In this document: piece after piece, positions 1-52,921 of the stretch | Position numbering within the stretch: position 1 is the first letter of the stretch | Layout of the letters: each line of letters begins with the position of its first letter | Assembly: GCA_946538525.1 (NCBI GenBank) | Contig: CAMNGU010000004.1 | Span: 1 to 52,921 of the forward strand | DNA from: an uncultured Lachnospiraceae bacterium | GTDB lineage: Bacteria; Bacillota; Clostridia; Lachnospirales; Lachnospiraceae | Length of the DNA stretch: 52,921 bases | Direction: 5' to 3' | Program-made: the position numbers and the translations under genes | Notes under the pieces: generated by a model | Seen by the model: only the letters and a program-made list of their open reading frames with translations | The model's database searches: none | What the model was told of the DNA's origin: nothing

Positions 1-27
1 TGAGCCAGGATCAAACTCTCAAAAAAA
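1..27 (-). rRNA. 16S rRNA gene, 5' end only (truncated by window edge)
   Basis: Reverse complement of 1-20 is GAGAGTTTGATCCTGGCTCA, the universal 16S 5' (27F) sequence; mature 5' end is approximate. Confidence 0.93.
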
Positions 28-224
28 GTTTGTGTTGATTTCTCAACGATCCTTGGTCATAAAAAACGTTAGCTTACTAACTTTTCCAATTCCAATTTAC
101 TGTTCTTGTTTGGATTCGTTCAATTCCGAATATTCATTATTTAAAAGAATTTTCGGGGTTGTCATCGTTATTCTGTTGTTAAATGTACGATTGTTCTTAT
201 TAGTGATTTGTTTAAAAATCTCTA

Positions 225-237
225 TTTTTAAGGAACA
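225..237 (-). promoter_or_regulatory. possible rrn boxA-like antitermination sequence
   Basis: Minus strand TGTTCCTTAAAAA in the rRNA leader resembles bacterial boxA. Confidence 0.35.
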
Positions 238-292
238 AAAAACCATCGCTTTGATGTCTCATGTTTTTGTCTTTTCTTGCGACAGCTTGTTT

Positions 293-321
293 ATAATACT
301 ACTATCCAACACTAATGTCAA
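293..321 (-). promoter_or_regulatory. rrn operon promoter
   Basis: On minus strand TTGACA (316-321), exact 17-bp spacer, TATTAT (293-298), upstream of the 16S start. Confidence 0.75.
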
Positions 322-354
322 CAACTTTTTTAAAAAAATTTTCTGCTTTTTTTA

Positions 355-385
355 TCAAAAAAATGAGGACCTGCTCGGTCCCCAA
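355..385 (-). terminator. Rho-independent terminator between cvpA-like gene and rrn promoter
   Basis: Minus strand GGGGACCGAGCAGGTCCTC hairpin followed by TTTTTTT. Confidence 0.7.
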
Positions 386-582
386 AATCTAGTAGCTATA
401 ATTGCCACACAACCACTATATATAAGGTTTCTTTAATATATATAGAGAGAGAATTAATAATATATATCCTGAATTTTATGATCTAAATACTAAAATCCAT
501 TAATTTTTTTCTTGGTTTTCTTGTCTTGTTTTTCTTATCTTAGTTTTTTATCTCAGTCTTACTTATCTGGAAATCATTTCTA

Positions 583-1350
583 TTAAAAATTCATGAGTAT
601 TTTCATTATTATATTATTCTGATCTAGAGCTTCAAGAAATGCATTTCCACTTATCATTGCATCGTAACTCTTTCCAAATACAATTCCTGCTATTATCATA
701 AATATCCAGATGATGACAAATCCTGCACCAAGTCCCAGAATCATTCCACAGAGTCTGTTAGCACCTGATAGAAGCGGATCAAAGTCTATAATATGGGTGC
801 CAATAATACCTATAAGGGTAATAACCAGCCTAAGTAGAATAAATAAAACCACATAAGTACCAGTTGACACTATAAGTTTAGCAGTATAACTGGAAATGTA
901 TTTGAAAAAGCTGGTAATCCCCAGAGCCTGATAAACACCATCATTATTATTCTCTATATAACTTGTCTTTAAATACTCAGGAATATTAAAGCTATCAATC
1001 AACTGCATCTGGGTTGCCTTATCTGGATCTTCCGCCATATATTCTGCTGTTGCAGCCTCTGTCAGCTTATCCAGTTCCTTTTCATCAGTAACGCCAGAAT
1101 TCTCCAAAGACTCTCTGACCTTTTTTTTCATTTTGCTTTCTAGCTTATCATATACCTTTTCTTCAATAGCTACATAGAATTCGGTATTATCTATAACATA
1201 ATTTGATACATAAGGTGCAGCTATATATGCCACCCCCAATGACAGTACTAAACCAATAAAGCTAAAGAGAGTCCTAAAAAGTCCTCTCTTTAGCCCTATC
1301 AATGCACTAACTACTAATATTAAAACTATCCCAGCGATAATATAATACAT
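583..1350 (-). CDS. CvpA family membrane protein
   Basis: 255 aa; N-terminal GLKRGLFRTLFSFIGLVLSLGVAYIAAPYV pattern and several TM segments typical of CvpA. Confidence 0.75.
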   Translation of the reverse strand: MYYIIAGIVLILVVSALIGLKRGLFRTLFSFIGLVLSLGVAYIAAPYVSNYVIDNTEFYVAIEEKVYDKLESKMKKKVRESLENSGVTDEKELDKLTEAATAEYMAEDPDKATQMQLIDSFNIPEYLKTSYIENNNDGVYQALGITSFFKYISSYTAKLIVSTGTYVVLFILLRLVITLIGIIGTHIIDFDPLLSGANRLCGMILGLGAGFVIIWIFMIIAGIVFGKSYDAMISGNAFLEALDQNNIIMKILMNF

Positions 1351-1444
1351 ATATTTTCCTATTTATATAATTTAAATACTTATTTTAATTACTTTTTTTA
1401 GAATCACTTATTTAATTAAATATCTTAATTACTTATCTTATTTG

Positions 1445-2668
1445 CTAATTCTCGTCTTCACCGCGAAGTCTAACCGTATCTATTCTGTTCTCGTATGTAA
1501 TAATATACTCATTACGATTTGAAGTCGGAATCATAGATTTGATAATTCCATCAAAGGCGTAATTAAACTTTGTTCTTCCACTCTTTAAGATGATAAGACA
1601 CTGATTTCCGCCAGTTATAATAAGCTCATCATTTGTGGCATGAATCTTGTCATAATCCATATTAAATGCGTACTCATACATTTTCTTGCCTGATAGATCA
1701 TAGGTCTTAACTACATAACCAGTATTGCTGCCTGAGCTGGCATCTGGTTCAATAATTCCAATATATTCTTCACAGTAAAATACGCTAGAAATCTCACTAT
1801 TATACTCGACTTCCGCTTTTTCTGAAGGTTTTTCCTTCATATTATATAGATGAATCTTCGAATCTGAAAATGCAGCCACAACATCATTGGTGACAAACTC
1901 AACCTTTGGAATCATTTCCTCGTCAAATGAGTATCCTCCCACCATTCTGTCCGCATTCTCATTCTGACCTACATCGCCAAAGTTATATGCAGTAAGGTTA
2001 TTCTTGATATTTACACCATCCATCTTGAAATAGCTGGTGAAAAGTTTCTGCCCGTCATTAGATACAGCTATATCCATAGGATATCCACTCTTATCTATAG
2101 AAGTTCTTATCTCGTAGATGATTTCACCATTCTTATCGTACATCTGAATGTAGTTTGTATCATCAGATTCAAGAATAGCCGCAAATGCGCCCTGCTTGGC
2201 CACTCCAACATCACAAACCGTATATGGCATCTTTACCGAGCTGACCGCCCCCTCAATACCATACACTGCCACGAGGTTACCACCTTTATCTGCTACAACT
2301 GCATAATCGCCACAGGCAGATGCAATAGGAACCTTGAAGTCTTCGCCGGCAGTCCAGACAACTTCGCCCTTACTGTTAATGTAAGAAACTCCATCTGGTG
2401 TATATTTAAGAACATTATCACCAAACTCAATATAATTAGCATTTGCGTCATAGTTTGTTTCAACCGTAGAAAGAACCTTTACTCCACCGAAGGATCTCAT
2501 CTTTATGAATACAAACACGCAAACAGCAGTAACAACCAAAACGATCAGAAGAACAAGAACAATCCAGATTCTCCTCTGGTGCATTTCGTTGATGCGCTGT
2601 TCATTGTTCTGTCTGGCCTCTTCGGATCCTGACACATATATTACATTGTCGTTGTTATTATTCGCCAT
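1445..2668 (-). CDS. membrane-anchored beta-propeller-like protein (DUF5711-like)
   Basis: 407 aa; single N-terminal TM then repeated strand-rich blocks (YTPDGVSYINSKGEVVWTAG...). Confidence 0.55.
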   Translation of the reverse strand: MANNNNDNVIYVSGSEEARQNNEQRINEMHQRRIWIVLVLLIVLVVTAVCVFVFIKMRSFGGVKVLSTVETNYDANANYIEFGDNVLKYTPDGVSYINSKGEVVWTAGEDFKVPIASACGDYAVVADKGGNLVAVYGIEGAVSSVKMPYTVCDVGVAKQGAFAAILESDDTNYIQMYDKNGEIIYEIRTSIDKSGYPMDIAVSNDGQKLFTSYFKMDGVNIKNNLTAYNFGDVGQNENADRMVGGYSFDEEMIPKVEFVTNDVVAAFSDSKIHLYNMKEKPSEKAEVEYNSEISSVFYCEEYIGIIEPDASSGSNTGYVVKTYDLSGKKMYEYAFNMDYDKIHATNDELIITGGNQCLIILKSGRTKFNYAFDGIIKSMIPTSNRNEYIITYENRIDTVRLRGEDEN

Positions 2669-2822
2669 TAATATTTTCCTGACTTTTAATTTATTGTATC
2701 AAGTCAAATCCGGATTTATTTCTAATTTTATTGTAAGAATTATTTCCGGATTTTTTTTAGTTTTTTTCTAGTTTTTTTAAGTTTTATTTCCAGTTTTATC
2801 AACTAAGACATTCCCAGTCTTA

Positions 2823-4505
2823 TCAGCTGAGATGCTTGCTCTGGAGAGCCTTATTTACTGCACTGATAAGAGCGTAAGCAGATGCCTCAATAATATCTGT
2901 ATGGATACCAGCTCCATAGATAATCTCATCCTGTCCTGTAACCTGAATTGCAACATATGCACAGGCCTGAGAATTTGAGCCTCTTGTAAGCGCGTGCTCA
3001 TCGTAATTTACTATTTCAAATGTAACAGCAAAATGTCTCATGATGGCATTACTGATTGCATCAAGACGACCATTTCCCTGTCCATGATAAACTTTATGAA
3101 CTCCATCTCTCTCAATAGTAAGTTCGCAGCGAATACCATCTACCTGCTGGAAATGACATTCCTTAAACTTAATTGGTGAATCAATATTTACATACTGATC
3201 CTTAAATACCTGATAAACCTCCTCAGGCATAAGCTCCTTGTGACCATGATCTGATACGCTCTTTACTGCGTAACCTACATTTTCCTTCATCTTCTTTGGA
3301 AGATTGAATCCATACTTTGTCTCAAGGATAAATCCTACACCGCCCTTTCCGGACTGTGAATTAATTCTAATAACATCTCCATCATAGGTACGACCAATAT
3401 CTTCAGGATTAAGAGGAAGATATGGGGTTGTCCACATCTGATCTGGATCCTCTTCACGCCACTTCATACCCTTTGCAATAGCATCCTGGTGAGAACCTGA
3501 AAATGCTGCAAATACCAGCTTTCCACAATATGGCTCTCTTGGATAGATTTCCATACCTGTAAGACTTTCATATTTTTCCTGAATTCTAGGCATATCTGAA
3601 AAATCAAGACATGGATCAACACCGTGTGTATACATATTCATGGCAAGTGTAATGATATCTACATTACCTGTTCTCTCACCATTTCCGAAAAGTGTTCCTT
3701 CTATTCTATCAGCACCAGCAAGAAGTCCCAGTTCAGCATCTGCTACGCCACACCCTCTATCATTATGTGGATGAAGAGAAAGGATTACATTCTCGCGGTA
3801 CTTCATATTTTTACTCATATATTCAATCTGACTTGCATATACATGTGGAAGTGACATTTCAACTGTTGCTGGAAGATTGATGATAGCCTTCCTATCAGAA
3901 GTAGGTTGCCATACATCAAGTACTGCATTACATACTTCAAGCGCATATTCAGGCTCTGTTCCTGTGAAACTCTCAGGACTATACTCAAAACGGTACTCAG
4001 CACCATCTTCATCTGCAAGTTTCTTAAGAAGTGCAGCACCTTCGATAGCGATCTGCTTAATCTCTTCCTTTGACTTCTTAAATACCTGCTCACGCTGTGC
4101 AACACTAGTAGAATTATAAACATGAACGATTACATTTTTAGGGTTAGCTCCACGAACCGCCTCAAATGTTTTCTTGATGATGTGCTCTCTTGCCTGTGTA
4201 AGTACCTGAATGGTAACATCATCAGGAATCAGATTTTCCTCAATAAGCTTACGACAAAACTCATACTCTGTCTCGCTTGCTGCAGGGAATCCAATCTCAA
4301 TTTCTTTAAAACCAATACGGATGAGTTCCTTATAGAATTCTATCTTTTCATCAAGACTCATAGGTACAACCAGCGCCTGATTTCCATCACGAAGATCAAC
4401 GCTGCACCAGATTGGAGCCTTATCAATATACTCCTTCTTTACCCAGTCTGTACTCTCGACTGGTGGCATAAAATAACCTCTTCTGTAATGCTCAAAATTC
4501 TTCAT
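2823..4505 (-). CDS. leuA: 2-isopropylmalate synthase
   Basis: WCSVDLRDGNQALVVPM, LHPHNDRGCGVADAELGLLAGADRIEGTLFGNGERTGNVD motifs; GGAGGT SD 7 nt before ATG at 4505; upstream Leu T-box. Confidence 0.93.
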   Translation of the reverse strand: MKNFEHYRRGYFMPPVESTDWVKKEYIDKAPIWCSVDLRDGNQALVVPMSLDEKIEFYKELIRIGFKEIEIGFPAASETEYEFCRKLIEENLIPDDVTIQVLTQAREHIIKKTFEAVRGANPKNVIVHVYNSTSVAQREQVFKKSKEEIKQIAIEGAALLKKLADEDGAEYRFEYSPESFTGTEPEYALEVCNAVLDVWQPTSDRKAIINLPATVEMSLPHVYASQIEYMSKNMKYRENVILSLHPHNDRGCGVADAELGLLAGADRIEGTLFGNGERTGNVDIITLAMNMYTHGVDPCLDFSDMPRIQEKYESLTGMEIYPREPYCGKLVFAAFSGSHQDAIAKGMKWREEDPDQMWTTPYLPLNPEDIGRTYDGDVIRINSQSGKGGVGFILETKYGFNLPKKMKENVGYAVKSVSDHGHKELMPEEVYQVFKDQYVNIDSPIKFKECHFQQVDGIRCELTIERDGVHKVYHGQGNGRLDAISNAIMRHFAVTFEIVNYDEHALTRGSNSQACAYVAIQVTGQDEIIYGAGIHTDIIEASAYALISAVNKALQSKHLS

Positions 4506-4568
4506 GTCATTTACCTCCAAATTATTATTTTACTATGGTTTGTACTATTAATCAAGATTGTAGAAAGT

Positions 4569-4708
4569 GTTAATGCAATTGCTGAACCCGGCTCTTCGAG
4601 CCTCCCGTTCAGCAATGATTAGGCTTCGCCTAATATATGATTAAATATATTCAATCTTCTTAGTAAGCAAGCTTACACGAAGCTTGAAATATTTAATCAT
4701 GCATTAAC
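4569..4708 (-). repeat. branched palindromic element in leuA leader
   Basis: Outer arms GTTAATGCA (4569-4577)/TGCATTAAC (4700-4708); hairpins 4578-4616, 4618-4634 and 4637-4700. Confidence 0.7.
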
Positions 4709-4724
4709 TCATAGATAACAAAAT

Positions 4725-5012
4725 AACGTCTCTACAAATCTTGCGATTTGTAGAGACGTGAATCACGCGGTACCACTCTACTTCATATGACTTTTTCTGT
4801 CATATGCACTCATCGATACGGAACTGGTTTTACAATTCTTATATCTTTCCTCTGTAACGGGAGGTCCCGGGTTGAACTACTTTTCTTTTCACCCAACCTG
4901 CTCAGGGGCGAGTTCAGTGGGAATATCCTCTGCCTTGCACCACCCGGCAGTTCTCTTTGATGAGCTACAATTAATCTCATCAGGAATCTTCGACACTTAC
5001 TATTCCCCATCA
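4725..5012 (-). promoter_or_regulatory. T-box leader (tRNA-Leu responsive, specifier CUC) with terminator upstream of leuA
   Basis: Minus strand AGAGAACTGCCGGGTGGTGCAAGGCAG, GAACTCGCCCCTGAG (CTC at 4910-4912), TAGAGTGGTACCGCG T-box core, then ACGTCTCTACAAATCGCAAGATTTGTAGAGACGTTATTTT terminator. Confidence 0.9.
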
Positions 5013-5070
5013 TTGCATTTGATGGTTATTAAAATGTTGTGTATAAACTAACACGATAATCTATATCCTG

Positions 5071-7506
5071 TCAAGAAGATTTTATCTCTTTTTGCTCTCT
5101 TTTTGAACTCTTTTTCTTTCTCTTTTTCTTTCGGTTATCCCTAAAGATATTCTCCAGGATATTATCTGCGAAATTATGCTCATTTTGCAAAATCTCTTTA
5201 TTTGAGAATCCAGCTCTATCCAAAATATCCACCATTCTAAGCCTATCTGCCTCTGAGAAAGGAAGAAGATAAGCCATCTGCTCCTCATAATTCATCATTG
5301 GTCTAAGCTTTAGATCCTTCCTTTTCAGCTTATTAATATATCTGGAATATTTTAGAATAAGCTTATCCGAAAAGCCTGCTGCCTTATAATCACGATGATA
5401 TTTTATGGTTGGATAACATCTTAAAAATATATAACCTATGATTGCCAAGAAGATCAGCACGATTACAACATAAGCAACATATTTCATAAATGTATCTGCT
5501 TTTGATATATCAAGATTATTGTTCATGCCTACTCCAGCACCCGCATCTTCTTCTCCATCGCCAAAAACATTATTAAAGCTGTCCCAGAAACCGGCATTCT
5601 CATCAATTTCGTCTTCATTAAGGGTAGAAGGCGGCGTAACATCAACTTTTATCCAGCCCAAATCCTTATCAAAGATTTCAACCCAGGCATGAGCATCAGC
5701 ATCTGTAGCATCAACTCTTAATACCGCAGTTTCACCCAGAGAGTTATAACCTTCATAACGAGAGGAATATTCCGCTCCCTCAACAAGTTCACCTTGATCC
5801 AAAACCTGAGTAAACGACAACGCATATCCTTCACAGTATCTTGCTGGAATCCCCAGTTCTCGGAACACCAGGGTTGCGGCAGATGCGAAATGAGCACAGT
5901 AGCCCTTCCGATTCTTCTCCAGGAAATAATTTACAAAATCCTGACGCCATGGGGTTGCACCCGGCCTAATGGTATATGGAATATTTTCCTCGTAATAATC
6001 CTTTAGCTGCTTTGCAACCACCTGAGGATTGCCTGGTTCTAATCCAACTTCTTCAATAAATTTATCTATTGTCTCTTTATTCTCAAAAGGAACTGATAGA
6101 TAAACCGGATCCGGAGTATATTCTTCAACCCTAGCCCCAATCTCCATATTTCTTGGATAATAAGTATAGGTTGCCGTCTGACCACTAAATACCGGCTTCG
6201 TATCCCCATCTGAATAATATGGTTGATAAGGCAGCGCCGGAGCTTCAACATTTGTCACCGAAAGAAGTCCCTTAGCACTATAATCATTTCCTTCTTCAAA
6301 CTTATTTTTCAAAGCATCTACTTCTCTAGGATAGGTATTGTTAAACTTCCCATTCTCAGATGTCCACTTATTCTCGTAAGGCTCATATTCCATACCAGTG
6401 AAATTCTTAAGATATAGCATCTCATTTGCATACGGAGTGTAGATTACCGTCAGGTCCGTCTGATAATCCAGTCTTATAGAAGAAACACCGCCAAGCTCTC
6501 CTGTGGAAAGTCCACCATTATTTGGATATAAATCAATTATTCCAAATATACCCATGGTCAGTACATTTGCAACTATCTCGTTGCTGGCCAGCTTCCTTTC
6601 ACTTTGCTCTCTTTCAGAATCATAGTACTTCTTACTGTAAATGGTACTCATGACCGTTACTATTATCAAAACATAAACGAAAGCTGTAAGCATTCCCTGC
6701 CACAGGGATTTATAATCCAGCAGGTAGGAAACACCCTTCTTCGTATGACCGAAAACATGGTCTCTTCTGCTAAGATGATAGTGACGACCACATTTCAGCA
6801 TGAAAGTCATAGCTATTCCAGCCAGCACAAATATCGTATAGATCGTATTTGGCTCATAGTGCATGTAGAACGCAATCAGATTTACGGTAATTGCAAGTCC
6901 GATAGCCACCATATATCTGGCACGACGAAGAATGTAGTTATTAAGTAAGACATTCATAGCGATGCCCAAGGTAGACATGGATATGGTTATGGCTGCATAT
7001 CTGTTGGCCACTCGCTCTGTATAGTACTGGAGACCTTCCGTATCGAAGTATATGGACGCCCAATATATCGTATCATTTAGCACCGCGTAGAACCCGGAGT
7101 TGATATAGTTTCTGAAAATGTATATCCACACCGCCAGTATCACAAAGAACACCAGGTACCCAAGGTTTTCTGATTTCCAAGTATGATACAGCATGGCACA
7201 CACGAGAGCCGTAACCAATACTATCAAATTAAAAGCAATATGGTTAAATGAGATTCCCAGCGCCGAAAGATACGAACCTATTCCTCCTGCCGTAATGAAG
7301 TATACGATAAGACCTTTCAAGATCAGGGTTAAATACCTGTTTTCACTGATCTCATACACAGAAGGATCTATCTCCACTCCTTTACAAAGCTCAATAGCAG
7401 GAGTTTCCTCATAGCTCCAGGAAGCCTTACCATATTTTCTACTGATAACATTTGGCTTCTTCTTATTCTGCTGTCTATTCAGTTGTGGATTTGTATATAT
7501 GCTCAT
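5071..7506 (-). CDS. transglutaminase-like domain membrane protein (TgpA-like)
   Basis: Multiple N-terminal TMs, then NYFLEKNRKGYCAHFASAATLVFRELGIPARYCEGY...DATDADAHAWVEIFDKDLGW (Cys/His/Asp transglutaminase triad). Confidence 0.85.
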   Translation of the reverse strand: MSIYTNPQLNRQQNKKKPNVISRKYGKASWSYEETPAIELCKGVEIDPSVYEISENRYLTLILKGLIVYFITAGGIGSYLSALGISFNHIAFNLIVLVTALVCAMLYHTWKSENLGYLVFFVILAVWIYIFRNYINSGFYAVLNDTIYWASIYFDTEGLQYYTERVANRYAAITISMSTLGIAMNVLLNNYILRRARYMVAIGLAITVNLIAFYMHYEPNTIYTIFVLAGIAMTFMLKCGRHYHLSRRDHVFGHTKKGVSYLLDYKSLWQGMLTAFVYVLIIVTVMSTIYSKKYYDSEREQSERKLASNEIVANVLTMGIFGIIDLYPNNGGLSTGELGGVSSIRLDYQTDLTVIYTPYANEMLYLKNFTGMEYEPYENKWTSENGKFNNTYPREVDALKNKFEEGNDYSAKGLLSVTNVEAPALPYQPYYSDGDTKPVFSGQTATYTYYPRNMEIGARVEEYTPDPVYLSVPFENKETIDKFIEEVGLEPGNPQVVAKQLKDYYEENIPYTIRPGATPWRQDFVNYFLEKNRKGYCAHFASAATLVFRELGIPARYCEGYALSFTQVLDQGELVEGAEYSSRYEGYNSLGETAVLRVDATDADAHAWVEIFDKDLGWIKVDVTPPSTLNEDEIDENAGFWDSFNNVFGDGEEDAGAGVGMNNNLDISKADTFMKYVAYVVIVLIFLAIIGYIFLRCYPTIKYHRDYKAAGFSDKLILKYSRYINKLKRKDLKLRPMMNYEEQMAYLLPFSEADRLRMVDILDRAGFSNKEILQNEHNFADNILENIFRDNRKKKRKKKSSKREQKEIKSS

Positions 7507-7565
7507 AAACCCTCTTGCTAAATAAATCCATTTTCCTCGAATAATAAACAATTCAAATTGTTTGA

Positions 7566-8759
7566 CTAATCTTGTTCAACTACGACCATCTCAGCCGCTC
7601 CATCTACTATGCATACATTTGCATAGGCTTTAAGCTCTGGCCTGATGTTTCGCATATATTCCTTTGTCTTATAAGGATCATCATAAATCTTTTCATAATA
7701 AATCGCCGCAAATGCCTCGCGTAGATTATCCCTATTCATAATCTGGCGTTCCTCAAACTGGAAGTTACTGTCACTCCACCACATAAGCCTTACATAGGTC
7801 TGGTCCTGAACCAGCCTCTGTGTTATGGCATATGCAAGAGTCAGTACTTCATCCACCTGCTCCGCTGTACCGGCCAGATCCACCATTACCACCATTTGCT
7901 GATCCGACATGGACACCCTGTCCTTAACCATCAGCATGTCCCTCTTTGCCGAAAGCTTCCAGTGAATACTCATGAGCTTATCACCTGGAATATATTCACG
8001 AACATCCGTAACATCCGAGAAATCATGACCCTTCTTCATGGTCTCCTCACTCTCTGTCATACCTCTGTTCATGTCCGACATATCAAAATCCGCACGGAGA
8101 GTTTTCTCAGGAAATACATTTACTTCTGCAGAAGAAGTCATATTCTTCTTTAGAGAAACAAAGCCCAGCATATCTCTTATAGTCACGCTGTCTATGCTGT
8201 ATCTATAGATTCCATTCATTGAATATCTTACAGGGATTCTATGCTCAAACTCTTCATGAGCACGACAAGGAAGAGAGAAGATCATTCCATTCTTGTCACC
8301 ATAGAAAGGACTCTCCACATCCAACTTAGTATTCATGTCAAATGAGATACAGAACGAACTGTTTTTAACTTTCAGGTTCAAATATCCCACATTAAAACGA
8401 CTTACATCCTTTTCAGGTGCTGCAATCTCGACCTCAATTCCTTTGTATAAAAAGAAACATGTAATAATATCAAAAACAGGTGCGCTTGCAACAATATATA
8501 GCGATAGCATCATAAAATGATTTCTCAAAAAGTCATATACCACTATTACAATTGCCAGCATTACAAGATAAGCTATAATCCTTGTGGGATGAACCACTGT
8601 CTTAAGAGGCTTCTGCATTTTCTCCTTAAGCTTTGCCTTTGCCTTCGCCTCAGCTTCCGCCTTCTTCTGTTCTTTTTGAGACTTTTCTGTAGACATTCCT
8701 GCATACCCACCATACTGATTATAGGTATTATATGAAGTTGTGGGTTTTGGAATTGCCAT
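7566..8759 (-). CDS. DUF58 domain-containing protein
   Basis: FSDVTDVREYIPGDKLMSIHWKLSAKRDMLMVKD is the DUF58 signature; sits between moxR and transglutaminase genes. Confidence 0.88.
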   Translation of the reverse strand: MAIPKPTTSYNTYNQYGGYAGMSTEKSQKEQKKAEAEAKAKAKLKEKMQKPLKTVVHPTRIIAYLVMLAIVIVVYDFLRNHFMMLSLYIVASAPVFDIITCFFLYKGIEVEIAAPEKDVSRFNVGYLNLKVKNSSFCISFDMNTKLDVESPFYGDKNGMIFSLPCRAHEEFEHRIPVRYSMNGIYRYSIDSVTIRDMLGFVSLKKNMTSSAEVNVFPEKTLRADFDMSDMNRGMTESEETMKKGHDFSDVTDVREYIPGDKLMSIHWKLSAKRDMLMVKDRVSMSDQQMVVMVDLAGTAEQVDEVLTLAYAITQRLVQDQTYVRLMWWSDSNFQFEERQIMNRDNLREAFAAIYYEKIYDDPYKTKEYMRNIRPELKAYANVCIVDGAAEMVVVEQD

Positions 8760-8760
8760 A

Positions 8761-9693
8761 TTAACTCCTTGGCGCTCTTACTATCTGAATCAACTCACGC
8801 ATTGCCATTTCCATGTTCATGCCCTGAGCTCTTGCCTTCTGTCCCAGCTTAACTCTATGTCCCAGTGTATCCTTAACAACATCCTGCACATCTGCAGCAG
8901 TAACAAAATCTCTTCCTTCGATAACCGCTACAGCCTTTGCCATATTTAGGAGAGCAATAGTTCCTCTTGGACTGGCTCCAGCAGAGAATATAGCATTTCT
9001 TCTGGTTTCCTCAACCAGCGTTACAATATATTCATATATTTCATCACGAATGAACATGTCATTAGTCTCGCGTCTTAACTGAACCATTTCGTCAACTGTG
9101 ATAACAGGTCGAACTTTTGAAATCGGATTAGATGCATTTCCCTTTAGAATCTGAACCGCATCCTCATGAGAAGGGTAACCCATGGAAAGACAAACCATGA
9201 ATCTATCCAGCTGTGATTCTGGGAGCATCTGGGTTCCTGAGGAGCCGTAAGGATTCTCAGTAGCAATAACTACAAATGGATCTGGCAGCTTTCTGGTCAC
9301 ACCATCCACAGTAGCTGTGCCCTCCTCCATTACCTCCAAGAGAGCGGACTGAGTCTTTGGCGATGTACGGTTAATCTCATCAGCAAGAAACAAATTACAG
9401 AATACAGAACCCGGTCTATATTCGAACTCTTTGGTAGCAGCGTTATACATAGAGAAACCAAGAATATCACTAGGAAGTACATCCGGTGTAAACTGAACTC
9501 TCTTATAGTCCAGAGAAAGAGATCTGGCAAATGCAGTCGCCAGCGTGGTCTTTCCTACTCCAGGAATATCCTCCATCAGTATGTGTCCACCTGCAATCAT
9601 CGCAGCCAGAACCTTGCGAACCACATTTTCCTTTCCTTTTATAACTGTATTAACGCTATCAATAACCGCCTGCGTTTTTCTTACATCAACCAT
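8761..9693 (-). CDS. MoxR family AAA+ ATPase
   Basis: GGHILMEDIPGVGKTTLA Walker A; LADEINRTSPKTQSALLEVMEEG Walker B. Confidence 0.93.
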   Translation of the reverse strand: MVDVRKTQAVIDSVNTVIKGKENVVRKVLAAMIAGGHILMEDIPGVGKTTLATAFARSLSLDYKRVQFTPDVLPSDILGFSMYNAATKEFEYRPGSVFCNLFLADEINRTSPKTQSALLEVMEEGTATVDGVTRKLPDPFVVIATENPYGSSGTQMLPESQLDRFMVCLSMGYPSHEDAVQILKGNASNPISKVRPVITVDEMVQLRRETNDMFIRDEIYEYIVTLVEETRRNAIFSAGASPRGTIALLNMAKAVAVIEGRDFVTAADVQDVVKDTLGHRVKLGQKARAQGMNMEMAMRELIQIVRAPRS

Positions 9694-9901
9694 AACAATC
9701 TGCTCCTTACTATCTAATTCATAAAAATATATATAAAATTCCGCATACCAGTCTAATATATCATAATTCCCCCAAGTTGTATAATAGCATAAGCTAATAC
9801 TATCATAAAGAAAATGAGAATTCTTTAAGAAAACTTTAAATCGAATCTTTAGATCAAAATTATAAATCTCAAAATACCCAAAATATAATCCTGCAAACAG
9901 A

Positions 9902-9930
9902 TTGACATTTTGATCTTCTCATTTTATGTT
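9902..9930 (+). promoter_or_regulatory. promoter for ung
   Basis: TTGACA (9902-9907), 17-bp spacer, TATGTT (9925-9930). Confidence 0.6.
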
Positions 9931-10025
9931 ATGATGTGAATAAGAGTAGTACTATGGAACACCATATAGCATAGGGATTGTTCCATTTCTCACCTAAAAT
10001 ATAACCCGTACAAAGGAGATAGGAT

Positions 10026-10700
10026 ATGCCACCCATTACAAATGATTGGGCAAAAGCTCTCGAACCAGAATTTCAAAAAGATTACTACAAAAAACTATTT
10101 AATTTCGTGGGGCAGGAATATTCCTCCACAACCGTCTATCCTCCTGGAAATGATATCTTCAACGCCTTCCACCTAACACCTCTATCTGATGTGAAGGTAG
10201 TTATAATCGGCCAGGATCCATATCACGAACCAGGACAGGCCCATGGACTTTCCTTCTCCGTAAAACCTGGAGTGGATATCCCACCTTCTCTACAAAATAT
10301 ATATAAAGAACTTCACGACGACTGTGGCTGCTACATCCCTAATAATGGTTACCTGGTAAAATGGGCCGAACAGGGTGTACTACTTTTAAATGCAGTTCTC
10401 ACGGTTCGCGCACATCGAGCCGCATCCCATCAGGGAAAGGGCTGGGAAGAATTCACCGATGCCGCTATCCGCATCGTAAATGAAATTAACAGACCCGTAG
10501 TATTTATGCTTTGGGGAAGTTTCGCCAGAAACAAAAAAGAGATGCTGGATAATCCTAAGCATCTCATTCTTGAAGCTCCACACCCTTCACCTCTCTCAGC
10601 ATATAGAGGTTTCTTTGGATGTAAGCATTTTAGTAAAGCTAATAAATTTTTAAAAGAAAATGGTGTCGATCCTATCGATTGGCAGATAGAAAACCTATAG
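10026..10700 (+). CDS. ung: uracil-DNA glycosylase
   Basis: [22 protein letters not shown] and [21 protein letters not shown] motifs. Confidence 0.97.
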
Positions 10701-10740
10701 AAAGATGTTAAAGTAATAAAATATCTATATATTTAAATCT

Positions 10741-12315
10741 TTACATCTTTACTACTTCATCAAATTCTTCTTCGATTTCTTTTTCAGGCAATGGTGTTGC
10801 AAGTGAAACAATTACAATAAAGATAAGTGCTACCAGGAATGCTGGTGCTAATTCGTAAAGGTTCCAGGCACCGCCCAAAGGACGAACTTCATACTTCCAA
10901 ACGAATACCATGATCATTCCTGAAATCATTCCAGCGATACAACCATATTTATTGGTTCTCTTCCAGAACAGGGACATTAACATAGCTGGTCCAAATACGG
11001 CACCAAAGCCTGCCCATGCAAAAGATACAATATTAAATACTGAACTTGAAGGATCCCAGGCAATTATAACTCCCAATACGCCGACAATAACCAGTGTAAG
11101 TCTGGCTGTAAGCATAGCAGCTGTTTCGCTAAGTTTAAGACCAAATACATCCTGAAGAATATTTTCTGAAACTGCTGATGATGCAGCGATAAGCTGTGAA
11201 TCTGCAGTAGACATTGTAGAAGCAAGAATACCGGCGATGATAAGTCCGGCAATAAGCGCATATCCAAATCCATTCTGTGAAATGTGATCTGCCAATACTA
11301 CAATAAGCTTCTCAGACTCAGCTGTTGCTGTATAATCTGACTTATCCATAAGAAGATCAAGTGCTCCAACCTCTGTCATAGCACGACCAACAACTCCAAG
11401 GAAAGTAGCAACTGAAAGTGAGATTACAACCCATACAGAAGCAACTCTACGAGAAAGCTTAAGCTTATTAGGATCTTCAATAGCCATGAATCTTAGAAGA
11501 ATATGTGGCATTCCGAAATATCCAAGTCCCCAGCAGAACATTGTAATCTTACTGAAAAGACCATAAGGAGCACCGTCATTTACATACTGAGTTACATCAT
11601 TTGCAGCTGCATTTATATGAGTACCATTCATATCAAGGAAGCCCTTAAGTGCATTTGCATTGTCAATTACTGCATTCATTCCACCGGCATGATGAATTCC
11701 ATAGAAGAGAACTATGATAAGTGCAATACTCATAACAATTGACTGAATAAAGTCTGTTGTTGATGCTGCCAGAAATCCACCAGTTGTTGTATAACCAACA
11801 ATGATAATTGCTGAAACAATCATTGCCAGCTGATAATTTACTCCGAATAGCTGTGCGAAAAGTTTTCCGCAAGCTGAAAATCCTGATGCTGTGTAAGGTA
11901 TAAAGAATACGATGATTGCAATAGCACCAATAAGAAGTGTGATATTAGATTTATCTCTAAATCTCTTCTTAAAATAATCAGGAAGTGTGATTGCATCAAT
12001 CTTCGCTGTGTAATTTCTAAGTCTCTTTGCAGTAAAGAGCCAGTTAAGATAAGTTCCCACTGCCAGTCCAATGGCAGTCCAACCTGCATCTGCAATACCT
12101 GAGAAATAAGCCAGTCCAGGAACTCCCATCAAAAGATACGAGCTCATATCCGAAGCCTCAGCACTCATGGCTGTGACTAATGGTCCCAGCTTTCGACCAC
12201 CCAGATAGAAATCACCTACATCATTAGTCTTTCTAGATGCAAGGAAACCAACAACCAACATACCTGCAAGGTACACTACTATTGAGACAATAATACCAAT
12301 TTGTGACGCTGCCAT
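10741..12315 (-). CDS. putP: sodium/proline symporter (SSS family)
   Basis: DFYLGGRKLGPLVTAMSAEASDMSSYLLMGVPG...; SD GGAGGG before ATG at 12315. Confidence 0.88.
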   Translation of the reverse strand: MAASQIGIIVSIVVYLAGMLVVGFLASRKTNDVGDFYLGGRKLGPLVTAMSAEASDMSSYLLMGVPGLAYFSGIADAGWTAIGLAVGTYLNWLFTAKRLRNYTAKIDAITLPDYFKKRFRDKSNITLLIGAIAIIVFFIPYTASGFSACGKLFAQLFGVNYQLAMIVSAIIIVGYTTTGGFLAASTTDFIQSIVMSIALIIVLFYGIHHAGGMNAVIDNANALKGFLDMNGTHINAAANDVTQYVNDGAPYGLFSKITMFCWGLGYFGMPHILLRFMAIEDPNKLKLSRRVASVWVVISLSVATFLGVVGRAMTEVGALDLLMDKSDYTATAESEKLIVVLADHISQNGFGYALIAGLIIAGILASTMSTADSQLIAASSAVSENILQDVFGLKLSETAAMLTARLTLVIVGVLGVIIAWDPSSSVFNIVSFAWAGFGAVFGPAMLMSLFWKRTNKYGCIAGMISGMIMVFVWKYEVRPLGGAWNLYELAPAFLVALIFIVIVSLATPLPEKEIEEEFDEVVKM

Positions 12316-12443
12316 TATATATCCCTCCATAAAATAATATCCTGCTTTGGCACCAAAAATTTGCCACCAAAAACAGGATAATTTTAGCATAAATAGCATA
12401 TTTTTACAATTGTCATGTCGCTGGAAAATCCCAGTCTATATCG

Positions 12444-12875
12444 TTAAAATGTTACAGTTTCAGGAGCTGCTGTAAATGAACTAAATGTTGCTGTAGCATT
12501 CTGCATATAGAACACTTCTGTATTACCATCATCCTCTGAATACATATTCCTAAGCTGTGGATAAGCATCCAACATCGCCTTCTTTGCTTCAAAGCTGTCA
12601 TCAGCAATCAGCTCACACTGAATGCGGAGCCATGTTCCATCTTTAAATACACAAATCTCAGCCTTTGGATTAGCATGAAGCTGCTTTGATACATCCTTAA
12701 CCTTTCCAGTCTGAATATAAATCTTTCCATTATAAATATTTGCTGTTCCAAAAGGTCTTACTCTTGGCTGATCACCATCAACAGTTGCCAGATAATATGT
12801 TCCAGCTTCCTTTAAAAACTTTTCTACTTTTTCTAAATTTTCCATTTCTAAATTTTCTATTTCTAGCTTTTCCAT
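12444..12875 (-). CDS. pyridoxamine 5'-phosphate oxidase family protein
   Basis: EAGTYYLATVDGDQPRVRPFGTANIYNGKIYIQTGKVKDVSKQL fold signature. Confidence 0.8.
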   Translation of the reverse strand: MEKLEIENLEMENLEKVEKFLKEAGTYYLATVDGDQPRVRPFGTANIYNGKIYIQTGKVKDVSKQLHANPKAEICVFKDGTWLRIQCELIADDSFEAKKAMLDAYPQLRNMYSEDDGNTEVFYMQNATATFSSFTAAPETVTF

Positions 12876-13047
12876 TTTATTCCCCTTTCTCTTTAATTAT
12901 TTAACTATTCATTTGTGTCTACTAAACACTAAACCTTTTATTCATGTATTGCTTTTCACAAATTTCTTTACATGTATTTCTTTACACGAATCAAGTGTTA
13001 TTATAACATAATCACCTATATTTGTCTTTTACCCTATACGCTTTTTT

Positions 13048-14187
13048 CTAATTTACTCCACCAGCCTTGTAGTTATAGACAGGCTTTATAATCTTATCAA
13101 TCTTAACCGTCTCTCCTATAACCGATGCTATATCATTAATCCCTCTATAAGCAAATGGGCTTTCATCCAATGTATCTTTATTTATACAGATAGAATATAT
13201 TCCTTCCATAGCTTTCTTAAAATCAGATACAGTATGATGCTCTGCCACCTCCGAGCGCCTATATATTCGACCCGCTCCATGAGGAGCAGAATAATTCCAA
13301 TCCTCATTTCCTAGTCCGGTTCCCAGTATTATCCCATCTCTCATATTTATTGGAATAATTACTTTCTCCCCATCTTTTGCGCTTATGGCGCCTTTTCGCA
13401 ATATAGGTCTTTCAGCATCCGAAAAGTCCACATAGTTGTGGATACAAGTGAAGCTATCCTCCACTTTCCACTTCATGCCCTTCACGATAGATTCAATCAT
13501 TGCCTCCCTGTTAAGTCGGGCAAAATCCTGAATTATCTTAATATCATATAGGTAGTCATCCATAAGTTCTCCCGTAAGGCAAGTCATCTCATAGGATGCA
13601 TACCCCTGTTTCTTCATCTGCATTTCCTTCTGGCCCTTTCTAAGGTAGTAGTCCGCTACCTCCATTCCCAGATGTCTGCTACCAGAATGGATTACCAGGT
13701 AAATGTTTCCTTCTTCATCCTTATCGACCTCAATAAAATGATTTCCCCCGCCAAGGGTTCCAATACTTCTGACAGCCTTCCTGGCATTTATCCCCTTACT
13801 GCATCTCAACTCTGAAAGGTCTATTCTATCCGCAAACTTATGCTCCTTTTCACGAATCCTAGGACCAACAGGAACATTTTCCCTGATTACTGTATCCAGC
13901 TGTTGAAACTGAAGCCCCTTTGCCTTTATCTTTGCTATGGTCATTCCACAGCCAATATCCACACCCACCAGACTTGGAAGAATCGAATCCCCCACTGTCA
14001 TGGTAAGTCCAATGGTTCCCACTTTTCCAGGGTGAACATCCGGCATAACTCTTATACAACTTCCTTCAGCGCTTGGATGATTTGCTATCATCTGAAGCTG
14101 CTTACGGGCATATTCTTCTAAAGCATATAATTCATTTTCCACAGTATAAACAATTGCATTTGTATATTTTCCGTATATTGTTATCAT
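13048..14187 (-). CDS. rtcB: RtcB family RNA ligase
   Basis: MPDVHPGKVGTIGLTMTV, LVGVDIGCGM, GTLGGGNHFIEV, VIHSGSRHLG motifs. Confidence 0.92.
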   Translation of the reverse strand: MITIYGKYTNAIVYTVENELYALEEYARKQLQMIANHPSAEGSCIRVMPDVHPGKVGTIGLTMTVGDSILPSLVGVDIGCGMTIAKIKAKGLQFQQLDTVIRENVPVGPRIREKEHKFADRIDLSELRCSKGINARKAVRSIGTLGGGNHFIEVDKDEEGNIYLVIHSGSRHLGMEVADYYLRKGQKEMQMKKQGYASYEMTCLTGELMDDYLYDIKIIQDFARLNREAMIESIVKGMKWKVEDSFTCIHNYVDFSDAERPILRKGAISAKDGEKVIIPINMRDGIILGTGLGNEDWNYSAPHGAGRIYRRSEVAEHHTVSDFKKAMEGIYSICINKDTLDESPFAYRGINDIASVIGETVKIDKIIKPVYNYKAGGVN

Positions 14188-14200
14188 AAATAATTTTCTC

Positions 14201-14395
14201 CTATATTTTCCAATTATCATGCCTATCCTTATCCTTCTGTCTCTTCGCCCTTACAGATTCTCTCCTCTGAGAACTCTTTCTAGGCTGATACTTAGGACAA
14301 TTCTTGCATTTCTTAAGATCAACTTTTACATATCCTTTTTTACATTTTTCACCCTTGCAAATGTAATAGATGCAAGGTTCCAATCTATCTTTCAT
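14201..14395 (-). CDS. small Cys-rich basic protein upstream of rtcB
   Basis: 64 aa with four Cys (CIYYICKGEKC...CKNC) and Lys/Arg-rich tail; immediately precedes rtcB on the same strand. Confidence 0.65.
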   Translation of the reverse strand: MKDRLEPCIYYICKGEKCKKGYVKVDLKKCKNCPKYQPRKSSQRRESVRAKRQKDKDRHDNWKI

Positions 14396-14442
14396 AGTAT
14401 TTACCTCATTCTATTATTATTTTGAGGCAGTTTGAATTTCAT

Positions 14443-14494
14443 ACAAAAAACACCCCTAGTACAGTCTTCGCTGCACTAAAAGAGGTGTTTATCA
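14443..14494 (-). terminator. Rho-independent terminator
   Basis: Minus strand AAACACCTCTTTTAGTGCAGCGAAGACTGTACTAGGGGTGTTTTTTG. Confidence 0.7.
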
Positions 14495-14522
14495 TCCTAA
14501 AATATTATCTATACGAATTATC

Positions 14523-14807
14523 TTAGATCTTTTTTAATCTATTTATCAGAATTTGATCAAACCATTTTATTTGAATTCTTAATAGACATACCAAGGACAA
14601 TAGCTGCCTCAATGTTACATATTGAATTGTAATATAAAGTTCTTCGCATAATGTCCTCCTTTCTGTCTTGTGGTCAATAGTTACTAAAGCTAAATGCTTC
14701 GCGGAGAGTCGTGCTCTCTCCAAGTCCGTAGTATATTCAAAACCAATATATTCGTCAACCCTGAACATATAATGTTCATATTTTTTCTTGACCATTTTGG
14801 GTAACAA
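14523..14807 (-). CDS. uncertain ORF, 94 aa, no recognised family
   Basis: Open frame only; sits in the gap between the cca relic region and a terminator. Confidence 0.25.
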   Translation of the reverse strand: MLPKMVKKKYEHYMFRVDEYIGFEYTTDLERARLSAKHLALVTIDHKTERRTLCEELYITIQYVTLRQLLSLVCLLRIQIKWFDQILINRLKKI

Positions 14808-14886
14808 TTAAATATTGACTAATTACCATGTATCCACTTCCATCGAAGTAATACCATAATCCATCAATCTTTAGCCATTGACTAGA
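14776..14886 (-). pseudogene. relic of a cell-wall (choline)-binding repeat protein, in frame after the cca stop codon
   Basis: Minus strand directly after cca TGA reads SSQWLKIDGLWYYFDGSGYMVISQYLIVTQNGQEKI*; matches the repeat pattern QWQKIDGKWYYFNYYGYAV in the CAP protein of this window. Confidence 0.7.
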
Positions 14887-16224
14887 TCATTCCATCATCT
14901 CTCTGACGATACCTTGAAGTTTTTCTTCTGTATTCAGTGAAGGATCTTCAAGAACACGGTCCAAGAGCTCATTTAGGATTTTACCCATATCAGGTCCTGG
15001 CTTAATGCCCATTTTGATAAGGTCCTTTCCTGTAAGCTTTAGATCCTTGATGGTTAATGCATCCCCCTCCGCGATTATCTCATCGTGCATCTTAATCAAG
15101 TTTTCCAAAATCTCCTGCTTTATATCCACATTGAAATCACTTTGACCCTTCATGTCCGCTCTTCGTATAGCTACAAACTCATCAAAGTACTGTGCTCCCA
15201 TCTTATTCAACATTCGGCGTAAAGTATTTTTCTTTGTGGTTCCATTAATTCCATAATCGTGCCAATAGACGATCTTCTTCACATCGCGGATGGTATCATT
15301 ATCCATCTTAAGTCTGCGAAGAATGGTTCCGGCTATCTTCTCGCTTTCTATTGCATGTCCCTTAAAATGGTCAATCCCTGCAGTATCTGTTGTCTTACAA
15401 GCAGGCTTTCCCATATCATGCAAAAGGGCAGAATATCTCATAACCTTAGTTGCCGGTACATTCCTTATAACCTCTATAGTATGACGCCCCACATCAAATC
15501 TATGATGAGGTGTATTCTGCTCTGTCTCCATCAACAGATCAAATTCCGGAAGTATTTCCTTGGTAATACCAAGCTCATACATATCCAAAAGCTTCTCAGG
15601 GTGAGGAGAAAGAAGCAGCTTCGTAAGCTCTGTTTCTATTCTCTCAGCACTCACCTTTACCAGCTCTGGAGCATGCTTTTCAGCTGCTGCCCTTGTTTCT
15701 TCTTCAATTTCAAATCCCAGCTGGGCAGCAAACCTGACTGCACGCATTATCCTAAGTGCATCTTCGTCGAACCTGTCATCTGCATTTCCAACACATCTTA
15801 TGATTCCATTCTTTAGATCATTTATTCCATCATAAAGATCCACCAGGCCGGTTTTATCACTATAAGCCATTGCATTAATGGTAAAGTCTCTTCTAAGCAG
15901 ATCCTCTGACAACTCCCTTGTAAATGTTACTCCATCAGGGCGCCTGTGATCTGTATATTCTCCATCTATACGAAAGGTGGTAACCTCATATCCCTCCTTC
16001 TTGAGGAGAACAGTTACTGTTCCATGCTTAATTCCTGTATCCACAGTTCTTCTAAAGATATCCTTCACCTCATAAGGTGTTGCTGATGTGGTTATATCCC
16101 AATCATTTGGCTCTCTCCCCAACAGGCTGTCTCTCACACAACCTCCCACAGCATACGCTTCGAAACCAGCGTCGTTTAATTTTTCTATAATGAATCTCAC
16201 ATCTTGAGGCATGTTTATTGTCAT
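14887..16224 (-). CDS. cca: CCA tRNA nucleotidyltransferase with HD domain
   Basis: YAVGGCVRDSLLGREPNDWDITTSA, RRDFTINAMAY, LLHDMGKP motifs. Confidence 0.95.
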   Translation of the reverse strand: MTINMPQDVRFIIEKLNDAGFEAYAVGGCVRDSLLGREPNDWDITTSATPYEVKDIFRRTVDTGIKHGTVTVLLKKEGYEVTTFRIDGEYTDHRRPDGVTFTRELSEDLLRRDFTINAMAYSDKTGLVDLYDGINDLKNGIIRCVGNADDRFDEDALRIMRAVRFAAQLGFEIEEETRAAAEKHAPELVKVSAERIETELTKLLLSPHPEKLLDMYELGITKEILPEFDLLMETEQNTPHHRFDVGRHTIEVIRNVPATKVMRYSALLHDMGKPACKTTDTAGIDHFKGHAIESEKIAGTILRRLKMDNDTIRDVKKIVYWHDYGINGTTKKNTLRRMLNKMGAQYFDEFVAIRRADMKGQSDFNVDIKQEILENLIKMHDEIIAEGDALTIKDLKLTGKDLIKMGIKPGPDMGKILNELLDRVLEDPSLNTEEKLQGIVREMME

Positions 16225-16287
16225 GAATATTCTCCTGATTGATTATTTTTCTTGATTATTATATTTTATTTTGACTGAGAATTCTAT

Positions 16288-16354
16288 AGGTGTGAAAGAG
16301 GACAGGTCCAAAATGCACATAATGTGCATTTTGGACCTGTCCCCTTTCACACCT
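16288..16354. repeat. long palindrome, REPIN-like (GGACAGGTCC core)
   Basis: 33-bp arms AGGTGTGAAAG[A/G]GGACAGGTCCAAAATGCACAT with one mismatch and a 1-nt centre. Confidence 0.9.
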
Positions 16355-16358
16355 TATT

Positions 16359-17528
16359 TTATTCTTTGGAGATGACAATCTTTCCATCCACAACATCGAT
16401 CTTAACTCTGTTAGAATCAATACCAACCGCTTCTCTCATTTCTGCTGAAAGTCTTACTCGGCCAGCCTTATCAAGAATTGAGAACTCTTCATGTGAATCA
16501 TCTTCTGAAGATGATACTCCAGTTCCCGCTCCCAGTCCGGATGAAGCTGCCACGGCTGCGGCTGCGCTATTCATTTCCTCTTTAAGAACGGTCTCACCAG
16601 CTTCAATCTTCTTCTTATATTCTTCCTTGATAATTCTCTCAGAACTTATCTTTCCATCTGATATCATTACAACTCGGTCTACTCTATCAGCTAGGCTGAT
16701 ATCGTGAGTAACGATGATGATGGTGATTCCCAGCTTTCTATTGATATCGCGGAAAAGGTCCTGAAGCATGATGGAGGTCTTTCTATCTACCGCACCAGTT
16801 GGCTCATCCATAAGTAGCAGCTCTGGCTCATTTACCAGTGCTGTTGCTATGGCTACTCTCTGCTGCTCACCACCCGACAGCTGCATCGGGAAGCTCTTCT
16901 CCTTATGAGCAAGCCCTACTGCATCCAGCATCTTTTTTGCCCGTTCTCTCTTTTCTTTCTTACTTAGATTGGAGAACAGAAGAGGCATCTCGACATTCTC
17001 AACAGCTGTCAAGTAATTAAGGAGGTTATCGGTGTTTTTCTGCCATACAAATCCTATATGGTCATTACGGAATTTAGCTAGTTGTTTTTCACTAAGCTCC
17101 GCAATATTAACACCGTCATATGCAACATAACCAGCGCTTGGTTTATCAAGTGCACCCAGCATGTTAAGAAGAGTGGATTTTCCGCTACCAGATTTTCCAA
17201 TAATTGCAGTCAGTTCACCCTTCTCAATCTCAAGGTCAAGTCCCTGTAGAGCCATAACCTCGATACCCTCTGATTTGAATATTCGAACCAGACTGTCGCA
17301 TTTGATGTAAGGAACATGTTCGTCTTCACCCTCTTTATTTTCAAATGGAGATGGAGCAATCTGATCAACAGGTTGACTCGATTCTTCCATAATAGGATTT
17401 GGAGTTGCCTGCTCATCTGGTTGACTAGGTTCACTCACCATAAGATTAGGATCCGGCTCATTCACTGGTGCTGTCCCCTCAGAAATATTCTTATCTATTA
17501 TATTTTTATTCTTTTCAAATATTTTCAT
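16359..17528 (-). CDS. ABC transporter ATP-binding protein with AbrB-like C-terminal domain
   Basis: GKSGSGKSTLLNMLGALDKPSAG, LSGGEQQRVAIATALVNEPELLLMDEPTGAVD; C-terminal FSILDKAGRVRLSAEMREAVGIDSNRVKIDVVDGKIVI. Confidence 0.88.
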   Translation of the reverse strand: MKIFEKNKNIIDKNISEGTAPVNEPDPNLMVSEPSQPDEQATPNPIMEESSQPVDQIAPSPFENKEGEDEHVPYIKCDSLVRIFKSEGIEVMALQGLDLEIEKGELTAIIGKSGSGKSTLLNMLGALDKPSAGYVAYDGVNIAELSEKQLAKFRNDHIGFVWQKNTDNLLNYLTAVENVEMPLLFSNLSKKEKRERAKKMLDAVGLAHKEKSFPMQLSGGEQQRVAIATALVNEPELLLMDEPTGAVDRKTSIMLQDLFRDINRKLGITIIIVTHDISLADRVDRVVMISDGKISSERIIKEEYKKKIEAGETVLKEEMNSAAAAVAASSGLGAGTGVSSSEDDSHEEFSILDKAGRVRLSAEMREAVGIDSNRVKIDVVDGKIVISKE

Positions 17529-17659
17529 ATTTCTTACCTTAAAAAAATTTATTCTAATAGATTACTCTAATAGATTATTATAAATAATAAAACTAATAGA
17601 TTATCTTAAAATATTATTCTAATAGACTATTTTAAAAAGCTGATTTAATTTCAAAATAC

Positions 17660-18349
17660 TTACAACTGAATCAGTACATCTGCCAGCTCGGACAGACGAA
17701 CATCGTGGGTTGTCATTACTATTGAAAGATTCTCGGTTCTTGTCATATTCTTGAACAGCTCTGCGATATAGATACCTGTGGTTGTATCCAGCGCTCCAGT
17801 AGGCTCGTCGGCAAAGAGCAGTTCCGGCTTATGTGCCATAGCTCTCGCAATGGCGATTCTCTGCCTCTCACCACCAGACAGCTCCCCAGGAAAATGCTTC
17901 GCTCTATCTGAAAGTCCCACCTTTTCCAGCACTTCCTTAATTCTCTCATTTCGGTCGCCCTTATAGTAAGCTGTTCTAAGGCCGAAATCCACATTTTCAT
18001 AGGCTGTCATAACCGGGATAAGAGCTACTGACTGGAATACAAATCCAATCTTATATCTTCTAAGTTTTTCCTTTTCACTAATGCTCATCTTTGAATATTC
18101 AAAGTCACCATCCTGTGAATCGTGAAATGTGATCTCACCGGAAGTTACATCGTCCAGTGTACTGAGAAGATTCATAAATGTGGTCTTACCGGAACCAGAT
18201 CTCCCCATAAGCATGATCAGCTGTCCTCTTGGAAAGTCGTAGTTCACATGATCAAGAACAGTAAGCGTTTCACCACTTCCCAGGGGATAGGCTTTCACCA
18301 CATCACGAGCTGTTAATATGTTGTTATTTCCTGATATTTCCATATTCAT
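17660..18349 (-). CDS. ABC transporter ATP-binding protein (MacB/LolD-type)
   Basis: MGRSGSGKTTFMNLLSTLDDVTSG, LSGGERQRIAIARAMAHKPELLFADEPTGALD. Confidence 0.9.
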   Translation of the reverse strand: MNMEISGNNNILTARDVVKAYPLGSGETLTVLDHVNYDFPRGQLIMLMGRSGSGKTTFMNLLSTLDDVTSGEITFHDSQDGDFEYSKMSISEKEKLRRYKIGFVFQSVALIPVMTAYENVDFGLRTAYYKGDRNERIKEVLEKVGLSDRAKHFPGELSGGERQRIAIARAMAHKPELLFADEPTGALDTTTGIYIAELFKNMTRTENLSIVMTTHDVRLSELADVLIQL

Positions 18350-18415
18350 TTTCCTTAAACAAGATTCTTCGCCTGGCCCATATAATTGAGCCAGACTCAG
18401 AATGATATTAATGAT

Positions 18416-21319
18416 TTAGTCATCACCAAGCTTCAGCGCTTCAGTGATATTCAGTCCTCTTACGATCTTTCTGATCCAGAATACGCATACTAATACAACA
18501 ACCAGAAGTACCAGCGCAAGTTTTATCATATCTCCACCGTAGGAGCTGATGAATACTGCAACATTATGCTTCTGTGGCAGGTAAACCGCTGCAAATAGTT
18601 TTACGAAGTACTTCGATGCCAGGGTTCCTGCAATTACTCCGGCGAAGATTGACATCAGCGACAGGAATATCTGTTCGATTCCTATCATCTTATTGATCTC
18701 GCCTCTACTGATACCCATAGCTCTGTAAATACCAAAGAGCAGTTCTCTGTCTCTAATAGATGTTATCCAGTAGATCATATAACCTATGATACAAAGTACA
18801 AGAGCTACAAGGAAGTCTGCTGTAAAGATACCATTTGTAATCTGAATAATAGCTGTAGACTTTTCTTTTCTTATTTCTTCTTTCCAGGAGGTAACCTTAT
18901 CCAAATATCTTGTACCTGAACCAAAGCTTTCGTTCACCACATCCTTAACTTCATCATAGCCTTCATCAGTCTTAACCCATACTTCGTAAGGAAGAACTGT
19001 TAATGAACTTGTAGCCAATCCATAGTTAATAACTGCCAGATAGTTTTCTTTTTCAACTACCTTTCCATTTTCATCTGTTACATATTTATACTTCACATAG
19101 CCTGGCCATGCATCAACAATAGCCACCACCTTTAGGTCTACTGTTGCATAAACATTGGTCTCGCCTGTAGCTGCTGGAGGCAGCTGCTCAATTACCATGT
19201 TGTCACCAACCTTAACCTCATACTTGTCAGCAAGACTCTTAGAGATAATAACACCCTCATTTTCTGCTGCAAGTGCATTCAGGTAGTTATACCAATGCTC
19301 TGGAGTAAGTCCATCCTTAAGGTTTGCTGTCTCACCAAATTCCTTTGTATTGATTGCCATCAGTGAAACATCGGAAAAGTCCTTTCCACCAGCTTTTATC
19401 TTGGTACGATCTGAATACATTACCTTAGTAACTGATGAAGCATGACCTTCATCCTTAAGTTTGAGATAATTCTCGTAGTCAGGTTCATTGTACTTCCAAA
19501 CTCGTTGTCCCGGAGGTCCCATAACTATCAGGTCCCAATGCTCCTTGATTCTCATGTCTGCACCACATTCATATTTCAGACGGTCTTCCTTATTGGCATT
19601 TATGGTTCTCGCCATATTTGCATTAAAGAGACTCATGGCAACAGTCATAACAAGGAATATTGATATTACTGCTGAAGCATTTCTAGTACGCATTATCTGC
19701 AGGAATCCTGCATATGTAACAGGCTGGAATCTCTTCTCACCCAGCTTATATACCAATTTTACAAAGTAGAAAATGATTCTCAGCATCAGCATTCCGCAGG
19801 CAAAGAGGAACAGCGTCGCATTTATGAAGATAACAGGATCTATTCCTTCACCATTCATTACGCTATTCGAAAGAAGTCCCAACTGCTTATTGTAGTTGAA
19901 CAGCAGATAGACAGACACTGCCAGAAGTGCCACATCCAGGAAATACTTCTCCCAAAATGGAGTAGCTGCTGTCTTTCTTCTTGTCTTTTTCTTCTTGAAG
20001 AAGATCAGTACAGGAAGCTCCATAACCATAACTGCTATAAGAGCTGCTGCAATGCCTGCAAGTACCATCCATATGTTGAATCTATAATCTCTTACACTTA
20101 TATCAGAGCTAAATGAGAATCCCATGAAGTCATCAACACTAGCAACCATCTTTCCAAAACCAAAGCCCACCAGAAGTCCTATAGGAAGACTGACTCCGGC
20201 AAGAATAAATGCCTGGATAATGTACATCACTATAAGTCTGGCTACGCTTAGACCTCTGCTTCTAAGTGTTGTCAGCTCCCCTGCTTCTGAATCGATAATT
20301 CTAAATGCGATCATTCCGATGAAGATAAGCACTAGAACGATAAGTGGAAGAACGATAACATAAAGCATCTGCTCTACAGATTTACTTCCTTCCTTAAATT
20401 CAGAAATGATTGGAGTAATATTTTCCTCCAGGTTCGCATCCTTACTTTTAAACTGTCTGATGATATTGTTAATATAAAAGACATTGCTAGGGTCAATATA
20501 TCTGTAATCGAAAGACTCATAACATTCTGTAGTTGTATCCTTCTCATATTTCATGAGGAAACTATCAAAGTCTTTCTTATCAACTATTGCAAATGTTCCG
20601 CATTCTTCAAGAGTTTTGTGCCAGAAATAATCATCAGCCTTTTCGGTAATGATTCCATTTACATAGAGTGTAATAACAGGATCATCACTTTCTTCTGCTC
20701 CGTACATTACCTTCTTAATATAGATAAGTTCTCCAGGAACCAAATTAAGCAAATCTGCTGTATACTGACCTACAAGACAAGGAATGGCATCTTCCGGAAT
20801 ATCTATTCCCTGATCTGTATACTCTGAGATATCCTCATATAGATCAGCTCCCTGAACTACATGATAGTGCTTTGACCATCCTTCCGGATCATCATCTGAT
20901 AGTAATCCATCGTCAATACATCCGAAACTTATTCGTCCGCTTCCATGGTATGAAAACTCTGCATCAACTGACCTATAATAGATAATTCTCTGGGACGAAA
21001 GAACTGGAAGTTCCAGATATTTGTTCCAAGAATCCTCATAACTCTTCATCCTGTCTGTGATGGTTTTAGTATTTCTCTGTTCATCAGGAAGATCCACCAA
21101 CTCTGTACCTTTTACTACATCCGATCTGTAAAGATAGGCTGGAAATCTTTGAGTCTGCTCCTGCTGTTTTGAAAAACCTCTCTGAATAAGCTTCATTCTT
21201 GAGCCATCTCTGAACATCATGATCATTGCGAATATCATGATAATAGAAATGTTACCAATCATGAGACACAGATAAAGTTTATACTTATTTTTAATTTTTG
21301 TAAGAATATACCTTATCAT
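18416..21319 (-). CDS. FtsX/MacB-type ABC transporter permease
   Basis: 967 aa; two permease-like TM modules (TTLRSRGLSVARLIVMYIIQAFILAGV; RELLFGIYRAMGISRGEINKMIGIEQIFLSLMSIFAGV). Confidence 0.85.
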   Translation of the reverse strand: MIRYILTKIKNKYKLYLCLMIGNISIIMIFAMIMMFRDGSRMKLIQRGFSKQQEQTQRFPAYLYRSDVVKGTELVDLPDEQRNTKTITDRMKSYEDSWNKYLELPVLSSQRIIYYRSVDAEFSYHGSGRISFGCIDDGLLSDDDPEGWSKHYHVVQGADLYEDISEYTDQGIDIPEDAIPCLVGQYTADLLNLVPGELIYIKKVMYGAEESDDPVITLYVNGIITEKADDYFWHKTLEECGTFAIVDKKDFDSFLMKYEKDTTTECYESFDYRYIDPSNVFYINNIIRQFKSKDANLEENITPIISEFKEGSKSVEQMLYVIVLPLIVLVLIFIGMIAFRIIDSEAGELTTLRSRGLSVARLIVMYIIQAFILAGVSLPIGLLVGFGFGKMVASVDDFMGFSFSSDISVRDYRFNIWMVLAGIAAALIAVMVMELPVLIFFKKKKTRRKTAATPFWEKYFLDVALLAVSVYLLFNYNKQLGLLSNSVMNGEGIDPVIFINATLFLFACGMLMLRIIFYFVKLVYKLGEKRFQPVTYAGFLQIMRTRNASAVISIFLVMTVAMSLFNANMARTINANKEDRLKYECGADMRIKEHWDLIVMGPPGQRVWKYNEPDYENYLKLKDEGHASSVTKVMYSDRTKIKAGGKDFSDVSLMAINTKEFGETANLKDGLTPEHWYNYLNALAAENEGVIISKSLADKYEVKVGDNMVIEQLPPAATGETNVYATVDLKVVAIVDAWPGYVKYKYVTDENGKVVEKENYLAVINYGLATSSLTVLPYEVWVKTDEGYDEVKDVVNESFGSGTRYLDKVTSWKEEIRKEKSTAIIQITNGIFTADFLVALVLCIIGYMIYWITSIRDRELLFGIYRAMGISRGEINKMIGIEQIFLSLMSIFAGVIAGTLASKYFVKLFAAVYLPQKHNVAVFISSYGGDMIKLALVLLVVVLVCVFWIRKIVRGLNITEALKLGDD

Positions 21320-23610
21320 TTCAGTATCTTATCTCCCACTTCTAATCCACTAAGAATATATTTTGTTCCTGTAGCTGATATTGAATCATATACGATTACA
21401 TATTCCTTCACATACTCTTCGCCTTCTAATTTCCAGACAAAGTGTTTTTCTTTCTGTGTCAGCTGATCAACCTCGGATTTTACTGCTTTCATAGGAACGG
21501 CTACAACCTGTCTCATTTCTCTTGCAGGAATTGTCAGCTCATTTCGAAGAAGATCCGTTTCTGTTATCTCTCCATCCATTTCCAGAATGCACTGATACTC
21601 GACATTCTTGTTAAATGGAGCTGAAAAAGTCACATGTGGTCTATCATCATCTGTAAAAAGCATAAATCTGTTTTTATTTCCATTTATTCCGATACAGGTT
21701 CCAGTCCAGGTTTTTAGATTCTTAACATCCTCTGCACTACCATCACCTTCCTGCTTATTAACCAATGTGACCTTCTGTCCCAGATAGGCCGTGTTAATAG
21801 GAGAAACAAGCCCCGGTTCTTCACTGATTATTGCCAAAAGCTTTGTATGATTTGGTTTATCATTTCTATAGGATTCTGTAAGTACATAAGAGCCCTTTTC
21901 AATCTTGGCATCATTATCGTGAACGATGGCTGCAATCTTTCCATCTCTTACTGCACTCTCCACATAATCTGAATGACCATCTACATAGGTTGTTCCTATA
22001 CGGATTTTTTCATATTCTTCCATCTTGATACTTCGGGTTGCATTATATTCAGCCTTTTCGTAACTCTCCTGAATATCCAGAGTATCTATATCACATTTTG
22101 TTCGTTCCGCAAGATACATATTTTCGTAAATGGCATCTGTACTTGTGCCCATATCTTCTGCAGTGAACATTTCTGCACCCTTTAGAATTTCCTCTAATTC
22201 TGCTCTGTTCTTATTATATGTATCTGAAGCTTCCTGCCGGGTTTTATCCAGATTCTCAATTGTGAGACGAGCCTCTTCAACATCTCCCTTACCTGCGTTT
22301 GAATCTACTGAGAAAAGTGCATCTCCCGCAGAAGCCATTCCAGTATTAGCGATTCTTGAAAAATCTCCGCTAATTTCTGAGGTATATATTTCATATTTCG
22401 GATATGCCAGATCTACTATCTTAGATGTACATTCCTCCACATAGTCAGATAGTTCAACCTCATAAATATCTTGTGAGCTCGGAATCATGGCACGGTTGTT
22501 ATAGAAGACCAATTCCCCTTCCTCAAGTCCGGAGATTACTTCTGTATAAAGACCATCTGTAACTCCCAACTCTATTATTCTTTTCTCATTTTTACCATCC
22601 GGGCCTTTTACATATACGAAGTTCTCACCACTATCCCGGTAGATTGAGTCATTTCCAACTGCCAACTGAGGAGCATCATCGCCTTCCAGGAAATACATAG
22701 GCATATCTGTGCCCATGATCAGTTGTCCCTCTTTGACATCAAAGGCCATTGGAGGATTCATCTGTACTGATAAAGCATAGGAAACTTCTTCGTTAGAGTA
22801 ATTCCTCTCGTCAATTTCAACCTTCTTACCATTTAGGTAAGTCCATTTACTCTTGTAGTTTTCAAATTCATACTTATTGATATTCTTGTCTTCAGCTTCT
22901 ATGTAAAGATCATCATAATCAGCTATTGTTACAATATTCTGATTTCCCGGAATCTCATTGGATTCTGTAAGATCTCTTACATAAACTACTGGACCTGAGA
23001 TTGGTGCAACAAATTCATTATTGCTCTGCTGCTCCGTAATCTCTGCAAGCTCTGATTTTAATGAACTGATATCTGCATCATAGACTGCCAGATTATATCT
23101 TTGATTCTCTCTCTCAACAGCAATCTCTTTGGTCTTCGTCTTTATTCCTTCTTCATTCTGCAGATATTCTTCAATCTTCAGCTCATAACCCATCTTCTCA
23201 ATACTTTTATCAGAAATATTTTTTTTATTACTACGCATTCTATTCAGTGAAGCTATCTGGGCATTTATGCTGGCTGCTCTTTCATCTAGAACAGCTGTAT
23301 TGACTCTGGCTATAACCTGACCAGCCTCAACATAGTCACCAACGCTTACCAATATTTCAGAAAGACTTACGGTCTTATCTGAATATACCGGATATTCCTT
23401 AGGTACCACATGGCCGTAGATCATCTCGATTTTTCCTACGGTCCTCTTGGATACAGGTCGATAAGCAGTAGCAATAGTGCTAGGCTCTATCAGCTCAGGA
23501 ATATCAGCTGACGCTTTTCCGCATCCGGAAAGCCCTGCCAGAAGCACTGTGATCTGGACCGCTACCAGAATGGTGCTCACTATTTTATTTTTCTTAAATA
23601 ACTTAATCAT
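21316..23610 (-). CDS. lipoprotein HlyD/RND-type adaptor, probable tandem double adaptor
   Basis: Lipobox LSGC; lipoyl-like block VSVGDYVEAGQVIARVN; EVISGLEEGELVFY mid-protein and ILSGLEVGDKILK at C-terminus; ATGA overlap with permease start. Confidence 0.75.
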   Translation of the reverse strand: MIKLFKKNKIVSTILVAVQITVLLAGLSGCGKASADIPELIEPSTIATAYRPVSKRTVGKIEMIYGHVVPKEYPVYSDKTVSLSEILVSVGDYVEAGQVIARVNTAVLDERAASINAQIASLNRMRSNKKNISDKSIEKMGYELKIEEYLQNEEGIKTKTKEIAVERENQRYNLAVYDADISSLKSELAEITEQQSNNEFVAPISGPVVYVRDLTESNEIPGNQNIVTIADYDDLYIEAEDKNINKYEFENYKSKWTYLNGKKVEIDERNYSNEEVSYALSVQMNPPMAFDVKEGQLIMGTDMPMYFLEGDDAPQLAVGNDSIYRDSGENFVYVKGPDGKNEKRIIELGVTDGLYTEVISGLEEGELVFYNNRAMIPSSQDIYEVELSDYVEECTSKIVDLAYPKYEIYTSEISGDFSRIANTGMASAGDALFSVDSNAGKGDVEEARLTIENLDKTRQEASDTYNKNRAELEEILKGAEMFTAEDMGTSTDAIYENMYLAERTKCDIDTLDIQESYEKAEYNATRSIKMEEYEKIRIGTTYVDGHSDYVESAVRDGKIAAIVHDNDAKIEKGSYVLTESYRNDKPNHTKLLAIISEEPGLVSPINTAYLGQKVTLVNKQEGDGSAEDVKNLKTWTGTCIGINGNKNRFMLFTDDDRPHVTFSAPFNKNVEYQCILEMDGEITETDLLRNELTIPAREMRQVVAVPMKAVKSEVDQLTQKEKHFVWKLEGEEYVKEYVIVYDSISATGTKYILSGLEVGDKILK

Positions 23611-23658
23611 TTCGTCTGCCTTTTCTCATATGATTTATATCTAAAAATTCACAGTTAT

Positions 23659-24870
23659 TTATTCTTCGGAGATTGACACCACATCGCCTTCCTCAAGGCC
23701 CTTGGTGATTACCGTATACTGTCCGACGGTATCTCCCACCTCAACCTCTATAGCTTTAAATAGGCCATCTTCCTGCTGAAGATGAACAAAGTATTGATCC
23801 TCATGCTGTATTACTGCTCTTTTATCTACATATATAGCATCCTTTATTTCCGGAAGCTCTTTATAAAGAACTAAGGATTTTTCTTTAAGCACTTCATTGT
23901 TTACCAGCTTGAAATATACCTTATCCGAGGTTATCAGTTTGCCCTGTCCAGTTGAGCCTGCGCTTTCTTCAGATGTATCCTCTGCATCTGTATCATCCTG
24001 AGCACTGGCATCTCCTGCACTGGCTGTGTCGCTGCCCACACCTCCTGGTCCTTCAATAACCTCAACCTGATACTCACTAACCATAGTCTTTGCTGTAAAT
24101 ACATCTCCCACATGGAATTCAAAATCCTCAGTAGCTGAACCGGTTGAATTCTTAGTTCTATCCATAATGTAGTAACCATCGTCATTTACTATCTTGACTA
24201 TAGGGCTACCTACTACTATAAATCCGTCCTTTACTGAAGGGTCCACATAGCTTACAACACCTTCAACTTCTGAGATTACATTTATCTTGTCATAGGTATC
24301 ATTTATATCCTGAATATATGTGTCTGCCAGGGAAATGTCATTTCCAAGAGAAACCATCTCATCAAAATAATCCAGTGACGGATCAATATCCATCAGCTTC
24401 TGATAGTGTTCCTTTTCCAACACCGACTTAGTTCTTCCTACAGTGCTCTGTCGGATCTGTTTTGTAAGACTTTCAGAGTCAAAGCTTAATATGGTATCAC
24501 CTACTGATACCTTGTCACCAACATCCACATTTAGTGACTTGAACTTGACCTTGTATTCCATCTCGATTGCTTCCATCTTGCTCTTCTCGATTCGCAGGAT
24601 GACCTCATTATATCCAGACAGGTTTATCTCCTGAGTATATGTTGGAGTCAAATCTCCCTTCTGAACAAAGACGGTATTCTGCTGCAATCTGGTATAGGTA
24701 ATGTCCCTTGCCGGTACCAGTGGATCCATATCAGAATTTCCACAACCGGAAAGCGCTAAAAGAGAGACCAGCAGGGTTCCTGCCAGCACTCTCTTCATCA
24801 TGTGCTTTGGAATATGCTTTGGAATTTGATTTGAAATAAAACCTTGCTTTTGCTCTTGTTTCCTAAACAT
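23659..24870 (-). CDS. lipoprotein HlyD/RND-type periplasmic-adaptor-like protein
   Basis: Lipobox LSGC; LNVDVGDKVSVGDTILSFD and VITKGLEEGDVVSISEE adaptor motifs. Confidence 0.78.
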   Translation of the reverse strand: MFRKQEQKQGFISNQIPKHIPKHMMKRVLAGTLLVSLLALSGCGNSDMDPLVPARDITYTRLQQNTVFVQKGDLTPTYTQEINLSGYNEVILRIEKSKMEAIEMEYKVKFKSLNVDVGDKVSVGDTILSFDSESLTKQIRQSTVGRTKSVLEKEHYQKLMDIDPSLDYFDEMVSLGNDISLADTYIQDINDTYDKINVISEVEGVVSYVDPSVKDGFIVVGSPIVKIVNDDGYYIMDRTKNSTGSATEDFEFHVGDVFTAKTMVSEYQVEVIEGPGGVGSDTASAGDASAQDDTDAEDTSEESAGSTGQGKLITSDKVYFKLVNNEVLKEKSLVLYKELPEIKDAIYVDKRAVIQHEDQYFVHLQQEDGLFKAIEVEVGDTVGQYTVITKGLEEGDVVSISEE

Positions 24871-24942
24871 TTTCTTATTTCCTTATTTTATTTATAGTTT
24901 ATTTATTATCTTTTTTATATTCTTCAATTTTTTTCTGAATAT

Positions 24943-26598
24943 TTAATAATCCACCGTATTTATCATACTTCCGTCCATGGCATTTATAAATACTGCTATT
25001 ACATTATAGTCATTCCCCTGGACAAGGAATTGCCAAACAGGAATATAGGAAAAGTTTGTACTATCCGGTTCTTCAGAATATGGAATAAGTGTAAGATCCA
25101 TTTGTTGTATGGTGAGTTTTGAGGCTCCCTGCTTCACATCATCAGGAATAGTTTTCTCACCAATCTGTTCTTTAAACGCTTCCATAATCTTATCAAACTC
25201 TAAAAGTCTGACATTTTCTGTTATATCAGTTATCTCATCCACCAGAGTAAGGTCAACTCCCATGATTCCCTTATCTGTCACTTTAATTCTTCCAGTATTA
25301 ACAATCATAGATACAGCACCACCAGCAGAAACTTGTTCACCAGTTTCTCCTTCAAAGATGGCATCGTTTAGATAAACTGCATAACCATTTATATCATAAT
25401 CTAAGACATTTTCTGATTCATTTACATCATTTTGATTATCTATAATGTACTGATAGATGCTATCATATTTTCCTTCTTCAGCCTCAGAATATCTATCTTC
25501 CTGATCCGCAAGAACCTGATAACCAGCACCTTCACCACCATGACCTCTAGTTATTATGGCGCTTAGAAAATCTGAATGAGTAAATGATAAAACACTCACA
25601 CCCGGATCCTTGTACAAGTATTCGGTATAATCAAAATCAGTAATATTATCTGTACCGCTACTCTTAAAAATGGAAGGATTGGTTGTAATATGATTCATGT
25701 TGCTTGGTATACCCAGTTTTTCTTCAAGGAACTGTGATGCTTCCTCTTTAACCTCATCAATACTCTTAGTGCACTGATTTTCTATCTCAAGAGGCTGACT
25801 CTGGGAGTCATTTGAACCTTCAATATAGAGAGTTCTATAATCCTTATCTGGAAAATACTCATTAATACTAACTGGGTCAAAGAAGATTGTTCTCTTTTCT
25901 GCATATCTATCATATGCCAGAAGCAGACAGAAACGAGTGCCTTCATAATCACCTTCATACATATGAATAAAGTATTTATCTTCATCAACCCATTCAAAGG
26001 TTTCTTCATCCGCCACATTTATAAGTTTGAACTGCTCGCTGTAGCTACTGGAAGAAAAATCAAAATTTTCTGAATACATACTCAGCTGAAACATTATATT
26101 CTTATACTTATACGCCATGGTCATGTAGTCAGTTTCATTTGATATTGTTATCTTATCCAGTTTTTTTGCTGAATCTCCAAAAAGAGTTTTTACAAGAGTT
26201 TCTTCCTGATCGATTCCATCTCCTACCAGTTTTGCAGAATAAACATTCATTCCTGCTATATCTGGAACAAAGTATGTGGCGTCTATATCCAGGGTCATAT
26301 CTCCTACCGCTGTAGACTCTTTCCAGTCGATCCTGTCACCAAATATCTGACGAAGTGTTTTTCCGTCTCCAGCCTGTACATTAAGTCCATCTGAATCACT
26401 ATCAGTTGCGGTACCAACCTCCTCGGATTCTACCGTGCTTCCAGATTCATTTCCGTAATCATCAACTACTACATCGTTTTTTCCACAGGCAACAAGTGAA
26501 AATGTAAGTGCTGCGCTTAACATGAAACAACTAATTTTTTTTACTGTTTTTCTCATAGGTCTTTTCCTCAAAGTTTTTCTCATTTTGTCCTTCTTCAT
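24943..26598 (-). CDS. lipoprotein of unknown function (paralogue of next gene)
   Basis: Signal peptide plus lipobox LVACGKND; LRQIFGDRIDWKES shared with 26704-28350 product. Confidence 0.75.
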   Translation of the reverse strand: MKKDKMRKTLRKRPMRKTVKKISCFMLSAALTFSLVACGKNDVVVDDYGNESGSTVESEEVGTATDSDSDGLNVQAGDGKTLRQIFGDRIDWKESTAVGDMTLDIDATYFVPDIAGMNVYSAKLVGDGIDQEETLVKTLFGDSAKKLDKITISNETDYMTMAYKYKNIMFQLSMYSENFDFSSSSYSEQFKLINVADEETFEWVDEDKYFIHMYEGDYEGTRFCLLLAYDRYAEKRTIFFDPVSINEYFPDKDYRTLYIEGSNDSQSQPLEIENQCTKSIDEVKEEASQFLEEKLGIPSNMNHITTNPSIFKSSGTDNITDFDYTEYLYKDPGVSVLSFTHSDFLSAIITRGHGGEGAGYQVLADQEDRYSEAEEGKYDSIYQYIIDNQNDVNESENVLDYDINGYAVYLNDAIFEGETGEQVSAGGAVSMIVNTGRIKVTDKGIMGVDLTLVDEITDITENVRLLEFDKIMEAFKEQIGEKTIPDDVKQGASKLTIQQMDLTLIPYSEEPDSTNFSYIPVWQFLVQGNDYNVIAVFINAMDGSMINTVDY

Positions 26599-26703
26599 GT
26601 CCTTTTGATTTTTTCCCCTGCTTAGCTCTTAACCACTTTTACTTTACTTGTTACCTTCTTATTACTTCTTTGCTTCTACACTTCTAACCTTTATTATTTT
26701 TTT

Positions 26704-28350
26704 CTACTCGTCATAGTTCACATAGTATAAGTCTTCTAAGGATCCATCCATTGCATTTATATTCACCATTGCCATATGGTTTCCATTAAACTCTCCCATG
26801 ATCATAAATCTCCAGCATGGAATATATGTAAGTTCTGCTCCATCTTCTTTCGCATAGTAAACTAGATCCATATTGATCATTGATAATTTTTGAGGACTAC
26901 CCATCTTTGAAGGATCAAACTTTGTATCTAGTTCTGACTTAAAGGCTTCCTGTATCTGGTCAAAATCCAGAAGATTCACACCCTCAACCATGTCATACAT
27001 TTCACTGTTCAGTGATATATCCACACCATATATTCCCTGACTAGTAAATGTTATCATTCCAGTATTTACTTCTATGCCTTCAAAGCTATTAAGCAGCGTG
27101 CTATAGTTAAATATCTGATTATCCAAGAATACTGCATAACCATCATAGGTTTTTGTTCCCTCTACTACTCCCGCACTAGAACCAGTGTAGATGAAGTCAT
27201 ATATATCCTGGCCCTTTTCTTCATACGCATCTCTAGCAAGATCCTGCTGTTCTGAAAGTATCTGATAGGATTCAATAACACCCTGCCGGCCATCCTTAAG
27301 ACAGCTCATATAGTCCGTATCAGTAAATGAAATAACTGATGGACCCATATCAAATAATTCAGACATATAGTTTGATGCACTAAAAGCAACAGTTTGCTGA
27401 TCCAGCAATGTATATATTCTTGAATCTGGAGTAATCTTATTATTTGTACTGCTGATCTTCAGCTTTTCTTCAAGGAAATCCGAAGCCTCTTTCTCAACTT
27501 CTTCCATACTCATATTACAGGCATTATCAAATTCTCTAGCCGAACCTATCTTATCGTTTGTGCTTTCTATAAGCATAGTCTCATAATTCGTTCCAGGGAA
27601 ATAATCCGATATATTTAGAGGATTAAAGAATATATATCTTGTAGCTGTAATCGCATCATATCCCATAAGAAGACCAAACCTTTTTTCTTCATAGGTACCT
27701 TCATACATATGAATATGATAAGTTTCTGTATCCCTCCAGGTGAACTTTTCCTCTGTTTCATCAAAATATGAAGAAGTGATTATACTGTAGCATTTCTGGA
27801 GATATTCAGGCCCTGTTTCAATCTCCTCATCTATTCCGGTATTCGTGGTCATACTATTTAGAAGATATCTATATTTATAGAGAAATGGCATATACTCTGT
27901 TTCACCTTTATATGTCAGCTCTTCTATCTTCTCTGCTGTGTCACCAAAAATAGCCTTTACTACACTTTCCTCCCATGCAGAATCATAGGTCATGGCTTTA
28001 CATTTCATAACATTCATGTATGAATCAGCAGGAACAGAATAGTAAGTATCAACATCTATAGTTTTATTTGCAATGGAAAATGATTCTTCCCAATCGATTC
28101 TTTCGCCGAACATCTGCCTGAGATCCCTGCCTTCACCCTGCTCCGCAACATCTGTTGCAGTCGCAGCATCACCAGTGGTTGCAGATGCTGTACTACTTGC
28201 TGAATTATCACCATATTCCTCAACCACTACATTTCCCTTTCCACATGAAGTAAGAGAAATACAAAGTGATACACCAAGCATAATCGATATGAAGTTTTTT
28301 CTGATTTTTTTGAATTTAGATTTGAAATTTTTAGAATCTGTAATATTCAT
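26704..28350 (-). CDS. lipoprotein of unknown function
   Basis: Lipobox LTSCGKGN; LRQMFGERIDWEES and C-terminal YIPCWRFMIMGEFNGNHMAMVNINAMDGS parallel the neighbouring paralogue. Confidence 0.75.
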   Translation of the reverse strand: MNITDSKNFKSKFKKIRKNFISIMLGVSLCISLTSCGKGNVVVEEYGDNSASSTASATTGDAATATDVAEQGEGRDLRQMFGERIDWEESFSIANKTIDVDTYYSVPADSYMNVMKCKAMTYDSAWEESVVKAIFGDTAEKIEELTYKGETEYMPFLYKYRYLLNSMTTNTGIDEEIETGPEYLQKCYSIITSSYFDETEEKFTWRDTETYHIHMYEGTYEEKRFGLLMGYDAITATRYIFFNPLNISDYFPGTNYETMLIESTNDKIGSAREFDNACNMSMEEVEKEASDFLEEKLKISSTNNKITPDSRIYTLLDQQTVAFSASNYMSELFDMGPSVISFTDTDYMSCLKDGRQGVIESYQILSEQQDLARDAYEEKGQDIYDFIYTGSSAGVVEGTKTYDGYAVFLDNQIFNYSTLLNSFEGIEVNTGMITFTSQGIYGVDISLNSEMYDMVEGVNLLDFDQIQEAFKSELDTKFDPSKMGSPQKLSMINMDLVYYAKEDGAELTYIPCWRFMIMGEFNGNHMAMVNINAMDGSLEDLYYVNYDE

Positions 28351-28426
28351 TTTCTTTCCCTTTTGCTAAATTCACAGCAAACCAACACTTTTATAACCTC
28401 ACTCTTTACATAAGATAAACCAAGTT

Positions 28427-28465
28427 TGTATCGAGAATGTATCATTGGTGTATCGAAAATGTATC
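28427..28465 (+). promoter_or_regulatory. four-box direct-repeat array TGTATC, 11-bp periodicity
   Basis: TGTATC at 28427, 28438, 28449, 28460 exactly. Confidence 0.85.
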
Positions 28466-28649
28466 AATTGAGATTTATTTCTAATTTCTTTCTATTTCTT
28501 CTTATTTTCAAAAATCAAAATCAGGTTATTCATTTTTCTGCAGGACAGCAAAATTCATGCTATAATATCCCTTGGCTAACTTCGAAAGCTTTTGAAGATA
28601 TGCCTTTCATATTAATATGAAGACTTAGTATGAAACAGTGGAGGTTATA

Positions 28650-29309
28650 ATGATACGCATTCTTATAGTCGAAGATGAGAAACCTATCTCCGACCTTATG
28701 GTTATGAATCTTACGCGGGCAGGTTACAAATGTACCGCTATCTATAATGGGCGAGAAGCCGCGGATCTTCTTGAAGAGAATCAGAGCTTCGACCTTATCC
28801 TTCTTGATATAATGCTTCCTGAGATAAATGGTCACGAGCTTATGGAATATATCAAACCTATGGGAATTCCTGTAATCTTCATTACTGCCATGGCAGAACT
28901 GGATGACAGGGTCAAGGGACTCACTTCTGGTGCAGAGGATTATATAGTTAAGCCATTTGAAATCGTGGAGCTTCTGGCAAGAATAAATATTGTTCTTAGA
29001 AGATACAATAAAACGGATACAATCCTGAGCTTTAAAGATCTTAAAATAGATGTGGAGAATAGAATTGTGACTAGAGAAGGAGAAGAGATCAAGCTCACTC
29101 CTAAGGAATTTGATCTCCTGGTTCTTTTCGTGCGAAATGTAAATATGACTCTCTTCAAGGACAAGATCTTCGAAACCATTTGGGAAACCGAATGGCAGCC
29201 AGAATCAAGGACCGTAGATCTTCATGTTCAGAGACTTCGCAAGAAACTGAACCTGAAGGACAACCTGAAAACAGCATACAGCACAGGTTATAGACTAAGT
29301 GACAAATAA
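28650..29309 (+). CDS. OmpR/PhoB-family response regulator
   Basis: MIRILIVEDEKPISDLM; DLILLDIMLP; VKPFEIVELLARI; C-terminal winged helix LTPKEFDLLVLFVRN...TVDLHVQRLRKKL; SD GGAGG. Confidence 0.95.
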   Translation: MIRILIVEDEKPISDLMVMNLTRAGYKCTAIYNGREAADLLEENQSFDLILLDIMLPEINGHELMEYIKPMGIPVIFITAMAELDDRVKGLTSGAEDYIVKPFEIVELLARINIVLRRYNKTDTILSFKDLKIDVENRIVTREGEEIKLTPKEFDLLVLFVRNVNMTLFKDKIFETIWETEWQPESRTVDLHVQRLRKKLNLKDNLKTAYSTGYRLSDK

Positions 29310-29372
29310 TGTGTAAATGGGACAGGTCCATTTTACACATTTGGTGCAAAGTGGACCTGTCCCCAAATGCAC
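29310..29372. repeat. REPIN-like inverted repeat (GGACAGGTCC core)
   Basis: GGGACAGGTCCA (29319-29330) and TGGACCTGTCCC (29352-29363), with flanking GTGYA...CAC ends. Confidence 0.85.
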
Positions 29373-29389
29373 GCTTATAAAGGAAACAT

Positions 29390-30991
29390 ATGAAATTTAG
29401 ATACAAGGTGGTTCTCGTTAATATCATAATTATAGCCCTGACTCTTTCAATATCAGGGTTCTTTATTATGTCCAGACAGAACCAACTTATGATAGATTCC
29501 CAGATTAAAAATGCGGTTACAGAGAATAACCTTATAGAGTCTGCCGTTGAGTACTCCCTTCTGGATATCATCAATGATCCTTCCACCAGCAGTGTTCAGG
29601 GTACGCTTCCAATTGTATCTCAGAGAATTTCCTCCGGAATGCTCAGCTCCACTGCTAATATGTTTGTAACATATAATCATGATATAGTTTTTTCATCCTC
29701 CAAAGATACATCCAATGAAACTATTACACATATAAAGGACCTTGTGGACGATTCATCAAGCAGAAAGAAATACCTTATAACTGACGAAACCATTACCCAG
29801 ACTATTCTTAAGGAATCCAAGAATATCGATAATAATGATAATGCTACTTCAACTAAGTACGAAACTAAAAAAATAAAGAAAAATTACATATATGTAGCCT
29901 CATCTATTGTTATAAATGATACCAAGATAAATATTATCACTAAACGAGATAATACTGAAACAATAGATACTATCAATAATAACATTTACATTTTCAGGAT
30001 CTTCATCATATCTATGCTGCTTTTATCCGGAATCATTGTCTATGGTTTCAGCAAGCTGCTGACCAAACCTCTTGAGAAACTGAATTCTGTAACAGATGAA
30101 TTTGCCGAGGGTAATTTCGAAAGTCGAAGCACAATCCATTCACAGGATGAGGTTGGTCTTCTGTCGAAAAAATTCAACCACATGGCAGATTCCGTTAATA
30201 ACCATATTGATGAGCTGAACGATATGATCCACCGGCGAGATCAGTTCGTTGCCGACTTCACCCATGAGATAAAAACACCTATGACTACCATCATAGGTTA
30301 TGCAGATACAATCCGTTCAGTGGAGCTTCCAAGAGAGGATGAGGTTAAGGCTGCAAATTACATTTTCAGTGAAGGTAAGCGCCTGGAGCAAATGTCATCT
30401 CACCTCTTCGATCTTATCTATCTTAAGGATGGCGTAGTTCCAAAGCAGCCTATTAATACACAGGGCTTGGGAGAAGCAGTTGTAACCACCGTGGGGCCTG
30501 CAATTGAGAGAGCTCAACTGACACTAAAAGCAGATTTTGAAAATGCCACCATAACCGGTGACGGTGCACTGCTTAAGTCAGTATTCATCAACCTGCTGGA
30601 TAACGCCAGAAAGGCTTCTACTGTTCCAGATAACGAGAGAGAAATCATTTTCTCTGGTAGGATCATCAGTGGGGAGGAACTTTCCAGCAGACAGAAGGAT
30701 GAGGATCAGAATAGTAAGGACAAGAAAAAAACTTCAAAAGATGAGTTCTACTACGAATATGTGGTGGAAGATCACGGAATCGGTATTGCCGAGGAAGATA
30801 TCAATAAGATATGTGACGAATTTTACATGGTAGATAAATCCCGTTCAAGAAGCGAAGGTGGAGCGGGACTTGGAATGTCTCTGGTTGCTGCAATCCTGAA
30901 GGAGCACGACGCAGAGCTTAACATTGAAAGTGAGTTAGGTGTGGGAACTAAGATGATCGTTACTATGCCTTGTGAAAAATCAGAAGAATAA
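29390..30991 (+). CDS. sensor histidine kinase
   Basis: TM-extracellular-TM-HAMP-like, FVADFTHEIKTPMTTIIGYAD H-box, LLDNARKAS N-box, DHGIGI, GGAGLGMSLV. Confidence 0.95.
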   Translation: MKFRYKVVLVNIIIIALTLSISGFFIMSRQNQLMIDSQIKNAVTENNLIESAVEYSLLDIINDPSTSSVQGTLPIVSQRISSGMLSSTANMFVTYNHDIVFSSSKDTSNETITHIKDLVDDSSSRKKYLITDETITQTILKESKNIDNNDNATSTKYETKKIKKNYIYVASSIVINDTKINIITKRDNTETIDTINNNIYIFRIFIISMLLLSGIIVYGFSKLLTKPLEKLNSVTDEFAEGNFESRSTIHSQDEVGLLSKKFNHMADSVNNHIDELNDMIHRRDQFVADFTHEIKTPMTTIIGYADTIRSVELPREDEVKAANYIFSEGKRLEQMSSHLFDLIYLKDGVVPKQPINTQGLGEAVVTTVGPAIERAQLTLKADFENATITGDGALLKSVFINLLDNARKASTVPDNEREIIFSGRIISGEELSSRQKDEDQNSKDKKKTSKDEFYYEYVVEDHGIGIAEEDINKICDEFYMVDKSRSRSEGGAGLGMSLVAAILKEHDAELNIESELGVGTKMIVTMPCEKSEE

Positions 30992-31047
30992 ATAGCAGAA
31001 AAATTTTTGAATTAATAATATATTTAAGAACATATAAGTGAGAAAAC

Positions 31048-31941
31048 ATGAATAAAATATCATTTAAAAACTTCATACTTGTGGTGACAACTCTGGTCAT
31101 TGCTGGTTTATCTATATGGCTTCCAGGTTTTCTTGTAAGTCGTAGCAGCTCCTCTGAAATGTCAGTGGTTACAAGTGTGCCTCCAGAATACTACTCCGGC
31201 CCTTCAGAGTCCATCATCAAAAATGCCTCCAGACAGCTCACAAATGAGCAGTGTATTCAGCTAATCACTGGAATGTGGGAAAGCACCATAGCTCCTGCAG
31301 ATGAAGACTCATGTGCCATAAATGAATTTGGTATCCGTACTCTTGTTATCAATAGAGTAGACGATCTTTACGCCAGAGGTCTTTATCCTTGTAATCTCAG
31401 TTCCGCATATGATCAGTGGTATTCCTGGACCGCAACTCCTTATAGAGCCCTGGATACAACCTTCCAGACTTATGCTGCTATTTACTGGGATATTACATTT
31501 ACTAAGTATGACAATACGGATTATCACAGATTTATTGTCACAGAGTCCGGAGACATTTTGTATGCTGAAGTCAAAATCCTTGAACCTGACGAAAATAATC
31601 AGAAGGATTTTTCAAACTTCACTCCTGACATGAGTGACAGTACTTACATGCTTTTTTACTACGGAGAATATCTAAATACAACCTATAACAAAGGAAATGT
31701 CCGCGTTATGGAACATAATGGAGTTACAACTTCATATACAACTAAAGAAGCATCCGAAAAAGAAAAACAAAATCTAGATCCCAATGCGGCTTCTTTCTAT
31801 ATAAATGATTTTGTTCCTTTGGATCCAAGTAAAATATATACCATCAACCAGACTTCATCTGACAGCAGAACACCTATGAAGTACTTTGTGACCTGCGAGA
31901 TTAATTCTGACAGCTATCGCATCCTGATGCAGCCAAGATAA
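31048..31941 (+). CDS. membrane-anchored extracytoplasmic protein of unknown function
   Basis: 297 aa, N-terminal TM FILVVTTLVIAGLSIWLPGFLV; 56 bp after histidine kinase. Confidence 0.6.
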   Translation: MNKISFKNFILVVTTLVIAGLSIWLPGFLVSRSSSSEMSVVTSVPPEYYSGPSESIIKNASRQLTNEQCIQLITGMWESTIAPADEDSCAINEFGIRTLVINRVDDLYARGLYPCNLSSAYDQWYSWTATPYRALDTTFQTYAAIYWDITFTKYDNTDYHRFIVTESGDILYAEVKILEPDENNQKDFSNFTPDMSDSTYMLFYYGEYLNTTYNKGNVRVMEHNGVTTSYTTKEASEKEKQNLDPNAASFYINDFVPLDPSKIYTINQTSSDSRTPMKYFVTCEINSDSYRILMQPR

Positions 31942-31955
31942 TCCGAAGAAAATAG

Positions 31956-32531
31956 TTAGTTTTCGTACAACTTCATATCTTCACGAGAATAATTTGGAGT
32001 CTCTATCTCCTGAATATATTCAAACCCATTATGCTTTCTTGCAACCTCTATGGCTTCATCCATAGCTTTGGAGAATTTACCCTGATAGTACTTCTCTGTT
32101 TTCTTAATATATCTTTCTGCAAAAGACTTTGCTTTATCCGTTCTTTTCTCACCTACCACACCGTTGAAGCAGGAATCCCACAAATTACAGATTTTATCTG
32201 CATTTTTCACTACCTTTGCCAGTTCATTCTGCAGGATAGCGGCAACATACTCCTCTTCATTTGCACCCTCTGAACGGGTAAGCAGTTTCACAGCCTCTAA
32301 GATATTCTCACCGAAGTATCTTATCTCATCCTCAGTTGCATTTGTATCTTCCAGGGTATCATGGAGAATTGCCACAATCTGATAATCTATTCCAAAGCCA
32401 GTTTTCTTCACCAGCTCAGCCACAGAAATAGGATGGAAAATGTATGGAGTAACGCCATCATTTCTGGTCTGTTCCTTATGTTTTCTCGCTGCAAATTCCA
32501 GGGCTTCTGAAAATCTTTCGTAATCCTTCAT
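31956..32531 (-). CDS. HD domain protein (RelA/SpoT-hydrolase-like)
   Basis: AARKHKEQTRNDGVTPYIFHPISVAELVKKTG...AILHDTLEDTNATEDEI. Confidence 0.82.
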   Translation of the reverse strand: MKDYERFSEALEFAARKHKEQTRNDGVTPYIFHPISVAELVKKTGFGIDYQIVAILHDTLEDTNATEDEIRYFGENILEAVKLLTRSEGANEEEYVAAILQNELAKVVKNADKICNLWDSCFNGVVGEKRTDKAKSFAERYIKKTEKYYQGKFSKAMDEAIEVARKHNGFEYIQEIETPNYSREDMKLYEN

Positions 32532-32675
32532 GATATTCTCCTCATTTACAAGATTCTTCGGCTTACGCCTTAGAAAAATACTGATCTAGTTACTTATCTC
32601 TTGCTTATCTGTATCCTCAGTATATCACAGGCTCCTCCATACATAAAATAGCATGGTATAATACCTTTTCTATTA

Positions 32676-32735
32676 TATAAAAACAGCTGAGAGAATCGGG
32701 TGTCATCTCAACCTCAGATAATCTACTCAGCTGTT
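32676..32735 (-). terminator. terminator downstream of proS
   Basis: Minus strand AACAGCTGA...TCAGCTGTT stem followed by TTTATATAATA. Confidence 0.6.
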
Positions 32736-32754
32736 ATATTTTTATATTATATTT

Positions 32755-34185
32755 TTAGTATGCTCTTCCGAAATAAACCATCTTCTTTGCAGGTTTTCCA
32801 CAGCATACACATGTATCTGTAATCTGTTCCTGCTCAAATGGCATACATCTTGTTGTGGCACCAGTCTCTGCCTTAATGTTCTCTTCACACTCAGTCTCGC
32901 CACACCACATTGCCTTAATAAATCCTGGCTTATTCTCAACAATATCCTTGAACTCATCCCAGTTCTTAGCTGTGTAAGTATGAGTATCTCTATGCTCTCT
33001 TGCAGCTTCCAGCATATCCTTCTGGATTGTTACAAGAAGCTCAGCAACTGTTGACTCAAGCTCATCCATATTAACAGTGATCTTCTCACCTGTATCTCTT
33101 CTTACAACTACGCACTGGTTATTCTCAATATCACGAGGACCAACTTCAACACGAACAGGAATACCTCTCATTTCGCACTCTGCGAATTTGAATCCTGGGG
33201 ACTTATCTGTAGCATCAACCTTAACTCTTGCAACAGAACTAAGTCTCTCCCTAAGCTCTTCAGCCTTCTCAAGAACGCCTTCCTTCTTCTGCTGAATTGG
33301 AACAATCATAACCTGTGTTGGAGCAACCATTGGTGGAAGCTTAAGGCCATTGTTATCACCATGTACCATGATGATAGCACCAATAAGTCTTGTTGTTACT
33401 CCCCATGAAGTCTGATGTACATACTTCAACTGGTTATCTTTATCTGTATACTGAACACCGAAAGCTTTAGCAAAACCATCACCAAAGTTGTGGCTTGTTC
33501 CTGACTGAAGTGCCTTTCCATCATGCATAAGTGCTTCTATTGTATAAGTAGCAACTGCACCTGCAAACTTCTCTTTTTCAGTCTTCTGTCCCTTAACAAC
33601 AGGGATTGCAAGAATCTGCTCACAGAAATCTGCATATACATTTAACATCTGAATTGTTCTCTCCTGAGCTTCCTCAGCTGTAGCATGAGCTGTATGTCCT
33701 TCCTGCCACAGGAACTCTCTTGAACGAAGGAAAGGTCTTGTCTCCTTCTCCCAACGAACAACTGAACACCACTGATTATATACCTTTGGAAGATCTCTAT
33801 ATGAAGTAATATCCTTCTGATAGAAATCACAGAACAGAGTCTCTGATGTAGGTCTTACACAAAGCTTCTCCTGAAGTTCATTAAGTCCACCATGAGTTAC
33901 CCATGCAACCTCTGGTGCAAAGCCTTCAACATGATCTTTCTCCTTCTGAAGAAGTCCCTCTGGAATAAGCATTGGAAGATATACATTCTCAACACCTGTT
34001 TCCTTGAAGCGAGCATCCAACTGCTTCTGGATAAGCTCCCAGATAGCATATCCTGCTGGCTTAAGAACCATAAATCCCTTAACACTTGTATAACCTGTCA
34101 GGTCTGCTTTAACAACTACATCTGTATACCACTGCGCAAAATCCTCTTCCATAGAGGTAATTGCTTCAACTTTTTTATCTGCCAT
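32755..34185 (-). CDS. proS: prolyl-tRNA synthetase (archaeal/eukaryote-like short type)
   Basis: [64 protein letters not shown]. Confidence 0.94.
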
Positions 34186-34263
34186 TTTATTTCCTCTTTC
34201 TATTTATATATTCTGTCTAGTTCTCATCACAAGTATGTTAAATGACTACTATTCCTGATGACT

Positions 34264-35085
34264 TTACCAATCCATTTGATCCATTATCTCAAATGCTTTT
34301 CCTTCCGGCTCTCTATGAAGAAATACTTCCTCACCGGTTACAGGATGAACAAAGATCATCTTTGTAGAAAAAAGTCCAATCTCTGCTCTTTCTTTCTTTG
34401 ATTTATTAAATCTGTTTCCAGATTTATTCTTATTCTTCCCACCCTTTGCGGGACTTGGACCACCTTTCGCATTTGGTGAACCAACGCCAGAATATTTTAC
34501 ATCTCCCCAGATTGGAGTACCATTTGCCGCCATCTGACATCTTATCTGATGATGTCTTCCTGTTACCAGCTTAACAAGAAGGTATGATATAGGTCCCTCA
34601 TCTGTGTCCAGCTCATCTAGAACTTCGTATTTCAGTTCGGCATATTTTGCTCCCTTTGTATTTGCGGGAACAACCTTTGTTATATTCAGCTTTTTGTCAT
34701 GCAGGAGATAATTACTAAGTGTACCCTCCGGCTCTTTCATAAAGCCTCTAACCACTACCTGATAGAACTTAGATATCTTTCTGTCATGAACCATATCAGA
34801 AAGCTTTGCAGCTGTGGATTCATCTTTCGCAAAGAGGATGATACCTGCAACTGGACGATCTAATCTATTAATAACAGCAACATATGGCTCTTCAAGCTCT
34901 ATTTCGCCTGACTGTCCAGACTCTGCTGCCTGTTTTTCGGCCGCACTAAAAGCCTTGTCATATAGATATTCCTTCACCAATGTGATCATATCAACACCGT
35001 AAGTCTTATCCAGCTGACTAGGTACGCCATATGGCTTAACACATGCTATTAAATAATCGTCTTCATAAACTATATCTAAGTTCAT
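34264..35085 (-). CDS. RluA-family pseudouridine synthase
   Basis: VINRLDRPVAGIILFAKDESTAAKLSD and KLVTGRHHQIRCQMA; start reassigned to MNLDIVYEDDYLIACVKP. Confidence 0.9.
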   Translation of the reverse strand: MNLDIVYEDDYLIACVKPYGVPSQLDKTYGVDMITLVKEYLYDKAFSAAEKQAAESGQSGEIELEEPYVAVINRLDRPVAGIILFAKDESTAAKLSDMVHDRKISKFYQVVVRGFMKEPEGTLSNYLLHDKKLNITKVVPANTKGAKYAELKYEVLDELDTDEGPISYLLVKLVTGRHHQIRCQMAANGTPIWGDVKYSGVGSPNAKGGPSPAKGGKNKNKSGNRFNKSKKERAEIGLFSTKMIFVHPVTGEEVFLHREPEGKAFEIMDQMDW

Positions 35086-35095
35086 ATTATTTTCT

Positions 35096-35128
35096 ATGTG
35101 TAAAATGGACCAGGTCCCTAATGCACAT
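35096..35128. repeat. single-copy member of the GGACAGGTCC REP-like family
   Basis: ATGTGTAAAATGGACCAGGTCCCTAATGCACAT between two minus-strand genes. Confidence 0.7.
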
Positions 35129-36424
35129 TTACCCCTCTGTCTTCTCTGCAAGAATCTTATTTGCACTAACAAGTCTTACACACAGAGTAAAGAGCTCTGC
35201 TGCAAGCTTAAGGTCTTCAATCGTTGGATATGTTGGAGCGATACGAATATTGCTATCATGAGGATCCTTGCCATATGGCCATGTTGCTCCGGCATCTGTC
35301 ATAATGACACCTGCCTTCTTAGCTTTATCAACAATTGCCTTAGCACATCCATCAAGTGCATCAAAGCTGATGAAGTAACCACCATTTGGATTTGTCCATT
35401 TACCAATCTCAAGTCCACCAAGTCTGTTCTCAAGAGTATTAAGAACAACCTCAAACTTAGGTCTAATAATCGCAGCATGCTTCTTCATATGCTCTGTCAT
35501 TCCGTGAATGTCACCAAAGAATCTGACATGTCTCAGCTGATTAACCTTATCATGACCAATTGTCTGATGCTTAAGCTGCTTAAGAATGTCTTCCATGTTG
35601 TTAAGTGATGTTGCAAGCGCTGCTATACCACTTCCTGGAAATGAAATCTTTGATGTTGATGCGAATTTATAAACAAGATCAGGATTTCCTACTCTCTTAC
35701 ATTCTGCAAGAATCTCAACGAGGTAATCCTCTCTATCTTCATATAAATGATGAATACCATATGCATTATCCCAGAAAATACGGAAATCATTTGCAGCTGG
35801 CTTCAGTCTGGCAAATCTTCTTACTGTATCATCTGAATAAGAATAACCCTGTGGGTTTGAATACTTTGGACAGCACCAGATACCTTTGATGGCCTCATCT
35901 TCTGATACAAGCTTCTCAACCATATCCATATCCGGACCTTCTGGGCTCATAGGAACAGGAATCATCTCAATACCAAAGTACTCTGTTATTCCGAAATGTC
36001 TATCATATCCTGGCACTGGGCACAGGAACTTAACCTTATCCAGCTTGCACCATGGAGTATTACCCATGATACCGTGTGTATATGCTCTAGCAATTGTATC
36101 GTACATAACATTAAGTGAAGAATTTCCATAAATAATAATGTTATCTGGATTATTCTCCATCATGTCACCGATAAGAACCTTTGCCTCTTCAATTCCTGTA
36201 AGAACTCCGTAGTTACGGCAATCAGTTCCGTCAGCACAGGAAAGATCAGCTTCAGAATTCAGCGCATCCATCATTCCCATAGAAAGATCCAGCTGTTCTC
36301 TACATGGCTTACCACGACTCATATCCAGTCTAAGGTCCATGTCCTGGTACTTCTTGTACTCTTTTTTAAGGAATGCGATTTCCTCTTTCAGTTCTTCAAT
36401 TGACATCTCTGCATAAGGTTTCAT
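35129..36424 (-). CDS. class I/II aminotransferase (MocR-type aminotransferase family)
   Basis: NIIIYGNSSLNVMYD, WCCPKYSNPQGYSYSDDTVRRFA, KFASTSKISFPGSGIAAL (PLP lysine). Confidence 0.85.
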   Translation of the reverse strand: MKPYAEMSIEELKEEIAFLKKEYKKYQDMDLRLDMSRGKPCREQLDLSMGMMDALNSEADLSCADGTDCRNYGVLTGIEEAKVLIGDMMENNPDNIIIYGNSSLNVMYDTIARAYTHGIMGNTPWCKLDKVKFLCPVPGYDRHFGITEYFGIEMIPVPMSPEGPDMDMVEKLVSEDEAIKGIWCCPKYSNPQGYSYSDDTVRRFARLKPAANDFRIFWDNAYGIHHLYEDREDYLVEILAECKRVGNPDLVYKFASTSKISFPGSGIAALATSLNNMEDILKQLKHQTIGHDKVNQLRHVRFFGDIHGMTEHMKKHAAIIRPKFEVVLNTLENRLGGLEIGKWTNPNGGYFISFDALDGCAKAIVDKAKKAGVIMTDAGATWPYGKDPHDSNIRIAPTYPTIEDLKLAAELFTLCVRLVSANKILAEKTEG

Positions 36425-36534
36425 AATTTTCCTCCAAACCATATAATAATTTATTACTTTATTATAGAAAATAAAATATAAAAATATTTTATAAATAGAA
36501 ATTTAATTAATCATTTTTCTTGTAAAATAGAACT

Positions 36535-36597
36535 AAAAAACGCTTGATCTGACTAGGGTTATCGCTATTTTATCACTACCCTGCGTCAAATCAAGCG
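36535..36597 (-). terminator. terminator of CAP-domain gene
   Basis: CGCTTGAT/ATCAAGCG long hairpin, then T run on minus strand. Confidence 0.75.
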
Positions 36598-36675
36598 CTA
36601 TTATACTACATCTTTACTGCATTTGCAAAAAACATATTTTGTATTGATTTAGGTTGATTTTAGTATTTATTTAAT

Positions 36676-37938
36676 TTATTGCATAGCTCCATCTGGACCT
36701 AACCAATAACCATCAACATAATCATTTGTAACTGCGTATCCATAATAGTTGAAGTAATACCATTTTCCATCTATCTTCTGCCACTGGCTCCATGGGTACC
36801 ATCCACTGGAATCCTCATACCACCAGCCTTCAGAATTTGCATACCATGATCCAACGCCTTCATAAGTCCATGCACCATTGCTGCTGAGCCAATATCCATC
36901 AACCCACTCGTTGCTTGCCATAGCTCCATTTCCATGGAAGTAATAGTAGTTACCTTCTATATAACGCCAACCTGTCATCATGTAACCATCATCATCAAGT
37001 GCGTACCATTCACCCTTTGAATGTAGCCAGCATCTTGTAGCTCTGGTTCCATTATCCATCAGGTAGTACCAACCACCTGCATCTCTATCCCAAGATCCTT
37101 TTACAGGTGTTGTACCCGCACCTGGATCAGCAGAACCTGAGCCGCCTCCTGAACCGCTGCCTGCAGAACCATTTGATATAGGATATCCTTCCTCAAAAAC
37201 ACCCTTTGATTCAAGTCTGCTATAGACTTCATTTGAAACACCTACTGTAAATCTATAATTAGCTCTTTCTGATGATCTAGAAGCTACTGTTGCTGCTCTT
37301 TGTGTACTGAACTGCTGAGCCCAGTAATAATAGTAATTACCGTTACAATAAACAACACCGATACCAATAGACTTCCAGCTCTTATAAAGGATATTTTTTC
37401 TATGGCCCTCACATCTCATCCATGAACCTTCGTCCATATCATATGAACTATTCTCATCAATATCTCTTCCGCCATCAGATCTGTCTCTCTTCATGAACAT
37501 TACATTGTAAGGAGTAGTATGTCCATATGCAATATTCTCACCCTGAGTCTTTGCCAATGTTGAAAGACAACTTGTTCCATCAGGTCTTGTATGTGCTCTG
37601 CTATTGTCAATCTCATTATGAGAATAAGCCGCTCCGATAACTGCAGACTCTGCCGCTCTAAGCATTGCAGCGTCCATCAAATCCTGATCCATCTCAAGAG
37701 CATTAAGACCAGCTTTTGCACGCTCCTCATTTACATAGTCCAAAACCTCAAATGCATAATCATACATTGCTCTGGCTGTAACTGTAATATATGCATCAGC
37801 TGCCTCAACATCTGTTACGCTTTTAAATGGCACATAGCCTAATGAACTGACAACCATAGCAAGAACTAAGACTAATACAGCCACAGTTCTTGTGAGTTTC
37901 TTTCGGGTTAATCCTTTTTCATTTAAATTACTTATCAT
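36676..37938 (-). CDS. secreted CAP/SCP-domain protein with C-terminal cell-wall-binding repeats
   Basis: VLDYVNEERAKAGLNALEMDQDLMDAAMLRAAE, SYSHNE-type His, and WYYLMDNGTRATRCWLHSKGEWYALDDDGYMMTGW repeats. Confidence 0.88.
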   Translation of the reverse strand: MISNLNEKGLTRKKLTRTVAVLVLVLAMVVSSLGYVPFKSVTDVEAADAYITVTARAMYDYAFEVLDYVNEERAKAGLNALEMDQDLMDAAMLRAAESAVIGAAYSHNEIDNSRAHTRPDGTSCLSTLAKTQGENIAYGHTTPYNVMFMKRDRSDGGRDIDENSSYDMDEGSWMRCEGHRKNILYKSWKSIGIGVVYCNGNYYYYWAQQFSTQRAATVASRSSERANYRFTVGVSNEVYSRLESKGVFEEGYPISNGSAGSGSGGGSGSADPGAGTTPVKGSWDRDAGGWYYLMDNGTRATRCWLHSKGEWYALDDDGYMMTGWRYIEGNYYYFHGNGAMASNEWVDGYWLSSNGAWTYEGVGSWYANSEGWWYEDSSGWYPWSQWQKIDGKWYYFNYYGYAVTNDYVDGYWLGPDGAMQ

Positions 37939-38079
37939 AAGTTATCACCCCATCTTTATTTAACTAAGACTTTGTTTGATATTGATAAAAAATATTATAC
38001 CCTATAACATTTTTATTTTCCATGTTAAAATGCTCGGATTTGTTGCTTTTTTATTCTATTAATTTAGTGGTATTACATA

Positions 38080-38108
38080 TTTACAAGAAATGAAAAAAGT
38101 GATATACT
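38080..38108 (+). promoter_or_regulatory. tyrA promoter
   Basis: TTTACA (38080-38085), 17-bp spacer, TATACT (38103-38108). Confidence 0.65.
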
Positions 38109-38173
38109 TCGTTACGCTAAAGCGTTAAAGCGTAAAACTAATATTATAAAATATTATAAGGAGATAATTCGAA

Positions 38174-39271
38174 ATGATAGCAGTACTTAAGCAGGAGACA
38201 ACAGAAGATCAGCTTCATGAACTTACTGAATGGTTTGAAAATCAGGGTGTGAAATGTCACATTTCCCGTGGTGATTATCAAACCATCATCGGTCTTGTAG
38301 GAGATACATCTAATATTGATATTGAGCTGGTAGAATCTCTGGATATTATAGAAAATGTTAAAAGAATTTCTGGAACAACTCATAAGACAGAAAAGAAAAA
38401 AGCAAAGATTGGCGACTTCGACAGATCTGGAGTTAAAACCGTGGGAGTCGTAGGACTCGGACTTATCGGTGGTTCCTTTGCAAAGGCATTTAAAGAGCAT
38501 AGTAATGCCAAAGTGCTTGGAGCAGATATAGATGAAACCATCTGTCAGTTTGCGAAAATGGACGGAACGCTGGACGATTTCCTGACAGATGAAAATATAG
38601 GTGAATGTGACCTTATCATTCCTGCTCTATATAATCAGGCAATCATTGATTTCGTGAAAAACAAAGCTCATCTTATCAAGAAGGGCGCACTTGTTGTTGA
38701 CACTGGTGGACTTAAGAGAAGGGTATGCAGCGAATGCTTTAAAATCGCAAATGAAAATGGATTCACATTTATAGGTGGACATCCAATGGCTGGAAAAAAA
38801 TTCTCTGGTTATAAACACAGCACAGGAAAACTTTTTAGAGATGCTTCCATGATAGTTGTTCCTGAAGACACCTCGGATATTTCTTTCTTAGAGCATATTG
38901 AAGATGTATTTGCGCCTTGCAGATTTGGCAGCATTACCATCTGCTCCGCTGAAAAGCATGACCAAATGATCGCATTTACATCTGAAATGGCACATATCGT
39001 TTCAAATGCATATATCAAGAGCCCAACCGCCAAGGAGCATAAAGGTTATTCTGCAGGAAGCTACAAAGACATGACCAGAGTCGCTTGGTTAAATGAAGAT
39101 ATGTGGACCGAAATATTCATGGAGAATAAAGACAACCTTATATTCGAGCTTGAAACAATAATCAAATATCTTAAAGAATATGAAGAAGCATTAAAGAACA
39201 ACGATTACGAAACTCTCCACAAAATACTGAGAGACGGAAAACTGGCAAAAGAAGAAGTAGACGGGATCTAA
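38174..39271 (+). CDS. tyrA: prephenate dehydrogenase with N-terminal DAHP-synthase ferredoxin-like domain
   Basis: N-terminal MIAVLKQETTEDQLHELTEWFENQGVKCHISRGDYQTIIGLVGDT; then VGVVGLGLIGGSFAKAFKEH and GGHPMAGKKFSGYKHS. Confidence 0.88.
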   Translation: MIAVLKQETTEDQLHELTEWFENQGVKCHISRGDYQTIIGLVGDTSNIDIELVESLDIIENVKRISGTTHKTEKKKAKIGDFDRSGVKTVGVVGLGLIGGSFAKAFKEHSNAKVLGADIDETICQFAKMDGTLDDFLTDENIGECDLIIPALYNQAIIDFVKNKAHLIKKGALVVDTGGLKRRVCSECFKIANENGFTFIGGHPMAGKKFSGYKHSTGKLFRDASMIVVPEDTSDISFLEHIEDVFAPCRFGSITICSAEKHDQMIAFTSEMAHIVSNAYIKSPTAKEHKGYSAGSYKDMTRVAWLNEDMWTEIFMENKDNLIFELETIIKYLKEYEEALKNNDYETLHKILRDGKLAKEEVDGI

Positions 39272-39292
39272 AAAATCCCGCCTACTTTTTTT
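39257..39292 (+). terminator. tyrA terminator
   Basis: GTAGACGGGAT...ATCCCGCCTAC followed by TTTTTTT. Confidence 0.85.
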
Positions 39293-39300
39293 ATAATTAT

Positions 39301-39948
39301 TTAATCTTCATTTAGAGTATCCAACATGAAACTGAAAACAATTGAAGCTATATAAAGGATTACACCAGCTATAAAACAAATGAATCCCGGACCAATTGCA
39401 TAAATACAACTCATACTATCTGCGCCAGGAACGCCAGAATCCTTACAATTATCTATAAACATATTCCAGTTATCACGAAGCCCCTCAAACTGATTAACCG
39501 TTGCTCCCACTGCACCCAAATGTGTCATAAGAATCATTAGGATTATAACAGCAAAAACCAAACCAAATCTAATTCGTTTCTTATACTTTATAAAGATTTC
39601 TCTTCTTGTAATATTATCTTTTATTCCAATAATCGCAAGAAGAACAACCGCCGCATAATAGAGCATCATTAGTAGAATTGTGATTATTGAATGTAAACTA
39701 ATGCCGCCTTTTATAGCTTTAAAACAGACCATCAACATATTAATTCCACTAAAGTCAGTCGCTGTGGTCTTAACATAAAGAATAGCCCAGTACAGAATTG
39801 TGGCTGCAATCATAAGCGCACAGCCTATTAATGCCATAACTCCTGACTTTTTATATGCGTTTGGTTTTTTATAAAATGGTACTTCTTTTTTATTTGATAT
39901 TTTATCGGAAGTTGTATTTGTTTCCAAATTACCATTTGCTTTCGACAT
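39301..39948 (-). CDS. multi-TM membrane protein of unknown function
   Basis: Four or more hydrophobic segments; start overlaps end of upstream nucleotidyltransferase. Confidence 0.6.
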   Translation of the reverse strand: MSKANGNLETNTTSDKISNKKEVPFYKKPNAYKKSGVMALIGCALMIAATILYWAILYVKTTATDFSGINMLMVCFKAIKGGISLHSIITILLMMLYYAAVVLLAIIGIKDNITRREIFIKYKKRIRFGLVFAVIILMILMTHLGAVGATVNQFEGLRDNWNMFIDNCKDSGVPGADSMSCIYAIGPGFICFIAGVILYIASIVFSFMLDTLNED

Positions 39949-40867
39949 AGATTCCTTCCTCTCTAAGTTCTCTAAGTCTCTCCTTGACCATATCAAGCTC
40001 TTCTATGTAGGTCATGCCAAACCATTGTTCATCAGTAGGTATACAGATTACCTGCCCAGCATTTCTTGACAAAATGTCCTGTACAGCATCTGAAATAGTT
40101 TCCTCAAAGGTATCTGGAGTATTCCTAACTCCTTCAACAAATCTTCTTTCAAAAGAAACTTCTATATCATCTATAAAACCTCTTCCAAAAGCCCATAGAT
40201 TCATAGATGCAACAGAACCCGATGGAATTAAGTTAAAAGATTTTCCACCATCAAGTGTATAATATCCTTTCAAACCATCAGCTTCTTCCTCAAGCTTTAT
40301 TTGCTTTCTTTCATCGATTCTAACAAGCTTATTCTCGTTATCAACCTGACATATACCACGACTTACCATTCCCGTGGCACTAAGTGTTTTTATTAGATCA
40401 TAGCATATACAGCCATGAACATTATCTTTACACTGACTGGTAAGAAAATCATAGGCAGCCTTATATGCCCCTCGCCCATAAAAGTCATCAGCATTTATGG
40501 TAAGGAACTTACGCCCCTTCAAAACCTTTCTTGCACTCCAGAGTGCATGAGTTGTTCCCCAAGGCTTTGTTCTATCTTTAGGAAAGGCTATATCCCCTGG
40601 ATAGTCATCAAGTTCCTGAAATACATAGGTTACTGGACATTTCTTGCTGAGCCTGTCACCTATAGCTTCTTTAAACTGCTGCTCAAAGGATTTTCTTATA
40701 ATAAATACTATCTCACTAAACCCAACTTCTAAGGCATCATAAACAGCATAATCCATTAGAATGTGTCCAGCTTCATCAACTGGATGGATCTGCTTCAATC
40801 CCTTAAATCTGCTACCTAATCCTGCTGCCATAATGACAAGAACCGGCTTATCATTTGCATTCGTCAT
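39929..40867 (-). CDS. sugar-nucleotidyltransferase family protein
   Basis: VLVIMAAGLGSRFKGLKQIHPVDEAGHILMDYAVYDA and FLTINADDFYG. Confidence 0.85.
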   Translation of the reverse strand: MTNANDKPVLVIMAAGLGSRFKGLKQIHPVDEAGHILMDYAVYDALEVGFSEIVFIIRKSFEQQFKEAIGDRLSKKCPVTYVFQELDDYPGDIAFPKDRTKPWGTTHALWSARKVLKGRKFLTINADDFYGRGAYKAAYDFLTSQCKDNVHGCICYDLIKTLSATGMVSRGICQVDNENKLVRIDERKQIKLEEEADGLKGYYTLDGGKSFNLIPSGSVASMNLWAFGRGFIDDIEVSFERRFVEGVRNTPDTFEETISDAVQDILSRNAGQVICIPTDEQWFGMTYIEELDMVKERLRELREEGIYVESKW

Positions 40868-40905
40868 ATAAATCCCCCTTAAGATTCTCTGGTAGCTTTA
40901 GTGGC

Positions 40906-42450
40906 CTACTCCTCTGTATCTTCTTCACTACCATCCTGCTCAACTGCAGAATTATCAATCAAATCTTCAGCATCCTTATTCTCAATATATACATTGATTT
41001 CATCCTGAGATACTTTGTCGCCACTAAGCACTCTTGAGATAAGTTCATTTGCATAAGTAATATCATCATCATTTGGAACCATTACATACAGCTGAGTTGA
41101 TCCGGTTGAATAACATGTCTGTGTAGAATCATTTCCACCTACGCTGTAAGTAAGGACTTCCCAATTACCATCTGTCAGAGTACTCTGAACAAGATAACCT
41201 ATATGATCCTTGGACATATCTGTCTGGAATGAACCTTCCATACTATCCATAATGTTACTGTAATTCTTCAAAGTTTCAGGTGATTCAAGCTTCTCAATAG
41301 TAGCCTTGATAACCTGCATCTGATTACGGCCTCTCTGTCTATCACCATCAGTAAAGTTTCTTGATCTGGCAAAGCCAAGAGCTTCTTCACCATTTAGATG
41401 ATTAATGCCCTTTGAAAATGAATAAATTCCCTCTTCTGTTTCAGAGGTAAATGCATATTCTGAATTTACATCTATTCCACCCAGCTGATTAATTATGTTC
41501 TGGAATCCAGAGAAATTGATTCTCACATAATTGCTGAGATCTGCGTCATATAACATTTCCAGTGTATCCATAGAACATTCTATTCCATAGAGACCTGCAT
41601 GTGTAAGCTTATCCTTCTTACCCTTTGAATTTGAAAGTGGTACATAATAATCTCTTGGTGTAGAGATAAGAAGTACCTGCTTTGTCTGATTATTTACTAC
41701 TGCAATAATATTTACATCACTTCTACTCTTTGCAGTAACTGAACCAAATGTATCAATACCACTGAAGTATACGCAGAAATGATCATCATCCATGGAGGTT
41801 GATTCTTCTTCCTGAACAATCTCTTCCTCATACATGGTTTCCATTATAATCTTTAAATTCTGAGAATAATCTATATATTCTTCAGAAGCATCAAGTACAT
41901 AAAGAGTTCCCTTATTGATTATAAGTGCCTGAACTTCATTATTCTCAAATCCGGCAATAAGATCAAATATTGTTTCATATTCCCTAGTATTTACTGTTTG
42001 AGAAACATCTCCTTCAATCTTGGAAACTGTTTCCTGAATATGCTGCTGATCATCTGTACTAACAGTTCCAAATACATAACCATTGGCAACCGCCTCATTT
42101 ATAGATGCAACTGTATCATCTTTTGATACATATACATTTATCTCATCAACCTCTACATTTACGCCAGTAACATCATCTATAGTCCTGTTTGTTACATAGA
42201 TATAATAACTTGCTATAGCATAAAGAATTGAAAGAATTGCAGCTATAACTATCGCAGTTATATTTGTCGCTTTTTTCTTCCTTGTTGATAAGAGAATCAC
42301 CACTCCTAAAAGTATGGCAAGTCCAACTATTAAACCTATACCATAAGCGGTAGGCACCATTTTAGTCGAAAATGCAAAATACACAACAAGAACCGAAAGC
42401 ACAAGCTGTACTCCCGCCAAACTAAACCCAACAATTTTTAATTTTTTCAT
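40906..42450 (-). CDS. LytR-CpsA-Psr (LCP) family protein
   Basis: SGIDTFGSVTAKSRSDVNIIAVVNNQTKQVLLISTPRDYYV; GFARSRNFTDGDRQRGRNQMQVI. Confidence 0.9.
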   Translation of the reverse strand: MKKLKIVGFSLAGVQLVLSVLVVYFAFSTKMVPTAYGIGLIVGLAILLGVVILLSTRKKKATNITAIVIAAILSILYAIASYYIYVTNRTIDDVTGVNVEVDEINVYVSKDDTVASINEAVANGYVFGTVSTDDQQHIQETVSKIEGDVSQTVNTREYETIFDLIAGFENNEVQALIINKGTLYVLDASEEYIDYSQNLKIIMETMYEEEIVQEEESTSMDDDHFCVYFSGIDTFGSVTAKSRSDVNIIAVVNNQTKQVLLISTPRDYYVPLSNSKGKKDKLTHAGLYGIECSMDTLEMLYDADLSNYVRINFSGFQNIINQLGGIDVNSEYAFTSETEEGIYSFSKGINHLNGEEALGFARSRNFTDGDRQRGRNQMQVIKATIEKLESPETLKNYSNIMDSMEGSFQTDMSKDHIGYLVQSTLTDGNWEVLTYSVGGNDSTQTCYSTGSTQLYVMVPNDDDITYANELISRVLSGDKVSQDEINVYIENKDAEDLIDNSAVEQDGSEEDTEE

Positions 42451-42692
42451 GACTCACCTTCATTTTTGATTTTTGAAATCTTTATACCGAATAATAATAT
42501 CAAATTATAGGATATAATTCAATTTAGATTTCGAGCTATTGATAACAAGATATGTTTTCAGACTTTGATAAACATCTTTGATAGGCATTTGAATAACCTT
42601 TAATATTGATTTTCTTTGCTGGTTATCTTATTCTAGAGAGTATCTTAAGAATCTCAAGAATAAAAACTAATAATTCTAAAGGAAACCTATAT

Positions 42693-43415
42693 ATGAAAGA
42701 TTTATCCTACTATACTAAACAAATGAATATTACACTGTCTGAGAAACAGCTCGAACAGTTTGATACATACATGAATATGGTAATTGAGAAAAACCAGGTA
42801 ATGAATCTGACTGCCATAACTGATCCAGAGGAATTTGCTCTGAAGCATTTTGCAGACAGTCTTTCTCTTATTCCGGCTGTTCCAGAACTGAAATATATTT
42901 CTGAAAAGCCTGTAACCATGGTTGATGTAGGAACAGGAGCAGGATTTCCTTCCGTCCCTCTTAAGATTGCCTATCCTAATATCCAGTTAACACTTTTAGA
43001 TTCACTAAATAAAAGAATTAGCTTTCTTGATAATGTTATATCTACACTTGGACTTGAAAATGTTACAACCATTCATGCACGTGCAGAAGAGGGAGGCAGA
43101 AGAAAAGATCTACGCGACACCTTTGATGTAGTCACATCAAGAGCTGTAGCAAACTTAAGCACCCTTACAGAATATTGCCTTCCATACGCGAAGGTAGGAG
43201 GACTTTTCATTTCTTATAAGTCAGGAAATATTGACGAAGAACTGGCGTCCGCTGAGCGCGCCATAAAACTTCTTGGGGGAAAACTGGAAAATGTGATTCA
43301 TTTCCAGTTAGCCGATACAGATAACAGTCGAAGCTTTGTTATGATCCGCAAGGAAAAACCTACGCCTAAGGCATATCCTAGAAAACCGGGAACCGCTAAG
43401 AGAGAGCCATTATAA
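42693..43415 (+). CDS. rsmG: 16S rRNA (guanine527-N7)-methyltransferase
   Basis: LKHFADSLSL, VDVGTGAGFPSVPLKIAYP, LLDSLNKRISFL, VTSRAVANLSTL. Confidence 0.94.
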   Translation: MKDLSYYTKQMNITLSEKQLEQFDTYMNMVIEKNQVMNLTAITDPEEFALKHFADSLSLIPAVPELKYISEKPVTMVDVGTGAGFPSVPLKIAYPNIQLTLLDSLNKRISFLDNVISTLGLENVTTIHARAEEGGRRKDLRDTFDVVTSRAVANLSTLTEYCLPYAKVGGLFISYKSGNIDEELASAERAIKLLGGKLENVIHFQLADTDNSRSFVMIRKEKPTPKAYPRKPGTAKREPL

Positions 43416-43455
43416 ACTTAGGCTCCCTTCAGCTTTTCTCTTTATATCTAAAGAC

Positions 43456-44436
43456 TTAGCCCTTCAGCTTTTCCTGATATTTCAGGTACTTCTCCTTACG
43501 CTTTTTTTCTAGCATATCGCGTCTGGCTTTAACTTCCCTATATTTCATTTTGCTAACTGGAACAATTTTCTTTATTGCAAAAACTCTGTCTGAACTGTCT
43601 GACGCAGGCTTGAACTTAAGTGATGCCAGCATATTTCCATGTCTAAAACATTTTCCAACTGCATACTCTGTTCCGTTAGTATTCTGAAACCAATCAATCT
43701 TACGAGCAGTTTTCCTTCCGCATCTGGAACATTTTACTGAAGTGATTTCTGCATCTGCCATGGCATCTGCTCGAGATTCATACTCTCCCGAAATGTGATC
43801 AATCACCTTATTATGATATTCAACAATCTCTTCATCCTTATTCTTTGGATGCCTGTAAACATCAAAAGTATACTTGTCAGTAATATCTCCAAATTTTCCA
43901 CATGCAAGTACTCTGGCCGTATAATATGCATCATTTACAGCTGCGTGAAAAGGCCTTTCGCTTTTTATCTTTAGAAAGTTTACAGCCTTCTCCAACTTAC
44001 TCACACTGTGATCAGCAGTATATTTCTCAGCATAAATCTGCTGAATATCACAGAACTTAAGTGGAAATGGAAGTTTTTCCATCCTATAGAAATCCATATT
44101 CGTTTGTAGATAATGAAGATCAGAAGGTCCCCATGTACAGAACATATAACTATCCGGCGAACCGCACCACTCCAGGAACTCTGTACATGCCTGCTTGAAG
44201 CCCACTCCATTTTTCTTAAGCTCCTTCTCATCATAAGAAAGAATGTCCCGAATATACTTATGAAGTGTAGGATAAAGCTTTGGTTTGATGAGTCGCCTGA
44301 ATTCATCTATGATCTCAAGCTTGTCATTTACCTTGACTGCTCCAATCTCAATTATCTCAAAGGGCATCCTTGGATGCTCCCCTGCCTGACCTATCGGGCT
44401 TTGATTCCACTCCAGGTCAAATACAATGTAATTCAT
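43456..44436 (-). CDS. 3'-5' exonuclease, DEDD superfamily (KapD-like)
   Basis: MNYIVFDLEWNQSP...IIEIGAVKVND and HAAVNDAYYTARVL. Confidence 0.85.
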   Translation of the reverse strand: MNYIVFDLEWNQSPIGQAGEHPRMPFEIIEIGAVKVNDKLEIIDEFRRLIKPKLYPTLHKYIRDILSYDEKELKKNGVGFKQACTEFLEWCGSPDSYMFCTWGPSDLHYLQTNMDFYRMEKLPFPLKFCDIQQIYAEKYTADHSVSKLEKAVNFLKIKSERPFHAAVNDAYYTARVLACGKFGDITDKYTFDVYRHPKNKDEEIVEYHNKVIDHISGEYESRADAMADAEITSVKCSRCGRKTARKIDWFQNTNGTEYAVGKCFRHGNMLASLKFKPASDSSDRVFAIKKIVPVSKMKYREVKARRDMLEKKRKEKYLKYQEKLKG

Positions 44437-44449
44437 GTATGCTCCTAAC

Positions 44450-46423
44450 TTACGCCATAGTAATATATAAAAGTATCATATTTACATCAGCCGGAGAAAC
44501 TCCTGAAATTCTTGAAGCTTGACCTATAGACTCCGGTCTGATCTGCTCCAGCTTCTGTCTTGCTTCTATTCTTAGGTTCTTTACTTTACTGTAATCTATA
44601 TCTGCAGGTATTCTCTTATTTTCCAACTTCTTAAAATGAGACACCTGTTTTTTCTGTCTGTCTATATATCCTTCGTACTTAATAGATATATTTATCTGCT
44701 CAATTACTTCTTTTAGATTTACTTTTAGATTAACTTTTTTTGAAGAAAGGAATTCTGGACGCTCCTTATCTATTTCTTCAACCAACTCATAACTAAATTC
44801 CGGTCTCCTTATGATATCGGCAATCGAAACGGCGGTATGTATTGGAGAACTATTATGCTTCTCTAGAAACTCTAGAGTTTTCTTGTTGGCTCCCAACATA
44901 GTTTCTTTAAGTCGTTCAATCTCTGAATTGATCAAATTTCTCTTTTCACAGAACATAGAATATCTTGCATCATCAATAAGACCAATCTCGTGACCGATAT
45001 CTGTAAGTCTAAGATCTGCATTATCCTGTCTAAGAAGAAGACGATACTCTGCACGGCTAGTCATCATTCGATATGGCTCTTTTGTTTCCTTTGTAACTAG
45101 ATCATCAATAAGAACTCCAATGTAGCCATCAGATCTTGAAAGCACAACAGGCTCCTTCCCCTGAAGAAGTCTTGCAGCATTTATACCGGCAATCAATCCT
45201 TGAGCACCAGCCTCTTCATAACCGCTGCTTCCATTTATCTGTCCCGCTGAAAATAGTCCAGCTACAGACTTAAACTCCAGCGATGGTTTCAGATCAGTTG
45301 CTGAGATACAGTCATACTCAATTGCGTATGCAGGTCTCACTATTTTCGCATTCTCCAATCCTGGTACTGAATGAACCATTCTATACTGAACATCTTCTGG
45401 CATGGAGGATGACATTCCATCCAGGTACATTTCCGAAGTGAACTCTCCTTCTGGTTCAACGAAAAGCTGATGTCTGTCCTTATCCGGGAACTTCATGATC
45501 TTATCCTCAATGGATGGACAGTATCTAGGTCCCGTACCTTTTATAACACCAGAAAAAAGTGGAGATCTATCAATATTCTCTCTTATTATATTGTGAGTTT
45601 CCTCTCCAGTGTATGTGAGCCAGCAAGAAATCTGCTCTCTCGCAATATCCTCTTCTCTATTGGTAAATGAGAATGGCTGAATATGATCATCACCCTTCTG
45701 CTCACTCATTTTGGAGAAGTCTATAGAATTTCTATCAAGTCTTGGAGGAGTACCTGTCTTAAACCTTCTAAGAGCAATTCCTCCCTCTGTCATAGAGTCT
45801 GACAGATGATTAGCGGCCATAAGTCCATTTGGCCCTGTATAGGTGATGGTATCTCCATAAATACACATAGCCTTCAGGTAAACACCAGTACAAAGTACAA
45901 CCGCCTTTGCATGATAAACAGCACCTGAAAATGTCTTTACTCCCACTACCCTATGCTTTACTATATTTGATTCGTCTAAATTTATATTATTTTTTTTATC
46001 TGAGTTTATATCAGCGCTATCATTTATCTCTTCATATATAAGTTCAGAAACCTCGCCCTGACGAAGTGTAAGATGTGGCTCTGCCTGAAGAGTCATTCTC
46101 ATCTGCTTAGTATATTCTCCCTTATCAGCCTGAGCTCTGAGAGAGTGTACAGCAGGACCCTTAGATACATTAAGCATCTTTGACTGAATATAAGTCTTAT
46201 CTATATTCTTGCCCATCTCTCCACCAAGTGCATCTATTTCACGAACCAGATGGCCCTTCGAGCTTCCGCCAATATTTGGATTACATGGCATGAGCGCAAC
46301 GCTATCCATACTTACAGTGAATAGGATTGTCTCAAATCCCAGTCTTGCAGTTGCAAGTGCTGCTTCACAGCCAGCATGTCCCGCTCCAACTATTACTATG
46401 TCATAGGTTTCTTCAACATTCAT
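44450..46423 (-). CDS. mnmG: tRNA uridine-5-carboxymethylaminomethyl modification enzyme MnmG
   Basis: [44 protein letters not shown]. Confidence 0.96.
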
Positions 46424-46508
46424 ATGTGTTCTTTCTTTTCTATATCTTTTTTTCTATATCGTATATTCTATATCGTATATGTATTTATACTATCTATATT
46501 TTCTTTAT

Positions 46509-47906
46509 CTATTTTCCCATGCAGAATTCCTTAAATATCTTATCTGCCAGGTCATCTTCCAGTGATTCTCCAATCACTGTTCCCAACGACTCATATGCTG
46601 CCATTAAGTCTATGGTATAAAAATCTTCGCCAACTCCATCTTCAATGCTTTGAAGAACCTTTCTCAAACTTTCTTCTGCATCAACTACGAGACCTTTGTG
46701 ACGAACATTAGTGATTCGCACTTCACTATTATAGTCTAAATGGCCCTCATAGAACAACTCTGAGATTTTTGCTTTAAGCAGATCCTTTCCACCACCTGTC
46801 TTAGCAGAAAACTCGATTATGGCAGGAAGCTCATCTTTAAATTCTTTAGCCAGTAAATCTCTTATCCTGTCTGCATTAAAACTTTCTTCTTTATCGCTCT
46901 TATTTACAAGAACTATCACTTTCTTATCTGTAATGCTTTTAACTAGATTTTTATCATCCTCTGTAATATCATCCGATCCATCTAGTACAAGAAGTACAAG
47001 ATCAGCAGAAGAGATACTTGTTCTTGCTTTATCTACGCCAATTTGTTCAACCTTATCTTCAGTTTCTCTTATTCCTGCAGTGTCTATAAGTTTAAGAACT
47101 ATTCCATCAAGGCTTATATATTCCTCAAGTGTATCTCTTGTAGTTCCTTCAATATCTGTTACGATTGCACGCTCTTCCCCAAGGAGAGTATTAAGTATAG
47201 AAGATTTTCCTACATTAGGTCTTCCTACTATTGCTGTATTAATTCCCTCTCTAATAAGACGACCTTCATCGAATCCAGCCAGAAGCTTATCCAGTCTTTC
47301 TAAGATTTCATTTACTGTATCCTGAAGAGTTTCTGCATAGCCATCCAATTCATAGTGTTCAGGATCATCTATTGCTGACTCAATATATGCTGTGTTATAG
47401 ATTAGCTTTTCTCTAATATCAGAGATCTCATCTCTTAAATTTCCCGAAAGCTGATTAAGAGAAGCATTTAGAGCCATATCTGTTTCAGAATTGATGACAT
47501 CCATAACAGCCTCTGCCTCTGTCATATCAATTCTTCCACCTAGAAATGCACGCTTTGTAAATTCACCTGGTTCTGCAACCCTTGCTCCTTTACTTACCAG
47601 TAGCTCCATAACCCTTTTCATTACAAAAGGACCACCATGAAGATCCAACTCCACCGTGTCCTCAGTCGTATATGTATGGGGCGCTTTCATAACTAACGCT
47701 ATAACTTCATCGTACTGCCTACCCTCATCATAGATTCGGCCAAATGCAGCAGTAAAAGTTTCCATCTCTGATATTCTTTTTTTTCCAATAAAAATACCAT
47801 TGCATATTTCTATAGCTTCGGGTCCGCTTACTCTTATCTTTCCAATAGCGGATTTTCCAAGCCCAGTTGCAATGGCACATATTGTATCATTTCTATCGAT
47901 ATACAT
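46509..47906 (-). CDS. mnmE: tRNA modification GTPase MnmE
   Basis: DTICAIATGLGKSAIGKIRVSG; GRPNVGKSSILNTLL; C-terminal FKEFCMGK. Confidence 0.96.
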   Translation of the reverse strand: MYIDRNDTICAIATGLGKSAIGKIRVSGPEAIEICNGIFIGKKRISEMETFTAAFGRIYDEGRQYDEVIALVMKAPHTYTTEDTVELDLHGGPFVMKRVMELLVSKGARVAEPGEFTKRAFLGGRIDMTEAEAVMDVINSETDMALNASLNQLSGNLRDEISDIREKLIYNTAYIESAIDDPEHYELDGYAETLQDTVNEILERLDKLLAGFDEGRLIREGINTAIVGRPNVGKSSILNTLLGEERAIVTDIEGTTRDTLEEYISLDGIVLKLIDTAGIRETEDKVEQIGVDKARTSISSADLVLLVLDGSDDITEDDKNLVKSITDKKVIVLVNKSDKEESFNADRIRDLLAKEFKDELPAIIEFSAKTGGGKDLLKAKISELFYEGHLDYNSEVRITNVRHKGLVVDAEESLRKVLQSIEDGVGEDFYTIDLMAAYESLGTVIGESLEDDLADKIFKEFCMGK

Positions 47907-48052
47907 TTTTATCCTCTTTGCTTCTTGCCACCTCGTCATGCAAACGCTGAACAAACCTGCAAAGCAGTCCTACCTGCATGACCATAACAATCATCAGATA
48001 ATAAGAAAAGGCCAAAAACCTTGCCTACACAAAGTCCTCAGCCCTCCTGGAG

Positions 48053-48125
48053 TGGGCCGCCGGGGGCTCGAACCCCGCACACCCTGATTAAGAGTCAGGT
48101 GCTCTACCAAATGAGCTAGCGGCCC
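48053..48125 (-). tRNA. tRNA-Lys (CTT)
   Basis: GGGCCGC...GCGGCCC acceptor; anticodon loop CTCTTAA; TTCGAGC T-loop; no encoded CCA. Confidence 0.93.
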
Positions 48126-48286
48126 GAAAGATTAAATTAGAAGATATTTTCTCTTCCGAAGTACTTGGATAGTATATTACAATAGTTTTTTATTTGCAAC
48201 CTCTTTTTTAAAAACTTTTTTATTTTGGGAAATATGTCACAAAAACTTCCAGTTTTTTAGGAATTTTGTGCCAGTTTTTACATAGT

Positions 48287-49474
48287 TTATGACACTATAT
48301 CTTCTAAAACTTCTCTATTAACCGGATATGGAACCTTTTCAATCCTTGCTGGATCAGCCAAAATATCCTTTATAGAATTTTCTACTATAAGACTATAATC
48401 CAAATCACTTATATTTCCAATGTCACAGGTTTTTCCGAGAAATGCCTTAAACTCATCAAGATCCTTAAAATCCATAGCTCTTAGTAACTGCTTTTGAGTT
48501 TCCTCATCTGCATACTTAATGAATCCTGGCTGGAATATACCTGTTGCAGGACCATGAGCAACCCCAGCCTGATAAGTTAATCTATAACTAAGGGCATGTG
48601 GAAGAGATGTTCCGGTTATAGCAATAGCTTTTCCTGCAATATTTGAAGCCATCAGCATATCATTTAAAATTTTAAGATCTGTTGCTTCATCTGCAGCCGC
48701 TTTATCTGGATTACTCTTTCTTGAATAATCTGATGCGCTGCCCATCTTTACATCCTTGTTATATCCTACCTTTCTGTCACCAAGAATAACACTCTTTCCT
48801 CTGCTCCAAAGGCGAAGACCCTCCAGAACCAGTTTTCGAGTTACACTTGTAGAGTTAAGATTTATATAGCTTTCAATTAAATGAGCCATTGCATCGATAG
48901 CAGTGTTCCTGAGTATAGAATAAGGCGCATACATTAGATATCTTGGGTCAAGGATAGCTATATCTGGATAAATTCTATGTGGAAGACTTTTTTTCGTCTT
49001 AAGGTCGTGTCTGGTAAGAACTGATACACCTGTTACTTCAGAACCAGTTCCACAGGTTGTTGGAATGGCAACAACAGGATAAGTCAAAGTATTTCCCTCT
49101 TCATCAATTTCATCACTAAGCGGTCTCTGATAAAGATACTCCACTCCCTTCTTCGCCTGAAAGATAAGTAAGGAAATGGCCTTCGCTGCATCCATTGCAG
49201 AACCACCTCCTAAACCAATGACAAAGTCAACTCCTTTGCTGACACCCATATTACGGGCATCCCAAACGGTTTCCACAGATGGATTCTCTTCTATTTTATC
49301 GTATATAACATATTCTGTATCTGTAGCTCTAAGAGCTTCCTGAAGCTCCATAAGTGAGCCATTTTTCTTTGCTGAATGCTTGCCCATTACTATGAGTGCG
49401 CGTCTTCCAAGTCTTGCAATATCATTTTGATAATGTAAAACACCATATGTTTCATTTATAATTCTTGTTTTCAT
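48287..49474 (-). CDS. iron-containing alcohol dehydrogenase
   Basis: VIGLGGGSAMDAAKAISLL, IPTTCGTGSEVTGVSVL, AMAHLIESY, GTSLPHALSYRLTYQAGVAHGPATG. Confidence 0.92.
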   Translation of the reverse strand: MKTRIINETYGVLHYQNDIARLGRRALIVMGKHSAKKNGSLMELQEALRATDTEYVIYDKIEENPSVETVWDARNMGVSKGVDFVIGLGGGSAMDAAKAISLLIFQAKKGVEYLYQRPLSDEIDEEGNTLTYPVVAIPTTCGTGSEVTGVSVLTRHDLKTKKSLPHRIYPDIAILDPRYLMYAPYSILRNTAIDAMAHLIESYINLNSTSVTRKLVLEGLRLWSRGKSVILGDRKVGYNKDVKMGSASDYSRKSNPDKAAADEATDLKILNDMLMASNIAGKAIAITGTSLPHALSYRLTYQAGVAHGPATGIFQPGFIKYADEETQKQLLRAMDFKDLDEFKAFLGKTCDIGNISDLDYSLIVENSIKDILADPARIEKVPYPVNREVLEDIVS

Positions 49475-49619
49475 AGCTTTCTCTCTTACAAATTTTTTAT
49501 AACCTATCACAGTATACTCTATCACAAAATAATCTATCACATTCCCATACTAATAACAACGATATTCCAAAATAATATATGGATTATTTAATTGCCTGTT
49601 TAGTCAATAGATGCTAGAA

Positions 49620-49635
49620 TTGACTATATAGTCAA
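49620..49635. promoter_or_regulatory. perfect 16-bp palindrome, candidate operator
   Basis: TTGACTATATAGTCAA, with extra half-site TAGTCAA at 49601-49607, in the divergent intergenic region. Confidence 0.6.
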
Positions 49636-49658
49636 ATATTAGTTTATGAGGAAATAGT

Positions 49659-51434
49659 ATGGAATTTTACCAAATAATAGATTCATATATTAATGAGATT
49701 GGTTGCAGTGCTAAGGAATTAGCAAACGCCTCCGGAATCTCTTCTTCAGTAATCAGCAGATATAGAACTAGGGAAAGAACGCCTTCTCCTGACAGTGATA
49801 TTATCAATAAACTTGCTAAGGGAATATGTTTACTCTCAAATAATAAAAAAGACGAAAAGCAAGTTTACAACCAGCTGCTTGCTTCCCTTACATATAGAAC
49901 GAACTTTGCAAATCAGGCTTTTTATAAGGCAACTAAACTAATTAACGAACTTCACCTTAAGCAGGCTGATATTGCTAAGTCGCTAAATTATGATGCTTCA
50001 TTTATATCCCGTGTTTTTTCTGCACAGAGATACCCCTCCGATGTAGATATCTTTTTAAATGAAATTGCGGATTACATTTCCAAAAATCTGGATATAAAGG
50101 ACATTCATATTCTCTCAGAGCTGATTTTTGCACCAGAAGATGACTTAAATACTGAGGAGGCAAGAAAAAATTATATTCTGAAATGGTTTCGTCAGGACAA
50201 CACATCCATGATCAATGTTTTAAATGCTCTGGATAACTTTGAATATGCAGACTTTCTTAATGCTGACTTTTTTAATGCTGACTCCCTTAAGAATAGCAAA
50301 CTTTCTCCCGACACTCAGAAAATTCCTTCCAATAAATATTATTTTGGAATAGATGAAATGAAAAAGGGTGAGATTGATTTTATGCATTCAGCTATCCTTT
50401 CAAAATCAACCGATGATATCTACATGTATAATGACATGTCCATGATGGATATGATTGACAAAAACTTTTTGATGGAATATATGAAAGGTCTTTCCTTTCT
50501 TGTTAAAAAAGGGCATAACATTCATATAATTCACAATTTGGATCGCCCATTTCAGGAGCTTTTAGTGGGATTGGAAGCATGGCTTCCTCTATATATGACT
50601 GGCCAGATAATCCCTTACTATTTTGAAGATATGTATGACCACATTTTCAATCATGCAACTTATTCAGCCAGTTCAGTAGCTCTTTATGGAACAAGTATAT
50701 ATGGATCAAGAAATAATGGCCTATACTATCTAACCCAAAATCAAAATGAAGTCGACTTCCTTAGAGCAAGAGCTAAGGAAATGATACAACTGGCTAAGCC
50801 ACTTATGAAAATATATAGGCAGGAAAATCGAAATGATTTTTATAATGATTTTCGCGAACACTTAGATATGTCAGCTTCATTTTCAAGTATTTTATATGCT
50901 CCACCTCTTACTACTTTATCAGATAAATTGCTAAACATGATGATAGACCAATACTTATCAAGTAAAGAGGAAAAGGATATTTCTGACGGTATAACCCGAG
51001 AAGCTATCCTTCAGCAGGTTAAATATACTCATACTATAGAGGATGATCTTTTTAAAGATATGCTGACTAAAAAGCATGTTTATACCAAATTTAATGTTTT
51101 TACAGAAGATGAATTTAATAGAAGTCCAACATTTATTCCTCTAAGCCTAGGCTTCGGTGAAATAACCCTGCCATATACATTTGAAACCTATATGGAACAT
51201 GTTGAACTAACTAGAAAGGCAGCAAAGAAAAGCCCATCTCTAGATATGGAGGAACTGTCGACCTCCGGCTTCAAAAATATTCAGATAAGAATGGGTGATA
51301 GTGAAAAACCATGGGTTTTAATTTCAAATAATATGTCTCCTGCAATTCATTTTCTAATAGAAAATCCTATACTAGCAGATGCCATCATTAAAATGAGAAA
51401 CCCATTTGGTAATTTTGACACAGACAACGAGTAG
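49659..51434 (+). CDS. tandem helix-turn-helix (XRE-like) regulator with long C-terminal domain of unknown function
   Basis: HTH1 CSAKELANASGISSSVISRYRTRERTPS; HTH2 LKQADIAKSLNYDASFISRVFSAQRYPS; ~430 aa unknown remainder. Confidence 0.75.
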   Translation: MEFYQIIDSYINEIGCSAKELANASGISSSVISRYRTRERTPSPDSDIINKLAKGICLLSNNKKDEKQVYNQLLASLTYRTNFANQAFYKATKLINELHLKQADIAKSLNYDASFISRVFSAQRYPSDVDIFLNEIADYISKNLDIKDIHILSELIFAPEDDLNTEEARKNYILKWFRQDNTSMINVLNALDNFEYADFLNADFFNADSLKNSKLSPDTQKIPSNKYYFGIDEMKKGEIDFMHSAILSKSTDDIYMYNDMSMMDMIDKNFLMEYMKGLSFLVKKGHNIHIIHNLDRPFQELLVGLEAWLPLYMTGQIIPYYFEDMYDHIFNHATYSASSVALYGTSIYGSRNNGLYYLTQNQNEVDFLRARAKEMIQLAKPLMKIYRQENRNDFYNDFREHLDMSASFSSILYAPPLTTLSDKLLNMMIDQYLSSKEEKDISDGITREAILQQVKYTHTIEDDLFKDMLTKKHVYTKFNVFTEDEFNRSPTFIPLSLGFGEITLPYTFETYMEHVELTRKAAKKSPSLDMEELSTSGFKNIQIRMGDSEKPWVLISNNMSPAIHFLIENPILADAIIKMRNPFGNFDTDNE

Positions 51435-51478
51435 GTGTTATACTTAGCCATAAATCAACTATATTAGGAGAAAGTTTT

Positions 51479-52729
51479 ATGGTTATAAGTACACCGGTGA
51501 TCATACTGATTGCAGTTCTACCTGCCGTCGCAATGATGATCTTCATATATCTTCAAGACAATCACGAGAGAGAACCTATTGGTCTTCTTCTTAAAATATT
51601 TGGACTTGGAATTCTTTCTGCTATTCCAGCAATAGCCCTCGAAGCCCTTGCTGAGCTTGTTCTTGGAGTAACATTTGGTGGAGTTGGCGAGATAACTTAT
51701 CATGCAATTTCTGCTTTTTTCGGAGTTGCTATAATAGAAGAATCTGTTAAATTCCTAGCAGCCTATCTTGTTACATGGAGAAATAAACATTTTAACTACA
51801 AATTTGACGGAATAGTTTATTGTTTGTTTGGTTCCATGGGCTTCGCTGCTATTGAAAATGTTATCTATCTTCTTAGCGGTACCTCAGGAACACTAAAAGG
51901 TGTTCTAACATTAGGAATTCAGAGAAGTCTCCTTGCTATTCCTGCCCACGCTATGTGTGCAATCTTTATGGGATATTATTACGGAAATGCAAAATTCCTT
52001 AAATCCTACGGTGATCGTCGTGGCTGTCGTATCAGTCTCCTTACTGGATTTTTAATAGCATGTAGTTTACATGGTTTTTATGATTTCTGTCTCTTCACAG
52101 GAAGAGCACTTTTCTTCATTATATTTGTAATATTTGTAATCATTGCTGATATATTTACGATTATAAGAATTGTAAAAGCAAGAAAAAATAACGAGAAAAT
52201 GTATGTTGCTCCTCAGTACAGACAGTACTGGGTTGGACCTGCAGCAGATCCTTACCAGGCTTATGGAGGATATGAAGCTCCTACATACGGCGGATATAAT
52301 TACTCAGAGCAGTATAGTGGCAATTCTCAATTCGCTCCACCTATTGTAGGGCAAAAGGAGACATATAATCCTCAGGTGGTTAGTCAGAATAATAACTTCC
52401 ATCCTGAAGCAGTTTCCTCCACATCTCAATATAATCCACAGGAAAACATACAGACGAGCGCTGGTAACTATCAGCAAATGAATCAACAATATGGAACTGC
52501 AAATTATCAGAACAGTAATGCGCAGCCTTTCTTACAATTTAATTCAGAAGGCTCTGCTGGCAGTAACCAAAATCATAATCCAACAACTCCTGATTATGGT
52601 ACACCAGCTAAACAGATTACCCCACCACCAGTTAGAAATATGCAGCTTAAATGTCCAGTTTGTGGTGCAGTCAATTACTTTAATGCATTTAACTGTAATT
52701 CATGTGGTGCTTCATTACATCAATTATAA
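51479..52729 (+). CDS. PrsW-family intramembrane metalloprotease with C-terminal zinc ribbon
   Basis: EESVKFLAAYL, GFAAIENVIYL, PAHAMCAIFMGYYYG; C-terminal LKCPVCGAVNYFNAFNCNSCGASL. Confidence 0.88.
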   Translation: MVISTPVIILIAVLPAVAMMIFIYLQDNHEREPIGLLLKIFGLGILSAIPAIALEALAELVLGVTFGGVGEITYHAISAFFGVAIIEESVKFLAAYLVTWRNKHFNYKFDGIVYCLFGSMGFAAIENVIYLLSGTSGTLKGVLTLGIQRSLLAIPAHAMCAIFMGYYYGNAKFLKSYGDRRGCRISLLTGFLIACSLHGFYDFCLFTGRALFFIIFVIFVIIADIFTIIRIVKARKNNEKMYVAPQYRQYWVGPAADPYQAYGGYEAPTYGGYNYSEQYSGNSQFAPPIVGQKETYNPQVVSQNNNFHPEAVSSTSQYNPQENIQTSAGNYQQMNQQYGTANYQNSNAQPFLQFNSEGSAGSNQNHNPTTPDYGTPAKQITPPPVRNMQLKCPVCGAVNYFNAFNCNSCGASLHQL

Positions 52730-52845
52730 TGACAGAATATGTCAGATAAACGATTACTTACCTATATTAGACTAACGGTTCAAAATCAATTATATAACTT
52801 GACCAAATCACACATATCAAGTAAAATATGTTCTGTTGTTATTTT

Positions 52846-52919
52846 GTCTGCGTAGCTCAGCTGGATAGAGCGACCGCCTCCTAAGCGGTAGGTCAGAGGT
52901 TCGAATCCTCCCGTGGACG
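52846..52919 (+). tRNA. tRNA-Arg (CCT)
   Basis: GTCTGCG/CGTGGAC acceptor, anticodon loop CTCCTAA, GGTTCGAATCC T-arm; window ends 2 nt after discriminator. Confidence 0.93.
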
Positions 52920-52921
52920 CA

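Follow-up and report, generated by a model that had tools for sequence, protein, structure and literature searches.

An array of four identical hexamers in the 52,921-bp stretch of Lachnospiraceae DNA analysed here (the window) very likely serves as the operator of a seven-gene lipoprotein/ABC-efflux operon with an activator-dependent promoter, the predicted activator being the OmpR/PhoB-family response regulator encoded beside it (28650-29309, + strand). Support for this reading comes from comparison: dozens of relatives have the word, with its promoter spacing unchanged, ahead of related lipoprotein and regulator genes. In rumen-type Lachnospiraceae it predicts where an uncharacterised two-component/efflux system has its operator and promoter, and it supplies a short DNA motif by which target genes can be recognised without expression data, many of them encoding DUF6034-type lipoproteins; the general understanding of OmpR/PhoB-type regulators is left unchanged.

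The TGTATC hexamers TGTATCGAGAA, TGTATCATTGG, TGTATCGAAAA and TGTATCAATTG are all perfect and start at 28427, 28438, 28449 and 28460 on the + strand, exactly as the first-pass annotation had described them, in 11-bp steps. On the - strand, which is that of the operon, the array reads (GATACA-N5)x4 with an 11-bp period. Box 1 (28460-28465) and box 2 (28449-28454) form an additional upstream pair, and box 3 (28438-28443), at the -35 position, together with the promoter-proximal box 4 (28427-28432), makes up the pair that is conserved genus-wide. The three spacers are all unlike (GAGAA, ATTGG and GAAAA), the hexamers being unchanged. A window-wide scan at periods of 7-25 returned this array as the sole perfect, equally spaced four-copy hexamer, and no perfect four-copy hexamer array arose when the window was simulated 40 times with a first-order Markov model. 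The 2.6-Mb assembly contains four exact TGTATC-N5-TGTATC pairs, three of them from the array and the fourth within a long ORF on contig C7. With up to two mismatches allowed, single pairs are about as frequent in the window as expected (7 matches against 6.0), so the signal lies in the perfect tandem array and in its conservation.

The array sits in a 299-bp gap separating two divergent transcription units, which bears out its reported location between a transporter operon and a two-component system. The operon, on the - strand, begins with lipoprotein A (26704-28350), a homologue of DUF6034 lipoproteins that by itself does not match PF19499; several of its homologues do. Then come its paralogue lipoprotein B (24943-26598; PF19499 DUF6034, E 1.4e-9), a membrane-fusion-type lipoprotein (23659-24870; a weak RND_mfp match, under the cut-off), a membrane-fusion (HlyD/MacA-like) lipoprotein (21316-23610), an FtsX/MacB-type permease (18416-21319) and two ABC ATPases of the LolD/MacB type (17660-18349 and 16359-17528). 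On the + strand, the response regulator, which combines a PF00072 receiver with a PF00486 Trans_reg_C domain and is the proposed binder of the boxes, precedes a sensor histidine kinase (29390-30991; HAMP, HisKA and HATPase) and, 3' of the kinase, a probable membrane-anchored protein (31048-31941) that matches no known family. An unassigned ORF directly follows the kinase in the orthologous loci L236, L237 and L238 of other genera too. A lipoprotein profile search against solved structures gave nothing credible, a YycI match in one lipoprotein homologue had an E-value of only 0.059, the predicted structure of lipoprotein A (built from three sequences) had a pLDDT of 35 and was not relied on, and PADLOC matches were generic ATPase and receiver matches only. 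A MacB-like lipoprotein/efflux operon with a two-component system of its own might serve an envelope or antimicrobial-peptide response.

The probable -10 element of the operon is TATCTT (28412-28417, - strand), 9 bp downstream of box 4, an offset at which TANNNT is conserved. When only loci found by protein search were counted and near-duplicates were dropped, TANNNT stood at offset 9 from the last box in 28 of 33 non-redundant sites, every other offset accounting for at most 4 and chance for about 1. An earlier count of this spacing was set aside as partly biased, many of its loci having been fetched using the full pattern. The mean -10 across sites is close to TATAAT, and a promoter matrix made from 80 non-redundant sites, the window locus excluded, gives 28412-28443 (- strand) a score of 28.6 bits, against 11.1 for the runner-up among non-overlapping sites in the window. 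A sigma-70 -35/-10 combination was looked for in the 299-bp intergenic gap, and none was found. Because the conserved -10 follows exactly 9 bp past the last box, boxes 3 and 4 probably stand in for the -35, the arrangement of PhoB-type (class II) activation. Transcription would start near 28405, which would place box 4 at about -22 to -27, box 3 at about -33 to -38, box 2 at about -44 to -49 and box 1 at about -55 to -60. The regulator gene has a candidate extended -10 (TG-C-TATAAT) of its own, TGCTATAAT (28558-28566, + strand), with no box before it, and no regulator-facing box pair was found at the window locus; in several relatives a pair does face the regulator gene, suggesting self-activation there.

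Conservation within the genus was approached from both protein and DNA. Many same-genus lipoprotein homologues retrieved by protein search, 25-40% identical, have GATACA-N5-GATACA upstream, followed by 9 bp and TANNNT. A search with DNA only, for GATACA-N5-GATACA-N9-TANNNT in 61 same-genus genomes, yielded 46 matches versus 2 for a reversed-pattern control. Nearly all inspected genus sites face a gene of one of three kinds: most of the fetched ones precede a DUF6034-type lipoprotein gene, and most of the others precede lipoprotein/efflux operons or an OmpR-family regulator gene. GATACA-N6-GATACA was unusable as a spacing control, with more matches than N5 and long runs, for example in G017, because its 12-bp period is in frame and collects coding repeats. 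The search of orthologous regions that had been put forward as a check on the array was positive in most close orthologues, and the proposed OmpR/PhoB-type operator with 11-bp phasing for the lipoprotein/ABC operon is strongly supported by this comparative evidence. The sister locus (L013/L015, 97% identical, from the uncultured Lachnospiraceae MAG RUG12891) retains boxes 1 and 2; four boxes are also present in L022, and arrays of three or four occur in L022, L044, L237 and L240. The conserved unit is the promoter-proximal pair, and the fourfold array is a local elaboration, common to the sister and similar in a few relatives. At L172 (G026:C64), the boxes of a four-box variant are unevenly spaced (10, 10 and 11 bp). 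DUF6034-type lipoprotein genes are themselves highly duplicated throughout the genus, with as many as 18 matches in one genome and frequent tandem copies (e.g., G008, G004, G023 and G035), and this duplication is a lineage-specific expansion.

The box also follows the orthology of the regulator. The 600 bp preceding the regulator gene were scanned for pairs with at most one mismatch, for which shuffled controls were near 0; such a pair is present in 9 of 13 orthologues at 84% identity or above, in 12 of 21 at 66-80%, in 3 of 28 at 54-64% and in 1 of 21 below 50%. The exceptions in the closest group comprise G029 and G007, with boxes at more distant lipoprotein genes, G004, with full sites elsewhere in the genome, and G017, with a GATGCA-GATGCA variant. 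Many orthologues at 67-74% identity have no box within 600 bp upstream. The full site is present in 25 of the 34 genomes that contain the regulator (at least 66% identity) versus 4 of the 27 that do not (Fisher p 6.6e-6, with no correction for kinship). A box usually adjoins the gene in orthologues of the adjacent regulator but not in most paralogues, and the divergent adjacency of the regulator is conserved in many genomes.

Beyond the genus, the pattern is rarer: 396 wider-family genomes gave 36 matches, the window's own included, the control giving 2. About 13 of 30 inspected sites there precede an OmpR-family regulator gene, and others precede lipoprotein genes. Boxes flank the same two-component locus in two genomes of other genera in which a relative of the kinase is present (G091 and G149); in a third (G105, L236) the box is absent before the regulator orthologue and the locus is not box-flanked. 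A different recognition helix is present in a few box-carrying regulators from outside the clade. A second OmpR-family group, 30-35% identical (L165, L195, L196, L205, L206 and L207), carries GATACA-N5-GATACA-N9-TANNNT before its own gene and has a recognition helix near RVVDNHIKKLRK.

Elsewhere in the genome of the window, two further DUF6034 lipoprotein genes have degenerate candidate sites, GATGTA-N5-GATACA-N9-TACACT 79 bp upstream of the gene on contig C13 and TATACA-N5-TATACA-N9-TATAAT 102 bp upstream of that on contig C46. The own-genome search with two mismatches was only about twofold above its control, so these two sites rest on their gene context. Another response-regulator gene of this genome is preceded, 64 bp upstream, by GATATA-N5-GATATA-N9-TAATAT (G000:C50:7830-7861), possibly a related box with a different hexamer.

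Several other explanations of the array have to be weighed. In the first-pass annotation, the boxes were followed by a promoter with a weak -35 (TTATCT) and the -10 TATAAA (28390-28395, - strand). Both hexamers exist, with a 17-bp spacer between them, but this promoter is probably wrong, since the sister, for all its 97% identity, has TTTAAA in place of TATAAA, and other relatives keep a -10 with the 9-bp offset from the last box. We consider this layout very improbable: the conserved -10 is TATCTT, and the -35 region is taken up by the boxes themselves. Overlap with the -35 region of the inferred promoter is also what a repressor site would show, with the regulator or another protein blocking RNA polymerase there. 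Such a role has a slim chance, slightly better than that of the first-pass promoter layout. With no sigma-70 promoter found and no hexamer resembling a -35 beside the conserved -10, little promoter activity would be left to repress, and the fixed 9-bp gap (28 of 33 sites) is what contact between an activator and the polymerase requires.

A somewhat stronger, though still unlikely, alternative keeps the operator and changes its reader, the main binder being another OmpR-family regulator of the genome. Close paralogues about 60% identical, with similar recognition helices, are indeed encoded (G000:C14 and C30), and in G021, where a search at E<=1e-50 gives no match to the regulator, a lipoprotein gene is nonetheless preceded by the site, which may there be read by a different regulator. 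Against this, the box follows the clade of adjacent orthologues rather than the paralogue group, and the divergent arrangement has been kept across many genomes. A chance or replication-slippage repeat without any regulatory role has almost no probability left. Duplication could create 11-bp units, and spacers 1 and 3 (GAGAA and GAAAA) are alike, but the hexamers are perfect though the spacers differ, and the same pair with the same spacing stands before diverged homologous genes and in other genera, a conservation that refutes this explanation.

Under the preferred reading, an activator site for the adjacent regulator, stimulation of the kinase would lead to phosphorylation of the regulator, which would then occupy the GATACA half-sites in head-to-tail order, all on one face of the helix at 11-bp intervals. 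One dimer on boxes 3 and 4 would cover the -35 region, 9 bp from TATCTT, replacing the -35 element and contacting RNA polymerase; a second dimer on boxes 1 and 2, in phase upstream, would probably add cooperativity or sharpen the response. RNA polymerase would thereby be recruited by one dimer in the relatives and by two tandem dimers at the window locus. Within this scheme, we infer the identity of the binder, its phosphorylation, activation in preference to repression, and what the extra pair does. A bolder and rather doubtful extension would make the GATACA box the mark of a Lachnospiraceae regulon not described before, with a heavily duplicated family of DUF6034 surface lipoproteins and a MacB-like exporter under the control of a single two-component system; the lipoproteins would in turn act on the kinase, either as receptors of the signal or as inhibitors. 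YycH and YycI, which act on WalK, offer a loose parallel for such feedback.

The type of operator is already known, and the GATACA box with its DUF6034 regulon is a new instance of it, not found in the literature searched, which yielded no description of the GATACA box or of DUF6034 and no report joining GATACA, OmpR, Clostridium and binding site. As in class II OmpR/PhoB-type operators, the array is a hexamer direct repeat with an 11-bp period, the associated regulator consists of a receiver and a Trans_reg_C winged helix, and the boxes hold a fixed position relative to the -10 (28 of 33 sites) that replaces the -35. The core binding region of B. subtilis PhoP consists of TTAACA-like repeats with 11-bp phasing, and its up to four phased hexamers, from about -20 to -60 and followed by a -10, resemble the present array, although hexamer and targets are different. 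The KdpE operator, TTTA(T/C)A-N5-TTTA(T/C)A, likewise has two 6-bp half-sites 5 bp apart (PMC3264566), and the final TACA of GATACA agrees with it, but the invariant TT of KdpE sites is GA here and there are no kdp genes. The WalR (YycF) box of Bacillus and Staphylococcus, TGTWAH-N5-TGTWAH (PMC4168254, PMC9210968), is also a hexamer direct repeat with N5, and TGTATC, on the other strand, fits it at 5 of 6 positions; it departs from TGTWAH in having T, not A, at position 5, the regulator scores 154 bits, below the YycF cut-off of 340, and the targets here are not the cell-wall genes of WalR. In E. coli, a head-to-tail dimer of PhoB binds tandem direct repeats over the -35 at a strictly kept distance from the core promoter (PMC3348028, PMC10294691), and the half-site of the pho box is TGTCA(T/C) (PMC3264566). 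All four boxes here are GATACA and not of the TGTCA type, the regulator scores 187.6 bits, below the PhoB equivalog cut-off of 296.2, and the operon is without phosphate genes; what the array shares with the PhoB system is the direct-repeat arrangement over the -35 and a regulator of the same structural family.
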